Assembly (NCBI RefSeq): GCF_026410195.1
Contig: NZ_JAPMLM010000074.1
Span: forward strand, 36,001-100,000
Direction: 5' to 3'
DNA: 64,000 bases
From: Xanthomarina sp. F2636L
GTDB lineage: Bacteria; Bacteroidota; Bacteroidia; Flavobacteriales; Flavobacteriaceae
The notes beneath the pieces were generated by a model that searched no databases, was not told the origin of the DNA, and was given only the letters and a program-made list of their open reading frames with translations. The position numbers and the translations under genes are program-made. Below, one piece after another: positions 1 through 64,000 of this stretch; the first letter of the stretch is position 1; each line of letters starts with the position of its first letter.

Positions 1-33
1 ACTAAAATGAATTTTTAATTAACAAAAAACAAG

Positions 34-53
34 ATTCCCTTTTACAAGGGAAT
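34..53. other. Hairpin in the leader of the first gene
   Basis: ATTCCCTT and AAGGGAAT form a perfect 8-bp stem with a TTAC loop, 16 bases before the ATG at 70. An A-rich stretch follows, so it is not a clear plus-strand terminator. It could end a gene that lies to the left of the window, or be a leader structure. Confidence 0.35.
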
Positions 54-69
54 AAAAAATAAATTTTTT

Positions 70-960
70 ATGAAAAACGTAGCAGTTATAGGAGCTGGAA
101 CCATGGGAAATGGTATTGCACATACTTTTGCTCAAAGTGGATTTAAAGTACAACTTATAGATATTAATGAGGCTTCTTTAAAAAGAGGTATGGACACCAT
201 CTCTAAAAATTTAGATAGAATGGTTGCTAAGGAAAAAATAACTGAAGTAGACAAAACACAAACTTTAGGAAATATTACCACATTCACCAATATAAATGAA
301 GGTGTTAAGCATGCTGGTTTAGTCGTTGAGGCCGCAACAGAAAACATCGATTTAAAGCTAAAGATATTCAAACAGTTAGATGAAGCATGTGCAAAAGACA
401 CTATTTTAGCAAGTAATACGTCGTCTATTTCCATTACACAAATCGCAGCTGCAACTTCAAGACCAAAAATGGTAATAGGAATGCATTTTATGAATCCTGT
501 TCCAATTATGAAATTGGTTGAAATTATTCGTGGGTATAATACCAGCGACGAGGTTACTAATACCATTATGGAACTTTCTAAAAAGTTAGGAAAAACGCCA
601 ACAGAAGTAAACGATTATCCTGGTTTTGTAGCTAATAGAATTTTAATGCCAATGCTTAATGAAGCCATTGAAACACTTTATAATGGTGTTGCTGGTGTTG
701 AAGAAATAGATACGGTTATGAAACTTGGCATGGCTCACCCAATGGGTCCATTACAATTGGCAGATTTTATTGGCTTAGATATTTGTTTATCAATTTTAAA
801 CGTGATGTACGACGGTTTTAAAAACCCTAAATATGCACCTTGCCCTCTATTAGTAAATATGGTTATGGCTGGAAAACTAGGCGTTAAATCTGGAGAAGGT
901 TTTTACGATTATTCGGAAAGTAGAAAAGCTGAGAATGTCGCGAAACAATTTTTAAAGTAA
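70..960 (+). CDS. 3-hydroxybutyryl-CoA dehydrogenase
   Basis: Predicted to oxidise or reduce 3-hydroxyacyl-CoA / acetoacetyl-CoA with NAD(P) in the cytoplasm, as part of fatty-acid or butyrate-type metabolism. At 296 aa it is close to full length for the family. The N-terminal Rossmann fold carries GAGTMG at residues 8-13. The catalytic region shows SNTSS at 115-119, the HFMNP motif with His139, and Glu151, followed by the C-terminal helical domain with HPMGPLQLAD. No fused enoyl-CoA hydratase is present, so this is the short HBD/PaaH type rather than FadB. Its nearest downstream neighbour (DUF1015) gives no pathway clue. The family is certain; the exact substrate is not. Confidence 0.93.
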   Translation: MKNVAVIGAGTMGNGIAHTFAQSGFKVQLIDINEASLKRGMDTISKNLDRMVAKEKITEVDKTQTLGNITTFTNINEGVKHAGLVVEAATENIDLKLKIFKQLDEACAKDTILASNTSSISITQIAAATSRPKMVIGMHFMNPVPIMKLVEIIRGYNTSDEVTNTIMELSKKLGKTPTEVNDYPGFVANRILMPMLNEAIETLYNGVAGVEEIDTVMKLGMAHPMGPLQLADFIGLDICLSILNVMYDGFKNPKYAPCPLLVNMVMAGKLGVKSGEGFYDYSESRKAENVAKQFLK

Positions 961-1018
961 ACAGGTACAGTCATAACTTTCAGACATTACTCAATACTGA
1001 GACTGTAAACTAAAACCT

Positions 1019-2257
1019 ATGTCTAAAATAATTCCTTTTAAAGCAGTACATCCAACCCGAGACAAAGTAAGTCTTGTGGCAGCACGTTCGTACCAAAGTT
1101 ATTCTAAGGAACAAGTAGAATCTCGCTTACGCGACAATCCGTTTTCCTTTTTACAAATAGTAAATCCGGGTTATAGATTTGACAAAGAGATCTCAGGTGA
1201 AGCGAGATATAATTTAGTAAAAAATAGATACCTAGAATTCAAGGAAGATGGTATTTTTATTCAAGATGAAAAACCTTGCTACTATATCTATAAAATTGTC
1301 GATAGAGAGCAACAGGAGTTTAATGGCATTGTAGCTGCAGCAAGTGCTCTAGATTATGAAAACGATATTATTAAAAAGCATGAAGACACCATTGAATATC
1401 GAGAAATTATATTTAAAGACTATCTAAAAACGGTTGGTTTTAATGCAGAGCCTGTACTCTTAACCTACCCTGATAATTCTGTGATTGAATCAATAATTAA
1501 GAAAACACAAAAGGAAAGAGCTGAATTTGAGTTTACAACAACCTATAGAGACACGCACTATTTATGGAAGGTTGATAATCAAAAAACTCTTGCAATCATT
1601 CAAAAAGAATTTGAAAATATTCCAACTATTTATATTGCAGATGGACACCATAGATCTGCTTCTTCCTATTTACTTTACAAAGATTTAAAAGATATAAATC
1701 CAGTACATCATGGAAATGAACCTTATAATTTTTTTATGAGTTATTTAATTCCTGAATCCGATTTACAAATTCATGCATTCAATAGATTGGTTAAGGATTT
1801 AAATGGTTTAACTAAAGAAGAGTTTTTAATTCAGTTAGACACTTTTTACCGAATTGAAAACAGAGGAAAAATGCCTTATCAACCAACTAAGAAACATCAT
1901 TTTAGCATGTATTTAGATGGCGATTTTTATTCTCTTCATTTACGAAAAACCATTTATAACATAGAAACCTCTTTAGATGGTTTAGATTCTCAAATTCTTT
2001 ATAAAACCATTTTAGAACCTATTTTAGGAATTGAAGATTTACGCAACGACCAACGTATTTCTTACATTAATGGAAAAAAAGATTTGGTGAACATTAAAAG
2101 TAGTGTGGATAGTGGCGAATCTAGAGTTGGTTTTGTGATGATTCCTGTTACTGTGGAAGAAATGAAACAAATAGCTGACGACGGCTTGATTATGCCTCCA
2201 AAAAGCACCTATATTGAGCCTAAACTTAGAAGTGGTATTACCATTTATGAATTTTAA
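1019..2257 (+). CDS. DUF1015 family protein
   Basis: A 412-aa soluble protein that matches the DUF1015 family, whose biochemical function is not established. The family hallmark is visible: ADGHHRSAS at about residues 207-215, and an N-terminal segment beginning IIPFKAVHPTRDK. The His pair suggests a metal or catalytic site, but that is inference. There is no signal peptide or membrane segment. It lies 58 bases after the acyl-CoA dehydrogenase and 67 bases before yggS on the same strand, so the three may be cotranscribed. The start is the only reasonable ATG and matches the family N-terminus. Confidence 0.88.
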   Translation: MSKIIPFKAVHPTRDKVSLVAARSYQSYSKEQVESRLRDNPFSFLQIVNPGYRFDKEISGEARYNLVKNRYLEFKEDGIFIQDEKPCYYIYKIVDREQQEFNGIVAAASALDYENDIIKKHEDTIEYREIIFKDYLKTVGFNAEPVLLTYPDNSVIESIIKKTQKERAEFEFTTTYRDTHYLWKVDNQKTLAIIQKEFENIPTIYIADGHHRSASSYLLYKDLKDINPVHHGNEPYNFFMSYLIPESDLQIHAFNRLVKDLNGLTKEEFLIQLDTFYRIENRGKMPYQPTKKHHFSMYLDGDFYSLHLRKTIYNIETSLDGLDSQILYKTILEPILGIEDLRNDQRISYINGKKDLVNIKSSVDSGESRVGFVMIPVTVEEMKQIADDGLIMPPKSTYIEPKLRSGITIYEF

Positions 2258-2324
2258 ATTCCTGCGAAGGCAGAAGTTTTAAGTTTGAAAGTCAGAATAT
2301 ATTACTCAAGAATAACAATTATAC

Positions 2325-2984
2325 ATGTCAATACAACAAAACCTCAACAGCATAAAATCGGCTATTCCAGAATACGTAACACTTGTTGCTGTGTCTAAAA
2401 CCAAACCTGTTAGCGACCTTATGGAAGCTTATCAAGCTGGACAACGCATTTTTGGTGAAAACAAAATTCAGGAGATGGTTGAAAAACATGAAGAAATGCC
2501 AAAAGACATTCAATGGCATATGATTGGACATGTACAACGAAACAAAGTAAAATACATGGCGTCGTTTGTAAGTTTAATCCATGGAGTTGAAAACTTTAAA
2601 ACGCTTAAAGAAATAAATAAACAAGCTAAGAAACACGATAGAGTAATTGACTGTTTGCTTCAAATAAAAATAGCTGCAGAAGACTCTAAATTTGGAATGA
2701 CAGAAAACGATGCTACAGAGATATTAAAGTCTAGCGATTTTTCAGAATTAAAAAACATCAACGTGGTTGGTGTTATGGGCATGGCTACGTTTACAGACAA
2801 CCAAGAGCAGATAAAAAAAGAATTTACGCAACTAAAATCTAATTTCAATCAGTTAAAAACTATTTATTCTGACTTAAAAATTATTTCTATGGGAATGAGT
2901 GGCGATTATCCATTAGCAATTACTTGTGGGAGTAATATGATTCGCGTTGGAAGTAGTATCTTTGGGGAACGAAATTATAATTAA
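2325..2984 (+). CDS. YggS-family PLP-binding protein (PLPHP)
   Basis: Pyridoxal 5'-phosphate homeostasis protein of the YggS/PROSC family: an alanine-racemase-like single-domain TIM barrel that binds PLP without known catalysis and influences vitamin B6 and amino-acid balance. At 219 aa it has the usual length. The PLP lysine is expected in VAVSKTKPV (Lys25). The IGHVQRNKVK segment near residue 68 and the phosphate-binding MGMSGDYPLAI near the C-terminus are typical. Soluble and cytoplasmic. It directly precedes the exonuclease/GIY-YIG gene, with a 53-base gap to the proposed ATT start. Confidence 0.93.
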   Translation: MSIQQNLNSIKSAIPEYVTLVAVSKTKPVSDLMEAYQAGQRIFGENKIQEMVEKHEEMPKDIQWHMIGHVQRNKVKYMASFVSLIHGVENFKTLKEINKQAKKHDRVIDCLLQIKIAAEDSKFGMTENDATEILKSSDFSELKNINVVGVMGMATFTDNQEQIKKEFTQLKSNFNQLKTIYSDLKIISMGMSGDYPLAITCGSNMIRVGSSIFGERNYN

Positions 2985-3037
2985 TAAAAGTCTTCATTCT
3001 TTATCAAAGACTTAACAATATAAAAAAAAAGCATACC

Positions 3038-4408
3038 ATTTACGCCATATTAGACATAGAAACCACTGGTGGAAAGTATAACGAAGAAGGCATTACCGAA
3101 ATAGCCATCTATAAATTCGATGGACATCAAGTGGTCGATCAATTTATTAGCTTAGTAAATCCAGAGAGAGAAATTCAACCCTTTGTAGTCAACCTTACTG
3201 GCATTAATAGCAACATGCTAAAAAATGCTCCTAAATTTTACGAAGTCGCTAAACGCATCATAGAGATTACAGAAGATTGTGTGATTGTAGCACATAATTC
3301 TGAGTTTGACTATAGAATTTTACGCACAGAGTTTAAGCGCTTAGGCTTTCCTTTTAAAAGGAAAACACTTTGCACAGTGTCGCTATCTAAAACGCTTATT
3401 CCTGATCAAGCCTCATACAGTTTAGGGAAACTTACTAGAGCTTTAGGAATTCCTGTTAGCGACAGACACAGAGCCAATGGAGATGCTATTGCAACGGTAA
3501 AACTTTTTAAAATGCTTCTTGCTAAAGATGTTAAAAAGGTGATAGTTAAAGATGCCATTGTTGTGGAGCCTACTTTTAAGATGGAGCCAAGTTTAAAACA
3601 AATTATAAATAATCTTCCACATATCACTGGTGTATACTATATTCATAATGAACATGGTGAAATAATATACATTGGTAAGAGTAAGAATATTAAAAACAGA
3701 CTTAGTCAGCATTTTACCAACACAAATTCTAAGTCTAAGAAAATTCAGCTTCAAACGGCAGCTGTCACTTATGACTCTACAGGAAACGAGTTAATCGCTC
3801 TTTTAAAAGAAAGCGAAGAGATAAAAAGTAATAAACCTATTTTTAACAGAGCACTACGTAGAACTATTTTTACACACGCACTCTATAGTTTTGTTGACAA
3901 CGATGGCTATATTAATTTAAAAATTGATAAAGCAGATGGCAGAAGAAAAGCCATCACTACATTTAGCACAAGAAACAGCGCCAAACAATTTTTATTTAAT
4001 GCTGTAGAAGAATTTAATCTTTGTCAAAAACTTTCTGGATTATATCCAACAAAAAGCAGCTGTTTTAATTATACAATCAAGCAATGCCAAGGCGCTTGTA
4101 TTAAAGAAGAAGCGTCAGACACTTATAACGAACGTGTTAACAAACTTATAGAGAAACACAGCTATAAAAATATAAATATGGTTATAGTAGATAAAGGTCG
4201 AGAAGTTTCTGAGCGCAGTGTTATTTTAATAAAAAATGGTGTTTTTGTTGGTTACGGCTATGTTAATTTAAATTATCAAATTACCAATATTAATGTGTTA
4301 GAATCTGTAATAACTCCCATGGAAAACAATAGAGACACACAACATATTATTCAAAATTATTTAAGAAGAAATAAGAACCTTAAAATAATCCTCCTTGATA
4401 GTAAATGA
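3038..4408 (+). CDS. DEDDh exonuclease fused to GIY-YIG nuclease domain
   Basis: A fusion of a DnaQ/Pol III epsilon-like 3'-5' exonuclease (about residues 1-170) and a UvrC/Cho-like GIY-YIG domain (about 195-290: GVYYIH, IIYIGKSKNI), plus a C-terminal region with a Cys-rich stretch. It is likely a DNA repair nuclease. The reading frame is open from 2981, and it encodes the essential ExoI motif DIETTGG at 3053-3073. However, no ATG, GTG or TTG lies between the in-frame stop at 2978 and the GTG at 3131. Starting at GTG 3131 would delete the catalytic Asp and Glu. I chose the ATT at 3038 because it begins IYAILDIETTGG, which fits the family N-terminus; ATA at 3020 is the alternative. The last four bases overlap the next gene. 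Confidence 0.85.
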   Translation: MYAILDIETTGGKYNEEGITEIAIYKFDGHQVVDQFISLVNPEREIQPFVVNLTGINSNMLKNAPKFYEVAKRIIEITEDCVIVAHNSEFDYRILRTEFKRLGFPFKRKTLCTVSLSKTLIPDQASYSLGKLTRALGIPVSDRHRANGDAIATVKLFKMLLAKDVKKVIVKDAIVVEPTFKMEPSLKQIINNLPHITGVYYIHNEHGEIIYIGKSKNIKNRLSQHFTNTNSKSKKIQLQTAAVTYDSTGNELIALLKESEEIKSNKPIFNRALRRTIFTHALYSFVDNDGYINLKIDKADGRRKAITTFSTRNSAKQFLFNAVEEFNLCQKLSGLYPTKSSCFNYTIKQCQGACIKEEASDTYNERVNKLIEKHSYKNINMVIVDKGREVSERSVILIKNGVFVGYGYVNLNYQITNINVLESVITPMENNRDTQHIIQNYLRRNKNLKIILLDSK

Positions 4409-6345
4409 AATTAATCTACCTCACCTTCTTACTGATTATTCCTTTAACTTTTAAAGCACAATCTGAATTTAATGCAATTGATTATTCAGTAACTCTTGGC
4501 GATCTTGAAACCAAAATTTTCGATAAAGATTCTACTGCAAATGCCTTAGTTATTTATGAATATGGCAATAGCTACATAGACGATAGAACTTTTAAACTCG
4601 TTTCGGAAGTAAAACGAAAAATAAAAATCATTAACAGTAAAGGTTTTGACAAAGCAACTATAACAGTTATTTTATACAATGACGGTAAGAAAAAAGAAAA
4701 ACTTAGAAATGTTGTTGCAACCACCTATAATTTAAAAGGAACCTCCGTTGTTCATACAAAATTAAGAGATAGTGAGATTTTTGAAGAAAGGTATAACGAC
4801 AATTATACCTTAGCAAAATTTACACTGCCAAATATTAATGAAGGCTCTGTCTTAACTTACAGTTACACCACAGAATCTCCCTATGTTTTTAATTATAAGG
4901 GTTGGGAATTTCAAGACGATATTCCAAAACTATATAGTGAGTACAACACAAGTATTCCTGCAAATTATGAGTATCATATTAAGTTGGTAGGGTTTTTAAA
5001 ATTAAAAGTAAACCAAAGCAACATTGAAAGATATTGCTTGACGGTTAATGGAGGTGGATATTCAGACTGTACAATTTCTAAATATGTTATGGAAGATGTT
5101 CCTGCATACAAAGAAGAAGACTATACAACCACTAAAGACAACTATTTGGCTAAAATAGGTTATGAGCTTAATACCGTAAAGTTGTTTGATGGCAGAATAG
5201 ACAAAATAAGCAAAACCTGGAAAGATGTCGATAAAGAATTAAGATCTGACAACAGATTTGGGAAGCAATTAAATGTAAATATTTCAAATGATTCATTTAT
5301 TTCTGAAACAGATGATTTAAAAAGAGCTGAAAACATTTATTCTTACGTGCAAAACGAATATACATGGAATGAAAACTTTAATATTTTCGGCGATACTTCT
5401 GTAAGAGATTTATTAAAAAATAAATCTGGAAATGTGAGTGAAATAAACATTCTTTTGCACAATCTTCTTGAAGAAAACAACATAGCTGTCAAGCCTGTGT
5501 TATTATCAACTAGAGCAAATGGTTTTGCCACAAAGCTATTTCCGGTAATTTCAGAATTTAATTATTTAATTGTTCAAGCAACTATTAATAACAAAACCTA
5601 TTTACTAGATGCCACAGATAGTTATTTACCTTTTGGAGAACTCCCTTTTAGATGTTTAAACCAAGATGGAAGATTATTAGATTTTAAAAAAGGAAGCTCT
5701 TGGATAGATGTCACTCCAGGTAAAACATCAACCATTCAATACAAAGTAGATTTAAAATTAGAAGAAGATATTTTGGTTGGAAAACTATATACAACTGCTA
5801 CGGGTTATCAAGCCTTACCTTTAAAAAAGAGTTATTATAATAATAAAACCACCTATATAAATGAATATAAAGAAAGGTATCCTTCAATTTTATTTACAGA
5901 TCACAAGGTAACTAGCAAAGGAAAATCAAGTGATATGTATTTAGAAGAATTTGGTATAGAATATGCTACAGAAGACATTGGTGGAAAATTATACATCAAT
6001 CCGTTTCTATTTAAATTATTGGAGGAAAACCCTTTGAAACTTAAAGAAAGAACTTATCCAATAGACTTTGGGTACAAAGATGCCTATTTATATACTCTAA
6101 AAATAGATTTAGATAAAAACTACGAAATTCTCGAAATTCCTAAAGAATTAAAGATTAGTTTACCTAATAACAAAGGCCTTTTAATTTTTAGCACAAAAAT
6201 AGTTGAAGGTTCTATTATATTATACTTTAAGTTTAATTTTAAAGAAACCATCTATAATCCAGAGTATTATGAAAGTTTAAAACAATTTATGGGGACAATT
6301 GTCGACATTCAAAAAAACTCCTTAATCGTATTAAAAGGTAAATAG
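4405..6345 (+). CDS. DUF3857 / transglutaminase-like secreted protein
   Basis: A 646-aa exported protein with a Sec signal peptide (residues 1-18, ending in FKAQS). The N-terminal half resembles DUF3857, a Bacteroidetes-rich beta domain. The centre resembles a transglutaminase-like fold (the region with RAENIYSYVQNEYTWNE near 305-320 and later LLEENNIAVKPVLL). A canonical Cys at the catalytic position is not evident, so it may be non-enzymatic. The C-terminus resembles DUF3858. It starts with an ATGA overlap on the preceding nuclease gene, so the two are translationally coupled. The role is unknown; a periplasmic or surface location is inferred from the signal peptide. Confidence 0.8.
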   Translation: MKLIYLTFLLIIPLTFKAQSEFNAIDYSVTLGDLETKIFDKDSTANALVIYEYGNSYIDDRTFKLVSEVKRKIKIINSKGFDKATITVILYNDGKKKEKLRNVVATTYNLKGTSVVHTKLRDSEIFEERYNDNYTLAKFTLPNINEGSVLTYSYTTESPYVFNYKGWEFQDDIPKLYSEYNTSIPANYEYHIKLVGFLKLKVNQSNIERYCLTVNGGGYSDCTISKYVMEDVPAYKEEDYTTTKDNYLAKIGYELNTVKLFDGRIDKISKTWKDVDKELRSDNRFGKQLNVNISNDSFISETDDLKRAENIYSYVQNEYTWNENFNIFGDTSVRDLLKNKSGNVSEINILLHNLLEENNIAVKPVLLSTRANGFATKLFPVISEFNYLIVQATINNKTYLLDATDSYLPFGELPFRCLNQDGRLLDFKKGSSWIDVTPGKTSTIQYKVDLKLEEDILVGKLYTTATGYQALPLKKSYYNNKTTYINEYKERYPSILFTDHKVTSKGKSSDMYLEEFGIEYATEDIGGKLYINPFLFKLLEENPLKLKERTYPIDFGYKDAYLYTLKIDLDKNYEILEIPKELKISLPNNKGLLIFSTKIVEGSIILYFKFNFKETIYNPEYYESLKQFMGTIVDIQKNSLIVLKGK

Positions 6346-6370
6346 CAATTCTTTTAGTACTTTTGATCTT

Positions 6371-7225
6371 ATGGCCGAACGCAAACCCGATATAAGCTGG
6401 AAAGAAAAACTTTATATTATTATATATGAAGCAGACACTCCTGCTGGAAAATTATTCGATCTTATTCTTTTAGTCACCATTCTTGCTAGTATTGTTCTAG
6501 TTATGCTGGAGAGTGTAAAAAGCATTGACACAAGGTTTCATATGTTTTTAAACATTTCTGAATGGATAATAACCATTCTTTTTACCTTGGAGTATATTGC
6601 AAGAATCCTTACAGTAAAACAGCCTTTAAAATATATCACTAGCTTTTATGGTGTTATCGATTTACTTTCCACTATACCAAAATATCTTTCTTTAATTTTT
6701 GCTGGAACACATGCCTTGGTTGCTTTAAGAGCTTTACGTCTTTTAAGAGTTTTTAGAATTTTAAAATTAGCACGTTTCTTAGGGGCATCCAACACATTAT
6801 TAAGCGCATTAAAAGCCAGTAGAGTAAAGATATCCGTTTTTCTATACGCTATAGTAATTATTTCTATCATTTTAGGAACCATTATGTACCTGGTGGAAGG
6901 GGAAGAAAACGGATTTACAAATATCCCTAAAAGTGTATATTGGTGTATTGTAACTCTTACTACTGTTGGGTTTGGTGATATTACTCCACAAACTGCTTTA
7001 GGACAATTTATAGCCACACTTATCATGATTTTGGGTTATGGCATCATAGCAGTTCCAACAGGAATTGTTACAGCTGAATTTACCTCAAAACAAAAACATA
7101 CAGCAGCTGAGAAAAACGAAGTTGAAGAACCCATCCAATTAAACACAAAATGTTGCGAAAATTGTCTGTCTGTTAAACATAAAGACGATGCTCTTTTTTG
7201 CAATAAATGTGGTTACAAATTGTAA
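6371..7225 (+). CDS. Voltage-gated-type potassium channel with C-terminal zinc ribbon
   Basis: A six-transmembrane ion channel of the Kv/KvAP superfamily in the inner membrane. The S4 segment has positive residues every third position (Arg120, Arg123, Arg126, Arg129, Lys132, Arg135). The pore contains TTVGFGD with the K+ selectivity filter at 198-203, followed by S6. The last 24 residues form a zinc-ribbon-like tail with CxxC pairs at 262/265 and 277/280, after a short hydrophilic linker. K+ selectivity follows from the filter; voltage gating is inferred from S4. The gene ends one base before the miaA start, suggesting cotranscription. Confidence 0.92.
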   Translation: MAERKPDISWKEKLYIIIYEADTPAGKLFDLILLVTILASIVLVMLESVKSIDTRFHMFLNISEWIITILFTLEYIARILTVKQPLKYITSFYGVIDLLSTIPKYLSLIFAGTHALVALRALRLLRVFRILKLARFLGASNTLLSALKASRVKISVFLYAIVIISIILGTIMYLVEGEENGFTNIPKSVYWCIVTLTTVGFGDITPQTALGQFIATLIMILGYGIIAVPTGIVTAEFTSKQKHTAAEKNEVEEPIQLNTKCCENCLSVKHKDDALFCNKCGYKL

Positions 7226-7226
7226 A

Positions 7227-8144
7227 ATGGAAAAATGTCTTATTGCAATAGTTGGTCCCACAGCCATTGGAAAAACAGCTCTTAGTATTAAACTGGCAAA
7301 TTACTTTCGAACTGAAATTGTTTCGGCTGATTCTAGACAATTTTTTAAGGAAATGCAAATAGGAACTGCTGCTCCTACTCCAACAGAATTAGCTGCTGCA
7401 ACTCATCATTTTATTCACCATAAATCCATTGAAGACCAATATAATGTTGGAGCCTTCGAAAAAGATGCCTTAGAGGTTTTAGAACAACTTTTTAATATAC
7501 ACGATGTTGTAATCATGGTTGGAGGTTCTGGCTTATATGTCGATGCCGTTATTTATGGATTAGATAGATTCCCCGAAGTTGACTCTAATATTAGACTAAG
7601 CTTAAACAAACAATTAGAAACTGAAGGATTAGAGACACTGCAAAAGAAATTAAAAGCTTTAGATCCTGAATCATACAAAAACATTGCTATAGATAATCCG
7701 CAACGGGTCATCCGTGCTTTAGAAATTTGCATGGGTTCCGGGAAGCCTTATTCCTCCTTTTTAAATAAAGAAAAAGTGCAACGTCCATTTAAGACCATTA
7801 CCATTGGACTAACTGCAGAGAGAGAAGTTATATATAATAGAATTAACCAACGTGTAGATTTAATGGTACAACATGGCTTGATAGATGAAGTAAAAACACT
7901 ACAAGACAAGCAGCATTTAAACGCGCTGAATACGGTTGGTTATAAAGAAGTATTTAAATATCTTGAAGGCGATTGGTCTTTAGATTTTGCACTTTCTGAA
8001 ATAAAGAAAAACTCCAGACGTTTTGCCAAAAGACAACTTACCTGGTTTAGAAAAAAAGAAGACACTATGTGGTTTGATTTTGAAACTCCCTTAGATATCA
8101 TCATTGACTATATAAATTCAACCCTAAAGAACAAATCCAACTAA
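7227..8144 (+). CDS. miaA: tRNA dimethylallyltransferase
   Basis: Transfers a dimethylallyl group to N6 of adenosine 37 in tRNAs that read UNN codons. The 305-aa protein opens with the P-loop GPTAIGKT (residues 10-17), followed by SADSRQ, the substrate-binding segment near residue 35. NPQRVIRALE and the C-terminal QLTWFR are also standard for the family. I start at the ATG at 7227, which directly precedes the conserved N-terminus. A TTG-initiated extension to 7188 would overlap the channel gene and add 13 unsupported residues. A strong bidirectional terminator follows immediately. Confidence 0.96.
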   Translation: MEKCLIAIVGPTAIGKTALSIKLANYFRTEIVSADSRQFFKEMQIGTAAPTPTELAAATHHFIHHKSIEDQYNVGAFEKDALEVLEQLFNIHDVVIMVGGSGLYVDAVIYGLDRFPEVDSNIRLSLNKQLETEGLETLQKKLKALDPESYKNIAIDNPQRVIRALEICMGSGKPYSSFLNKEKVQRPFKTITIGLTAEREVIYNRINQRVDLMVQHGLIDEVKTLQDKQHLNALNTVGYKEVFKYLEGDWSLDFALSEIKKNSRRFAKRQLTWFRKKEDTMWFDFETPLDIIIDYINSTLKNKSN

Positions 8145-8177
8145 TTATTAAGTCAGACTTAATAATTAACTGGATTT
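8133..8177. terminator. Bidirectional terminator between miaA and the response regulator
   Basis: Arms TAATTATTAAGT (8142-8153) and ACTTAATAATTA (8157-8168) pair perfectly around a CAG loop. After two mismatches they extend by AAATCCA (8133-8139) and TGGATTT (8171-8177). The structure overlaps the miaA stop codon and lies between convergent genes, so it can serve both strands. Confidence 0.75.
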
Positions 8178-8202
8178 TTAGTTTATTCAATCTAAAGTTG
8201 GT

Positions 8203-8913
8203 TTAAGCGTTTTGGTTAACAACCAATCTAAACCCTTCCCCGTGAATATTCAAAATTTCAACATTCTCGTCTAATTTTAAATACTTTCTAAGTTTGGCTA
8301 TATATACATCCATACTTCTAGAAGTAAAATAATTATCGTCTCTCCAAATTTTAGTTAAAGCCAACTCTCTTGGCATTAAATCGTTTTCATGTAAAGCCAA
8401 CAAACGCAATAATTCATTTTCTTTAGGAGATAATTTTACTTGTTCCCCTCCATCATAGACTAAGAAACGTAATTTTGAATTTAAATCGAACTTACCTATT
8501 TTAAATTCAAACTGTTTACTGTCTGAAACGGTTTCAGTTGCTTTACGTTGCATGATAGCTTTAATTTTCATTAATAAAACCTCACTATCAAACGGCTTGT
8601 TTAAATAATCGTCTGCACCAACTTTATAGCCTTTAAGCACGTCTTCTTTCATGGCTTTAGCCGTAAGAAACACAATAGGCACATCGGTGTTTTTCTCTCT
8701 AATTTCTTTAGCTAAAGTAAAGCCGTCTTTATAAGGCATCATCACGTCCAGAATACAAAGATCGAAATCGTCTTTTTTAAATTTCTCAAAGCCTTCCATA
8801 CCATTTTTGGCATGAGTAACCTGATAATTATTCATCATTAAATAATCCTTAAGAATGGTTCCAAAATTTGGATCATCTTCTACTAATAATATTTTTTTCT
8901 GTTGTTCATTCAT
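8203..8913 (-). CDS. OmpR-family response regulator
   Basis: A DNA-binding response regulator of 236 aa. The receiver domain (residues 7-120) has the acidic pair EDD at 12-14, the phospho-acceptor Asp56 in LCILDVMMP, and a conserved Lys in LNKPF near 105. The C-terminal winged helix (about 135-232) contains SRSMDVYIAKLRKYL as the recognition-helix region and GEGFRLV at the end. It follows its histidine kinase by 5 bases on the same strand. The pair resembles the Bacteroidetes RprX/RprY type, an assignment by general similarity only. Confidence 0.93.
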   Translation of the reverse strand: MNEQQKKILLVEDDPNFGTILKDYLMMNNYQVTHAKNGMEGFEKFKKDDFDLCILDVMMPYKDGFTLAKEIREKNTDVPIVFLTAKAMKEDVLKGYKVGADDYLNKPFDSEVLLMKIKAIMQRKATETVSDSKQFEFKIGKFDLNSKLRFLVYDGGEQVKLSPKENELLRLLALHENDLMPRELALTKIWRDDNYFTSRSMDVYIAKLRKYLKLDENVEILNIHGEGFRLVVNQNA

Positions 8914-8918
8914 AGCTT

Positions 8919-10496
8919 TTACGATATTAATGGAAGTTTTATAACAAACGTACTTCCTTTGTCCTTTTCACTTTCAACTGATATATGACCTTGATGGTCT
9001 TCTACTATTCGTTTAACATAAGCTAAACCTAATCCATGACCTTTTACATCATGTCTATCTCCTGTGTGTTCTCTATAAAATTTTTCAAAAACACGTTTTT
9101 GTGCAGCTTTACTCATTCCACTGCCTTGATCTTTAATTTTTAACAAAATATTGGTGCCTACATTTTCTGTAGTAACATCAATTATTGGGGCTTTATTTTC
9201 TGGAGTGTATTTAATAGCATTATCCAGAATATTTACAATAACATTTGTAAAATGTGTTTCATTTGCTAGTATAGATGAATTTTCTTCTGTTAAATTAATA
9301 GAGATGTTTCCGTTTCGGTCTTCCACTAATAACTCAACATGTGTAATAGCATCTTCTATTATGTCGTTTAATGACACAGGTTCCTTACTAATATTTAATT
9401 CATTTCGTTCAAGTTTAGAAATTCTCAATACATTTTCTACTTGAGCATGCATGCGTTTGTTTTCTTCTTTTATCATTCCAAGATAACGCAGGACTTTTTC
9501 TTGATCTCCAATAACACTTGGGTTTCTTATAGCATCTAAAGCTAAGTTTATAGTAGCAATAGGTGTTTTAAACTCGTGTGTCATATTATTAATAAAATCT
9601 GTTTTAATTTCTGAAATCTTGCGTTGTTTTAATAATTGCATTAAAGCACTTGTATAAGCGATTATAATGATAAACGTAAAAATGAATGATAGCAATGTCA
9701 TTTTAATTATAGACGATTGTACAAACACATTTCTTTTTGGAAAATTAACCAAGAGTCTGTAATTGCTAGAATCGATATTATTTTGAAAGATTGGAACACT
9801 AAAAGTTGTTTCTGTAATAAGCTCAAAATCTTCCGATTGAATTTTAGTTGCCAAGTCATTACTATATATGGCAAATTGAAAATCGATATCTATATCATCA
9901 TCGTTTAATTTATTTTTTAGAAGGCTTGCTATTTCTTCTTTAGAAACACGTTTATGGATTGGAACTCGATAAGATAAATCTTCATATGCTGTGTCGTAAA
10001 ATATTTCAGCACCTTTAGATAATTTACCAAATTCGAACATCATGGCATCCAAATTTAAATTAGAATTAGATTCCAAAGCATTACTCTTTAAAACTTTAGT
10101 CTCTCTTTCGCTTAATACTTTCTTAATATTAATACTATCTATACCTATGTCAAAGATCGATGAAGACAATTTATAATTCTCTTCTAAAATACTGTTTCTA
10201 TAAATTAATTTCTCGTTAGAACCTTTACCTTCTTCTTTTAAGTAAAAATCTCTAAATGCTGTTGTATCTGGTGTTACACCTTGGTCTAATAAATCTTGAA
10301 TTTTTAAAGCATACTCTTTAAACTCTCTGTCTTCAATGTTTTTTGAAGTATAACTTAAAGCCTTTTTTACATTAAATGTAAATTGCTCTTCCTCATTTTT
10401 TAAAGAATTATTAATATAATAGGCTTGAACGAAAATGATACCAACCAACGACAAACTCATTAATAATATCAGTATGACGAATAACTTTTTGCTCAT
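8919..10496 (-). CDS. Membrane sensor histidine kinase
   Basis: A 525-aa sensor kinase partnered with the downstream regulator. It has an N-terminal membrane segment (about 5-27), a large periplasmic sensor region (about 30-262) with no recognisable domain, and a second membrane segment (about 263-286). HisKA follows with the phospho-accepting His307 in NNMTHEFKTP. The ATPase domain has an N-box (422-426, NILDN), G1 (DQGSGM, 456-461) and G2 (GHGLGL, 486-491). All catalytic boxes are intact. The signal is unknown. The kinase is the first gene of the pair and is followed closely by the regulator, so one transcript is likely. Confidence 0.94.
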   Translation of the reverse strand: MSKKLFVILILLMSLSLVGIIFVQAYYINNSLKNEEEQFTFNVKKALSYTSKNIEDREFKEYALKIQDLLDQGVTPDTTAFRDFYLKEEGKGSNEKLIYRNSILEENYKLSSSIFDIGIDSINIKKVLSERETKVLKSNALESNSNLNLDAMMFEFGKLSKGAEIFYDTAYEDLSYRVPIHKRVSKEEIASLLKNKLNDDDIDIDFQFAIYSNDLATKIQSEDFELITETTFSVPIFQNNIDSSNYRLLVNFPKRNVFVQSSIIKMTLLSFIFTFIIIIAYTSALMQLLKQRKISEIKTDFINNMTHEFKTPIATINLALDAIRNPSVIGDQEKVLRYLGMIKEENKRMHAQVENVLRISKLERNELNISKEPVSLNDIIEDAITHVELLVEDRNGNISINLTEENSSILANETHFTNVIVNILDNAIKYTPENKAPIIDVTTENVGTNILLKIKDQGSGMSKAAQKRVFEKFYREHTGDRHDVKGHGLGLAYVKRIVEDHQGHISVESEKDKGSTFVIKLPLIS

Positions 10497-10573
10497 CGTT
10501 CAAAATTAACATTTTAACATTTAGCTTACTTATCATTTAACCTTACATTAACAAAAATGTTAAAATTTAAGAT

Positions 10574-11161
10574 TTATGCTATTAAGTTAACGATTTTGTT
10601 ATGAGTAAGTTGCACTTGCTGCTTGGTTTGTTCCAACTCTTTGTTGATAATAACAAAATCCGATTTTTCAATTTTGGCTTCGTCACTCCATTGGTTATTA
10701 ATTATGGCTTGTATTTTCTCCAAGGTTGTGTCGTCTCTTTGTAATAAACGTGCTTTTCTTAATTCTATTGGAGCTGTTACAGTAATAATAAAGTCGCATT
10801 GTTTATAAGCACCATTTTCGAATAAAATAGCAGATTCTTTTAAAACATAAGGAGCTGCTTGTTTATTAACCCATTTTTTAAAATGTGATGCTACTTTTGG
10901 ATGAACAATTGCGTTCATCTTTTCTAAATTAACACTATTATTAAAAATTTTATTTGCCAGAAATGGCCTGTTTAGACTGTTGTTTTTATATGCATCTTCC
11001 CCAAATAATGCTACGAGTTTTCTTCTAATAATTTTTGAGTGGTTCATTAACTTTTTGGCTTCATCGTCTGCTATATAAATAGGGATTCCTAAAGCATTAA
11101 ACTGCTTGGCTACAGTAGTTTTTCCACTACCAATTCCACCTGTTAAACCTATTATCTTCAT
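10574..11161 (-). CDS. coaE: Dephospho-CoA kinase
   Basis: Phosphorylates the 3'-hydroxyl of dephospho-CoA in the last step of CoA synthesis. The protein is 195 aa with the P-loop GGIGSGKT at residues 8-15, the DDEAKKLM substrate segment near 32-39 and a lid with RLLQRDD near 138. Soluble. Its start overlaps the stop of the ybbR-like gene by 4 bases, giving a coupled three-gene set with the glycosyltransferase. The other CoA enzyme in the window (coaBC) lies about 14 kb away. Confidence 0.95.
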   Translation of the reverse strand: MKIIGLTGGIGSGKTTVAKQFNALGIPIYIADDEAKKLMNHSKIIRRKLVALFGEDAYKNNSLNRPFLANKIFNNSVNLEKMNAIVHPKVASHFKKWVNKQAAPYVLKESAILFENGAYKQCDFIITVTAPIELRKARLLQRDDTTLEKIQAIINNQWSDEAKIEKSDFVIINKELEQTKQQVQLTHNKIVNLIA

Positions 11162-12126
11162 TCTATAATAATAAACTCTATATGTTCTTGAGACAGCTTT
11201 ACATGTTTCACCATGTTTGGTTCTTTTACAATTTTCGGAATTAAATACTCAGTCCCAACTTCAATTTTATTGTAATCGCAAATAATTTCAAAATCGGTTG
11301 CCTTAATTTTATTATAATTCGATAAACTTGTGTAATAAGTTACATAAACTTTTTTAGGAAAGTACTTAATTGTAAGATTTTCTGGAATATTTATTACTGA
11401 AACCGGAATTTTTAAATGACCTTCAGTAAACTTATTAACCTCTCCATAAACTGTAACTTTAGAATCTGAAAACTTGAGGTTTCCATCAATATTCTCAGGT
11501 AATTTTAAAGGAATAGGCATATTAATATTGGCTTTAATGTCTTTTAATTTTATAGAATCTGTTTCTACATAAGAGATTTTAGAAACCAAAACTTCTGGAC
11601 CTATAATTTTAATAGAGTCAGGAACCACCCGAAGAGAATCAAGCAAGTCGAAACCCTGTGTATATTCTATTTTCGAAAGCAACTTAATAGGCACCTGTTT
11701 TACAGCGTTTATATCGTATCGAAATTTTAATGTATCTGGAGTTATACTAACAATTTCTTCGTTTTTAGGAAACTGTAAATTTATACCAGAATAACCTTGA
11801 TGTTTATTCCATACATAGTAATCTTCTGTTTTGGAAATATTTTCACTAAAGTCGATGTTTATTTCTGGGTTATTAAAATAGTATTTTAATAAGTTAAAAC
11901 CATGGCTTCGTAAGGTAATATGTAATTTATCAGACTTATCGTTTAACACTAAATGACTTTCTGGGATGTGTATTTTGTTAATTTTAAAAGCTATTGTGTT
12001 TGTATAGGTGTTTGATAATTTTATAAATAAAAGCACTATAAAAGAAAGTAAAACAAACAAAAAAAACACATTTATTTTTTTGTTTTTAAAAGAGGCTAGT
12101 AATTTGGATTTTAGATATTTTATCAT
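11158..12126 (-). CDS. YbbR-like domain protein
   Basis: A 322-aa single-pass membrane protein with an N-terminal membrane helix (about 18-36) after a basic cytoplasmic tail, followed by repeated YbbR-type beta domains outside the cytoplasmic membrane. In Firmicutes, YbbR/CdaR regulates the diadenylate cyclase CdaA. No cyclase gene is adjacent here, so that link cannot be assumed. It overlaps coaE and the upstream glycosyltransferase by 4 bases on each side. The family call rests on topology, beta-rich composition and the conserved coaE neighbourhood. Confidence 0.78.
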   Translation of the reverse strand: MIKYLKSKLLASFKNKKINVFFLFVLLSFIVLLFIKLSNTYTNTIAFKINKIHIPESHLVLNDKSDKLHITLRSHGFNLLKYYFNNPEINIDFSENISKTEDYYVWNKHQGYSGINLQFPKNEEIVSITPDTLKFRYDINAVKQVPIKLLSKIEYTQGFDLLDSLRVVPDSIKIIGPEVLVSKISYVETDSIKLKDIKANINMPIPLKLPENIDGNLKFSDSKVTVYGEVNKFTEGHLKIPVSVINIPENLTIKYFPKKVYVTYYTSLSNYNKIKATDFEIICDYNKIEVGTEYLIPKIVKEPNMVKHVKLSQEHIEFIIIE

Positions 12127-13133
12127 GTCTTTTTAAAGAATAAATCTGGAAACTCTTTTTCAGGATCTCTTTTAAAGATATTAATTGCAATAGTCGCTTT
12201 TAAAAAACCTATGCCATATCCCATAAACTGAATACAGATAGCTAGAATAGCTAAGCTGGCAATAGTTAAGCTTTTGGTTTTAAATAGAGCCCACGTAAAA
12301 GCAGTTAAAAAGTAAACAAGATATAATACTAAAAATAATTTAAAGTTAAAAATTCCCCATAGTATAATACTAAAAAAAAAGCCTGTTACAAAAAGTGAAG
12401 GAAACCAATAAGTCACCTTTTTGGTTTCCGGATGCCAGCTATTTAAAATAGGACGCACCATACCAAATTTGTTTACTTGTTTATAAAATTTTTTCCATGA
12501 GATTCTACGTTTATGAAACACATAGGCCTCTGGTATTAATTTTGTTTTAAAACCTAAATTCCAAAGCCTTATGGACAAGTCTGGATCTTCACCAGGATGT
12601 ATTTCTCCAAAACCTCCAGATTTATCAAAGGCCTCTTTAGAAAGTCCCATATTAAAACTTCTCGGTTGGAATTTGTTGACACTCTTTTTATTCCCTCTGA
12701 TTCCTCCAGTCGTCAAGAACGAAGTCATAGAAAAGTTTATCGCTTTTTGAATATTTGAAAAAGAATCATGAGATGCATCTGGTCCACCAAAACAATCAAC
12801 ATAATCTTTGGTTAGACTTTTTATTACTTCATTTAAGTACTTAGGTGGCAGAATACAATCGCTATCTAAAATAATAAAATAATTACCTTTAGCTTGTTTC
12901 ATCCCAAAATTTCTAGAATCTCCAGGCCCCGTATTGTTTTTTTTAAAATAGGCAATATCCAACTGCTGATTATAGGTATTGATTATATTTTCTGAAGTTA
13001 CAGTAGAACCATCTTCCACAATAACAATTTCAAAATTTAAACTTGTTTTAAGTCTTGTAAAACTCTGTAACAACTCTTCTATTTCGTCAGGACGATTATA
13101 AACAGGGATTATAAATGAAAACTCTAGTTGCAT
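12123..13133 (-). CDS. Family 2 glycosyltransferase
   Basis: A GT-A fold glycosyltransferase of 336 aa. It begins with SFIIPVYNRPDEIEELL, has VEDGS at about 39-43 and the metal-binding DSD at residues 90-92. GEDPDLSIRLW follows, and then a C-terminal pair or triplet of membrane helices. It probably adds a sugar to a surface glycan at the inner membrane; donor and acceptor are unknown. I place the start at the ATG at 13133. An in-frame extension to 13169 would read through the hairpin terminator of the neighbouring gene and add 12 unsupported residues. Confidence 0.9.
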   Translation of the reverse strand: MQLEFSFIIPVYNRPDEIEELLQSFTRLKTSLNFEIVIVEDGSTVTSENIINTYNQQLDIAYFKKNNTGPGDSRNFGMKQAKGNYFIILDSDCILPPKYLNEVIKSLTKDYVDCFGGPDASHDSFSNIQKAINFSMTSFLTTGGIRGNKKSVNKFQPRSFNMGLSKEAFDKSGGFGEIHPGEDPDLSIRLWNLGFKTKLIPEAYVFHKRRISWKKFYKQVNKFGMVRPILNSWHPETKKVTYWFPSLFVTGFFFSIILWGIFNFKLFLVLYLVYFLTAFTWALFKTKSLTIASLAILAICIQFMGYGIGFLKATIAINIFKRDPEKEFPDLFFKKT

Positions 13134-13160
13134 ACAGCAAATGTAGCTAAACAAAAAAAT

Positions 13161-13186
13161 AAAAGCCACTCGTTTGAGTGGCTTTT
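13161..13186 (-). terminator. Terminator of the first T9SS surface-protein gene
   Basis: AAAAGCCACTC and GAGTGGCTTTT pair perfectly around GTTT. On the minus strand the hairpin is followed by a T-run (the A-run at 13153-13160). The same GCCACTC stem ends the next T9SS gene, and a shorter version ends the third. Confidence 0.8.
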
Positions 13187-13213
13187 TAAAATAAATTTAG
13201 AATTTAATCATTC

Positions 13214-16200
13214 TTATTTTTTAACAACTTTAATTGTTTTAGTTGCATTGTCTACAGTTACTTTTACAAAGTAAGTACCTGCTTGTAGACTTGACATATC
13301 TACTTCACTAATAGCAGTATTAGGAGCAGTTCTAATTACTTCTTGTCCTAATAAGTTAAAAACGGCTACATTTTGAATGTTCTTAACACTTCTTAAATTT
13401 AAAGTATTACTTACCGGATTAGGATAATATTTAAAGCTTAAAAATTCTGACTCCTCAACACTTAAAGATTCATCAATTGAGATGTTATCTAAATGCAAGT
13501 AAAATTCATTAGCATTAGAATAGGCTTGAAAACCTATATAATACACCCCAGTTGTTGCAGGAGTAAAATCTTGTGAATCATTAATCGGAGTTCCATTTAC
13601 AACATTTGGATAATCTGCAATTTCGTTTATCATTGATGCAGCATTATTACTTGTTCCATAAGCTACTCTTAATGCTTCTGGAAAAGATGTACCAGTTCCG
13701 CCATAATCATAAGAAATTGTATAAGTCTGTCCTGCAGTCAAATTAATACCTTGGGTATAAAACCATGTATTAGCTGGATTACTTGTATCCCAACTATATC
13801 TTAAATGGTTTGGGGTAAACCCATAACCTGTTGCATCAACAACTTGCCACATATTACCAGTTCCATCATTCGTAATAGACGTACAATTTGGAGTTGATGT
13901 AGAAGCTTGAAAATCTATTAGATAAGGTACGTTGGTTGCAGTACATTGCGTTGCAAAACTAAAAGGTCCTGCCCAAGTAGAATAATCTCCACCACAATTT
14001 GCTCTAACATAAAACTCATAATTATTAGAATCTGTTAAACCACTTAAAGCATAAGGATTTCCTACATCAGTTGCTGTTGGAGTCCCTGATACTGTTCCTC
14101 CAGCCGTAATATCCACTAATTCAATATCCCATAAAGTTTCTGAATCACCCGCTGTCCAACCTAAGTCGGCAGAAGTTGTTGTAATGTTTGAAACATTTAA
14201 ATTTGTAGGCATTAAACAAGATGGTATCATCTCCCATGTTACATCATCAATTAAAAGACTATTTGCTGGCGAACCAGTATGTCTGATTGCTGGGAAATTT
14301 GAATATGTTCCTGCTGCAGGCATAACAATGTATTCCTCATAAGTTGTAGAAGCTGCTGTAACGGACTCAATAGATACAAAAGAAGTAGCTTCCATTGGAT
14401 TCGTTAAATATCCAAATTCTATAACACCTCCAGTTGTAAAATTGGCTCTCATATTAAATCTAAGTCTGTGAGTTCCATCTCCTAAGTTAGATACTGGTTG
14501 CATAGTAACAAGTGCTATATTTGTAGTCGAACTGCTATACATATAAAGCGTATTAGGTGCTGAATTTGGAGATCCTGTTTGCGTATTTAAACTACCTGTG
14601 GCTCCTACTTTAAACCAACAGTTTGGTAATTCAGGAGTTGTAAGGCTGTCAAAGTTTTCAGAAAATTCAGTTACAAGATCACAAGATGTTGTAAAGCTAT
14701 ATGGTCCAGTCCAAGGGCTTAGGTCTCCACCACCACAATTTGCTCTCACATAAAACTGATAATCGTTAGATGCTACTAAACCACTTTGAGTATATGGATT
14801 TGCCACATCTGTTGCTGTTGGATTTCCTGTTGCTGTACCTCCTGCAGTAACATCTACTAATTCAACATCCCATAATGTTTCTGAGCCTCCAGCTGTCCAT
14901 CCTAAGTCTGCCGAAGTGGTAGCAACATTAGAAACTGTTAAGTCTGTTGGCTCCACACAAGAAGGAACTTCTCTAAGCATGACTTCGTCTAAATGAATAT
15001 AAGCGAGTGAAGGTCCATAATTACTGGTTCCCATAAACTTAACCACCACATCACTTGAAATATACGATGAAATATCATAAGTTAATGGAGCCCAATCTGC
15101 TTGACCCGTTAAACCATTTGCAATAGAGGTATAAGTCGCACCACCATCAGAAGATACTAAAATTTCAAAATTACCTCCAGTCGGGTTTTTATAATAAAGC
15201 TTTAATTGTAAAGAAGGTAATGCAGATGCATCAAAGATAGGTGAAATTAACTCTGATGTCAATCCACTACTGTTAACATAAGAATTAAACCTCATTCCTC
15301 TTCCTGAAAATCCATCTTCATGACTAGTAAAATGGTAGTTTGGATTTGTTGTTGTACCTTCAACAGACCAACATGCTGGCTGCCCTGATGTAATGCCTTC
15401 AAAAGACTCTAAATAAGGATAAGCAGTTATGTTTTCACATAAGGTTGCAAAAGCAAAAGGACCAGTCCAGCTGCTTAAGTCACCACCACAGTCTGCTTGT
15501 ACATAATATTCAAAATCGGTACTACTAGCAAGTCCTGTTTTTATATATGGATTACCTACTCCAACATCTGTTGCTGAACCAGACGGCTCATTACCAGCAA
15601 CAACCACCTCTACATTATATAACGTGGCGCTTCCATTCTCTGTCCAAGATAATTCAGCTTGAGTTGTTGTAATTGCTGTTGCTGCTAAATCTGTTGGAAA
15701 AGGACAAGCTTGCACGATTCCTCCAAAAATAATATTTGAGCGATAGGCTGCAAGAGTACCTGTTGGTGGTGCAGCAGGATCTGGATTTGTACTATCGCTA
15801 CGATAAAAGATTGAACTGTTAGTTGCAGTCATAGTACTTTGCCAAGCCATGGAGCAATTATAACCTGTAGTATTCTCATCTACACCAACCACTAAATTAT
15901 CTGTCCCATTATATGTAAACGGTGTATCTAAAGTTATGGTAAACCAATTGCCTTCAGCTGGAAATGTTACTGTTCCAGAATAAGATTGTGTTAAATTTGA
16001 CACATCTTCCCAATCTGTGGTAGAAGCAAATTCCGTTTTAGATGTATGTCCTATATATACGTCCCAACCAACACTAGAATCAAAAGATGTTGCACTAGTT
16101 GCTTCATCTAAATAAAAAGATAGAGATGTAATGTCTCCTGAAGTGTTAATTTCTGATGCTAGAAATAATTGCTGCGAATAGGTGTATCCCCAGCAACTTG

Positions 16201-16309
16201 TAATTGGCAAGTTTGTAGTTGTTCCAGTTTCTGAACCAATCTGTACTTGCGAAAAAGTCGAAAAGGTTATTGCAAAGAAAAATGCAAAAACAAATGTAAT
16301 TTTTTTCAT
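13214..16309 (-). CDS. T9SS-sorted surface protein with three FN3-like repeats
   Basis: A 1031-aa exported protein. The signal peptide is residues 1-20 (ends FSTFSQ). Three related fibronectin-III-like repeats lie at about 202-290, 452-542 and 697-788, each with an LxW(T) core and a DCGG/NCGG motif before SxWTGP or SxWAGP. Between and after them are beta-sandwich regions of the 'choice-of-anchor J'/MAM-like type, for example about 291-450. The C-terminal 75 residues form a type A T9SS sorting domain (YPNPVSNTLNL, LLGQEV, GTYFVKV, KTIKVVKK). No protease or glycosidase site is visible, so an adhesive or binding role is inferred. It shares its promoter layout with the next two genes. Confidence 0.9.
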   Translation of the reverse strand: MKKITFVFAFFFAITFSTFSQVQIGSETGTTTNLPITSCWGYTYSQQLFLASEINTSGDITSLSFYLDEATSATSFDSSVGWDVYIGHTSKTEFASTTDWEDVSNLTQSYSGTVTFPAEGNWFTITLDTPFTYNGTDNLVVGVDENTTGYNCSMAWQSTMTATNSSIFYRSDSTNPDPAAPPTGTLAAYRSNIIFGGIVQACPFPTDLAATAITTTQAELSWTENGSATLYNVEVVVAGNEPSGSATDVGVGNPYIKTGLASSTDFEYYVQADCGGDLSSWTGPFAFATLCENITAYPYLESFEGITSGQPACWSVEGTTTNPNYHFTSHEDGFSGRGMRFNSYVNSSGLTSELISPIFDASALPSLQLKLYYKNPTGGNFEILVSSDGGATYTSIANGLTGQADWAPLTYDISSYISSDVVVKFMGTSNYGPSLAYIHLDEVMLREVPSCVEPTDLTVSNVATTSADLGWTAGGSETLWDVELVDVTAGGTATGNPTATDVANPYTQSGLVASNDYQFYVRANCGGGDLSPWTGPYSFTTSCDLVTEFSENFDSLTTPELPNCWFKVGATGSLNTQTGSPNSAPNTLYMYSSSTTNIALVTMQPVSNLGDGTHRLRFNMRANFTTGGVIEFGYLTNPMEATSFVSIESVTAASTTYEEYIVMPAAGTYSNFPAIRHTGSPANSLLIDDVTWEMIPSCLMPTNLNVSNITTTSADLGWTAGDSETLWDIELVDITAGGTVSGTPTATDVGNPYALSGLTDSNNYEFYVRANCGGDYSTWAGPFSFATQCTATNVPYLIDFQASTSTPNCTSITNDGTGNMWQVVDATGYGFTPNHLRYSWDTSNPANTWFYTQGINLTAGQTYTISYDYGGTGTSFPEALRVAYGTSNNAASMINEIADYPNVVNGTPINDSQDFTPATTGVYYIGFQAYSNANEFYLHLDNISIDESLSVEESEFLSFKYYPNPVSNTLNLRSVKNIQNVAVFNLLGQEVIRTAPNTAISEVDMSSLQAGTYFVKVTVDNATKTIKVVKK

Positions 16310-16339
16310 AAGATTTTAGTTAATTATTAATAGTTATCT

Positions 16340-16416
16340 TAAAAATATTAATTTATAATAGATTAATATGACTTCATAAAGACTAATCGATGAAAGCCAT
16401 ATTTCTACGATGAACT
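16340..16416 (-). promoter_or_regulatory. Upstream element and -7 box of T9SS gene 13214-16309
   Basis: On the minus strand, TATTTTTA (16340-16347) lies 31 bases before the ATG. An upstream element at 16384-16416 contains two copies of TTCATCG with their CG dinucleotides 20 bp apart (16408-16409 and 16388-16389). The gene-proximal CG is 41 bp from the box. No TTG is seen at the -33 position. Confidence 0.55.
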
Positions 16417-16431
16417 TAAGCATAAAAAAAA

Positions 16432-16451
16432 AGCCACTCTTTCGAGTGGCT
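16432..16451 (-). terminator. Terminator of T9SS gene 16480-19932
   Basis: AGCCACTC and GAGTGGCT pair around TTTC. On the minus strand a T-run follows (A-run at 16423-16432). Confidence 0.78.
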
Positions 16452-16479
16452 CTTAAATTTATATAAAAAATTAAGTAAC

Positions 16480-19400
16480 TTATTTCTTAATCACCTTAAT
16501 GGTTTTGGTGGTGTTCTCAATCATCACTTTTACAAAGTAAGTACCTGTTTGAAGTTCTGACATATCCACATCGCTATTAACACTGTTAGGAGCCGTACGT
16601 AGTACCTCTTGACCTAGCATGTTATAAATAGTTACATTCTGGATGTCTTTAACACCTCTTAAAGACAAAGTATTGTTCACTGGATTTGGGAAATAAGTAA
16701 ATCCTGTTAACCCATAATCTTCAAGACCTAATGGAGAACAACCTACTGTTGCTTCCCAACCTTCTCTTGTTACACCACTATCTGAAGTAAACACAAAGGT
16801 TAAACAACCAGATCCGTCTGTAGACGTAATAGTCATCCCTTGTAAGTCTCCTGTTCCTCCTGGTGTAGCATCATCTCTATCCCAACACCAAATAGTTCCA
16901 GTTGTTGGATTAATAGTTGGCGCAGAAGCATCAGGACCATCATGGATAGTTAAGCCATCATAACATCCAGTACTTCCACTATTCTCTGTACTAAAGAATG
17001 TAAACGTTACATTTACCGCATCTCCTGGTACATCTGGACAAATAGTTGTAGTTATATTAGCACTATTAGAATAGTCTGAAGCAATACCTCCATCATCATA
17101 GAAATTTCCTCCACAGGCTGGTGGTGGATCTGCAGTTACAAAAGTATAAGGCCCAGTCCAATCACTAGTGTCTCCTCCTCCACAATCTGCACGTACGTAG
17201 AAATCGTACGATGTAGAAGCTGTTAAACCTCCTAAAGTATGTGGATTTGTTGCTGTATCTTCAATATTTGGTACACCTGTAGGAGTAAAACCAACGGTTC
17301 CCCATTCTATATCCCATGCCGTTGCAGTACCATTCTCTGTCCAACCTAAATCTGCAGAAGTTTCTGTTAGATTTGAAGCTGTTAAACTTGTTGTAGCTGG
17401 ACACGTTGGAGGTGTTCCAACACACACATCAAAGGTAGATGTTTGACCTGGAGTATTTGTCCAAGTATATACTTGTACAAAATACGTATTTCCTATAGTT
17501 AAGCCAGTTAAATTACTTGTGTTTCCATCATTACAAATTACAGATGTTGTTAACGCTCCACAACCAGGAGTTGCATCATAAACTGCATGATACATATCTG
17601 TAGTACTTCCAGCTATGTTTATTAAAGAAACTCTATGTTCTGTTGCAGTTGCAATAAAGCTATACCATACATCATCATCTTCAAATCCTCCACATACATC
17701 AACACCAGAGTTTGTTGCTCCTAAAACGGTTCCAGAAGTTACTGTACCACATGCATAATCGGCATTCACCGTTAAAGCTATGGCAGCTCCACATTCGTCG
17801 TTTGCAGGTGCAGGTGCATTTGTTGTAAACGTATAAGGTCCAGCCCATGCGCTAGTATCTCCACCACCACAATCTGCACGTACATAGAAATCGTACGATG
17901 TAGTAGCTGTTAAACCTCCTAAAGTATGTGGGTTTGTTGCTGTATCTTCAATACTAGGTGTTCCAGTTGGTGTAAAACCATTAGTTCCCCATTCTATATC
18001 CCAAGCTGCTGCAGTACCATTTTCAGTCCAACCTAAATCTGCAGAAGTCTCTGTTAGATTTGAAGCTGTTAAACTTGTTGGGGCTGGACACGTTGGTGGT
18101 GTTCCAACACATACATCGAAACTTGTTGTAGTAGATGTTAAAGAACTCCACGTATAAATTCTAAAGAAATACGTATTTCCAGATGTTAATCCTGTTAAAT
18201 CTATCGGTGAATTAGGTGTATCTTGACATACAAGACTTGTTCCTCCACATGCATCGAAAACTTCTGTAACAATATCAGAACTTCCACCAGTATTGGTTAT
18301 CATTATTCTATGACTATCTCCTGTGGCAACAAATGAATACCATACATCATCATTTGCAGTTCCTAAACATCCTGGAAGACTTTGAGTTGCAGCTATGGTA
18401 GTTCCTGAAACGGCACTAGCACAAGAGTAATCTGGATCTACTGTTAAAGCAGTGGCAGCGCCACATTCGTCGTTTACAGGAGGCGCAGTAGAAGTGAAAT
18501 TAACTGGCCCAGCCCAAGTACTCAATCCATTGGTATCACAATTAGATTGTACATAAAAATCATAGTCGTTTCCAGCAGTTAAACCTGTAGCTGTATCAGA
18601 AGTAACACCAACTGCAGTAGAACCTAAAGCAACAGGTGCATCTACATCTGGATCTTGACCAGAAGTCATGACTGCCCAGTTATAACCGGAAGTTGCACTA
18701 CCTTCCACATCCCAAGATAGGGTTGCAGATGTATCACCTGGAAGTACTGTAACATCAAGATTAGTTGCTTCAAAACACGTTGGGATTGCAGCACATGTTA
18801 ATGTAATATCTATTGTTCCAGTAGTTGTATTACCAGAAGCATAATGAGCAATATAAACATAATATGTTTCACCTGGTGAAGATGTAAAAGTGTAAGATTC
18901 TGTACCTCCACTTCCAGTTCCATCATCACAAATAATATTAACCAAACTACCACAAGTACCACTAGTAATTGCCATTTCATGATCGAAACTAGCAGTCGAT
19001 TCAACAGTCATGTCTCCTCCAGTACCTGTAAAAGTAAACCAAATACCGTTATCTCCAATAGAGCAGCCACTTCCTTCTTGGTTTCCTGTAGAACCTACAG
19101 AACTACCATTTATAGTATCACCACATACCATTGGTGTAGCATTTGCACAATCTATATTACTAGGAGGACAAAAATATTGAAAATTTCCTAGAGAGAAATT
19201 ACATGCAGGATCAGAATGTTCAACTGTAAGAGTCACGTTTGTTCCAGTTGCATAAGGACCAGCTGTTACCAATCCAGAAGCTACAGTAAACATTCCACCT
19301 AAACCATCTGTAATAACCGTTCCATCTCCAACTGAAGATACAACTACATCTACAGAAAATTGGCTACTTCCACAATCATCAACTACAGTTGAGCTATCTA

Positions 19401-19932
19401 CAACAGCTGGAGTACATGTAGGAGCTGCATCATTCACAAACTCGTCTACATATAAATAGAACTGATTTGCTCCTGTAGCTTTTATAGCTATATAAATTGG
19501 AGTTCCATCATAAGCAGATAAGTCATAAGAAAATTGCTCAAAAACTGGCGCATCCGTACTAGCTAATTCATCTCCTAATGAAACTGAAAAATCTCCAGGT
19601 GCCACACCAGTTGTTGAAAGTAATACTTCAAAAGATTCAATATACCCCAAATAACTAGCAGCCCAGAAAGATATTCTATCTGAAACACCTGCTGTAACAG
19701 TAAATTGTGGGGAAATTAAGTAGTCATCATGAGCACCTGAATTATATGTAATTCTAGCACTACCACCTCCAGCATAACTTTGAGCTGTACTGTGAACCCA
19801 AGTATTTCCTCCATCTACATCAACAACTGTCCATGTAGCTGGAATCTCAGCATCAAAACTTTCCGTAAACTGCGCATGGCCTTGCCAACAAAAGGCAAGC
19901 ATGGCAACTAATAAAATTGTAATTTTTTTCAT
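16480..19932 (-). CDS. T9SS-sorted surface protein with FN3-like repeats and a CUB-like domain
   Basis: An 1150-aa exported mosaic. It has a signal peptide (1-20, ends WQGHAQ) and an N-terminal choice-of-anchor-J-like region (about 21-170). A pre-peptidase-like beta module lies at about 258-380, followed by an FN3-like domain at 382-480. A module of about 229 residues (FN3-like plus an NDECGAA pre-peptidase-like domain) is repeated: FN3 copies begin near residues 616 and 844. A region beginning CGGNFYDDGG (about 939-1070) resembles a CUB domain, with paired cysteines and a TIHDGPD-type core. The T9SS type A sorting domain occupies about 1075-1150. It is rich in Cys, Thr and Gly with no catalytic motif visible; an adhesin or glycan-binding role is inferred. 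Confidence 0.9.
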   Translation of the reverse strand: MKKITILLVAMLAFCWQGHAQFTESFDAEIPATWTVVDVDGGNTWVHSTAQSYAGGGSARITYNSGAHDDYLISPQFTVTAGVSDRISFWAASYLGYIESFEVLLSTTGVAPGDFSVSLGDELASTDAPVFEQFSYDLSAYDGTPIYIAIKATGANQFYLYVDEFVNDAAPTCTPAVVDSSTVVDDCGSSQFSVDVVVSSVGDGTVITDGLGGMFTVASGLVTAGPYATGTNVTLTVEHSDPACNFSLGNFQYFCPPSNIDCANATPMVCGDTINGSSVGSTGNQEGSGCSIGDNGIWFTFTGTGGDMTVESTASFDHEMAITSGTCGSLVNIICDDGTGSGGTESYTFTSSPGETYYVYIAHYASGNTTTGTIDITLTCAAIPTCFEATNLDVTVLPGDTSATLSWDVEGSATSGYNWAVMTSGQDPDVDAPVALGSTAVGVTSDTATGLTAGNDYDFYVQSNCDTNGLSTWAGPVNFTSTAPPVNDECGAATALTVDPDYSCASAVSGTTIAATQSLPGCLGTANDDVWYSFVATGDSHRIMITNTGGSSDIVTEVFDACGGTSLVCQDTPNSPIDLTGLTSGNTYFFRIYTWSSLTSTTTSFDVCVGTPPTCPAPTSLTASNLTETSADLGWTENGTAAAWDIEWGTNGFTPTGTPSIEDTATNPHTLGGLTATTSYDFYVRADCGGGDTSAWAGPYTFTTNAPAPANDECGAAIALTVNADYACGTVTSGTVLGATNSGVDVCGGFEDDDVWYSFIATATEHRVSLINIAGSTTDMYHAVYDATPGCGALTTSVICNDGNTSNLTGLTIGNTYFVQVYTWTNTPGQTSTFDVCVGTPPTCPATTSLTASNLTETSADLGWTENGTATAWDIEWGTVGFTPTGVPNIEDTATNPHTLGGLTASTSYDFYVRADCGGGDTSDWTGPYTFVTADPPPACGGNFYDDGGIASDYSNSANITTTICPDVPGDAVNVTFTFFSTENSGSTGCYDGLTIHDGPDASAPTINPTTGTIWCWDRDDATPGGTGDLQGMTITSTDGSGCLTFVFTSDSGVTREGWEATVGCSPLGLEDYGLTGFTYFPNPVNNTLSLRGVKDIQNVTIYNMLGQEVLRTAPNSVNSDVDMSELQTGTYFVKVMIENTTKTIKVIKK
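17121..18102. repeat. Tandem internal duplication, period about 687 bp
   Basis: Two FN3-like coding blocks, about 17121-17415 and 17808-18102, are nearly identical over most of their length. For example, cacaatctgcacgtac (with one difference after it) occurs at 17181 and again at 17868. The offset of 687 bp is 229 codons, so the frame is kept. The adjoining NDECGAA modules are also related but more diverged. Confidence 0.75.
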
Positions 19933-19961
19933 GTTAAATAATTAATTTATTGATTAGAATC

Positions 19962-20037
19962 TAAAAATATTGATAATAATTAGTTAATAAAGTGTTAATT
20001 CAAATAAATCGACAAAAGACAACATTTTAACGATGAA
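19962..20037 (-). promoter_or_regulatory. Upstream element and -7 box of T9SS gene 16480-19932
   Basis: On the minus strand, TATTTTTA (19962-19969) lies 30 bases before the ATG. The upstream element has TTTCATCGT and TTTTGTCGATTT half-sites with CG pairs at 20031-20032 and 20010-20011, 21 bp apart. The gene-proximal CG is again 41 bp from the box. Confidence 0.55.
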
Positions 20038-20055
20038 ATTAAAAATATAAAAAAA

Positions 20056-20071
20056 CCACTCTAATGAGTGG
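20056..20071 (-). terminator. Terminator of T9SS gene 20104-21600
   Basis: CCACTC and GAGTGG pair around TAAT, flanked by A- and T-runs that extend the stem with one bulged base. It is the same core stem as the terminators of the two neighbouring T9SS genes. Confidence 0.65.
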
Positions 20072-20103
20072 CTTTTAAATATTATTATAAAAAAACAATC
20101 AGA

Positions 20104-21600
20104 TTACTTCTTAATTATCTTTATGGTTTTAGTCGTATTATCAACAGTTACTTTTACAAAATAAGCACCTGGCTGAAGGTTTGACATATCCACATCACTT
20201 TTAACAGCGTTAGGAGCTGTACGAAGTACTTCTTGTCCTAACATGTTGTAAATAGCAACATTTTGAATAGCTTTCTGTCCTTTTAATGTTAATGTATTAT
20301 TAACTGGGTTAGGATAGTATGTAAACGTATCTGATTCAGCAAACTCTCCTACCGAAATAGTAGGACAGGTTATACTAATAGTATGTGTTCCTGTAACTGT
20401 ACTCGATCCACTCCAATGAGCGATATAAACATAATATGTTTCACCATCAACTGAGTTAGTGATAGTATATGATTCAGCGCCAGTAGAACTATCTATACAA
20501 TCTACATTTACTAAAGCGCCACAAGTACCACTTGTTATAGCTAACGCATGATCAAAAGAAGCAGTAACATCTATATTAATATCACCTCCATAACCTGCAA
20601 AAGTATACCATACACCATTAACTCCTAGAGTACAACCACTACCTTCCTGGGTTCCAGTTGAACTTACACTAGTTCCAGATATACTGTCACCACATGCAAT
20701 AGGAGTAGCTGTTGCACAGGTTTCATTTGCTGGTGGTGCAGGTGCAGACTCTGTTGTTAGTGACCAAGTTGCGCAACCAGTAGCAGCACCAAAACAATTA
20801 ATTGGAATAACAGACCAAGTATAGGCTGTACCATAATCTAGACCAGTGATACTTATAGATGTTCCTGGTATATTGGCTAAGGTATTTCCTTCAAATACAA
20901 AATCGTAAGAAATAGCGCCAGGAACTGCATTCCATGAAAAGGCTACTACACGAGATAAGCCATCATTTGAATCAGTTGTAACTACATCTGTAGCTGTATC
21001 TAGAGGAGAAACAGGTGTTGTACAAGCAGGAGCTGCTGTTTCAGTACAACTATATACCTCTACATTATCGAAAGCCCATCCCCATGAATAATTTCCTATC
21101 CATTTAAACCTAACCTGTGCATTTGTTACACCTGCTAAATGTGCAGTTACATCAATGTTTTCTAGTCCATAAGCAGTCGTAGCATCATAAGAAGCAACAG
21201 CAACCCATGCAGAACCATTATATACTTCAACAGATGCACTACCTCCATAACCACTTGTAAAAAAATGATTATATTTTAAGGTCACAGATGTTAGCGCTGA
21301 ACAATCAAAAACTGGGCTTTCTAGAGCGGCTTCTTCTGCTGGACCTCCATATCCATCACTATCGAAAATAGCGTAATTACCATCCATTCCACCATTAACA
21401 TAATAAATAGTGTTTGGGGAAGCATAACCAATAGCTTCACCTCCTGTGGCAAAGGTCCATACATTCCCTCCTCCATCGATATCGTTATTAGTCCACCCTG
21501 CTGGAATTGTTAATCCTGCTTCAAAGTCTTCAGTTAAAACTGTTTGAGCACTCAAGTTAATCATGGCAAACATTGCCAATAATAAAGTAATTTTTTTCAT
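20104..21600 (-). CDS. T9SS-sorted surface protein, short member of the trio
   Basis: A 498-aa exported protein. It has a signal peptide (1-19, ends NLSAQ), a choice-of-anchor-J/MAM-like region (about 20-190), and an FN3-like segment (about 195-285). A pre-peptidase-like module at about 291-410 starts NETCATATPIACG and is clearly related to the module at 258-380 of the neighbouring 1150-aa protein. A T9SS type A sorting domain (about 425-498, YPNPVNNTLTL, GAYFVKV, KTIKIIKK) ends the protein. No enzyme motif is visible. The sorting domain differs at only a few positions from those of its two neighbours, consistent with duplication. Confidence 0.9.
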   Translation of the reverse strand: MKKITLLLAMFAMINLSAQTVLTEDFEAGLTIPAGWTNNDIDGGGNVWTFATGGEAIGYASPNTIYYVNGGMDGNYAIFDSDGYGGPAEEAALESPVFDCSALTSVTLKYNHFFTSGYGGSASVEVYNGSAWVAVASYDATTAYGLENIDVTAHLAGVTNAQVRFKWIGNYSWGWAFDNVEVYSCTETAAPACTTPVSPLDTATDVVTTDSNDGLSRVVAFSWNAVPGAISYDFVFEGNTLANIPGTSISITGLDYGTAYTWSVIPINCFGAATGCATWSLTTESAPAPPANETCATATPIACGDSISGTSVSSTGTQEGSGCTLGVNGVWYTFAGYGGDINIDVTASFDHALAITSGTCGALVNVDCIDSSTGAESYTITNSVDGETYYVYIAHWSGSSTVTGTHTISITCPTISVGEFAESDTFTYYPNPVNNTLTLKGQKAIQNVAIYNMLGQEVLRTAPNAVKSDVDMSNLQPGAYFVKVTVDNTTKTIKIIKK

Positions 21601-21629
21601 AAATAATTATTTAAATTGTTGTTAACGCA

Positions 21630-21706
21630 TAAAAATATCAATAATAAATAGTTAAGGAAGCTTCTATTTTGAGTAATCGATAAAAGGCCATATTCTTACG
21701 TTACAA
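21630..21706 (-). promoter_or_regulatory. Upstream element and -7 box of T9SS gene 20104-21600
   Basis: On the minus strand, TATTTTTA (21630-21637) lies 30 bases before the ATG. The upstream element has TAACGTAAG and TTTTATCGATTA half-sites with CG pairs at 21699-21700 and 21678-21679, 21 bp apart. The gene-proximal CG is 41 bp from the box, as in the other two genes. A 13-A run (21716-21728) lies just upstream. Confidence 0.55.
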
Positions 21707-21819
21707 TACAGAAATAAAAAAAAAAAAACGTCTCGATAATAAAATTTCGATTAGTCAATAGAAATTCTAATAAACACCAAGTTAGAGTTTCTTACTACAT
21801 TTCATGTTTATGTATAAAA

Positions 21820-21849
21820 AAAGCGAACCATATAAATATGATTCGCTTT
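21820..21849 (-). terminator. Terminator of fabI
   Basis: AAAGCGAA and TTCGCTTT pair, with an inner CATAT/ATATG stem after one mismatch. The A-run just to the left gives a T-tract on the minus strand, 30 bases past the fabI stop. Confidence 0.75.
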
Positions 21850-21878
21850 TACTATATATCCTAATTTTAAAAAAAAAA

Positions 21879-22700
21879 TTATTCTTCTCCTTTAATAAAG
21901 GCTTCCATAACTTCGTTACTTACTCCCATATTACTAAATCCTCCATCGTGGAAGAGGTTTTGTAAAGTAACCTTTTTTGTTAAGTCACTAAACATAGCCA
22001 CCGTATAATTGGCGCAATCTAAGGCTGTCGCGTTTCCTAAAGGCGACATTTTATCGGCATATGCAATAAACCCGTCAAATCCTTTAACTCCTGATCCTGC
22101 CGTTGTAGGTGTTGGCGATTGTGAAATGGTATTTACACGAACCGTTTTATCTTTACCCATAAAATAACCAAAACTTCTAGCAATACTTTCTAAGTAAGCT
22201 TTATTGTCTGCCATATCATTATAATCAGGAAATACACGTTGAGCAGCCATATAAGTTAAAGCTACAATACTTCCCCATTTATTCATGGCGTCTTTTTTAT
22301 GCAAGGTTTGCATGACTTTATGGAAAGATATGGCTGAGATATCTGTACCTTTTTGCGTCCAATCGTAATTTTGGTTTGTATAGGCATTTCCTTTTCTTAC
22401 ATTTATAGACATACCTATTGAATGCAAAACAAAATCTAGTTTTCCACCTAAAATTTCAACAGACTTTTCAATTAGATTTTCTAAATCTTCAATTGATGTT
22501 GCATCTGCTGGAATAATTTGCGACCCTGTTTTTTCTGCCAGAGCATTTATTTCTCCCATACGTAAAGCTACCGGTGCATTGGTTAAAACAAAAGTCCCTC
22601 CTTCTTCATGAACACGTTCGGCCGTTTTCCATGCAATAGAATTTTCGTCAAGAGCTCCAAATATAATTCCTCTTTTTCCTTTTAATAAGTTGTATGACAT
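21879..22700 (-). CDS. fabI: Enoyl-ACP reductase (NADH)
   Basis: Reduces trans-2-enoyl-ACP in the final step of each cycle of type II fatty-acid synthesis. It is a 273-aa short-chain dehydrogenase of the FabI type. The cofactor region near residues 9-20 reads KRGIIFGALDENSIAW, and the catalytic pair Tyr160 and Lys167 has the FabI YxxxxxxK spacing. SQSPTPTTAGSG near 194-206 is the substrate-binding loop. Soluble. It is followed by its own terminator and preceded by recN in the same direction with an 85-base gap. Confidence 0.95.
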   Translation of the reverse strand: MSYNLLKGKRGIIFGALDENSIAWKTAERVHEEGGTFVLTNAPVALRMGEINALAEKTGSQIIPADATSIEDLENLIEKSVEILGGKLDFVLHSIGMSINVRKGNAYTNQNYDWTQKGTDISAISFHKVMQTLHKKDAMNKWGSIVALTYMAAQRVFPDYNDMADNKAYLESIARSFGYFMGKDKTVRVNTISQSPTPTTAGSGVKGFDGFIAYADKMSPLGNATALDCANYTVAMFSDLTKKVTLQNLFHDGGFSNMGVSNEVMEAFIKGEE

Positions 22701-22785
22701 ATTGCTAGTTATTTTTGATTGGTGTTTCGTTCTTTAAAAGTCAAAGTTAATAAAACTTTCAACTTTAAACTGAAACTTTTTCTTT

Positions 22786-24438
22786 TTAATTGAGTAATTG
22801 TTTGGCATGAGCCATTGCTGAAGATGAAATTTCAATACCTCCTAACATTTGCGCTATTTCTACCAATCGCTCGTCGTGATTTAATTTTTTAAGATTGGTA
22901 AGTGTTATATTATCTACATCTTCTTTAAACACTTTAAAGTGCGTATGCCCTTTTGCTGCAATTTGAGGAATGTGTGTAATGGCAAATACTTGCATATACT
23001 GGCTCATTTGCAACATAATTTGCCCCATTTTATTGGAAATTTCCCCAGAAACTCCTGAATCGATCTCATCGAACATAATGGTTGGCAATTGCTTATATTT
23101 AGAAAGTATGGATTTAATGGCCAACATAATTCTAGATAATTCACCTCCAGAAGCTGCTTTTTTAAGCTCGTTAAACTGGCCTCCTTTATTGGCTGTAAAC
23201 AAAAAGGACAATACATCTTTTCCATTGGAATAAAACGCTTCTCCAAACTTAAGTGACACCTGAAATTTGGCATTTGGCATCCCTAAATCTTTTAGCAAAT
23301 CTTCCAATTGTGTCGCTAATTCTGGTATGGCTTTTATTCTGTTATCATGTAGTTCTTTAGACAGTTTGTTTAAAACATCGTTTTTAACTTTTAACTCTTT
23401 CTCTTTCTTCTGAATACGATCATCAAGGTTTTCAGTTTCAGATACTTTTTCTGAAAGGCTTTCTCTTATAAGAATGAGTTCTGAAACACTTGAAACCAAA
23501 TGCTTTTTAAACAAGTTATTTAGTAGTAATAATTTAGAGTTTACTTTTTCCAATCGCTCTGGATCGGCATCTAACTGCTCTTGTAGCTTTTCCATTTCAG
23601 CAAACACATCGTCCAACTCTATAAAACTACTATCAATCCTTTCAAATAAACTTTGATAGGTATTGGCATAAGCACTTATTTTTTTGAAGTTACTTTTTAA
23701 TTGTGTTAGCAAGGATAGGATCCCTATTTCTTCTTCGCCTACTAATTGTGTAGAATGCGATAAGGATTCTCTAATTTCCTCAATATTATTTAAGGTCTCA
23801 AATTCTTCTTCAAGAGATACTAATTCGCCATCCACCAAATTGGCTTCGGTTAATTCTTTTAATAGAAACGTATTATAATCGTATTCTTTTATAGCTTCTG
23901 CCTTAAATTTTAATAAGACATCTAGTTCTTTCTGAGCAAGTTTATACTGCTTTAAATGACTTGTATAGTTATTTAATAAATCATTGTTTTTTGCCAAGGC
24001 ATCGATAATTTCAAACTGAAAGGAATCGTCAACCAACTGAAGGGTTTCATGTTGGGAATGGATATCAATTAGTTGTTCGCCTAAAAGCTGCAGAGTTGAT
24101 AAATTTACTGGAGAATCGTTTATAAAGGCTCGGGATTTACCAGAAGGCAAAATTTCTCTTCTAACAATGGTTTGTGGTTCGTAGTCTAAATCGTTAGCAT
24201 CGAATAGGCTTTTTAAATGGTAATTGGTCACATCGAAAACAGCTTCGATGATGCATTTTTTAGACGCGTCCTTTATACTACTTAAATCGGCTCTTTTTCC
24301 TAAAATTAGAGACAAACCTCCTAATAAAATAGATTTTCCTGCGCCTGTTTCGCCTGTAATAATAGAAAAACCCTGGTTAAATTGAACCTGAAGGCTATCT
24401 ATTAAAGCATAGTTTTTTATGGAGAGAGATGTTATCAA
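22786..24438 (-). CDS. recN: DNA repair protein RecN
   Basis: An SMC-like ATPase in recombinational repair of double-strand breaks. The 550-aa protein has Walker A GETGAGKS at about 29-36, a long coiled-coil centre (about 150-370), the ABC signature SGGELSRIMLA near 427 and Walker B TIMFDEIDSGVSG near 453. All are intact. It is preceded by the DUF4835 gene and belongs to a block (recN, DUF4835, coaBC, rpoZ, bamD) that is commonly kept together in Bacteroidetes. Confidence 0.95.
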   Translation of the reverse strand: MITSLSIKNYALIDSLQVQFNQGFSIITGETGAGKSILLGGLSLILGKRADLSSIKDASKKCIIEAVFDVTNYHLKSLFDANDLDYEPQTIVRREILPSGKSRAFINDSPVNLSTLQLLGEQLIDIHSQHETLQLVDDSFQFEIIDALAKNNDLLNNYTSHLKQYKLAQKELDVLLKFKAEAIKEYDYNTFLLKELTEANLVDGELVSLEEEFETLNNIEEIRESLSHSTQLVGEEEIGILSLLTQLKSNFKKISAYANTYQSLFERIDSSFIELDDVFAEMEKLQEQLDADPERLEKVNSKLLLLNNLFKKHLVSSVSELILIRESLSEKVSETENLDDRIQKKEKELKVKNDVLNKLSKELHDNRIKAIPELATQLEDLLKDLGMPNAKFQVSLKFGEAFYSNGKDVLSFLFTANKGGQFNELKKAASGGELSRIMLAIKSILSKYKQLPTIMFDEIDSGVSGEISNKMGQIMLQMSQYMQVFAITHIPQIAAKGHTHFKVFKEDVDNITLTNLKKLNHDERLVEIAQMLGGIEISSSAMAHAKQLLN

Positions 24439-24534
24439 ACGTATTTCTAGAATTTAGGTTAAAGGTAAATAATTTCAAGAAATGTTATACTGAAAAGGCG
24501 ATATAAAAAAGTACTGAAAAATTTTCAGAAAAAA

Positions 24535-25422
24535 TTAATACTTAATATTTCTCCATTGACTAGAATACATGGGAGCTATATTATTGAGTACATCCATTAA
24601 TTTGGTGATTTCAACATTAGGACCAGCACTAAAGATATCTTGGATTTCGTCTGCCTTGGCATCAAAAAATGTTCTTAAGATGAACGAATTTGGTCTTACT
24701 CTGTTCATGGCTTGTAGGCTTATTAAAGCTTCAGCAATGTTACTTTTAGCTTCTTTTTGATTTTCGTGCATGATGTCTAAACCGTTTATATGGTATTGAT
24801 ACATCACTTTTCTATAATCTTCGAAAGTTTGAGACAGCATATTGTCAATTAATACATATCTAGATTGTGTGCCATCGCTTGATTTCCATCCTTTAGTATT
24901 TTCACCTTGAGAATAATTTACAATATTTTGGGCCTGTTTAAAATAAGCGTCTCCACCATTTAGAGAAAATGTGTCTGCATCGATACCTAAAATCATATAA
25001 ATATGAAAGGCTAATACCGAAATTAAATTAGACTCAAACGAATTTGGGTTATAAACCATATTCTGAAACTCTAAATATCTAAATGTAAAATCTTTATCGT
25101 TTACATTATGTACAGAAGTTGTATATGAAGAACCGTAAACAGGTCTAGAAGATTGTACTTGAATGGTTGCATTAAAAACATCCCCAGCATAGTCTGTTAC
25201 ATTAATATATATAGAACACTCAATACGTTCTTGGGTTGTAAACTCTTTGCTTGTCCATTTAGTGGTATTAACAAACTCGAATATTTGTTTTTCTAATGTT
25301 TTAAATATAGGTAAATTACTATTTCCTGTCTGTTCTGCGTTAATAACCACATTACAATTAAGCTCTTGTGAATAAGCTGAAAAGCTAGAACACAACATTA
25401 AAAAAATTAAAATTCTACCCAT
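24535..25422 (-). CDS. DUF4835 family protein (PorD-like)
   Basis: A 295-aa exported protein with a signal peptide (1-18, ends SAYSQ). The mature start ELNCNVVINAEQ and the pattern of short beta strands match the DUF4835 family, which includes the P. gingivalis gliding/T9SS-associated protein PorD. That functional link is from family knowledge and its strength is uncertain. It overlaps the coaBC stop by 8 bases, so it is probably translated from the same transcript as coaBC, rpoZ and bamD. Four T9SS cargo genes in this window make a T9SS-related role plausible. Confidence 0.8.
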   Translation of the reverse strand: MGRILIFLMLCSSFSAYSQELNCNVVINAEQTGNSNLPIFKTLEKQIFEFVNTTKWTSKEFTTQERIECSIYINVTDYAGDVFNATIQVQSSRPVYGSSYTTSVHNVNDKDFTFRYLEFQNMVYNPNSFESNLISVLAFHIYMILGIDADTFSLNGGDAYFKQAQNIVNYSQGENTKGWKSSDGTQSRYVLIDNMLSQTFEDYRKVMYQYHINGLDIMHENQKEAKSNIAEALISLQAMNRVRPNSFILRTFFDAKADEIQDIFSAGPNVEITKLMDVLNNIAPMYSSQWRNIKY

Positions 25423-26623
25423 GGAATTGCTTTATAATTTCGTTTAGAAGATCTTTTGCGACTTCTGTTTTAGATTTTAGTTGATATTCTGTAACCCGAT
25501 TTTTATTATCGATTATGGTTACTTTGTTGGTTTCGGTTTTAAATCCAGCCCCTTTATCTTGTAACGAATTTAAAACAATTAAATTTAAATTCTTCTTTTT
25601 TAATTTTCCTTTTGCATTTTCAAGTTCGTTTTCTGTTTCTAATGCAAAACCCACTAAAAATTGATTTTTCTTTATAGCACCTAAAGAAGCCAAGATATCT
25701 TTTGTTTTCTCTAATTGCAATACTAACGTTGAATCTGACTTTTTTATTTTCTGAGCAGCCATATTTGCAGGTTTATAATCTGCAACAGCAGCCGCTAAAA
25801 TAGCAATATCTACTTGATTAAAATACTTGTGAGCTTCTAGATACATGTCTTCGGCAGAAGTAACCGGAATAACATTTACAAGGCTATGATTTAAATTGAG
25901 ATATGTTGGTCCAGAAATTAATATGACTTCTGCTCCCAAATTGGCTGAAGCTTTTGCTATTTCGAAGCCCATTTTCCCACTGGAATGATTTCCTATAAAA
26001 CGAACTGGATCTATGGCTTCGTAAGTTGGCCCTGCAGTAATAAGCACTTTTTTTCCACGAAGTGGTAGTTTCCCAATAACATCCTTTTCAATAAATGAAA
26101 GAATATCTTCCGGTTCTGCCATACGCCCTTCTCCAACCAAACCACTTGCCAGTTCCCCACTAGTGGCTGGAATAATGATGTTTCCAAAGCTTTTAAGTTT
26201 GTCAAATGAGCTTTTTGTGGTAGGATGCTTGTACATATCCAAATCCATAGCAGGAGCAAAATAAACTGGACATTTAGCAGATAAATAGGTGGCTAGAAGT
26301 AAATTATCGCAAACACCATTTGCCATTTTAGACATGGTATTTGCTGTAGCAGGAGCTATAATAAACAAATCTGCCCAAAGACCTAATTCCACATGGTTGT
26401 TCCAAAGGTCGCTATCCACATCATCAACAAAGGTTGAGTGAACAGGATTTTTGGATAATGTAGAAAGTGTTAACGGAGTAACAAAGTCTTTTGCAGATGG
26501 TGTTATAACAACTTTTACATTGGCTCCAGCTTTAATAAAAAGCCGAACCAATGAAGCCGTTTTATAAGCAGCAATACCAGCACTAATGCCTAAAAGTATA
26601 TTTTTGCCGCTTAATATTGACAT
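25415..26623 (-). CDS. coaBC: Bifunctional phosphopantothenoylcysteine decarboxylase / phosphopantothenate-cysteine ligase
   Basis: Carries out two consecutive steps of CoA synthesis. The N-terminal flavoprotein decarboxylase (CoaC, about 1-185) has the NHVELG catalytic His segment, PAMDLDMY near 144-151 and a flexible loop GLVGEGRMAEP. The C-terminal ligase (CoaB, about 190-402) has ITAGPTYEAIDPVRFIGN and SSGKMG for CTP binding. At 402 aa it is full length. It lies between rpoZ (6 bases upstream) and the overlapping DUF4835 gene. Confidence 0.96.
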   Translation of the reverse strand: MSILSGKNILLGISAGIAAYKTASLVRLFIKAGANVKVVITPSAKDFVTPLTLSTLSKNPVHSTFVDDVDSDLWNNHVELGLWADLFIIAPATANTMSKMANGVCDNLLLATYLSAKCPVYFAPAMDLDMYKHPTTKSSFDKLKSFGNIIIPATSGELASGLVGEGRMAEPEDILSFIEKDVIGKLPLRGKKVLITAGPTYEAIDPVRFIGNHSSGKMGFEIAKASANLGAEVILISGPTYLNLNHSLVNVIPVTSAEDMYLEAHKYFNQVDIAILAAAVADYKPANMAAQKIKKSDSTLVLQLEKTKDILASLGAIKKNQFLVGFALETENELENAKGKLKKKNLNLIVLNSLQDKGAGFKTETNKVTIIDNKNRVTEYQLKSKTEVAKDLLNEIIKQFHG

Positions 26624-26628
26624 ATAAT

Positions 26629-26958
26629 TTATTCTTGTGTATCGTCTTCTGTGTTTCTGTAATAAATTTTATCATCTAACCATTCCTGTACTGCCAAAGC
26701 ATGAGGTTTTGGTAATTTTTCATAAAATTTAGAAACTTCAATTTGTTCTTTGTTCTCGAAAATCTCTTCAAGACTATCGTTAAAAGTAGCAAATTCTTCA
26801 AGCTTTTCTATTAATTCTTTTTTAATTTCAGAATTAATTTGTTCTGCTCTTCTAGAAACAATAGATATAGCTTCATAGATATTACCTGTAGGTTCTTCTA
26901 TTTTATTTCTGTTATATGTAATGGTATTAACAGGAGCTTTAATTTTTTTTAAATCCAT
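26629..26958 (-). CDS. rpoZ: RNA polymerase subunit omega, Bacteroidetes type
   Basis: A 109-aa omega subunit that aids assembly of RNA polymerase. The core NIYEAISIVSRRAEQIN (about residues 26-42) is the omega signature, and the C-terminal extension with KLPKPHALAVQEWLDDKI is typical of Bacteroidetes. It lies 10 bases after bamD and 5 before coaBC on the minus strand. Position between bamD and coaBC supports the call. Confidence 0.87.
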   Translation of the reverse strand: MDLKKIKAPVNTITYNRNKIEEPTGNIYEAISIVSRRAEQINSEIKKELIEKLEEFATFNDSLEEIFENKEQIEVSKFYEKLPKPHALAVQEWLDDKIYYRNTEDDTQE

Positions 26959-26968
26959 TTTATTGTAT

Positions 26969-27781
26969 TTAGCTTTTAGTACTATATTTTTCTAATTCTT
27001 TAATTACTTCTTCTAACATTTTGTCAGCTTCTTCCATACGTTCAGAATCACTATAATTTTTCTTATAGTTGTTGTAGTGTGTCTTTACACTTTCTAAACG
27101 ATTTTGTCTTTTAGATAAGACACTGTTAATGGCTAAATGATAAGCCGAATCTAATTTGTAATAGTAAGCATCTTCTCTATAAACAGATCCTGGAAAATCT
27201 AAAATAAAATTATCAAATGCCTTAATGGACGCATCATAATCTCCCGTATAACCTGCTATTTTATTGTATTGCTTAGCTATTTCGTATGCTTTTCTCTCTA
27301 ATTTAAAATCTAATTCCTGTACAAGGAGGCTTGCTTCAGGTAAAAATTCGGATTCAGGATATAAATTGATAAATCCTTGAAGCTTATCAATAGCCTCTCT
27401 GGTTTCTGTTTGATCTTTAGAGTACACAGGAGACAACATATAAGCGCTTTTTCCACTTAAAAAAGAAGCTTCGTCAACTTTCTCACTTTGAGGATAAGCC
27501 GAAGTAAATCTCTCAAATTGATAACTAGCCAAATAGTAATCTTTCATTTCAAAGAAACTTTTGGAATATAAGTACATCAGCTTTTCAGCTTGAGGTTTTC
27601 CTCTATAGTTGGGAACAATTTGAGCAAAAAGTTTATTTGCTTTAGCAAATTTCCCTTTATTATACATCTCTTCTCCTTCTTTAAATTTTTCAGCAATATC
27701 TGGCTTTTTTAAAGCTTTTTGATAGGAGCTACAAGAACTTAAAACAGTGAAAGTTATAAATAAATAAAAAAGTTTCTTCAT
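26969..27781 (-). CDS. bamD: Outer-membrane assembly lipoprotein BamD
   Basis: A BamD/YfiO component of the beta-barrel assembly machinery: a periplasmic lipoprotein anchored to the outer membrane. The signal peptide ends in the lipobox VLSSC, with Cys17 as the expected lipidated residue. The mature protein carries TPR-like helical repeats (for example AEKLMYLYSKSFFEMKDY, then SEKVDEASFLSGKSAY). Length 270 aa is normal. It is the first gene of the bamD-rpoZ-coaBC-DUF4835 block. A TAATTTTG box on the minus strand at 27799-27806 is a possible promoter. Confidence 0.92.
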   Translation of the reverse strand: MKKLFYLFITFTVLSSCSSYQKALKKPDIAEKFKEGEEMYNKGKFAKANKLFAQIVPNYRGKPQAEKLMYLYSKSFFEMKDYYLASYQFERFTSAYPQSEKVDEASFLSGKSAYMLSPVYSKDQTETREAIDKLQGFINLYPESEFLPEASLLVQELDFKLERKAYEIAKQYNKIAGYTGDYDASIKAFDNFILDFPGSVYREDAYYYKLDSAYHLAINSVLSKRQNRLESVKTHYNNYKKNYSDSERMEEADKMLEEVIKELEKYSTKS

Positions 27782-27798
27782 AATTTTTAAACAGGAGG

Positions 27799-27806
27799 CA
27801 AAATTA
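27799..27806 (-). promoter_or_regulatory. Possible -7 box for the bamD operon
   Basis: TAATTTTG on the minus strand matches the Bacteroidetes TAnnTTTG consensus, 18 bases before the bamD ATG. No clear TTG at -33. Confidence 0.4.
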
Positions 27807-27897
27807 AGCTATTATAATGGATTTTAAAAATATTATTTTCAGCTAAAATAATTGCTTAAACTCGCTTTATATCAGGTTTAAGGATAATTTAACTTTT

Positions 27898-28776
27898 TTA
27901 AAAATTATTTACAAAGTCAGCAATCTTGGTTTTTAAGGAATCTGTTGCTGCAACAAGAGGTAATCTAACTACATCTTTACACAGGTTTATTTTTTCTAAA
28001 ACAGCTTTAATTCCAGCTGGATTGTTTTCTGCAAAAATTAACGATATAATATCTAAAAACTGATAATGAAGCTTAAAAGCTTCTTTGGCTTTTCCTTCTA
28101 ATGCCAAGTGAATCATTTTTGAAAATTTTTCAGGAAAAGCCTGACCAATTACGGAAATAACTCCTGCTCCACCTGCTAAAGTTACAGGTAAAGCTAAATC
28201 GTCGTCGCCCGAAATAACCAAGAAATCTTTTGGTTTGTTTTTTATTAATTGAAAGTATTGAAACATACTTCCTGCAGCTTCTTTAATAGCAACAATATTT
28301 TCAAAATCGGTTGCTAACCTGATAACTGTTTCTGTTAACATATTAGAGGCTGTTCTTCCAGGAACATTATACAAAATAACAGGAACTGGTGAAGCCGAAG
28401 AAACGGCTTTAAAATGTTGATAAATACCTTCTTGAGTAGGCTTACTATAAGCTGGAGACACAGATAATATAGCTGAAATATCTTTAAAATTAGTTGTGTT
28501 TATTTCTTCAATTATTTCAGCTGTATTGTTTCCTCCAATTCCTAAAACCAAAGGCACACGATTATTATTCGCTTTAACTATAGTGGCTATAATCTCCTTT
28601 TTTTCAATTTTGGAAACGGTAACACTTTCTCCAGTTGTGCCACTAATTACAATATAATTAGTGCCGTTTTCTATATTATAATTTACAATTTTGGAAAGCG
28701 ATTCATGATCTACACTTAAATCTTTTTTAAAAGGTGTTACAATTGCTATACCTAAACCTGTTAATTTATTTTTCAT
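27898..28776 (-). CDS. dapA: 4-hydroxy-tetrahydrodipicolinate synthase
   Basis: Condenses pyruvate and aspartate semialdehyde in the first committed step of lysine/diaminopimelate synthesis. The TIM barrel is 292 aa, with GTTGE at 46-50, Tyr110, Tyr136 in ILYNVPGRT and the Schiff-base Lys165 in VAIKEAAG. All active-site residues are present. Its start overlaps the stop of the DUF6913 gene by 4 bases, so the two are coupled. dapF, a later enzyme of the same pathway, is about 20 kb away in this window. Confidence 0.96.
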
Positions 28777-29297
28777 GTGTTTAATTTATTTAATACCCTC
28801 AAGTATTTATTTAATTCGATTTTAAACGCCTCAAAATCTTTGAAATCTGTTTTTATAATCAAATCGTTAAGACGCTTGTCTAGCTGAAAAATACTTACTT
28901 TAAAATGTGCTTTTGAAGCTGTGGTTAAAAACTTTAACTCTAAAACATCTTTGGAGTAATAACTGATTAACAAATCGAATTTGGTGTCTAAAAAAGTTTG
29001 TAACTCTATATTATTTACTTTCCCATTCCAAGTAAAATCTTTCGGATTAAAACAATCGTTCCAGGAATAAGTTACTTCTTTTTTAGATTCTGTAAACGCA
29101 ATAATCTTTAATTTATTTGGCCTTAGATTTAACGATTGAGCAATGGTTTTAATGGATTCAAAGTCGGTTGTCTCATCAGCATTTAAAACAATTCCTATGC
29201 TCTCAATTTTATTGGTGTTAAAATGTGTTTCCCTATTAGCTAAAATGGTGTTTAAATTCTTTTTAATAGATTTTTCTTTTAAACCCTTTAAAATCAT
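28773..29297 (-). CDS. DUF6913-type protein of unknown function
   Basis: A 174-aa soluble protein without a signal peptide or known motif. The sequence resembles small flavobacterial proteins (DUF6913) often placed immediately before dapA; that match is from memory of the family and is moderately sure. It overlaps dapA by 4 bases and is transcribed away from the 5'-nucleotidase gene pair. A TACCTTTG box on the minus strand lies at 29318-29325, 21 bases before the start. Confidence 0.68.
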
Positions 29298-29309
29298 TAT
29301 ATCTTTATA

Positions 29310-29325
29310 CTTTGCTACAAAGGTA
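29310..29325. promoter_or_regulatory. Divergent promoter region
   Basis: CTTTGCTACAAAG (29310-29322) is a small palindrome. It contains a minus-strand TACCTTTG box (29318-29325) for the DUF6913-dapA pair and a plus-strand TACTTTG box beginning at 29308 facing the nucleotidase pair. The two promoters would overlap. Confidence 0.4.
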
Positions 29326-29369
29326 GTAAAAGTACAGACAAAAAATTATTAAAACGCACATGTTTCGTC

Positions 29370-30131
29370 ATGAATTTTAAACCTCTTTTTGCGCTATTTC
29401 TTATAGCATTTATATTTTCTTGTAAACAAGAAAAACAACACTTAACAAGAATTGAAGGAAAACAAATTGCCGTTACGGATAGTTTGGAAACAGACCCTGA
29501 AATAGAAGCCTTTATTAAGCCCTATAGAGACCATGTTAACAAAAACATGGATAGCGTTATTAGTTATGCCATGCACACCTACTCTAAAACAGATGGCGAG
29601 TTAAATACTGCTATCGGGAACTTATTTGCAGATGTGATGTTTGAACAAGGTAATCCCATTTTTAAAAAGCGAACAGGCAAAGACATTGATATGGTTTTAG
29701 CCAATCATGGAGGAATTCGAGCTATTATTTCTGAAGGCAATATCACTACTAGAACAGCTTACGAAATCATGCCTTTTGAAAACAGCATTGTTGTTGCTCC
29801 TATAAAAGGAAGTCAAGTAAACCAAATGATTGCTTATTTACTTAACGCTAAAAGAGCACATCCTATTTCTAAACTACATATTGTTGCAGATAAAAACTAT
29901 CAGTTGGTAGAAGCTACAATAAACAACAAACCCATTGATACTTCTAAAATATATTATGTTGCCACAAACGACTACCTCTATAATGGTGGAGATGGCATGA
30001 CTTTCTTTCAGCCAAGTGATTCCTTATATATTTTAAATTATAAAATACGAAATGCTTTTATAGACTATTTTAAAAATCATGACACGATTAATCCTGTTAT
30101 TGATAATAGATTTATAAAATTAGACCACTAA
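29370..30131 (+). CDS. 5'-nucleotidase C-terminal domain lipoprotein
   Basis: A 253-aa lipoprotein: the signal peptide ends in FIFSC with Cys18. The mature part matches the substrate-binding C-terminal domain of UshA/CD73-type 5'-nucleotidases, with LANHGGIRAIISEGNIT, TAYEIMPFENSIV and a late YNGGDGMTFF motif that lines the nucleobase site. The metallophosphatase domain is missing from this protein but is encoded by the next gene, 4 bases downstream. Together they make one split enzyme or two subunits that act on extracytoplasmic nucleotides. Confidence 0.9.
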   Translation: MNFKPLFALFLIAFIFSCKQEKQHLTRIEGKQIAVTDSLETDPEIEAFIKPYRDHVNKNMDSVISYAMHTYSKTDGELNTAIGNLFADVMFEQGNPIFKKRTGKDIDMVLANHGGIRAIISEGNITTRTAYEIMPFENSIVVAPIKGSQVNQMIAYLLNAKRAHPISKLHIVADKNYQLVEATINNKPIDTSKIYYVATNDYLYNGGDGMTFFQPSDSLYILNYKIRNAFIDYFKNHDTINPVIDNRFIKLDH

Positions 30132-30135
30132 ACCT

Positions 30136-31053
30136 ATGAAAAGAAGAGATTTTATTCAGCAAACAACGGCTGCAACAGCATTAGTTACTATTGGAGGTTT
30201 AACCTTACCATCGTTTAGTTCTGCTCCTAAAGGCAAGCACATTACTATTTTACATACAAATGATGTTCACAGCCATATTGATCCTTTTGGGCCAGAAGAT
30301 GGTCGAAATCCAAATAAAGGTGGCGTAGCCAGAAGAGCTAGTTTGGTTCAAGCTATTAGAAACGAGAATCCGAACACCCTTTTGCTTGATGCTGGAGATA
30401 TTTTTCAAGGCACGCCATATTTTAATTATTATGGTGGGGAATTAGAATTTAAATTGATGAGCAAATTAAAGTATGATGCTGCCACTATAGGGAATCATGA
30501 TTTTGATAATGGGATTGATGGCTTATATGCCCAACTACCTCATGCTAAATTTGATTTCTTATCGGCTAATTACAATTTTTCAAATACTATTTTAGACACA
30601 CATGTAAAGCCGTATAAAGTTTTTATTAAAGAAGGTTTGAAAATTGGCGTTTTTGGAGTTGGCATCCAGTTGGACGGCTTGGTATTAAAAGATCTTTATA
30701 AAGAAACTGACTATTTAAATCCCATTGAAATTGCTCAAGATATGAGCCGTATTTTAAAAGAAGAAGAACATTGCGATCTTGTAATTTGCCTCTCGCATAT
30801 TGGCTACAAATACAGTAATAACCCAAATAAACCAAGTGACTTAATACTGGCCGAGAAAACCAAAAATATCGATTTAATTATTGGAGGCCACACACATACT
30901 TTTTTACCAAAACCTACAGTCACCAAAAATGCAGAAGCAAAAAATGTACTGGTAAACCAAGTAGGTTGCTATGGTATTAATTTAGGAAGAATAGATTTTT
31001 ATTTTGATACCGATAAAAACAAAACTGCTAACGGAACCTCTATAATTGTCTAG
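30136..31053 (+). CDS. Metallophosphatase domain of 5'-nucleotidase, Tat-type signal
   Basis: A 305-aa calcineurin-like phosphoesterase matching the N-terminal catalytic domain of UshA. Metal-site motifs are in order: HTNDVHSH (about 40-47), DAGDIFQG, GNHDFD, and GGHTHTF near 250. The N-terminus (KRRDFIQQ then a hydrophobic stretch) fits a twin-arginine signal, implying export folded and possibly metal-loaded. The partner domain is the preceding gene. The last 14 bases overlap the end of the convergent membrane-protein gene. Confidence 0.92.
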   Translation: MKRRDFIQQTTAATALVTIGGLTLPSFSSAPKGKHITILHTNDVHSHIDPFGPEDGRNPNKGGVARRASLVQAIRNENPNTLLLDAGDIFQGTPYFNYYGGELEFKLMSKLKYDAATIGNHDFDNGIDGLYAQLPHAKFDFLSANYNFSNTILDTHVKPYKVFIKEGLKIGVFGVGIQLDGLVLKDLYKETDYLNPIEIAQDMSRILKEEEHCDLVICLSHIGYKYSNNPNKPSDLILAEKTKNIDLIIGGHTHTFLPKPTVTKNAEAKNVLVNQVGCYGINLGRIDFYFDTDKNKTANGTSIIV

Positions 31054-31819
31054 TTAGTGTTAAGATTGACTCTTTTGAAATTGAACTGTTACTAGTAATT
31101 CTCTCTAAAACCAATTGCTTTTTACGGAGTCTGTTTTCTCCAATAAGAAAATTGAACAAAAAGAACAGACCAGTGATATGCAATGTATGATCTAGCATAC
31201 TAAAACTCCAGTTATAGATATAATAACTGCTTACATAATGTAGAACATCTGAAAACACAAAACACAAGACTGTAAACAGAAAAAGAATGGATTGTTTGGT
31301 GTCTGAATTTAAATACACAACAAACGACATAAAAGTTAAAGCTAACAAGGAAAGACTCTTTAAAGCAAATAGATTAATTTCTGTAGTATCTGAAATCTGT
31401 GTTTTTAAAATCCCGAATAATTCATATAAAAAATAGGAATTTATACTGATTACGATTACCAAATAAGTAATTACTACCGTATCTATTCTAATGCGCTTTA
31501 CCTTAGGTATCATATAGATTATTAAGGCTACATAGCTCAAAAAATATAAAAAACTAGAAAAATTTAAGAGTGAATTGTTTGATGAGAATACTGTAGAGAA
31601 ATCTCCAATAAACGACAACACAAAAAAGACCACAAACACCAAATTTACATATCTGTTTTTTATATAGTAAAACATTATAAAAACAGGAATAAGTAGGGGT
31701 TTTGTTACCTGTAACAATAAATCGTTTTCACTTAAAGAAGCGAAAACATTTAATAAGATAAGTATAAACAGAACGCATAGAAAAATTCTGTTATAACTAA
31801 TTTTTAGCCATTCTTTCAC
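31040..31819 (-). CDS. Polytopic membrane protein, YhhN-like (paralogue 1 of 3)
   Basis: A 259-aa integral membrane protein with about seven or eight hydrophobic segments. A Lys-Pro in TKPLLIPVFIMFYY follows the first extracytoplasmic loop, an acidic residue lies in SFIGDFSTVF and another in FVFSDVLHY. These positions are shared with the two genes upstream. The layout recalls the YhhN/TMEM86 lysoplasmalogenase family, but identity is too low to be sure. The C-terminal 25 residues are hydrophilic. TACATTTG on the minus strand upstream (near 31848) is a possible promoter box. Its 3' end overlaps the convergent nucleotidase gene. Confidence 0.6.
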   Translation of the reverse strand: MKEWLKISYNRIFLCVLFILILLNVFASLSENDLLLQVTKPLLIPVFIMFYYIKNRYVNLVFVVFFVLSFIGDFSTVFSSNNSLLNFSSFLYFLSYVALIIYMIPKVKRIRIDTVVITYLVIVISINSYFLYELFGILKTQISDTTEINLFALKSLSLLALTFMSFVVYLNSDTKQSILFLFTVLCFVFSDVLHYVSSYYIYNWSFSMLDHTLHITGLFFLFNFLIGENRLRKKQLVLERITSNSSISKESILTLTRQL

Positions 31820-31961
31820 AGTAGATAATCATAAGTAGGTTGAATCAAATGTAATCAATTACAACGATATTAATGTGCAGTTCGTCGAAAAGTATGTTAA
31901 AATATTAGATTTTTTATAAAAACACAGCTAAAAACAGGTGAAGATTTATGGAGATACCAGC

Positions 31962-32684
31962 TTATGAAACAAGCTTAAATGTCTTTTCGCTTTTAAGTCT
32001 TGAATGAAAATAATAAAAGCAAAAAGCCAAAACAAATAATATGGTAGAGGTAAAATTAAGCATGTCCTGATCTACAATATAAAAATAGGCAATCTGGATA
32101 AATTCGGAAAAAACAATACATAAAGATCCGACAAAAAACAGTAAGGTCTTTTTGTTATCATTATGAAAATATGCTATTAGTGAAAATGTTAAGAGCAAAA
32201 GCATAACAACATTATAAATAAGCTCAATAAAAATTAAATTTTCATCATTTATAAAAGGGTACACAATAGTTAACAGCATATAAACTATATATATGTTCAA
32301 AATAAGAAGCACAATGAGGTGAAGCTTATACTCTTTTATAATTTTTTTAAAGTTCATTCCTTTCATAACTTCAAACAATAAACATATGTATGCCACTATA
32401 TAAAATGAGTTTCCTATAATATAATAGATATCTAATGCCATTTCTGTTTCTAAATAAAACTGTAAAAATATGGTCAAATCTGATATAGAAAAGAGCAATA
32501 GAAACCAAGTAAAAAAAGGAGATCTATTTTTTACGTTTATAAAATATAACAAGGTAATTAAAGGAACAATTAAAGATTTTGAAACACTCGAAATTAAGTA
32601 TTGCTCTTGAAACTGAAATAGCGCAAAAGAAGCACAAAACATAATAATGAATGCTATAAGTATGTTAGACTTAGTTAAAATCAT
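31962..32684 (-). CDS. Polytopic membrane protein, YhhN-like (paralogue 2 of 3)
   Basis: A 240-aa membrane protein with about seven or eight hydrophobic segments, homologous to both neighbours. Corresponding segments are KSLIVPLITLLYFINVKNR, LFSISDLTIF and IVFSEFIQIAYFY. The acidic residue of the second conserved helix is Glu here and Asp in paralogue 1. No enzyme motif, signal peptide or hydrophilic domain is visible. Gaps of 142 and 170 bases to the neighbours suggest that each paralogue has its own promoter. Confidence 0.58.
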   Translation of the reverse strand: MILTKSNILIAFIIMFCASFALFQFQEQYLISSVSKSLIVPLITLLYFINVKNRSPFFTWFLLLFSISDLTIFLQFYLETEMALDIYYIIGNSFYIVAYICLLFEVMKGMNFKKIIKEYKLHLIVLLILNIYIVYMLLTIVYPFINDENLIFIELIYNVVMLLLLTFSLIAYFHNDNKKTLLFFVGSLCIVFSEFIQIAYFYIVDQDMLNFTSTILFVLAFCFYYFHSRLKSEKTFKLVS

Positions 32685-32854
32685 AAACTAAAAAATGAAA
32701 GCAAATATATACAATATTTACAATTAAACGTAAATATCATACATTTTAACGGTTTAAAAAATTTTATTTATAATGATTTTAAATTATTAACAGCTAGATA
32801 TCTTGAATGAATCATCCATGTTATTTTTAAAAACAGTCAGCTAAAAAAATATAA

Positions 32855-33550
32855 TTAATAATTAACAAAGGAATTTTGTGCACGGGTCTTTATCTTAATA
32901 GAAGCAGAAAAATAAAACATTAAAAAGGCACATAATTCTAATAAGATAGAAACAATACGAATAATGCTCATTTCATCTGAAAGGTAGTAATAACCTATTA
33001 ACAAAAACTCAAAAAAGGTCAAAGCCAAACAACCTGAAAACAACAGTAGTGCTTTATTGTTTTCGTTTAATAAATAATTAAAAAACGACATACTTAATAA
33101 ACCTAACAAGATAATGTTATAAACATGTTCAAAAATTCTAACAAATTCAATATGGGTTGTTTCAAAAGTTATTGGATTTATAATGGTTGCCATAACAAAG
33201 ATTATATAAATGTTTAGCAAAGACAAGACTGCAAAATGAATTGGAAAATTTTTAAGTATCAATTTCATTTTAACCGTTTTGTTTATTTCTAAAAACAGAA
33301 AAACATAAGACAACATATATAAACCATTACAGAGAAAATAAATTTGTTCGTTATAACTCTCTTGATCGTAAAAATTAATAAGATCTGAAATGGTATACGT
33401 AACTAAAAATAAGGTAAGAAAAGTGGGTTTATTTTTAACTTTAATTAAGTAAAACATAGTTATAATGGGAGCTATAAACATTTCCAATTGTGTATCAATA
33501 CTAAAATCAAAAATTATTAAAGAAATAAAAAATGAAATAAAATTTGCCAT
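32855..33550 (-). CDS. Polytopic membrane protein, YhhN-like (paralogue 3 of 3)
   Basis: A 231-aa membrane protein, the most upstream of the trio. Conserved segments are IAPIITMFYLIKVKNK, TYTISDLINF and LTFFEFLLIGYYY. It is closer to paralogue 2 than to paralogue 1 (shared IKVKNK/INVKNR, ILNIYI/LLNIYI). A well-formed promoter, with TTG 21 bp from TATATTTG, lies just upstream. The start could be a few residues inside the frame; the first helix begins immediately. Confidence 0.58.
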   Translation of the reverse strand: MANFISFFISLIIFDFSIDTQLEMFIAPIITMFYLIKVKNKPTFLTLFLVTYTISDLINFYDQESYNEQIYFLCNGLYMLSYVFLFLEINKTVKMKLILKNFPIHFAVLSLLNIYIIFVMATIINPITFETTHIEFVRIFEHVYNIILLGLLSMSFFNYLLNENNKALLLFSGCLALTFFEFLLIGYYYLSDEMSIIRIVSILLELCAFLMFYFSASIKIKTRAQNSFVNY

Positions 33551-33581
33551 ATAGCCTTACTCAATGTTGTGCATGAGACAA

Positions 33582-33613
33582 CAAATATATTCAAAAAATA
33601 CAATAAGCGACAA
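33582..33613 (-). promoter_or_regulatory. Promoter of membrane-protein paralogue 3
   Basis: On the minus strand, TTG (33611-33613) is separated by 21 bases from TATATTTG (33582-33589). This fits the Bacteroidetes -33/-7 pattern, about 32 bases before the ATG. Confidence 0.55.
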
Positions 33614-33654
33614 TAAAAAAGACATTAACAACAAGTAATTCAAGTCTTTAAAAT

Positions 33655-35649
<1,995 letters not shown>

Positions 35650-35652
35650 TTA

Positions 35653-36531
35653 TTAAAAATTCTTTTTACCTTTTAACATACGATTATTTCCAAATATATC
35701 TAATTTCAACTCTAAATCTGTAAAACCTCTATCCTTCATTAGTTCTTTGGTTTCATTTCCAAGATATTGATTGATTTCAAAAAATAGCAGGCCTTTTTCT
35801 TTCAAATTATCAGATGCAAAATCGGTGATGGCTGCGTAAAACTGTAACGGGTTATTATCATCAACAAATAAAGCTAAATGGGGTTCGTGTTTTAACACGT
35901 TATTCTTTATTTCCACTTTTTCTAGGTGTCTTACATAAGGTGGATTCGACACAATAATATCAAATTCAATACTATTAAATTTCACATTCACAGAGTCTTT
36001 ATTTAAAATGTCGGCTTGAATAAAACGAACATCTACTTTGTTTAATTCCGCATTCTTTTGAGCTATTTTTAAGGCTTCTTCGCTAACATCCACAGCGTAA
36101 ACTTGAGCATTTGGAATATTTTTAGCCAAGGAAATAGCTATACAACCAGTACCTGTGCCTATATCTAAAATGGTTAAAGACTTTATACTTTGAATCTTAG
36201 ATTTTGAATCCTGAACCACTAGCGTAACAAGTTCTTCTGTTTCAGGTCTGGGAATTAATGTATATTCATTCACTTTAAAAGGCAGTCCAAAAAACTCAGT
36301 TTCCCCAATAATATACTGTATGGGTTCTTCTATTTTTAATCTGCTTAAAGCTTCAAATAAGGGTTGTTCCTCTTCTTTTGATATAGTTAAGTCTGGGTCT
36401 AGAACCAAGGCTATTCTATTCAGTTTTAAATAATGGGAAATCAAAATATTAAAAAAACTTCCGACTTCATTTGCACCAAAAATGGCATCTAATTCTTTAT
36501 GAAATATGTTTTGAATATCCTTTAATTTCAT
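35653..36531 (-). CDS. prmC: Peptide chain release factor N5-glutamine methyltransferase
   Basis: Methylates the GGQ glutamine of release factors 1 and 2. The 292-aa protein has an N-terminal helical domain, the SAM motif LDIGTGTGCIAISLA near 122-136, and the catalytic NPPY tetrad in IVSNPPYV near 192. A short region (residues 104-121) varies from the family and is lysine/serine-rich. It overlaps the GNAT gene by 4 bases. Confidence 0.95.
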   Translation of the reverse strand: MKLKDIQNIFHKELDAIFGANEVGSFFNILISHYLKLNRIALVLDPDLTISKEEEQPLFEALSRLKIEEPIQYIIGETEFFGLPFKVNEYTLIPRPETEELVTLVVQDSKSKIQSIKSLTILDIGTGTGCIAISLAKNIPNAQVYAVDVSEEALKIAQKNAELNKVDVRFIQADILNKDSVNVKFNSIEFDIIVSNPPYVRHLEKVEIKNNVLKHEPHLALFVDDNNPLQFYAAITDFASDNLKEKGLLFFEINQYLGNETKELMKDRGFTDLELKLDIFGNNRMLKGKKNF

Positions 36532-37019
36532 AGTGCTTTTATCATCCAGACATCACAAGAATAATGCCCTGTATTTCCTAAAGGTTTATCTAAAGACTCA
36601 AACCCTACTTTAGTATATAATTTTTGTGCTGCAACCATAAATGGTAAGGTTTCCAAATAGCATTTTTTAAACCCCAAAACCTTAGCCCTTTCCATACATT
36701 TCTGAATCAGAATCTCACCTAAACCAAGACCTCTTGCTTCTTTTAAAAAGTACATTTTTTGAAGTTCGCAAACTAGATCTTCAAAACCATCTAATGGCGC
36801 AATTCCGGCACCACCAAGTATCTTTCCTTGTCGTTCTATCACAAAATAAGCAGCCTTTTCATTGGTATAAGTTTCCATCATATTATTTAGAGACACATCT
36901 TCATAAGCAGTTCCCACTTTGGGCGCTCCTAATTCTACTAAAACGTCCCTGATTACTTGTGCTATTTGTATATTATCTGCTACAGATATTTCTCTAATAA
37001 CAATATTATTATTGCTCAC
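36528..37019 (-). CDS. GNAT-family N-acetyltransferase
   Basis: A 163-aa single-domain acyltransferase. The acetyl-CoA-binding segment is EARGLGLGEILIQKCMERA (about 95-113), followed by a KCYLETLP strand and an AAQKLYTKVGFE helix typical of GNATs. The substrate is unknown. It overlaps prmC by 4 bases, and its start is 36 bases from the divergent ribD start, so the promoters face each other in a very short region. Confidence 0.87.
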   Translation of the reverse strand: MSNNNIVIREISVADNIQIAQVIRDVLVELGAPKVGTAYEDVSLNNMMETYTNEKAAYFVIERQGKILGGAGIAPLDGFEDLVCELQKMYFLKEARGLGLGEILIQKCMERAKVLGFKKCYLETLPFMVAAQKLYTKVGFESLDKPLGNTGHYSCDVWMIKAL

Positions 37020-37029
37020 TTTATTATGT

Positions 37030-37037
37030 TATTTTTG
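37030..37037 (+). promoter_or_regulatory. -7 box for ribD
   Basis: TATTTTTG matches TAnnTTTG, 18 bases before the ribD ATG. A TTG at 37012-37014 is 15 bases upstream, a short spacing. Confidence 0.4.
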
Positions 37038-37055
37038 CGCTGAAAATTTGTCGGG

Positions 37056-38060
37056 ATGAAGATACATGAAAAATATATAACACGTTGTATTGAAATTGCT
37101 AAAAATGGACTTGGAACTACTGCTCCAAACCCAATGGTTGGCTGTGTTATTGTATTTAATAATGACATTATTGGCGAAGGTTTTACAAGCCCTTATGGTG
37201 GAAATCATGCCGAAGTAAATGCTATAGAAGCTGTTAAAGACAAATCTTTATTAAAAGAAGCTACGCTTTATGTGACTTTAGAGCCTTGCAGTCATTTTGG
37301 AAAAACGCCACCTTGCAGCGATTTAATTATCAAACACCAGATACCAAATGTCGTAATTGGAACTACGGACACATTTAGTCAAGTTGCTGGAAAAGGTATC
37401 GAAAAGCTAAAAACCTCTGGATGCAATGTTACTGTGGGAGTATTAGAAAATGAATGCAAAGAACACCACAAACGTTTTTTAACTTTTCACAATAAAAAGA
37501 GGCCTTATATTATTTTAAAATGGGCAGAAACTCAAGACGAGTTTATTGCGCCAGAAACTAGAAATGAACAAAAACCAGTTTGGATTACCAACGAACAATC
37601 TAGGCAACTGGTCCATAAATGGCGAACAGAAGAACAAGCCATTTTTGTAGGAACCAAAACCATTCTTGAAGACAACCCTAGCTTAACAGTTAGAGATTGG
37701 ACCGGAAAAAACCCCATTCGTGTGGTATTAGATAGAACGAATAGGCTTTCTAAAGATTTTCAAGTTTTTAATGAAGAAGCCAAGACTCTAGTTATTTCTG
37801 AAAATGAGATAAATTTTTCAAAAAATATAGCAGCTCATTTTTGTAGTTATTTGCATAAAAAAAACATTCAATCCATAATTATTGAAGGTGGAAGACAAAC
37901 TCTTCAAACCTTTATAGATGAAAATCTTTGGGATGAAGCTCGAGTTTTTACTGGAAAATCTACTTTCAATCAAGGTGTAAAAGCCCCGGTATTTAAAGGA
38001 AAACAAATTCAAGAATCATCCATTTTAGATGATATTTTAAAAATATACTCCAATCAATAA
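37056..38060 (+). CDS. ribD: Bifunctional riboflavin biosynthesis deaminase/reductase
   Basis: Deaminates and then reduces the pyrimidine intermediate of riboflavin synthesis. The N-terminal cytidine-deaminase-like domain has zinc ligands His51 and Glu53 in GGNHAEVNAIEA, with Cys78 and Cys87 in EPCSHFGKTPPC. The C-terminal reductase domain begins around residue 150, with KWAETQDEF and later IIIEGGRQTL. Length 334 aa is slightly short but complete. No FMN riboswitch is visible upstream; the gap to the divergent gene is only 36 bases. Confidence 0.95.
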   Translation: MKIHEKYITRCIEIAKNGLGTTAPNPMVGCVIVFNNDIIGEGFTSPYGGNHAEVNAIEAVKDKSLLKEATLYVTLEPCSHFGKTPPCSDLIIKHQIPNVVIGTTDTFSQVAGKGIEKLKTSGCNVTVGVLENECKEHHKRFLTFHNKKRPYIILKWAETQDEFIAPETRNEQKPVWITNEQSRQLVHKWRTEEQAIFVGTKTILEDNPSLTVRDWTGKNPIRVVLDRTNRLSKDFQVFNEEAKTLVISENEINFSKNIAAHFCSYLHKKNIQSIIIEGGRQTLQTFIDENLWDEARVFTGKSTFNQGVKAPVFKGKQIQESSILDDILKIYSNQ

Positions 38061-38092
38061 TAAAAAAGAACCCTGCTTTTCAGGAAATAGAT

Positions 38093-38704
38093 ATGATTAA
38101 AACTTTAATCTTCGATTTTGGCGATGTCTTTATCAACTTAGATAAAGAAGGGGCCATGAATCATGCACTTGAAACTTTTAAATTAGACACACTTTCCGAA
38201 GAAATAATGGCTTTCAATAGTTTTTACGAACAAGGCCTAATTTCAACAGAAGAATTTATAGAATTCTATTTAGAGAATTTTCCAGACTTAACAGAGGATA
38301 CTATTCTACATGCTTGGAATTGTATTTTAATGGATTTTCCAAAACATCGGTTAGACTTTATAAAAAACCTTGCTTCAGAAAAAAAATACCAACTTATTTT
38401 ATTGAGTAACACCAATACGTTACATATAGATTGGATAAAAAACGAAGTGCCCTTTTATGAAGAGTTTAAAAATTGCTTTGATGTTTTCTACTTGTCTCAT
38501 GAAATCAATCTAAGAAAACCTAGTGCCGATATCTATCAGTATGTATTAGCAGAAAACAACTTATCTCCTGAGAATTGCTTATTTATAGATGATACCGAAG
38601 AAAACACAGTAGCTGCATCCAAATTAGGGATTCACACATGGCACATTAATCCAAAAACAGAGGATATCACTAATTTATTTACCATTAAAAAAGATCTCTT
38701 TTGA
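38093..38704 (+). CDS. HAD-superfamily hydrolase
   Basis: A 203-aa phosphatase-like enzyme of the HAD-IA type. Motif I is DFGDVFINLD with nucleophile Asp8; motif II is LLSNTNT near 103; motif III is LRKPSADIY near 143; motif IV is FIDDTEEN near 163. An all-helical cap lies between motif I and motif II. The substrate cannot be predicted. It follows ribD by 32 bases, which is compatible with dephosphorylation of the riboflavin intermediate, a step often attributed to HAD enzymes. That is inference. Confidence 0.85.
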   Translation: MIKTLIFDFGDVFINLDKEGAMNHALETFKLDTLSEEIMAFNSFYEQGLISTEEFIEFYLENFPDLTEDTILHAWNCILMDFPKHRLDFIKNLASEKKYQLILLSNTNTLHIDWIKNEVPFYEEFKNCFDVFYLSHEINLRKPSADIYQYVLAENNLSPENCLFIDDTEENTVAASKLGIHTWHINPKTEDITNLFTIKKDLF

Positions 38705-39564
38705 TAGATTTATTCTTAAGTATTCTAGCTTCGACACTTATTTTTTTAATCTTCAAATTATTTGATAGATTTAAAATTAATACGCTGCAAGCCATAGTAT
38801 TTAATTATATAACAGCTTGTTTTTGTGGTGTTGTTACGTCTAAAAAACAATTTCAGGTTCAAGAAATTATTCATTCAGAATGGTTTTACGGCGCTTTAAT
38901 TTTAGGTTTTTTATTTATAAGCATCTTTAATGTTATGGCCATTACGTCTCAGCGTAACGGCTTATCTGTTGCTTCTGTTGCAACAAAAATGAGCGTAATA
39001 ATACCGGTTATTTTTGGAATATACGTCTATAATGAAAGTACAGGGTTCCAAAAACTTTTAGGAATTTTCTTAGCCTTATTTGCCGTGTATTTTGTTTCGG
39101 TAAAAAAAGACCTGCCTTTTAACTTTAAAAGCAACCTGATGTTTCCTTTAATTATTTTTATAGGTTCAGGGATTATTGATACTTCCATAAAATATATAGA
39201 AACCACTTATATTGAAGGAGATGGCATACCTTTATTTTCTGCCACGATTTTCTTTTTTGCTGGATGCATAGGCATTGGGATGCTTATTATAAAAATGATT
39301 AGAAAAGAATTTAAGTTCAATCCACCAAGTATTCTTGGAGGAATTGCCTTAGGAATTGCCAATTATGCATCTATCTATTTTATTTTAAAAGCCTTGAATC
39401 ATGAGTCGCTAGAAAGTTCTACTATTTTTACTATCAATAATGTAGCTATCGTTTTGTTTACTTCTCTTGTTGGTTTAATATTTTTCAAAGAAAAGCTGTC
39501 TTTTAAAAATTGGATTGGAGTTGGCTTAGCCATTATTTCAATCTTATTAGTAACTTTGGCTTAA
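38701..39564 (+). CDS. DMT-superfamily (EamA-like) transporter
   Basis: A 287-aa inner-membrane protein with about ten hydrophobic segments in two halves, each with an EamA-like pattern (GLSVASVATKMSVIIPVIFGIY in the first half; a similar IFTINNVAIVLFTSLVGLIFFKEKLS in the second). The substrate is unknown. The start is TTG at 38701, whose last two bases and the next A form the TGA stop of the HAD gene. No ATG is available without removing the first helix. Confidence 0.85.
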   Translation: MIDLFLSILASTLIFLIFKLFDRFKINTLQAIVFNYITACFCGVVTSKKQFQVQEIIHSEWFYGALILGFLFISIFNVMAITSQRNGLSVASVATKMSVIIPVIFGIYVYNESTGFQKLLGIFLALFAVYFVSVKKDLPFNFKSNLMFPLIIFIGSGIIDTSIKYIETTYIEGDGIPLFSATIFFFAGCIGIGMLIIKMIRKEFKFNPPSILGGIALGIANYASIYFILKALNHESLESSTIFTINNVAIVLFTSLVGLIFFKEKLSFKNWIGVGLAIISILLVTLA

Positions 39565-40184
39565 TGGACAAAAAAGACACGTACAAAACCTTAATCAAGT
39601 CATCTAAAGAAGTTTTATTCAAAGACAAAAACAGTAAGTTTTTTGGATATGCTTATCCTGTTTTAAATGAAGACCAAGTAAAAGAAAATTTGGAAGCCTT
39701 AAAAAAGCAACACCATTCAGCCAGACATTGGTGTTATGCCTATCAATTTGGCACAGATGAAAATAATTTGCAATTTCGGGCAAACGATGATGGCGAACCC
39801 AACAATAGTGCAGGCATGCCAATTTACGGACAAATACAATCTTTTGATGTTACGAATGTTTTAATTGTAGTTGTTAGATATTTTGGAGGTGTCAAACTTG
39901 GAGTTGGAGGGTTAATAAATGCATATAAAACTACAGCTCAAATGGCTTTGGAGGCTTCAAAAATAGTTACTAAGACTATTAATAAACATTTTGAAATAAG
40001 CTTCGATTACAAAAACATGAACAAAGTGATGCGTCTAATTAAAGAAAACAATCTAAAAATTGTAAACCAGACTTTAGAACTAGATTGTAAAATTGAAATT
40101 TCAGTCCGTTTAAAAGACGCATTAAAAACTTTTGAAAGTTTTCAATCAATTTTTGAAGTTGAGATAAAAGAGTTGGACAACTAA
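39564..40184 (+). CDS. YigZ/IMPACT family protein
   Basis: A 206-aa protein of the YigZ family, related to eukaryotic IMPACT. The conserved block RHWCYAYQFG near 53-62 is followed by DDGEPNNSAGMPIY and VVVRYFGGVKLGVGGL. A C-terminal DUF1949-like domain follows. The function is linked to translation or proteolysis in other organisms but is not well defined. I start at the ATG at 39564, which overlaps the transporter stop by one base. A longer frame to 39510 would lie wholly inside the transporter gene. Confidence 0.92.
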   Translation: MDKKDTYKTLIKSSKEVLFKDKNSKFFGYAYPVLNEDQVKENLEALKKQHHSARHWCYAYQFGTDENNLQFRANDDGEPNNSAGMPIYGQIQSFDVTNVLIVVVRYFGGVKLGVGGLINAYKTTAQMALEASKIVTKTINKHFEISFDYKNMNKVMRLIKENNLKIVNQTLELDCKIEISVRLKDALKTFESFQSIFEVEIKELDN

Positions 40185-40579
40185 TTCATTATTTTATTTA
40201 AAATATAATCCGGGCATTTTATCGGTCTTTTGGTTTTCATATCAATAAAAGCCAAAACTGTAGATGCTAACACTAAAATTTCACCAACTTCATTAGTAAT
40301 TTCATACTCAAATTCAATCCTTACTGAAGGTTCTTTTTTTAGTTGTGTTTTTACTTTAACTATGTCGTCGTAAAGTGCTGATTTCTTATAGTTCAAACTC
40401 ATAGATACTACAGGTAACATAATACCATTATCTTCCATTTCTTTATATGAAATACCTTTCTTTCTCAACCATTCGGTACGCCCCATTTCTAGGTATAACG
40501 CATAATTTCCATGATGTACCACCCCCATTTGGTCAGTTTCACCATATCTCACTCTTATTGGTATTTCATCGAAATTCAT
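40181..40579 (-). CDS. Hot-dog fold acyl-CoA thioesterase
   Basis: A 132-aa 4-hydroxybenzoyl-CoA-thioesterase-like (YbgC type) protein. The catalytic segment YGETDQMGVVHHGNYALYL near residues 11-29 contains the conserved Asp15. It likely hydrolyses short- or medium-chain acyl-CoA. Its last 4 bases overlap the end of the convergent yigZ gene. It is divergent from dnaA, with a 185-base gap between their starts. Confidence 0.92.
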   Translation of the reverse strand: MNFDEIPIRVRYGETDQMGVVHHGNYALYLEMGRTEWLRKKGISYKEMEDNGIMLPVVSMSLNYKKSALYDDIVKVKTQLKKEPSVRIEFEYEITNEVGEILVLASTVLAFIDMKTKRPIKCPDYILNKIMN

Positions 40580-40764
40580 ATAGGACTTTAGATTATTTTT
40601 TGTAGTTTAGTCGAAGTGTTAAACATGAGGATTTTTTTCTTTAAATTCAATAGCATTTGATTTTTTTTTTAAGAAATTTGTTCACATATTTGTCCAGCTA
40701 TAAAATCAATCAAGAGAATTCCAATTCTCTTACCATAATTAACTTATAAATCTTTAAAATTATA
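40580..40764. promoter_or_regulatory. Intergenic region upstream of dnaA with a 20-bp inverted repeat
   Basis: AAGAGAATT and AATTCTCTT (40712-40720 and 40723-40731) form a perfect 9-bp inverted repeat with a CC centre, 34 bases before the dnaA ATG. A CATATTTG box (40685-40692) could be the -7 element, and one relaxed DnaA-box-like TTGTTCACA lies at 40679-40687. A cluster of DnaA boxes typical of an origin is not seen. Confidence 0.5.
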
Positions 40765-42192
40765 ATGAGTGTAACTGCGCAATCGGTATGGAACAATTGT
40801 CTTGAATTTATTAAGGATAATATTCAGCCGCAAGCATACAAAACTTGGTTTGAACCAATCAAAGCAGTGAAGCTTACAGATAATTCTCTAAGCATTCAAG
40901 TACCTAGTAAATTCTTTTACGAATGGCTTGAAGAACACTATGTGAAGATTTTAAAAGTTGCTTTAACTAAAGAATTAGGAGAAACTGCTAAACTTGTTTA
41001 CATTATTAAAATGGAAAACACGTATGGCAACAAACAGCCTTTTACTGAGAGAATACCAAGTTCTAATCGTTCAGCAGTTAAAGCTCAAGACGTAGATATT
41101 CCATTAAATAACAAAAACCCAGAATTACGTAATCCGTTTATTATTCCAGGAATTAGAAACGTAAAAATTGAGTCGCAACTTAATCCTAATTATAGTTTTG
41201 AAAATTTCCTTGAAGGCGATTCTAACCGGTTGGCTAGAAGTGCCGGATTAGCAGTAGCTTCGAAACCTGGAGGCACTTCTTTTAATCCTCTTTTAATTTT
41301 TGGTGGTGTTGGTTTGGGGAAAACACATTTAGCACATGCTATTGGTGTTGATATTAAAGATAAATATCCTGAAAAAACAGTTTTATATATTTCTGCTGAA
41401 AAATTCACGCAACAATATATAGACTCTGTAAAGAAAAATAACAGAAACGATTTCATTCATTTCTATCAAATAATTGACATTCTTATTATTGATGATGTGC
41501 AATTTCTTTCTGGAAAAACTGGAACCCAAGATGTGTTCTTTCATATTTTCAATCATTTACATCAAAATGGGAAGCAGGTTATTTTAACTAGTGACAAGGC
41601 TCCTGTTGACATGCAAGATATTGAACAACGTTTATTATCTAGATTTAAATGGGGACTTTCAGCAGAATTGCAAAGCCCAGATTTTGAAACTCGCGTGTCT
41701 ATCTTAAAAAACAAATTATATCGTGATGGTGTAGAAATGCCTGAAGATATTATTGAATATGTTGCCAAAAACATCAAATCTAATATCCGTGAATTAGAAG
41801 GCGCTATTATTTCATTAATAGCACAATCTTCTTTTAATAAAAAGGAAATCACTATAGACCTAGCAAAACAAGTTGTTGAAAAATTTGTTAAGAATACAAA
41901 ACGTGAAGTTTCCATAGACTATATACAAAAAGTAGTTTCCGATTATTTCCAAATGGATATTGACACCTTACAATCTAAAACTAGAAAGCGTCACATTGTT
42001 CAAGCTAGACAATTAGCTATGTTTTTTGCAAAAAAGCTTACCAAAGCCTCTTTGGCAAGTATTGGATCTCAAATAGGAAAAAGAGATCACGCTACAGTAC
42101 TTCATGCTTGTAAAACAGTAGACAATCTTTCTACAACAGATAAACAGTTTAGAAAATATGTTGAAGATCTTTCTAAAAAATTATCGGTTTAA
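40765..42192 (+). CDS. dnaA: Chromosomal replication initiator DnaA
   Basis: Binds DnaA boxes and opens the replication origin. The 475-aa protein has an N-terminal domain I (about 1-90), a linker, the AAA+ domain with Walker A GGVGLGKT at 180-187 and Walker B IDILIIDDVQF, and the C-terminal box-binding domain IV with GKRDHATVLHACKTV. Length is normal. An inverted repeat directly upstream may be an operator. It is followed by an LMW phosphatase gene with a 36-base gap. Confidence 0.97.
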   Translation: MSVTAQSVWNNCLEFIKDNIQPQAYKTWFEPIKAVKLTDNSLSIQVPSKFFYEWLEEHYVKILKVALTKELGETAKLVYIIKMENTYGNKQPFTERIPSSNRSAVKAQDVDIPLNNKNPELRNPFIIPGIRNVKIESQLNPNYSFENFLEGDSNRLARSAGLAVASKPGGTSFNPLLIFGGVGLGKTHLAHAIGVDIKDKYPEKTVLYISAEKFTQQYIDSVKKNNRNDFIHFYQIIDILIIDDVQFLSGKTGTQDVFFHIFNHLHQNGKQVILTSDKAPVDMQDIEQRLLSRFKWGLSAELQSPDFETRVSILKNKLYRDGVEMPEDIIEYVAKNIKSNIRELEGAIISLIAQSSFNKKEITIDLAKQVVEKFVKNTKREVSIDYIQKVVSDYFQMDIDTLQSKTRKRHIVQARQLAMFFAKKLTKASLASIGSQIGKRDHATVLHACKTVDNLSTTDKQFRKYVEDLSKKLSV

Positions 42193-42228
42193 AATCAAAC
42201 CATTCATCTGAAAAACTTTTAAAACGTC

Positions 42229-42684
42229 ATGACTAAAATTCTAATGGTATGCTTAGGTAATATTTGCCGTTCGCCATTAGCCGAAGGTATCTTAAAATCT
42301 AAACTTCCAATAAATCAATTTATCATTGATTCTGCAGGAACTGGAAATTACCATGTTGGAGATCCTCCCGATTTACGCTCTATTAAAGTAGCAAAAAAAT
42401 ATGGAGTAAATATAAGCAATCAAAAGGGCAGACAGTTTTCTGAAACAGACTTTGACACCTTTGATTATATCTATGTCATGGACGATTCTAATTATGAAAA
42501 TGTTATAAAGTTAGCTAGAAACGAACAAGACATTCAAAAAGTAAGAATGATTCTGAACGAAATTTACCCGAAACAAAACTACAATGTCCCAGATCCTTAT
42601 ACTGGAGGCATACAAGGGTTTGAAAGTACTTTTAAAATGCTAGACGAAGCTTGCGAAGAGATTGCAAAAAAACTTCTTAAATAA
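42229..42684 (+). CDS. Low-molecular-weight protein tyrosine phosphatase
   Basis: A 151-aa phosphatase with the P-loop CLGNICRS (Cys8 to Ser15, CX5RS) and a general-acid DPYTGG motif near residue 122. All catalytic elements are present. It may act on phosphotyrosine of kinases in exopolysaccharide control or on arginine phosphate; neither is shown by context. It sits directly after dnaA on the same strand. Confidence 0.93.
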   Translation: MTKILMVCLGNICRSPLAEGILKSKLPINQFIIDSAGTGNYHVGDPPDLRSIKVAKKYGVNISNQKGRQFSETDFDTFDYIYVMDDSNYENVIKLARNEQDIQKVRMILNEIYPKQNYNVPDPYTGGIQGFESTFKMLDEACEEIAKKLLK

Positions 42685-42751
42685 TTGATTACAAGTGTTT
42701 ATTAATTTGATTTTTTGTAATTTAGTACAACTAACACATTAAAAAAATAAG

Positions 42752-44167
42752 ATGAAAATAGACGCTAAATTTTTAATTTTTCTATTATTTCCACACTTTC
42801 TATTTTCGCAAGAAATTGAATTAGGTATATATGCTTCTGGCTTTACAAATCCCTTAAGCATTAAAAACGCTGGAGATAACAGGCTTTTTGTGGTAGAGCG
42901 TGGAGGACTTATAAAAATTGTAAATACAGATGGTTCTGTAAACAACACACCTTTTCTAGATATAGATTCTAGAGTTTTAAGTGGAGGAGAAAGAGGGTTA
43001 CTTGGCTTGGCGTTTCATCCTCAATATGCTTCCAATGGTTTTTTCTTTGTAAACTATACAGATAATAATGGAGACACGGTGGTATCTAGATTTATAACAA
43101 ATCCACCAAACTCAAATACTGTAGACCCCTCAACCGAAACTGTTTTAATAAACGTGGAGCAACCAAGTAGTAATCATAATGGAGGTGATTTAGCTTTTGG
43201 AAACGATGGCTACCTGTACATAGGTCTTGGTGATGGTGGTTCTAGCGGAGATCCAGGAGATAGAGCTCAAAATTTAACAACCATGTTAGGCAAAATGCTT
43301 CGTATAAATGTTGATAATTCAGATCCAGGATTAAATTATGCTATTCCTTCAGACAACCCTTTTCCAAATACAGAAGAACCTAACGCATTACCAGAAATTT
43401 GGGCTTATGGCTTAAGAAATCCCTGGAGGTTTTCTTTTGATAGAGAAACACATGATCTTTGGATAGGCGATGTTGGCCAAGGTCAAATAGAAGAAATCGA
43501 TATGGTTCCTCTGGACCAAGCAGCTGTAAATTACGGTTGGCGTTGTTATGAAGGAGATCAAGTTTATGACACTTCAGGAAATTGTCCTAGTGATATAAAC
43601 GAATTGACATTTCCTATATCGCAATACACACATTCGTCTAGTGGTAATTTTAAATGTTCTATCACTGGAGGTTATAGATACAGAGGAACTGCCCAACCAA
43701 ACTTAAATGGTTTGTACTTTTTTGCAGATTACTGTAGTAACGAAATTGGTATTCTTGAAAATAATGGTGGTTCATGGAACATGACTTTTACAACTCCATA
43801 TTCCGGAAACGGCTGGACTGCATTTGGAGAAGATGTAAATGGAGAAATTTATATTGTAGGTATTGATTCTGGAAACGTTTACAGACTATTAGATCCAAGT
43901 TTGAACATACATGAAAATAAATTGTTAGATATAAACATATTTCCAAACCCTGCAACCCATGTATTTACAGTTAAAAGCACTAACCCTCAAATTGTTATTG
44001 CAACTGTAAATATTTATAATTTACAGGGAAAACTTGTTAAGTCTGTTTCTGAAAATATAGCTTCTGAAATTAATATTGACACAAAAACTTTATCAAAAGG
44101 GTTTTATTTAACTGAAATAATCTCTCAAACCGGCGCTAAAACAACACAAAAGCTAATTATTAAATAA
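42752..44167 (+). CDS. PQQ-dependent sugar-dehydrogenase-like protein with T9SS sorting domain
   Basis: A 471-aa exported protein. It has a signal peptide (1-19, ends FLFSQ) and a six-bladed propeller of the soluble glucose/sorbosone dehydrogenase family (about 25-375). Landmarks are RGLLGLAFHPQ, NHNGGDLAFGNDGYLYIGLGDGG (spanning about 131-153) and EIWAYGLRNPWRFSFD. A T9SS type A sorting domain (about 395-471, IFPNPATHVFTV, LSKGFYLTEI) follows. It probably oxidises sugars at the cell surface. Unlike the trio at 13-21 kb, its upstream region lacks the CG-pair element. Confidence 0.93.
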   Translation: MKIDAKFLIFLLFPHFLFSQEIELGIYASGFTNPLSIKNAGDNRLFVVERGGLIKIVNTDGSVNNTPFLDIDSRVLSGGERGLLGLAFHPQYASNGFFFVNYTDNNGDTVVSRFITNPPNSNTVDPSTETVLINVEQPSSNHNGGDLAFGNDGYLYIGLGDGGSSGDPGDRAQNLTTMLGKMLRINVDNSDPGLNYAIPSDNPFPNTEEPNALPEIWAYGLRNPWRFSFDRETHDLWIGDVGQGQIEEIDMVPLDQAAVNYGWRCYEGDQVYDTSGNCPSDINELTFPISQYTHSSSGNFKCSITGGYRYRGTAQPNLNGLYFFADYCSNEIGILENNGGSWNMTFTTPYSGNGWTAFGEDVNGEIYIVGIDSGNVYRLLDPSLNIHENKLLDINIFPNPATHVFTVKSTNPQIVIATVNIYNLQGKLVKSVSENIASEINIDTKTLSKGFYLTEIISQTGAKTTQKLIIK

Positions 44168-44178
44168 ACACGTTATTA

Positions 44179-44895
44179 ATGACGACCCAATTCGGAAAAC
44201 TTTTTCTAATTCCTACTACACTAGGAGATACAGCTCCTTTAGAAGTATTGCCTATTTCTGTTAAAAAAATTGTTGAACAGGTAGATGTTTATATCGTCGA
44301 AAATGAAAAATCTGCCAGACGTTTTATTAAACAAATAAAACCCAGCAAAAAACAATCAACCTTAAAAATATTCCTATTAAATAAATTTACAGATGCAACT
44401 GAAATACCTTCTTTTTTAGAGCCTTGTTTACAAGGTAAAAACGTTGGTTTGCTTTCTGAAGCTGGTTGTCCGGCTATAGCAGATCCAGGAGCAGAAGTTG
44501 TTAAAATAGCGCATAAACACAATATTAAAGTTGTGCCATTGGTAGGCCCGTCATCAATTATCATGGCTCATATGAGTTCAGGAATGAATGGTCAGAGTTT
44601 TGCTTTTAATGGTTACTTACCTATTGATAAAAACGAAAGAAAAAAAGAGTTAAAACGTCTGGAGCAATTATCTTTTAGCCAGAATCAGACGCAATCTTTT
44701 ATAGAAACTCCTTATAGAAACAACAAATTACTTGAAGATATTTGTAGTGCCTTAAACGATTACACCATGGTTTGTGTGGCTTGTGATATCACCTTATCTA
44801 CAGAGTTTATAAAAACACAAACCGTATTAGAATGGAAAAAAAATAGTGTAGACCTTCATAAAAGACCTACACTATTTATTATTCATAAAGAATAA
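44179..44895 (+). CDS. RsmI-like SAM-dependent methyltransferase
   Basis: A 238-aa tetrapyrrole-methylase-fold protein related to RsmI, the 2'-O-methyltransferase of 16S rRNA C1402. Landmarks are IPTTLGDTAP near 13-22, GLLSEAGCPAIADPGAEVV near 94-112 and a SFIETPYRNN segment near 175. It lacks the usual RsmI N-terminal GTPIGNL wording and is shorter, so function as RsmI itself is not certain. The final 18 codons contain a terminator-like inverted repeat. Confidence 0.85.
   Translation: MTTQFGKLFLIPTTLGDTAPLEVLPISVKKIVEQVDVYIVENEKSARRFIKQIKPSKKQSTLKIFLLNKFTDATEIPSFLEPCLQGKNVGLLSEAGCPAIADPGAEVVKIAHKHNIKVVPLVGPSSIIMAHMSSGMNGQSFAFNGYLPIDKNERKKELKRLEQLSFSQNQTQSFIETPYRNNKLLEDICSALNDYTMVCVACDITLSTEFIKTQTVLEWKKNSVDLHKRPTLFIIHKE
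44841..44877. terminator. Bidirectional terminator inside the 3' end of the RsmI-like gene
   Basis: AAATAGTGTAG (44841-44851) and CTACACTATTT (44867-44877) form a perfect 11-bp stem. It is flanked by an A-run on the left and a T-rich stretch on the right, so it can end transcripts from both the plus gene and the convergent minus gene at 44901. It lies wholly in coding sequence. Confidence 0.6.
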
Positions 44896-44900
44896 AACTC

Positions 44901-45566
44901 TTAAGCAGAAAGCTTTACTTTGGCTTTTCTATTTGGTTTTATCTTAGACGTATCGTAACCAGAGAATTTTTTTAAGTAGTAAGAAACAGATGTTCCATAA
45001 GCATCAGTAAAACCGTTTGCTCCATAACTTCTTAAATATTTCTTAACATTTCCAGGTCCAGCTAAGTGTGCTGCAGCCAATATTCCAGATTCTGTAACTT
45101 TAATTCCATTTATCATTTTACCAGAAAAACGCTTGATGTCTTTTCTTAAAATCCATTTGTTACGTTCTGCATTTGCGATAAATGCTTTTTCTTGTAATTC
45201 AGGATTGCTTAAAAAGTGAACTGGATTATAAATACCAATCAACTTTAAAGTTTCTTTACCAAATTGGTATTTACCTAAGTATCCTAAAGTGTTAACTGTA
45301 AAGTAGTCTCCACCAGATTCTTTAAAGCCTAAAGCCTCTTTAAATCCAACCAAAGATTTACCTAAAGTAGGTGAATATGTTGGTTGTGGTTCATAAATAG
45401 GAAATAAATTATCTTGGATTACCTCGCCATGATTTGCAATATTAGATGCATACCTTGGAGATGTGTAGTTTTTTTCTTTAACCGATTTATTCATATAAAT
45501 CGATCCAAACAATAAGAAACATATTGTAAAAGATAAAGCTAAGTAACTTCCAATATTTTTTATCAT
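44901..45566 (-). CDS. Secreted lysozyme-fold (transglycosylase-like) protein
   Basis: A 221-aa protein with an N-terminal signal or anchor helix (about 7-25). The centre contains FKESGGDYFTVNTLGYLGKYQFG (about 79-101): Glu followed by SGG and a GYxGxYQFG turn is typical of lysozyme-like cell-wall hydrolases. A later AAAHLAGPGNVKKYL resembles the end of that fold. Glu81 is the probable catalytic acid. It lies in a cell-wall group with mltG and dapF on the same strand, which supports a peptidoglycan role. Confidence 0.7.
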   Translation of the reverse strand: MIKNIGSYLALSFTICFLLFGSIYMNKSVKEKNYTSPRYASNIANHGEVIQDNLFPIYEPQPTYSPTLGKSLVGFKEALGFKESGGDYFTVNTLGYLGKYQFGKETLKLIGIYNPVHFLSNPELQEKAFIANAERNKWILRKDIKRFSGKMINGIKVTESGILAAAHLAGPGNVKKYLRSYGANGFTDAYGTSVSYYLKKFSGYDTSKIKPNRKAKVKLSA

Positions 45567-45673
45567 ATCTTTAAATTTCTTCAGTAAAAATCTATGTGAT
45601 AATTACTTGAAAATTTCAGCATGCAAAGATATAACTTTTTTTTAATATCTGAAAATTAATCGATTAAGTGTTT

Positions 45674-46585
45674 CTAAAAGTAGATTCCATGGAACTTTAT
45701 GCCATTTTTATCGGTGAACTCCAAGGCTGGAAAAGGCACTTTTATCACGTTTAAAACATCAAAAACAGTCTTTAAAACATGTGAATTTGTTTTAATTCTT
45801 GTTAGATCTACATCCAAACTTAAGTAATATTGTCTGTAAGGGTTTTGATATGTTATGGCTTCATTTCCATTATTATTAGTACCAGAAACCATGCCTTCTG
45901 CACCATAACCAAAGGCCACGTTTAACCACGTTGGTATTTTAGTATCTTTAAAAAAAGAATGTATGTTAAAACTTAACCAATAGGTTTGACCATTATAGTC
46001 CTTTAAAAATTCTTCTGAAAATCCGTTTCCTAGTTTATCAGGGTTTAATTGTGCATAATCTGTTCTATGAAAGGAGTATTTTACAGTAAAGCGCTGTTCA
46101 TCCCAAAGCAATTCTTGACCAACATACAGTCCTGCTCCAGCTGCATTTGCTGCCATATCCCCCCAAGAGAAGCCCCATTCTTCTGAAAACCCATCAAAAA
46201 CCTCAACAACCGTTAAAAAAGCGAATCCAATGCTAGAACCAAAAATAAGCTGGTCTTTTTTACTAACCCCACTCCACTTTAGTGTGTTTGCTCCTATTCT
46301 TCCAAGTTGATAAGCAGAAAACACATGTCCTAATTTATCCATTTGCAACCATTCACTATTATCGTTTAAAGTATGGAATTTGGAATTTGGATAATCTGCA
46401 TACCAAAGTTGGTTTAACCCAACCAATGTTAGTGTAGCAACAGAAGCCTCAGTAATGGCAACTGCATTTCGTCTTGATTTGTTTAAGGTATCGCTTGGCT
46501 TTAAAAATGTATTCAGTTTACTTTGTGAAAAAGACGCACATGTTATTAAACACGCAAGTATGGTATGTTTGAAACATAGTCTCAA
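45674..46585 (-). CDS. DUF2279 family membrane/periplasmic protein
   Basis: A 303-aa protein with a signal peptide (1-20, ends CASFSQ) that matches DUF2279, a conserved Bacteroidetes family of unknown function. Typical segments are WLQMDKLGHVFSAYQLGRIG (about 80-99) and a glycine-rich WGDMAANAAGAGLYVGQELLW. Two or three moderately hydrophobic stretches suggest association with the outer membrane. It lies 3 bases after mltG, so the two are probably cotranscribed. Confidence 0.82.
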   Translation of the reverse strand: MRLCFKHTILACLITCASFSQSKLNTFLKPSDTLNKSRRNAVAITEASVATLTLVGLNQLWYADYPNSKFHTLNDNSEWLQMDKLGHVFSAYQLGRIGANTLKWSGVSKKDQLIFGSSIGFAFLTVVEVFDGFSEEWGFSWGDMAANAAGAGLYVGQELLWDEQRFTVKYSFHRTDYAQLNPDKLGNGFSEEFLKDYNGQTYWLSFNIHSFFKDTKIPTWLNVAFGYGAEGMVSGTNNNGNEAITYQNPYRQYYLSLDVDLTRIKTNSHVLKTVFDVLNVIKVPFPALEFTDKNGIKFHGIYF

Positions 46586-46588
46586 AAC

Positions 46589-47632
46589 CTATTTATTTAT
46601 ACCTTGAGATGATAAATATCTTTGATAGTCTCTGGCGTTTGCATTGTGCTGACTTAGGGTTTTAGCAAAATTATGATACCCCAATCTCTTGGCATCTGCA
46701 GCAAAGTAAAGGTATTTATGAGCTTCAGGATTTAAAACAGCATCAATAGCTGAAATATCTGGCATAGCAATTAAACCTGGCGGTAAACCTCCATACATAT
46801 ACGTGTTGTATGGCGAGTTGATGTCTTTATGGATATTTAAAACACGCTTAATTACAGTATTCTTATATTTCGGTAATTGATAGGCAGCAAATTTCAATGT
46901 TGGGTCAGCTTGAAGTGGCATCCCAATACGTAATCTGTTTAAGTAAACTCCAGCAATTCTTGGTTGTTCTTCTGCTTGTTTAGATTCTTCATGTACTATG
47001 GAAGCTAAAGTCATCACGTCTTTTTGAGTTAAACCAATAGCTTTTGCTTTTGCTTTTCTACTATCTGTCCAAAAACGATTGTATTCTTTCAACATTCTAT
47101 CTCTAAATTCTATAGCAGAAGTATTCCAGAAAAACTCGTAGCTATTTGGAATATACATCCCTAATGCCGTAGCCTTAGTAAACGAGTTTTTTTCTAAAAA
47201 TGCTTCGTCGTTCATCACGTCAACCAATGTTAAACTATCTGCTTCAATTTGCATGGAAACCCTTCCTGCAAGCGCTGTTAGATTAGGTTGATTATTAAAA
47301 GCTAGTTTTATAGGAATATTGTTACTTCTAATAGAATTTATAATATCATTATTATTCATCCCCTTTTTAACAATAAAACGTCCAGCCTTAATATTCGAGA
47401 TATATTTTTTTTGTTTCGCTAAAGCATCAAATTTCTCTATGTCTTTCAACAAAGGTTTTAATTGTTCTCTTACATCTGCATAAGTTGCATTTGTAGGCAC
47501 GTAAATATAAGCCTGTTCATTATTAAAAGCCGTGTTATCCACTAACATAACACCATATATATAGTTTGCGAATAAACCAGCTATTATAAGTCCTATTAAA
47601 GCTATGGCTACTAAAATTTTTTTAAAATACAT
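46589..47632 (-). CDS. mltG: Endolytic murein transglycosylase
   Basis: Cuts nascent glycan strands and so sets their length. The 347-aa YceG-family protein has an N-terminal membrane helix (about 7-29), a LysM-like subdomain, and the catalytic domain with ASIVHEESKQAEEQPRIAGV (about 211-230), in which the conserved Glu (HEE) is the active-site acid. MPLQADPTLKFA and SPYNTYMYGGLPPGLIAMP follow, as usual. It overlaps the GNAT gene by one base. Confidence 0.94.
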   Translation of the reverse strand: MYFKKILVAIALIGLIIAGLFANYIYGVMLVDNTAFNNEQAYIYVPTNATYADVREQLKPLLKDIEKFDALAKQKKYISNIKAGRFIVKKGMNNNDIINSIRSNNIPIKLAFNNQPNLTALAGRVSMQIEADSLTLVDVMNDEAFLEKNSFTKATALGMYIPNSYEFFWNTSAIEFRDRMLKEYNRFWTDSRKAKAKAIGLTQKDVMTLASIVHEESKQAEEQPRIAGVYLNRLRIGMPLQADPTLKFAAYQLPKYKNTVIKRVLNIHKDINSPYNTYMYGGLPPGLIAMPDISAIDAVLNPEAHKYLYFAADAKRLGYHNFAKTLSQHNANARDYQRYLSSQGINK

Positions 47633-48153
47633 TAATTAATACGTTGAAGTAAATATTCGTTTTTATAAGAACCATCTACATAGTTCCAATCTTTTTTTAA
47701 TCCTATTATTTGAAATTTGTGCTTTGAAAACAACTTGAGACTGGCTTCATTCTCTTCAGAAATATTACAATACAATTGATGTATATTTAAATGAGTTTTA
47801 CAGTAATTTATCAATAATTCTAAAGCTTCATTTCCAATGCCTTTTTGTCTTTCAGAGGTTTCCTTAACAAGTATCCCTACTCCTGCTCTACTGTTTTTAA
47901 AATCAAAATCAAATAGATCAATCATTCCGAGCGCAATATTACTATAATTTGAAATAACTAAACGCAATTGTTTCACTTCAAAAATATCTTTATGCGCATT
48001 TTCTAAATATTCTTTAATTATAAATCTGGAATAAGGTGTTTGTGTTCCACTTATCTCCCAAACAGATTCATCATTTTCTATGGCATGAATAAACTCCATG
48101 TCTTCAGGTTCTAAAGCTCTTAAATATATATCGTTTCCTTTTAGTGTTACCAT
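47632..48153 (-). CDS. GNAT-family N-acetyltransferase (RimJ/RimL-like)
   Basis: A 173-aa acyltransferase resembling RimJ/RimL-type or SpeG-type enzymes. It opens with LKGNDIYLRALEPEDMEFIH, has the acetyl-CoA segment ERQKGIGNEALELLINYC near 101-118 and ends with a NEASLKLFSKHKFQ helix. The substrate is unknown. It overlaps dapF by 7 bases and mltG by one base. Confidence 0.87.
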   Translation of the reverse strand: MVTLKGNDIYLRALEPEDMEFIHAIENDESVWEISGTQTPYSRFIIKEYLENAHKDIFEVKQLRLVISNYSNIALGMIDLFDFDFKNSRAGVGILVKETSERQKGIGNEALELLINYCKTHLNIHQLYCNISEENEASLKLFSKHKFQIIGLKKDWNYVDGSYKNEYLLQRIN

Positions 48154-48926
48154 GAAATAGTACCTTTAAAAACATAAGTTGCTGGTCCTATAAGCCAAAT
48201 ACGCCTGTAGACATCATCTTTCTTTTCAAAAGAAACCTGTAGTTTTCCTCCTTTGGTTTCAAGACTTACTAGATTATTTTTTGTTTCCCCGGTTTCAAAC
48301 ATCGCTAAAGCAACTGCTGTTACTCCTGTACCACAAGACAAGGTTTCATCCTCTACTCCTCGCTCATACGTTCTAACCTGAAAACTATCTTTAGAAAGCT
48401 TTTTTACAAAATTAACGTTAGTTCCTATTTCATTATAAGGTTGTCCATATCGTATTTTTGAACCAACTTCTTTAATTGCTAAGTCGTTTAAATTAGTTTC
48501 AAGCTGTACATGATGGGGTGACCCCGTATTTAAAAACACATGTTTTTGATGATTTTCAACCGAAAATACATCCTGCATTTGAAGTTTTATCAACTCGCCT
48601 TCAATTATAGCATGATGTAACCCATCTATAGCTTTAAAAGATGTTTTGTCTTGAATAATCCCTAACTGCTTGGCAAAAGCTGTAATACAACGTCCTCCAT
48701 TACCACACATAGAACTTTCATTTCCATCTGCATTATAATAGACCATTTTAAAGTCACATTCAGGATGGTTCTCTAACAAGATAAGACCATCTGCTCCTAT
48801 GCCAAAACGTCTGTCGCATAGTTTGGCAATAAATTTGGTATTGTTTTTGTCAAAATGTTGTTGACGATTATCAATCATCACAAAATCGTTGCCTGTTCCT
48901 TGATATTTGTAAAATGGTTGTTCCAT
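48147..48926 (-). CDS. dapF: Diaminopimelate epimerase
   Basis: Interconverts LL- and meso-diaminopimelate for lysine and peptidoglycan. The 259-aa protein has both active-site cysteines: SSMCGNGGRC near 69-78 and TLSCGTGVTA near 206-215. The KYQGTGNDFVMID N-terminal block is typical. I start at the ATG at 48926; a TTG two codons earlier (48932) adds nothing. It heads the dapF-GNAT-mltG-DUF2279 group. Confidence 0.95.
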   Translation of the reverse strand: MEQPFYKYQGTGNDFVMIDNRQQHFDKNNTKFIAKLCDRRFGIGADGLILLENHPECDFKMVYYNADGNESSMCGNGGRCITAFAKQLGIIQDKTSFKAIDGLHHAIIEGELIKLQMQDVFSVENHQKHVFLNTGSPHHVQLETNLNDLAIKEVGSKIRYGQPYNEIGTNVNFVKKLSKDSFQVRTYERGVEDETLSCGTGVTAVALAMFETGETKNNLVSLETKGGKLQVSFEKKDDVYRRIWLIGPATYVFKGTISW

Positions 48927-49079
48927 AAGCAAGGCAAATATATGAATTAAAGACGGTTTATTATCATGTTAAACACACGTTAAATAGTGCGTTAAAAATC
49001 GTTAAAAGTTAAAAACCGATTCAATAAACAATTAATTTTAATCGTTAATAATTTACAAACCCATTAAATCTAATTAAAA

Positions 49080-50492
49080 ATGAAAAAAATAGCAACATTA
49101 GTCTTAGTTTCTGTGTTAGGTGGAGCTATCACCCTTTCTGCCTACAAGTTTTTTTTAGAAAACAATCATACAAATAGTAATTCCCAAATTGAAAATTCTA
49201 CTACACCCTTTCCGGTTAGTCATGTTTCTAATTCGAGTTTTATTCCAGAAAATAGCATAGATTTTACAAGTGCAGCCGAAAAAACAATTCATACAGTTGT
49301 GCACGTAAAAAACACAACAACTGGGAATTCTGGTCAAATGACTTTTGAAGATTTATTCTATGGAAGATCTCCTCAACGTTCTCAAGTGGGATCTGGTTCT
49401 GGTGTCATAATTTCGCCAGACGGTTATATTATAACTAACAACCACGTAATTGCAGGCTCTAATGAGTTGACCGTAACCCTCAATAATAATAGTACGTATA
49501 ATGCTAAAATAATAGGATCGGACAATAAAACAGACATCGCATTATTAAAAATTGAAACCGATGAGGATTTACCGTATACTACTTTTGGAGATAGCGATCA
49601 GGCAAGAATTGGAGAGTGGGTTTTAGCAGTTGGAAACCCATTTAATTTAACCTCTACAGTAACAGCTGGAATTATTAGTGCAAAATCTAGAGATTTAACT
49701 GGAGGTAGAAGCACCCAGTCTTTTATCCAAACAGATGCAGCTGTAAATCCAGGGAATTCTGGTGGTGCTTTAGTGAATTCTAATGGAGATTTAATAGGAA
49801 TCAATACAGCTATTTCCTCACAAACAGGGTCTTATATTGGCTACTCATTTGCAGTACCTAGTAATATTGCTCGAAAAGTTATAGAAGATATTATTGAATA
49901 TGGCAATGTACAAAACGGGGTTCTAGGAGTAACAGGAGGAGCTCTAAACAGTGGTTTCGCTGAAAGATTGAGTGTTAATGAAACTGAAGGTTTCTATGTG
50001 GATTCTGTTGAAGAAAATTCTGGTGCTTTTGAAGCCGGTTTAGAGACTGGAGATATCATCAAAAAAATTGATCATGTTAAAATTTCGAAATTTTCAGATT
50101 TAACAGGTTATCTAAGTACCAAACGACCAGACGACGTTGTAAAAATAACCTATTTAAGAAATGGTTCTTTAAAAGAAATCCCTGTAACTTTAGCTAGAAA
50201 CCAAAGCTATACCATTCCAAAATTAGGTGTTGTAAAAAATGCAACCAAAACAGAATTAAAGAAATACAATACGCCAAATGGGGTTAAAATTTCCAGACTA
50301 GGCCAAAGCTACTCTAAATATTTAAGAGCTAATGGGGTTCAAGAAGGAGACATTGTTACATCAATCAATAATAATAAAGTATATAATGTAGAGGATGTTC
50401 AAGAAATTATAAAAAACAAATCGGCTTATGAGCCCTTAAGAATTGAGCTTATAAACTCCAATGGCGAAGTGGAACGCTATAACTTCAATTAA
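49080..50492 (+). CDS. HtrA/DegQ-type serine protease
   Basis: A 470-aa periplasmic quality-control protease. A signal or anchor helix (about 4-22) leads to a trypsin-like domain with the catalytic triad His122 (TNNHVIA), Asp152 (TDIALL) and Ser227 (NPGNSGGA). Two PDZ domains follow (about 285-375 and 390-465). All catalytic residues are present. It is monocistronic: a 147-base upstream gap and a strong terminator downstream. Confidence 0.95.
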   Translation: MKKIATLVLVSVLGGAITLSAYKFFLENNHTNSNSQIENSTTPFPVSHVSNSSFIPENSIDFTSAAEKTIHTVVHVKNTTTGNSGQMTFEDLFYGRSPQRSQVGSGSGVIISPDGYIITNNHVIAGSNELTVTLNNNSTYNAKIIGSDNKTDIALLKIETDEDLPYTTFGDSDQARIGEWVLAVGNPFNLTSTVTAGIISAKSRDLTGGRSTQSFIQTDAAVNPGNSGGALVNSNGDLIGINTAISSQTGSYIGYSFAVPSNIARKVIEDIIEYGNVQNGVLGVTGGALNSGFAERLSVNETEGFYVDSVEENSGAFEAGLETGDIIKKIDHVKISKFSDLTGYLSTKRPDDVVKITYLRNGSLKEIPVTLARNQSYTIPKLGVVKNATKTELKKYNTPNGVKISRLGQSYSKYLRANGVQEGDIVTSINNNKVYNVEDVQEIIKNKSAYEPLRIELINSNGEVERYNFN

Positions 50493-50514
50493 TAGGAGTT
50501 AATGATTAAATATC

Positions 50515-50540
50515 AATCCTTCAGAAAAATCTGAAGGATT
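50515..50540 (+). terminator. Terminator of the HtrA gene
   Basis: AATCCTTCAGA and TCTGAAGGATT pair perfectly around AAAA, followed by TTTATTTT. Confidence 0.85.
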
Positions 50541-50581
50541 TTTATTTTAAAAAAAGGAAGCTAAATACGACTAAAATATCT

Positions 50582-50589
50582 TATTTTTG
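50582..50589 (+). promoter_or_regulatory. -7 box for the GAPDH gene
   Basis: TATTTTTG matches TAnnTTTG, with a leader of about 65-70 bases before the GAPDH ATG. No TTG is seen at the -33 position. Confidence 0.4.
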
Positions 50590-50660
50590 CAAGCAAATTC
50601 AACAAGGTAATATACTAAGTTGAAGAGTTATTTAACAACACACACTAAAAATTAATTACA

Positions 50661-52109
50661 ATGAGTTTTAATGAGACTTATGAAAGCGAATTAGCTTTTC
50701 AAGCAGATAGAAGAAAAGCAACAGTAGAATTTATTAAAATTGTAAGCGACCTTTGGTACGACAAATCTATTGAATTGGTTATTTTTAGAAACCAATTAAT
50801 TGATAGAAATGTAAGCCAAATTTTAACCCTACATGAATATGCTGGCGAATTTGTTCAAAAACCTATCTCTATTTTCGATTCTGTTGAAATTGCACAAGCT
50901 ATTCAAACCTTAGACTTGCCACCAGCAAAACTAGATATAGGTAAATTAACTTACGAATTTCATTTAGAAGAAAAAAAATTCAGTAATGCTTTAGCTTTTG
51001 TAGCAGATAAACTTAAGGATGCTAACAAAAATAACATCATCAAACCCAAAGATGTCGTTCTTTATGGTTTTGGTAGAATTGGCCGTTTAGTAGCTAGAGA
51101 ATTAATAACTTTTACCGGAAAAGGAAGTCAACTGCGTTTAAGAGCCATTGTAACTCGTGGTATTATAGATCAAACTGTATTAGAAAAAAGAGCCTCATTA
51201 CTAAGAAATGATTCTGTTCACGGAGATTTTCCTGGAACTGTTGTTGCCGATTTAGAAAATAGTGCTTTAATTATTAACGGAACTACAGTAAAAATTATTT
51301 CTGCTAATAATCCTGAGGATATTGATTATACAGCTTATGGCATTAACAATGCTCTTGTGATTGATAATACGGGAGCTTTTAGAGATCAAGAAGCTTTAAG
51401 CAGACATTTGGCTTCAAAAGGTGCTGATAAAGTATTGCTTACTGCTCCTGGAAAAGGAGTTCCAAATATTGTACATGGAGTTAACCATCTAGATCATAAT
51501 CCAGATAAAGTAGATATTTTTTCTGCAGCATCTTGTACAACCAATGCCATTACACCTATTTTAAAAGCTGTTGAAGATTCTCTTGGTGTAAAAAGTGGTC
51601 ACCTAGAAACCATTCATGCTTATACCAACGACCAAAATTTAGTAGATAACTTCCATAAAAAATACCGTCGTGGACGTGCTGCTGCATTAAATATGGTTAT
51701 TACAGAAACTGGAGCTGGAAGTGCTGTAGCAAAAGCTTTACCTGCTTTAGAAGGGAAACTAACGTCTAATGCGATTCGTGTTCCAGTACCAAATGGTTCT
51801 TTAGCGATACTATGTTTAGAATTAGATAAAGAAACATCTGTTGAAGGCATCAATACCATCATTAAAAAATATGCTCTTGAAGGCGATTTAGTTGAACAGA
51901 TTAAATATGAATTAAGCGACGAGCTTGTTTCTAGTGATATTGTTGGAAGCTCTGCTCCTGCTATTTACGATAGTAAAGCTACCATTGTTAGAAAAGACGG
52001 TAAAAATGTCTTGCTATATATCTGGTACGATAACGAATATGGCTACAGTCATCAAGTTATTAGATTGGCAAAACACATTGCTAAAGTGAGACGCTATACA
52101 TATTATTAG
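50661..52109 (+). CDS. Glyceraldehyde-3-phosphate dehydrogenase, long form
   Basis: Oxidises glyceraldehyde 3-phosphate with NAD(P)+. At 482 aa it is longer than the usual 335 aa. An N-terminal extension of about 130 residues, helical and without a recognised domain, precedes the Rossmann fold (YGFGRIGRLVARE, GFGRIG at 136-141). The active-site Cys292 lies in SAASCTTNAITPI. The long form is known in Bacteroidetes. The N-terminal addition could affect assembly or regulation; this is inference. It is monocistronic, with its own promoter box and terminator. Confidence 0.95.
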   Translation: MSFNETYESELAFQADRRKATVEFIKIVSDLWYDKSIELVIFRNQLIDRNVSQILTLHEYAGEFVQKPISIFDSVEIAQAIQTLDLPPAKLDIGKLTYEFHLEEKKFSNALAFVADKLKDANKNNIIKPKDVVLYGFGRIGRLVARELITFTGKGSQLRLRAIVTRGIIDQTVLEKRASLLRNDSVHGDFPGTVVADLENSALIINGTTVKIISANNPEDIDYTAYGINNALVIDNTGAFRDQEALSRHLASKGADKVLLTAPGKGVPNIVHGVNHLDHNPDKVDIFSAASCTTNAITPILKAVEDSLGVKSGHLETIHAYTNDQNLVDNFHKKYRRGRAAALNMVITETGAGSAVAKALPALEGKLTSNAIRVPVPNGSLAILCLELDKETSVEGINTIIKKYALEGDLVEQIKYELSDELVSSDIVGSSAPAIYDSKATIVRKDGKNVLLYIWYDNEYGYSHQVIRLAKHIAKVRRYTYY

Positions 52110-52147
52110 TCGTTTAGACATCCAAAATAATATTCCATTCGTATATA

Positions 52148-52175
52148 AAAAAGCCTCGCAATAGTGAGGCTTTTT
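52148..52175 (+). terminator. Terminator of the GAPDH gene
   Basis: AAAAAGCCTC (52148-52157) and GAGGCTTTTT (52166-52175) form a 10-bp stem with an 8-base loop, ending in a T-run. Confidence 0.85.
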
Positions 52176-52250
52176 CATAATAGGTATTTAAAACCAAACT
52201 TAATTCCTTATTTTCGTAATTATAAACATTCAAAAAACAACTAATCCCAA

Positions 52251-52877
52251 ATGAATATTTTTAAATTATCCTTGTTTTCATTATGTATCGCCCTTTTTTC
52301 AATTAGTACCTACGCTCAAGAAAATAGTGATGAGGACGATGAACTATCTTTAAACAATAGCACGATTGATAATCAATTTGAATATGTCCTTAAAAAATCT
52401 GGCGATTTTAGAGGTACAAACGGTTCGATGTATGAAGCTGTTAAACGCAGCATGCTTACAACCTTACAAGCACATACAAACGATTCTTTAAATACGTTCA
52501 GAAAAAATTTAGCAGATACCCAAACCATAGTAAATACCCAAGCCAAAGAAATTACAGATTTAAAAGCAAATCTTACTAATACACAGGCTACTTTAGACAA
52601 AACCAATAACGAAAAAAACAGCATGGCCTTATTTGGTTTACAAATGAGCAAATCCAGCTATAATGTATTAATGTGGTCTATTATTGGCATCTTATTAGTG
52701 TTGTTAATCTTATTTATATATAAATTTAAAAACAGTAATTTAGTTACTAAGGAAGCTAAAATGGCTCTGGATGAAATTGAAGATGAATTCGATGAACATA
52801 GAAAAGTTGCCTTAGAGAGAGAACAAAAAGTAAGACGGCAACTGCAAGACGAATTGAACAAACAAAAAGGGATTTAA
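52251..52877 (+). CDS. Membrane protein with periplasmic coiled coil, function unknown
   Basis: A 208-aa protein with a signal peptide (1-22, ends STYAQ). A predicted coiled coil lies at about 75-125 (DTQTIVNTQAKEITDLKANL and onward), a single membrane helix at about 140-160, and a charged, helix-forming cytoplasmic tail. Its position before trmD has led similar genes to be labelled as a tRNA methyltransferase. Nothing in the sequence supports that: no SAM or trefoil-knot motif is present. A structural or envelope role is possible. It has its own strong terminator and so is not cotranscribed with trmD. Confidence 0.78.
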   Translation: MNIFKLSLFSLCIALFSISTYAQENSDEDDELSLNNSTIDNQFEYVLKKSGDFRGTNGSMYEAVKRSMLTTLQAHTNDSLNTFRKNLADTQTIVNTQAKEITDLKANLTNTQATLDKTNNEKNSMALFGLQMSKSSYNVLMWSIIGILLVLLILFIYKFKNSNLVTKEAKMALDEIEDEFDEHRKVALEREQKVRRQLQDELNKQKGI

Positions 52878-52903
52878 AAACTAAAACCTTTTTAAATATT
52901 TTT

Positions 52904-52933
52904 AAAATCTGTAAATTCATTTTTACAGATTTT
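52904..52933 (+). terminator. Terminator of the coiled-coil membrane protein gene
   Basis: AAAATCTGTAAA and TTTACAGATTTT form a perfect 12-bp stem with a 6-base loop, followed by a T-run, 27 bases past the stop. Confidence 0.85.
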
Positions 52934-53068
52934 TTTTATTCCATATGCCTTATTAAATACGTTTCAACAAATTTATTTAGCTACCATCTAAATCCATTTA
53001 AGGTTTATGATATTGATAAGTTTACAAAACTTCCAATTCAAACCTAAAATTTCCTAAAACATTTCAAG

Positions 53069-53076
53069 TATATTTG
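53069..53076 (+). promoter_or_regulatory. -7 box for trmD
   Basis: TATATTTG matches TAnnTTTG, 18 bases before the trmD ATG. Confidence 0.5.
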
Positions 53077-53094
53077 CTGTCCTAAAGTCTTATC

Positions 53095-53772
53095 ATGCGT
53101 ATCGATATTATAACTGTTTTACCAGAATTACTTAAAAGTCCGTTTGAAGCTTCTATTTTAAAAAGAGCTATTGATGCTGGCTTGGTGGAAGTACATTTTC
53201 ATAATTTAAGAGACTTTACAACAGACAACTATAAAACCATAGACGATTACCAATTTGGTGGTGGAGCTGGTATGGTTATGATGATAGAACCCATAGACAA
53301 GTGCATTACAAAATTAAAATCTGAAAGAAATTACGACGAAGTTATTTATATGACTCCAGATGGCGAAACTTTAAACCAAGGCATTGCCAATCAATTATCT
53401 TTAAAAGAAAACATTATCATACTTTGCGGACATTATAAAGGAGTTGACCAACGAGTGCGTGATCAATTTATAACACGGGAAATCTCAATTGGAGATTACG
53501 TGCTTTCTGGTGGAGAGCTAGGAGCTGCTGTATTGTGTGACTCCATAATTAGATTAATCCCTGGAGTTTTAGGGAATGAAACATCTGCCTTAACAGACTC
53601 TTTTCAGGACAACTTATTAGCACCACCAATATATACGCGCCCAAGAGACTATAAAGGATGGCAAGTTCCAGAAGTATTATTTAGTGGGAATTTTCCTAAA
53701 ATTGAAAAATGGCGAGAAGAAAAAGCCTACGAAAACACCATAAACAGGCGTCCTGACTTATTAGATGAATAA
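53095..53772 (+). CDS. trmD: tRNA (guanine37-N1)-methyltransferase
   Basis: Methylates N1 of guanosine 37 in tRNAs, preventing +1 frameshifts. The 225-aa SPOUT-fold protein has [12 protein letters not shown] at the start, [17 protein letters not shown] near 50-66, and the knot region [18 protein letters not shown] (about 111-128) and [18 protein letters not shown] (129-146). All are typical. It is followed by rplS, as in many bacteria, but with a separate promoter. Confidence 0.97.
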
Positions 53773-53798
53773 AAAAGTTATTAATTATTCATTTTTAA

Positions 53799-53828
53799 TT
53801 GTTCATTTTTAATTATTAACTATCTTTG
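53799..53828 (+). promoter_or_regulatory. Promoter of rplS
   Basis: TTG (53799-53801) is separated by 19 bases from TATCTTTG (53821-53828), an excellent match to the Bacteroidetes -33/-7 consensus. Confidence 0.7.
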
Positions 53829-53830
53829 CA

Positions 53831-53902
53831 GCCAATTTCGGGTTAACCTCTGGCGAGAATCGTGGATGTTGTTTCGAACTAATTATAAATAAATTTAAAG
53901 AT
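53831..53902 (+). promoter_or_regulatory. Structured leader of rplS
   Basis: Between the -7 box and the ATG is about 70 bases with small pairings: GGTTAACC (53841-53848), CGA-GAA-TCG (53854-53862) and GTTTCGAAC (53871-53879). This resembles an autoregulatory ribosomal-protein leader, as is known for L19 in Bacillus, but the fold here is unproven. Confidence 0.35.
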
Positions 53903-54256
53903 ATGGAATCTTTAGTAAAATTTGTACAAGACGAATTTGTAACAAAAAAAGATTTTCCAGAATTCAAAGCTGGAGACACAATTACTGTATACTACGAAAT
54001 TAGAGAAGGAGAAAAAGTTCGTACTCAGTTTTTTAGAGGTGTAGTAATTCAAAAAAGAGGCTCTGGAGCTTCTGAAACATTTACCATTAGAAAAATGTCT
54101 GGAACTATAGGTGTAGAACGTATTATGCCTGTAAACATGCCAGCCTTACAGAAAATTGAAGTGAATAAAAAAGGTAAAGTTCGTAGAGCTCGTATCTATT
54201 ACTTCAGAGGTCTTACTGGTAAAAAAGCAAGAATTAAAGAAAGTATGAAACGTTAA
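53903..54256 (+). CDS. rplS: 50S ribosomal protein L19
   Basis: A ribosomal protein at the 30S-50S interface. The 117-aa sequence has FKAGDTITVYYEIREGEK near 22-39, RVQ-type residues in GVVIQKRGSG and a basic C-terminus (KVRRARIYYFRGLTGKKARI, about 92-111). Complete. It has its own promoter, a structured leader and a strong terminator. Confidence 0.98.
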   Translation: MESLVKFVQDEFVTKKDFPEFKAGDTITVYYEIREGEKVRTQFFRGVVIQKRGSGASETFTIRKMSGTIGVERIMPVNMPALQKIEVNKKGKVRRARIYYFRGLTGKKARIKESMKR

Positions 54257-54275
54257 TAAACGTTTAATAACCTTG

Positions 54276-54301
54276 AAAAGCCCTGTTTTAACAGGGCTTT
54301 T
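54276..54301 (+). terminator. Terminator of rplS
   Basis: AAAAGCCCTGT and ACAGGGCTTTT pair perfectly around TTTA, followed by a T-run. Confidence 0.88.
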
Positions 54302-54304
54302 TTT

Positions 54305-54902
54305 ATTAACAAAAGTTAATAACTAATGTTTATAATTGGTTGATATCTAATGTGTTAAAATTCTTGAAATAACCATCTATCTAACGTATCTTAGTAAAAG
54401 AATTTATAAACAACGTATAGTTGGTTTTATGAAAATGAATTAGTTATAAACTCTTTAAAGAAACGTTCTTTATTTTAATTGTTTTTTGAGGTTTTAAGGT
54501 ATCATGTGTATGCATGCTTAACCAAAAAATCATGATACTATTAATAGTGTTGGTTGTTTAGACACTCAATATCTTGAAATAGTTGAAAGTTTTTAAAAAT
54601 TGTATCAGCGAAAGTAAATATTATTTAAGAAAACAATGATGGCTGTGTTGCACGTTGTTAAAACGATGTACAATAAGAAAATCATCAAGAAAAATAATTT
54701 ATAAGAAATTTTTATACAGCAGGTCAATACATTTTGAAAGCTGCATAAAACGAATGTTTCTATTGAAATAGTAACACTTGAATTGAAAAGGTGTAAATGA
54801 AAGTTTATACTTTGGTAGCAATACCAAATTAGATCATGTTAAACTATTTCAAAGAAAGCCATATCAGATATAGATTTAGGTCTATTGTGATATGGCTTTT
54901 GT
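54305..54902 (+). other. Structured non-coding gap, possible ncRNA locus
   Basis: About 600 bases without a credible ORF. They contain several inverted repeats: GTATCATG/CATGATAC (54499-54506 and 54531-54538), a perfect palindrome ACTATTAATAGT (54537-54548), and a 7-bp hairpin TTTGGTA-GCAA-TACCAAA with a GNRA loop (54811-54828). The strong terminator-like hairpin at 54855-54899 follows. No known RNA family is recognised. A transcript ending at 54899 is possible; its 5' end is unknown. Confidence 0.35.
54855..54899 (+). terminator. Terminator-like hairpin before the pentapeptide gene
   Basis: AAAGCCATATCA and TGATATGGCTTT pair perfectly over 12 bp, with a nested ATAGA/TCTAT stem. TTGTTTTTAT follows. 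No annotated gene ends just before it on the plus strand, so it may end an RNA from the preceding gap. Confidence 0.65.
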
Positions 54903-54926
54903 TTTTATATAAACTTCCTATCTTTG
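54899..54926 (+). promoter_or_regulatory. Promoter of the pentapeptide-repeat gene
   Basis: TTG (54899-54901) and TATCTTTG (54919-54926) with 17 bases between them. The TTG overlaps the end of the preceding terminator hairpin. Confidence 0.55.
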
Positions 54927-54950
54927 TCTACTAAGAATACATCCATAAAA

Positions 54951-55523
54951 ATGAACCTTCCTCTTATAATAGACCAAGACTTTAAAAAAATTGATTATAC
55001 CAAAAAAGAATTACTAAAAGCAGAATATGATAGCTGTCGTTTTATAGATTGTAATTTCTCAGAAACTTATCTTTCAAACATCACCTTTACAGACTGTAAG
55101 TTTATAAATAGCAACTTAAGTAGTATTAAAGTTAAAAACACGACGTTTAAAGATGCTGTTTTTACAGAATGTAAGCTGCTTGGCGTGTTGTTTAACGACT
55201 GCAATCCGTTTTTAATGTCATTTACTTTTAATAAATCTAATCTCAACTTTTCTTCATTTTACAAGTGTAATCTAAACAAAACCAATTTTAATACCTGCAC
55301 TTTAGAAAACATCGATTTCTCTGAAACCAACTTAAGTCAGGCTAAATTTATAGAGTGTAATTTAAATAAAAGTGTCTTCAATAATTCCAATTTAGAGAAA
55401 GCTGATTTTAGATCTTCATATAATTTTTATATCAACCCTGAATTAAATAGCTTAAAGCAAGCTAAATTCTCTAAAGAAGGTGCTTTAAATCTATTAAAAT
55501 CTTATAATCTTGACATAGAATAA
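54951..55523 (+). CDS. Pentapeptide-repeat protein
   Basis: A 190-aa protein made mostly of pentapeptide repeats: runs of A(D/N)LxX-like units with Phe or Leu at the centre, for example CRFID CNFSE, then CKFIN SNLSS, and later ENIDF SETNL SQAKF. They are predicted to form a right-handed quadrilateral beta-helix. Cys often takes the first position. There is no signal peptide. Some relatives (Qnr, MfpA) protect DNA gyrase, but nothing here shows that. I start at the ATG at 54951; an upstream non-ATG extension would run through the promoter box. Confidence 0.88.
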   Translation: MNLPLIIDQDFKKIDYTKKELLKAEYDSCRFIDCNFSETYLSNITFTDCKFINSNLSSIKVKNTTFKDAVFTECKLLGVLFNDCNPFLMSFTFNKSNLNFSSFYKCNLNKTNFNTCTLENIDFSETNLSQAKFIECNLNKSVFNNSNLEKADFRSSYNFYINPELNSLKQAKFSKEGALNLLKSYNLDIE

Positions 55524-55616
55524 TCTAAATTAGCAACAGACAATTCACTTTTTTATCAACTTGATAAAACATGCCTATTTAAAGGACTCTTCATTAAAAA
55601 ACTGTATATAATTTCA

Positions 55617-55624
55617 TATATTTG
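55617..55624 (+). promoter_or_regulatory. -7 box for the isocitrate dehydrogenase gene
   Basis: TATATTTG matches TAnnTTTG with a leader of about 45 bases before the ATG. No clear TTG at -33. Confidence 0.42.
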
Positions 55625-55655
55625 CATGGCTTAAAAAACAAGCAAATTCTATTAA

Positions 55656-57899
<2,244 letters not shown>

Positions 57900-57921
57900 T
57901 TTAAAATAATATTTTGTTAAT

Positions 57922-57947
57922 AAAAGCTCCTTCTAGGGGCTTTTTTT
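57922..57947 (+). terminator. Terminator of the isocitrate dehydrogenase gene
   Basis: AAAAGCTCC (57922-57930) and GGGGCTTTT (57936-57944) pair with one G-T, loop TTCTA, then a T-run. Confidence 0.75.
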
Positions 57948-57974
57948 ATAACTTTAGTCAAAATTACTCTTTTA

Positions 57975-60350
57975 ATGAAGATACGAATACTCTGGTTACT
58001 TGTAGTTATTAGTTTAAAATTTCACGGTCTTTTTGCTCAAGACAATGTAACCCTTAGTGGTATTGTTTCAGATATTAGCAGTAACGAAACCCTAATAGGA
58101 GTAAACATTTTAATCCCTGAATTAAAAACTGGAGCTATTACAAATGAATATGGTTTCTACTCAATAACCCTTCCTAAAGGAACTTATAATCTAGTTATTA
58201 GCTATCTAGGGTACAGCAATGTTTCCGAAACCATCTCTCTTGAAAAAAATCTAAACAAAAATTTTAGTCTATCAGAAGCCATTGAAAGTTTAAATGAAGT
58301 GCTTATTAAAGATAATGTGGAGAAACTAAATATTAAAAAGCCACAAATGAGCGTTAATTCATTGAGTTCAAATACTATTAAGCAGATTCCTGTAGTTTTT
58401 GGTGAAGCAGATGTTATTAAAGCTATTACCTTATTACCTGGTGTTACAAATGCTGGCGAAGGCTCGTCTGGATTTAATGTACGTGGTGGTGCTGCAGACC
58501 AAAACTTAATTCTTCTAGATGAAGCAACTATTTATAACTCTTCACATCTTTTTGGTTTCTTTTCTGTTTTTAATCCAGATGCCATTAAAGATTTAAAACT
58601 CTATAAAGGAGGTATTCCTGCAAGATATGGAGGACGTGTTTCTTCGGTTTTAGATATTTATCAAAAAGAAGGAAATAGTAAAAAGTTTCATGTCAATGGT
58701 GGTATTGGTTTAATATCTAGCAGACTTTTGGCCGAAGGCCCTATTAAAAAAGGAAAAGGCTCGTTTTTATTAGGAGGAAGAGCTACCTATGCACATTTGT
58801 TTCTACCTCTCTTCGATGTTGAAAACAAGGCCTATTTTTACGATTTAAACACTAAAATAAGTTATAGGTTAAATCAGAATAACAATGTGTATTTATCAGG
58901 CTATTTTGGAAGAGATGTATTAAGCTTTAATGATAGTTTTAAAAACACCTATGGTAATTCTATCTTAAATTTTAGATGGAATCATTTATTTTCAGATAAG
59001 ATATTTTCAAATCTCTCTTTAATCTATTCCGATTATTATTACGGATTAGATCTGGGTTTTATAGAATTTAATTGGAATTCTGGGATTAGAAACTTAAATC
59101 TTAAATACGATTTTAAACATTATGTAAGTAATAAAATAAAATTACAGTATGGTTTAAATAGTATCTATCATAAATTCAATCCAGGTGAAATAGAACCTTC
59201 AAATCCGGGTTCTGGAATTAATGCACAAAAATTAATAGACAAATATGCTTTCGAAAATGCTGTATATATTGATGTTGAACACAAATTAACTAATAGATTA
59301 ATGGCATCTTACGGTTTACGTTATAGTTCGTTTATACGTTTAGGACAAGACGAATTAAACATTTACGAAAATGACCAAGCAGTTATCTATAATCAAGACC
59401 TTCAAATTTATGAAAAGGCAGAACCAATTGGAACAGAAAGTTATAAACGCAGTGATATAATAGAATCTTTTGGGAATTTAGAACCTAGGCTAGCTTTAGC
59501 CTACGAATTAAATTCAAGCTCATCCATAAAAGTAAGTTATAATCGACTAAGCCAATATTTACATTTATTATCTAATACAAGTTCCCCAACACCTTTGGAT
59601 ATTTGGACGCCAAGTGGAAAATATGTAAAGCCCCAGATTTTAGATCAAGTTGCCTTGGGATATTTTAAAAACGTAAAAGACAATATGTATTCTTTAGAAG
59701 TTGAAACCTTCTATAAAAAAGTTAAAAACCGAATTGATTATATAGATGGTGCAGACTTAATTGCTAACGATGCCATAGAGCAAGTTATTTTAAATGGTGA
59801 AGCTAAAGCTTATGGATTCGAATTGCTTTTCAGAAAAAATGAAGGCCGTTTTAAGGGTTGGTTTGCCTATACTTTAGCTAATTCTCAACAGAGAACGCCA
59901 GGAATAAAACCTAACGAACCGGGAATTAATAATGGAGAATGGTACAAAACACCATACGATAAAACCCATGATATTTCAATAACAGCAAGCTACGATTTAA
60001 CAAAAAAATGGATTGTTAACATCAATTTTTTATTTCAAACAGGACAACCTGCAACCTATCCAAATGCCCAATACCAATACAACGGACTTAATATTCCTAA
60101 TTATGGCTTAAGAAATGAATACAGATTGCCTACTTACAATAGATTAGATATTTCGGCAACTTATATTCCAAAACCAGAAAAAAATAAAGGGTGGCAAAGC
60201 GAATGGGTTTTTGGAATATATAATGTGTACAACAGACGTAACGCAGCATCTATTTCATTTCAAGAAAACAGTGAAACTAGAGCAAACGAAGCTGTGAGAC
60301 TCTCTATTTTTGGAATTGTTCCTTCTGTTTCTTATAACTTCAAATTTTAA
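57975..60350 (+). CDS. TonB-dependent receptor with carboxypeptidase-regulatory-like domain
   Basis: A 791-aa outer-membrane transporter. It has a signal peptide (1-21, ends GLFAQ) and a CarboxypepD-regulatory-like beta domain (about 23-105, with GVNILIPELKTGAITNEYGF). The plug domain is about 120-230 (VNSLSSNTIKQIPV, GFNVRGGAADQNLILLDEA), and a 22-strand-type beta barrel runs to the end with a terminal Phe (SYNFKF). It takes up a specific substrate, driven by TonB. The DUF4249 lipoprotein gene follows at once, a common receptor/lipoprotein pairing in Flavobacteriia. The substrate is unknown. Confidence 0.93.
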   Translation: MKIRILWLLVVISLKFHGLFAQDNVTLSGIVSDISSNETLIGVNILIPELKTGAITNEYGFYSITLPKGTYNLVISYLGYSNVSETISLEKNLNKNFSLSEAIESLNEVLIKDNVEKLNIKKPQMSVNSLSSNTIKQIPVVFGEADVIKAITLLPGVTNAGEGSSGFNVRGGAADQNLILLDEATIYNSSHLFGFFSVFNPDAIKDLKLYKGGIPARYGGRVSSVLDIYQKEGNSKKFHVNGGIGLISSRLLAEGPIKKGKGSFLLGGRATYAHLFLPLFDVENKAYFYDLNTKISYRLNQNNNVYLSGYFGRDVLSFNDSFKNTYGNSILNFRWNHLFSDKIFSNLSLIYSDYYYGLDLGFIEFNWNSGIRNLNLKYDFKHYVSNKIKLQYGLNSIYHKFNPGEIEPSNPGSGINAQKLIDKYAFENAVYIDVEHKLTNRLMASYGLRYSSFIRLGQDELNIYENDQAVIYNQDLQIYEKAEPIGTESYKRSDIIESFGNLEPRLALAYELNSSSSIKVSYNRLSQYLHLLSNTSSPTPLDIWTPSGKYVKPQILDQVALGYFKNVKDNMYSLEVETFYKKVKNRIDYIDGADLIANDAIEQVILNGEAKAYGFELLFRKNEGRFKGWFAYTLANSQQRTPGIKPNEPGINNGEWYKTPYDKTHDISITASYDLTKKWIVNINFLFQTGQPATYPNAQYQYNGLNIPNYGLRNEYRLPTYNRLDISATYIPKPEKNKGWQSEWVFGIYNVYNRRNAASISFQENSETRANEAVRLSIFGIVPSVSYNFKF

Positions 60351-60354
60351 TAAA

Positions 60355-61173
60355 ATGAAACAAAAATTTATAATAGTAGTTGTTTTATTAGTCAGTTTTT
60401 TTTCTTGTGAAGATGTCATCGATGTCGATGTACCAACTTCAGAACCTCGTTTAGTAATAGATGCTTCTATCAATTGGTTTAAAGGAACTACAGGAAATGA
60501 GCAATTTATAAAATTAACTTTAACGGCACCATATTTTGACGATGGTGTTCCTCCTGCAAACAACGCATTAGTAACTGTTGAAGACCAAAACAATAATGTT
60601 TTTGAATTTATAGAAGATGAAAACTCAGGTTACTATTACAATAACAATTTTATTACAGAAATAAATGGAGTCTACAATTTAACCATCGTTTATGAAAATG
60701 AAACATATATTGGAACTGAAACTCTTTTAGCTGTTCCTGAAATTGAGTTTGTAGAACAAAATTTAGAAGGTGGCATTACGGGAGAAGACACAGAAATTAA
60801 AGCCTATTTTACAGATCCTGCAAATGAAGAAAATTATTATTTCTTCGAGTTTATCCCAAACACACCAGTAATTCCTACGCTTGATACTTTTAAAGATGAG
60901 TTTGTAAATGGGAACCAAGTGTTTGGTTTTTATGTGGAAGAAGAATTAAATCCTGGAGATGAAGTGCTAATAAAGAATCATGGTGTTTCTAAACGGTTTT
61001 ACGAGTTTATGTATGTTTTATTACAACAAACAGGATCAGCTGGTGGTCCTTTTGAAACTCAACCTGCAACCGTTCGAGGAAACTGTATGAATATTACAAA
61101 TCCAGAAAACTATCCTTTTGGCTATTTTAGACTTTCAGAAGTTTCACAAGTTAATTACGTCATTCAACCATAA
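60355..61173 (+). CDS. DUF4249 lipoprotein
   Basis: A 272-aa lipoprotein whose signal peptide ends in VSFFSC (Cys18). The mature part has the N-terminal segment VIDVDVPTSEPRLVIDASI typical of DUF4249, followed by beta-rich regions. It is 4 bases after the TonB receptor and probably lids or assists the transporter as SusD-like proteins do; this analogy is inference. I start at the ATG at 60355, which gives a proper lipoprotein signal. The frame is open 15 codons further upstream, but that overlaps the receptor. Confidence 0.85.
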   Translation: MKQKFIIVVVLLVSFFSCEDVIDVDVPTSEPRLVIDASINWFKGTTGNEQFIKLTLTAPYFDDGVPPANNALVTVEDQNNNVFEFIEDENSGYYYNNNFITEINGVYNLTIVYENETYIGTETLLAVPEIEFVEQNLEGGITGEDTEIKAYFTDPANEENYYFFEFIPNTPVIPTLDTFKDEFVNGNQVFGFYVEEELNPGDEVLIKNHGVSKRFYEFMYVLLQQTGSAGGPFETQPATVRGNCMNITNPENYPFGYFRLSEVSQVNYVIQP

Positions 61174-61216
61174 ATAAGAAACACAAGAATATGCTTTTAG
61201 AGATTTAAAAAAGCTG

Positions 61217-61224
61217 TATTTTTG
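61217..61224 (+). promoter_or_regulatory. Possible -7 box for murQ
   Basis: TATTTTTG matches TAnnTTTG only 5 bases before the murQ ATG, which would give a leaderless or nearly leaderless mRNA. Confidence 0.3.
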
Positions 61225-61229
61225 AAGGT

Positions 61230-62048
61230 ATGGAATTCACAAAAACAACAGAGCTAAACTCAAACCATAATCATCTAGAAAAGATGACGATTCAGGAATT
61301 ATTATCGAATATTAATCTTGAAGATAAAACAGTTCCACTTGCAGTAGAAAAAGCCTTACCTCAAATTGAAGTATTAGTTAATCATATTGTTGAAAAACTT
61401 GAAAATGGTGGTCGTTTATTTTATATAGGAGCTGGTACTAGTGGCAGATTAGGCATCCTTGATGCTTCGGAATGTCCACCAACTTTTGGCGTGTCTCAGG
61501 ATTTAGTAATTGGTTTAATTGCAGGTGGAGATATGGCTATAAGAAAAGCTGTTGAAAACGCCGAAGACTCTCTTACACAAGGTTGGGAAGATCTTCAAAA
61601 ATATCATATTTCAAATAAGGATGTCGTTATTGGCATTGCAGCTTCTGGAACAACACCTTATGTTATTCAAGCTCTCAAAGTATGTAATAACAACAATATT
61701 ATTACTGGCTGTATAACCTGTAATAAAAATAGTCCATTATCTCTTGCAGCAAAATTCCCAATTGAAGTAGTTGTTGGACCTGAGTTTATAACTGGAAGTT
61801 CTAGAATGAAAGCTGGAACTGCACAAAAACTTGTACTTAATATGATAACTACTACAACCATGGTGAAGTTAGGTCATGTAATAGGGAACAAAATGGTAGA
61901 TATGCAACTAAGCAATAATAAGCTTGTTGAAAGAGGTACAAAAATGATTATGGATGAACTAGATATTTCTGAAGAAAAAGCTTTAAAACTTTTAATGAAA
62001 TACAAAAATGTTCGCGAAGCAATAAAAAACTATAAAAATGGAAACTAA
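61230..62048 (+). CDS. murQ: N-acetylmuramic acid 6-phosphate etherase
   Basis: Cleaves the lactyl ether of MurNAc-6-phosphate to give GlcNAc-6-phosphate in cell-wall recycling. The 272-aa SIS-fold protein has GRLFYIGAGTSGRLGILDASECPPTFG (about 61-87; the GxSGR loop binds the sugar phosphate), VIGIAASGTTPYV near 133 and a TGSSRMKAGTAQKL loop near 190. Complete. No anmK or nag genes are adjacent. The following small gene overlaps its end by 11 bases. Confidence 0.95.
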   Translation: MEFTKTTELNSNHNHLEKMTIQELLSNINLEDKTVPLAVEKALPQIEVLVNHIVEKLENGGRLFYIGAGTSGRLGILDASECPPTFGVSQDLVIGLIAGGDMAIRKAVENAEDSLTQGWEDLQKYHISNKDVVIGIAASGTTPYVIQALKVCNNNNIITGCITCNKNSPLSLAAKFPIEVVVGPEFITGSSRMKAGTAQKLVLNMITTTTMVKLGHVIGNKMVDMQLSNNKLVERGTKMIMDELDISEEKALKLLMKYKNVREAIKNYKNGN

Positions 62049-62280
62049 AAGAACCGATAAAGATATTCTTGTAAAAGGCTTAAAAAAGATGGGATTTTCT
62101 CTAGTTTGTATGTTTCTTGGTCCAACTCTGATGTATATAGCTTTTAGCAACCAAGAAAAAACACTCTACATCCCACTTTTAATTGCTGCAATATTAATTT
62201 GTATTCTTGCCGTTTATTTGGCTTTTATGGGCTTAAAAACCATTATGGATAGCATGTTCGGTAAACCACCTTCAAAGTAA
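62038..62280 (+). CDS. DUF6095-type small membrane protein
   Basis: An 80-aa protein with two hydrophobic segments (about 19-36 and 45-67) and short charged ends. It matches small flavobacterial proteins of the DUF6095 type, of unknown function. It overlaps murQ by 11 bases and is translated in another frame, so it is probably coupled to murQ. A role alongside cell-wall recycling is only suggested by location. Confidence 0.72.
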   Translation: METKRTDKDILVKGLKKMGFSLVCMFLGPTLMYIAFSNQEKTLYIPLLIAAILICILAVYLAFMGLKTIMDSMFGKPPSK

Positions 62281-62319
62281 TATAATTTCAGAATATTTTT
62301 TCTTTATCTTAAAAAACCT

Positions 62320-64000
62320 CTAATTATTTAAGTTCTCCAAAACCAAACGTATTTCCCCATAAGAATATTTTTCATCCAATTGATGTTTTAAATCTGATAG
62401 ATTTTCAAATGTTATTTTAGGGATGATTTCTTTTAGTTCTTTATAATGAGTTTCAGACATTAAGTCCGTAATTTTAATTTCTTTTGATGGAATAAAATTC
62501 GCCAAATGTCCGAAAATAGTGTTCTCATTTAATCCTCTTTCATCTGCTATATCATGAATACTTTTACCTGCTTTAAATAAGTCTAGAGATACTTTTTTAG
62601 TGTCTACTTTCTTTTTACTAGTTGTTTCAAAATCCATTTCAATATTAAAATCTTGAGGCAAATCAATATTATTTTCATCACAATAATCACTAATAACTTC
62701 TAAGATAGCACCTCCATATTTTTCAACACGTACTTTTCCCATCCCATTAATTAACAAAAGCTCTTTTTGAGAAGTTGGCAATGTTTCGCACATCTCATAC
62801 AAGGACTTTTGATTGAATATTTGATAGTGAAGCAAATTGTTTTCTGTAGCAATATCATTTCTCAAAGTTCTAAGCAACTCAAATAGTTCGACGTTCGACG
62901 TTCCTTCTATAACAGTTTTTCTTTTCTTTTTAGGTTTTTCTTTAGTAATAAATGCAGACTTAGCACGTAATTCTAAAAATTTACTACTACTAAATCCATT
63001 ACTCAACTCTTTAAAATACATTAATTTGATTTCTAACAATTCTTCAATTAAACCAATATGTTTTTCAAGATCCTTTTCAATTTCTTTGTTATCTGTGGTA
63101 TAACTAATAGCATTTAAACTAGATACTATTACATCTTCGGTATGTTGCTTAAAATATTGAATAGCTTTTGTAAAACGTTCTTGGACTAAAGGGTTGTTTT
63201 CTGGAAGTTCTTGTTGACTTCCAATGTTTTTTAATTGATCTTTAAAACTGGTCTTAATTTTAAGAAAAGGAATGATGGCTTGATCTTTAATGGTTGTTAA
63301 CGGTTTATCCAGTTCTCCTTCAATACTATTTCTGTTTTTGTAATAAATATCTAACAAACGACTGATAGGATATAAAAAATTGTGAAAATTAAAAATATCC
63401 GAAATAGCATCTAATTGAAAGTCTTTTCGTGATATTTCCAAAATGCTCTCGTTTGGTGCACTTTCTTCAGAATATTTAGTGAACGAAGTAATATGATTGT
63501 CATTAATAATCTGGCTAGAATCAATTTTATTTTTAAGAATTAAACCTTCAAGAGATTTACACCTGCTTAATGCCACGTACGTTTGCCCATGAGCAAAAGC
63601 TCCTTGGGAATCTATTATGGCTTTTTCAAAAGTTAAGCCTTGACTTTTATGAATGGTAATTGCCCAAGCCAACCTTAATGGAATCTGTTTAAAAAAACCA
63701 ATTTTATCTTCTTTAATGGCCTTGGACTCTTTATCTACAGTATAAGTAATGTTTTCCCAAACTTCTGAACTTGTAGTAATATCAAAATCATCTTCAGGAC
63801 ATCTTATAACAACTTCGTCTTTATTAAGCTTAATAACCTTACCTATTTTCCCATTAAAATAACGTTTCTCTATGGAACTGTCATTTTTATTAAACATCAC
63901 TTGGGCTCCTACTTTTAGCTCTAGAAGTTCATCATTTGGAAAGGCATGTTCAGGAAACTTGCCTCCTATTTCTGCTTTATATGAAAACAATTTTGAAGGT
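62320..64000 (-). CDS. Helicase C-terminal part with HRDC and helix-turn-helix regions (partial)
   Basis: The reading frame continues past the right edge; at least 559 residues are visible. The first part contains a UvrD/RecD/PIF1-type helicase C-terminal motif (AWAITIHKSQGLTFEKAII, then TYVALSRCKSLEGL). The middle is helical. An HRDC-like domain (about FELLRTLRNDIATENNLLHY to GKVRVEKYGGAIL) lies further on, and an RQC/HTH_40-like region (KAGKSIHDIADERGLNENTI, then a GHL turn) lies near the C-terminus. The N-terminal ATPase part with Walker A must be to the right of the window. It is probably an AAA/PIF1-like DNA helicase. Confidence 0.85.
   Translation of the reverse strand, partial: PSKLFSYKAEIGGKFPEHAFPNDELLELKVGAQVMFNKNDSSIEKRYFNGKIGKVIKLNKDEVVIRCPEDDFDITTSSEVWENITYTVDKESKAIKEDKIGFFKQIPLRLAWAITIHKSQGLTFEKAIIDSQGAFAHGQTYVALSRCKSLEGLILKNKIDSSQIINDNHITSFTKYSEESAPNESILEISRKDFQLDAISDIFNFHNFLYPISRLLDIYYKNRNSIEGELDKPLTTIKDQAIIPFLKIKTSFKDQLKNIGSQQELPENNPLVQERFTKAIQYFKQHTEDVIVSSLNAISYTTDNKEIEKDLEKHIGLIEELLEIKLMYFKELSNGFSSSKFLELRAKSAFITKEKPKKKRKTVIEGTSNVELFELLRTLRNDIATENNLLHYQIFNQKSLYEMCETLPTSQKELLLINGMGKVRVEKYGGAILEVISDYCDENNIDLPQDFNIEMDFETTSKKKVDTKKVSLDLFKAGKSIHDIADERGLNENTIFGHLANFIPSKEIKITDLMSETHYKELKEIIPKITFENLSDLKHQLDEKYSYGEIRLVLENLNN

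What the first reader, a model, noticed from the sequence alone, without database searches (positions are those of the whole stretch)
16340..21706. Three consecutive T9SS cargo genes share a fixed-geometry upstream element
Seen directly: upstream of 13214-16309, 16480-19932 and 20104-21600 there is a TATTTTTA box 31, 30 and 30 bases before the ATG. A two-part element has CG dinucleotides 20, 21 and 21 bp apart, embedded in TTCATCG- or TTTATCGATTA-like half-sites. The gene-proximal CG is exactly 41 bp from the box in all three, although the surrounding intergenic sequence has diverged. The -7 box differs from the usual TAnnTTTG by its last base, and no TTG is present at -33. Inference: an activator-dependent promoter. 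Direct repeats about two helical turns apart are the geometry of LytTR-type and some response-regulator sites. The T9SS-exported sugar dehydrogenase at 42752 lacks the element, so it marks a subset of cargo.
Basis: partly seen in the sequence, partly recalled or inferred. Interest (0 to 1): 0.72.

Follow-up and report, generated by a model that had tools for sequence, protein, structure and literature searches.

The report
Family-wide LytTR switch on surface-protein genes
Three neighbouring genes for predicted exported surface proteins share a two-part upstream DNA element that recurs at fixed spacing in related bacteria and is likely the docking site of one highly conserved regulator, which would make control of this export system directly testable.

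Summary
All three genes are T9SS cargo; each has two CG-containing half-sites 20, 21 and 21 bp apart and a TATTTTTA box 41 bp beyond the proximal G. It is not just a duplication relic. At the same [cargo array]-glycosyltransferase locus in 12 genomes of six genera, 24 of 25 M[KR]KIT cargo genes could be anchored; TAnnTTT[AG] sits at offset 42 in 20 of 24 and at none of 41 other offsets (0.18 expected each). Family-wide matches resolve the half-site as a direct repeat, TGCATTTYATCGA, period 20-21, like the GGCATTTCAT repeat of the E. coli LytTR regulator YpdB. The operator is found in 6 of 9 family genomes and 2 of 286 others of the class, near T9SS cargo, gldK (four genomes) and other genes. 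An orphan LytTR response regulator between priA and rpsF tracks it: 100 of 101 family genomes with the element encode it; 1 of 75 without it has the element. Binding, activation and the regulator's identity are inferred; 12 other LytTR proteins were not tested for co-occurrence.

The parts
13214..16309 (-). T9SS cargo gene A (1031 aa; fn3 repeats, Por_Secre_tail)
16340..16347 (-). -7-like box TATTTTTA of gene A
16384..16419 (-). two half-sites of gene A (proximal CG C at 16389, distal at 16409; period 20)
16429..16454 (-). terminator-like hairpin between gene B and the gene A promoter region
16480..19932 (-). T9SS cargo gene B (1150 aa; choice-of-anchor J, fn3, Por_Secre_tail)
19962..19969 (-). 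-7-like box TATTTTTA of gene B
20006..20042 (-). two half-sites of gene B (proximal CG C at 20011, distal at 20032; period 21)
20051..20076 (-). terminator-like hairpin between gene C and the gene B promoter region
20104..21600 (-). T9SS cargo gene C (498 aa; Por_Secre_tail)
21630..21637 (-). -7-like box TATTTTTA of gene C
21674..21710 (-). two half-sites of gene C (proximal CG C at 21679, distal at 21700; period 21; distal weak)
21879..22700 (-). fabI-like gene on one side of the array; also beside the array in five of the six other same-genus stretches read (not in G003)
12123..13169 (-). family 2 glycosyltransferase gene on the other side of the array; the same neighbour by sequence likeness in the other arrays read

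Best explanation
The shared element is likely the tandem binding site of a LytTR-type response regulator that would activate a -7 promoter from about three helical turns farther upstream than at other sites of the same operator. Shown: a direct repeat of TGCATTTYATCGA-like half-sites, period 20-21 bp; a TAnnTTTA box at a fixed 42 bp in cargo arrays of several genera; the same operator at other genes of the family, where TAnnTTTG peaks 11-13 bp after the proximal CG (7 of 78 sites). Inferred: two regulator monomers sit side by side on one face of the helix and recruit RNA polymerase (42 minus 11 is 31 bp, three turns). The most likely regulator is the orphan REC-LytTR protein encoded between priA and rpsF (own genome C54:308971-309663, minus; outside the window). 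It would couple cargo arrays to T9SS machinery (gldK, seen in relatives) and other surface genes. Its input signal is unknown; two TPR histidine kinase genes next to operator sites (L197, L224) are possible sensors.
For: Fixed spacing: of 25 M[KR]KIT array genes in 12 genomes 24 could be anchored; TAnnTTT[AG] at offset 42 in 20 of 24 and at none of 41 other offsets, 0.18 expected each; alignment A4. Direct-repeat half-site from family-wide matches. Half-site core and period like YpdB's. Operator model R2: 101 of 299 family genomes at E<=1e-3, about 0.3 expected; three of the 299 (G000, G002, G003) held training sites. R3: 6 of 9 family versus 2 of 286 other genomes of the class at E<=1e-4; only G000 of the six held training sites. 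An exact gapped pattern in about 85,000 species genomes: 10 stretches, all in Bacteroidota records. Box peak: TAnnTTTG at 11-13 bp in 7 of 78 sites, 0.9 expected in the whole range 6-20. Regulator: orthologues (E<=1e-60) in 224 of 299 family genomes, often 94-100% identical; 100 of 101 genomes with operator have it, 1 of 75 genomes without it has the operator, Fisher P 8e-15; in the class sample clear orthologues (59% identity or more) are in exactly the 6 family genomes with operator. Targets: half-sites before gldK in four genomes, T9SS type A and type B cargo.
Against: No binding, expression or TSS data. The own genome has 13 LytTR proteins; the other 12 could not be tested for co-occurrence, and shared ancestry inflates the Fisher value. 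124 of 224 genomes with the regulator show no R2 match at E<=1e-3. G291 has the operator without a detected orthologue; G431 and G619, outside the family, have operator matches but no or only a 39% hit. The regulator's own locus has no R3 site. Over the whole protein, L213, L215 and L219 score better against YpdB than L216 does. Array half-sites are degenerate at TGC, and a distal CG is missing in 6 of 25 array genes; five of 25 lack a full TAnnTTT[AG] at 42, all five outside the genus. Most of the 78 operator sites have no TAnnTTTG nearby, and 9 more lie at 21-86 against 4 expected. Three of the ten named sites (L229, L230, L233) have no surface-protein gene downstream. The own gldK was not located. 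At the SixA-like gene the operator abuts the start codon, which suits repression better.
Confidence: 0.66

Rival explanations
1. The element is a LytTR-type site, but it is read by a different one (or several) of the 13 LytTR proteins, not by the priA-rpsF one.
For: 13 LytTR proteins in the own genome, three of them next to T9SS cargo genes (L218, L220, L222). L213, L215 and L219 score better than L216 against YpdB.
Against: Only L216 was tested for co-occurrence, and the match is near perfect; its very high conservation fits a global regulator with many targets.
Confidence: 0.2
2. A regulator of another class binds (AraC-type output of a hybrid sensor, LacI-type on the CG-centred near-palindromes, or a LuxR-type dimer).
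For: Each half-site is nearly palindromic around CG (TTTTATCGATAAAA); AraC-type proteins also use 21-bp repeats (recalled). In the own-genus sites alone, direct and inverted readings could not be separated.
Against: Family-wide sites mostly show TGC or TGT on the 5' side of both halves, so the repeat is direct, and the core GCATTTCAT equals the YpdB box.
Confidence: 0.1
3. The similarity of the three promoters is a by-product of tandem duplication or gene conversion in the cargo array, with no regulatory role.
For: A 414-bp block spanning C-terminal domain, terminator and promoter is 74% identical between the two gene junctions; most family-wide matches are not at arrays.
Against: The same geometry is kept in other genera with different passenger genes and different box letters, and the operator occurs at unrelated genes.
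Confidence: 0.03

Closest known systems
YpdA/YpdB (PyrS/PyrR) system of E. coli and its yhjX promoter
   Same: Direct repeat of GGCATTTCAT, period 21, bound by a REC-LytTR response regulator (PMC4847170 passages; yhjX promoter read).
   Different: YpdB has a partner kinase next to it and, per that paper's abstract passage, only one target gene; here the candidate is an orphan with many candidate targets, half-sites carry an added CGA, and many of the genes are T9SS related.
Bacteroidota sigma-A promoters (-7 TAnnTTTG), F. psychrophilum transcription-start map
   Same: TAnnTTT box; if transcription starts 12 nt after the box start, the leader is 25-26 nt, near the reported median of 24 (PMC9723704 section 15, read).
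   Different: Array boxes end in A (20 of 20 full matches), and no -33 TTG is present in the window's three. The main text of that paper does not contain 'LytTR'.
PorX/PorY-SigP control of T9SS in Porphyromonas gingivalis; ECF-type SM6 promoters in F. psychrophilum
   Same: Transcriptional control of T9SS genes.
   Different: Those act through an ECF sigma factor (PMC4800418, abstract start in the search listing; PMC9723704 section 15). The element here is a LytTR-type repeat in front of a sigma-A-like box.

Membership tests
LytTR-type tandem binding site | two repeats of 9-11 nt separated by 11-13 nt (definition in PMC4847170) | tested here: met
   9-nt core GCATTTYAT at period 20-21, i.e. 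11-12 nt apart; array sites are degenerate forms
LytTR-type tandem binding site | the two halves are true repeats (direct) | tested here: met
   TGC/TGT lies 5' of both halves in most family-wide sites; the own three alone were ambiguous
LytTR-type tandem binding site | bound by a LytTR-domain protein | not testable with these tools
   only co-occurrence with the L216 orthologue
REC-LytTR response regulator (YpdB-like) | Response_reg and LytTR domains in the candidate | tested here: met
   PF00072 E 4e-19 and PF04397 E 4e-19
REC-LytTR response regulator (YpdB-like) | partner kinase encoded next to it | tested here: not met
   neighbours are priA and an rpsF-like gene; an orphan
Bacteroidota sigma-A promoter | TAnnTTTG at -7 | tested here: inconclusive
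   TAnnTTTA at fixed spacing in arrays; transcription starts unknown
T9SS type A cargo | Por_Secre_tail C-terminal domain above cut-off | tested here: met
   all three, 54-59 bits against a cut-off of 23

The most novel reading that the evidence does not exclude
One orphan LytTR regulator, 94-100% identical across many genera, is the master switch of type IX secretion in Flavobacteriaceae: it drives the machinery (gldK) and its adhesins, and it lets a fast-changing array of secreted proteins swap passenger genes while each keeps the same docking site at a fixed 42-bp distance.
Probability: 0.38. Interest if true: 0.85.

Novelty: new member of a known kind. Interest (0 to 1): 0.66.

Why it matters
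How flavobacteria decide which surface proteins to send through T9SS is largely open. In the searches made here (open-licence PMC papers, judged by titles and abstract starts) no listed paper announces this motif or a LytTR regulon for T9SS; several listed papers that mention LytTR were not read. The finding gives a defined operator, a promoter geometry, candidate target genes and one named candidate protein, so the question can be answered with one gene deletion and one binding assay in a laboratory strain.

Tried and rejected
A model of only the three window sites (R1) finds nothing else strong in the own genome (next E 0.3). I first took this as a purely local element; that was wrong, because R1 was too tied to the array. 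The inverted-repeat reading (ATCGTTAAAA...TTTTATCGAT) and a LacI-type CG-centred palindrome looked good on own-genus sites and were dropped when family-wide sites showed TGC 5' of both halves. Autoregulation of a LytTR gene: no R3 site above noise in the 13 LytTR loci (two matches, E 0.06 and 0.1). porX as target: at the tsaE/porX locus seen (L166) the site lies downstream of porX, so it is not claimed. Cargo enrichment in the own genome: I miscounted (6 of 32 at E<=0.5); one search corrects it to 5 of 31, expected 0.375, P 4.5e-5; in one of the five (L123) a small gene stands between site and cargo gene. Under the harsher null that all sites lie in promoters (1500 or 2000 units, guessed) one search gives P 0.002-0.02, so enrichment is moderate. 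The anchor was chosen with the box in the score and is biased; one search repeats it with an anchor blind to the box. One search counts only genes that begin M[KR]KIT: some array cargo with other starts (e.g. 572 aa in L254, 576 aa in L255, 573 aa in L256) were left out, and one of 25 had no CGA anchor. The non-genus arrays were found through R2, which includes box columns, so they are not a random sample; two genes with the box at 42 in those loci (438 aa in L253, 463 aa in L254) are not in the printed, capped R2 list. The 78 sites include both strands and overlapping pairs, three array sites of other genera (L154, L160, L165) and sites used to train R3. The E. coli-type promoter scan found fewer sites than shuffles (14 against 22) and was not used. 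No search names the own species; f1 is taken as Flavobacteriaceae from the named hits and 66-69% ArgS identity to two Flavobacterium loci: inference.
Full report
WHAT WAS CHECKED. The three genes at 13214-16309, 16480-19932 and 20104-21600 (minus strand) each end in a T9SS type A sorting domain. Aligned on the box, the upstream regions show two CG-containing half-sites 20, 21 and 21 bp apart, with the proximal CG 42 bp (C to T; G to T 41) before TATTTTTA, which starts 38, 37 and 37 bp before the ATG. A Markov model expects 0.01 such triples per window. A matrix scan of the window finds no fourth site, so the sugar dehydrogenase at 42752 lacks it. Terminator-like hairpins at 16429-16454 and 20051-20076 make separate transcription units likely. 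Part of the likeness inside the window is duplication: a 414-bp block at the two gene junctions (C-terminal domain, terminator, next promoter) is 74% identical.

CONSTRAINT ACROSS GENOMES. A sequence-only model of the three sites (R1) finds nothing else strong in the own genome but matches six of seven other same-genus genomes at E<=0.01, at the syntenic locus recN-fabI-[1 to 3 cargo genes]-glycosyltransferase-YbbR-like-coaE (names by sequence likeness except those; no fabI in the G003 stretch; one extra gene beside fabI in G005). Arrays of the same layout occur in five other genera. In the 12 genomes I counted every gene that begins M[KR]KIT: 25 genes, 24 with a CGA anchor 74-92 bp before the ATG. 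TAnnTTT[AG] lies at offset 42 in 20 of 24 and at none of the other 41 offsets tested, against 0.18 expected per offset. Thirteen of the 25 are same-genus genes and all 13 have the box; of the 12 from other genera 7 do, and the rest have another word at 42 such as TAAATTAG or TAATTTAA. Box letters vary inside TAnnTTTA (14 TATTTTTA, 2 TAGTTTTA, 2 TATATTTA, 1 TAAATTTA, 1 TAATTTTA), as expected of a -7 element; F. psychrophilum uses TAnnTTTG with a median leader of 24 nt (PMC9723704, section 15 read).

WHAT THE ELEMENT IS. A model of 15 sites (R2: 13 array sites and 2 sites before large T9SS-like genes of G002 and G007) matches 101 of 299 genomes of the family at E<=1e-3, about 0.3 expected; three of the 299 held training sites. 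The best of these read like TGCATTTCATCGAnnAAAAATGCATTTTATCGATTT: a direct repeat, period 20 or 21. E. coli YpdB, a LytTR response regulator, binds a direct repeat of GGCATTTCAT, and LytTR sites in general are two 9-11 nt repeats separated by 11-13 nt (PMC4847170, passages); in the yhjX promoter the two copies are 21 bp apart. So the window's element is a degenerate LytTR-type tandem site in sequence and architecture; that a LytTR protein binds it is inferred. An operator-only model (R3, 45 sites) at E<=1e-4 hits 6 of 9 family genomes (five of them not used in training) and 2 of 286 others in a class-wide sample. An exact gapped pattern over about 85,000 species genomes gives 10 stretches, all in Bacteroidota records, eight of them members of Flavobacteriaceae by their titles (family of Allomuricauda and Croceitalea recalled).

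GEOMETRY. In 78 operator sites outside the own-genus arrays TAnnTTTG is found 11-13 bp after the proximal CG in 7, against 0.9 expected for the whole range 6-20; 9 more lie at 21-86 against 4 expected. Two further sites before large genes in G003 and G216 (L265, L268) have TAnnTTT[AG] at 12 and 11; those proteins match T9SS sorting domains only below cut-off. The array distance of 42 is 29-31 bp more, about three helical turns. Inference: the same face of the helix is used, with the proximal half-site overlapping -33 in the common form and lying upstream of it in the arrays.

TARGETS. In the own genome R3 gives 34 matches at E<=0.5, 31 outside the array; 5 of the 31 fall in the 60 fetched start regions of other cargo genes (0.375 expected for a uniform genome, P 4.5e-5; with a promoter-only null P 0.002-0.02, the first of these with the miscount told below). 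The own genome has 73 sorting-domain matches: 3 are the array, 1 the sugar dehydrogenase, 69 were listed; 4 of these lie at contig edges without a start, 5 were not fetched (one of them nearly the same stretch as L081), 60 were, three cut short at contig ends. None of the 60 has the array-type element (best 12.3 against 30-40 for the 14 training sites). Other own sites precede a 1620-aa type B cargo gene (TIGR04131 E 1e-31), a SixA-like/ppk-like pair, a CAP-like protein, a TPR-HisKA kinase gene (L197), a TPR gene (L135, seen with R2 at E 0.0035, with R3 only at 1.6) and an LRR protein; others precede genes of no known link to T9SS (e.g. DUF1456, L190). Of the ten named sites, three precede large T9SS-like genes (Flavobacterium orientale, F. 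silvaticum, a Flavobacterium MAG; by likeness, not scanned), one gldK, two related exported-protein genes, one a TPR kinase, and three have no surface-protein gene downstream. GldK start regions carry half-sites within 200 bp in four genomes (L067 with one strict half-site, L179, L225, L269; orientation differs); GldK was confirmed by TIGR03525 only for L269 (E 1e-178), the others by sequence likeness. The own gldK was not located.

CANDIDATE REGULATOR. The own genome encodes 13 LytTR proteins. One, L216 (C54:308971-309663, minus), is an orphan REC-LytTR protein between priA and an rpsF-like gene; the rpsF-like neighbour is kept in 17 of 17 loci looked at. In the class sample its clear orthologues (59% identity or more) are in exactly the six family genomes with the operator; the three family genomes without operator have only a 36% hit or none. 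In the family sample 224 of 299 genomes have an orthologue at E<=1e-60, often 94-100% identical. Of 101 operator genomes 100 have it; of 75 genomes without it 1 has the operator (Fisher P 8e-15); by class: 62 of 98 genomes with an orthologue of about 85% identity or more (my grouping), 38 of 126 with weaker ones, 1 of 75 with none. Phylogeny is not corrected for, the other 12 LytTR proteins were not tested, and G291, G431 and G619 are exceptions. By overall score L213, L215 and L219 are closer to YpdB than L216.

JUDGEMENT. Shown: the geometry, its conservation, the direct-repeat LytTR-type architecture, the family-wide spread, the co-occurrence with one regulator. Inferred: binding, activation, the -7 role of the box, the helical-face model, the regulator. 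Known in kind (LytTR sites); as a T9SS-linked regulon not announced in any title or abstract start listed. A LytTR mutation in F. johnsoniae is mentioned in PMC10197871 (passages), its contribution there called unknown.

Noticed in passing
window 13214-21600; loci L059-L064, L253-L256, L263: The locus beside the glycosyltransferase gene is a turnover array of one to four or more T9SS cargo genes: passengers differ between species while promoter, signal-peptide start (MKKIT) and C-terminal domain are kept.
   Followed up: partly
own genome C54:308971-309663 (locus L216): An orphan REC-LytTR regulator between priA and rpsF is 94-100% identical in many genera of the family, which seems unusually high for a regulator.
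   Followed up: yes
L188 (own C51:3746), L180, L071: The operator lies directly before the start codon of a SixA-like gene in three genomes of different genera (followed by a ppk-like gene), a position that would suit repression.
   Followed up: no
own genome C58:204332-204431 (L186, L194, L199): A cluster of overlapping operator matches on both strands between a pdxH-like gene and a CAP-like gene.
   Followed up: no
L218, L220, L222 (own genome): Three of 13 LytTR genes sit next to T9SS cargo genes.
   Followed up: no
own genome C65:372861-386132: A second cluster of six T9SS sorting domains, without the array-type promoter element in the start regions read.
   Followed up: no
window 8203-10496: A histidine kinase and OmpR-like response regulator pair near the array (named by likeness), also near it in several relatives; considered as regulator but no site evidence supports it.
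   Followed up: no
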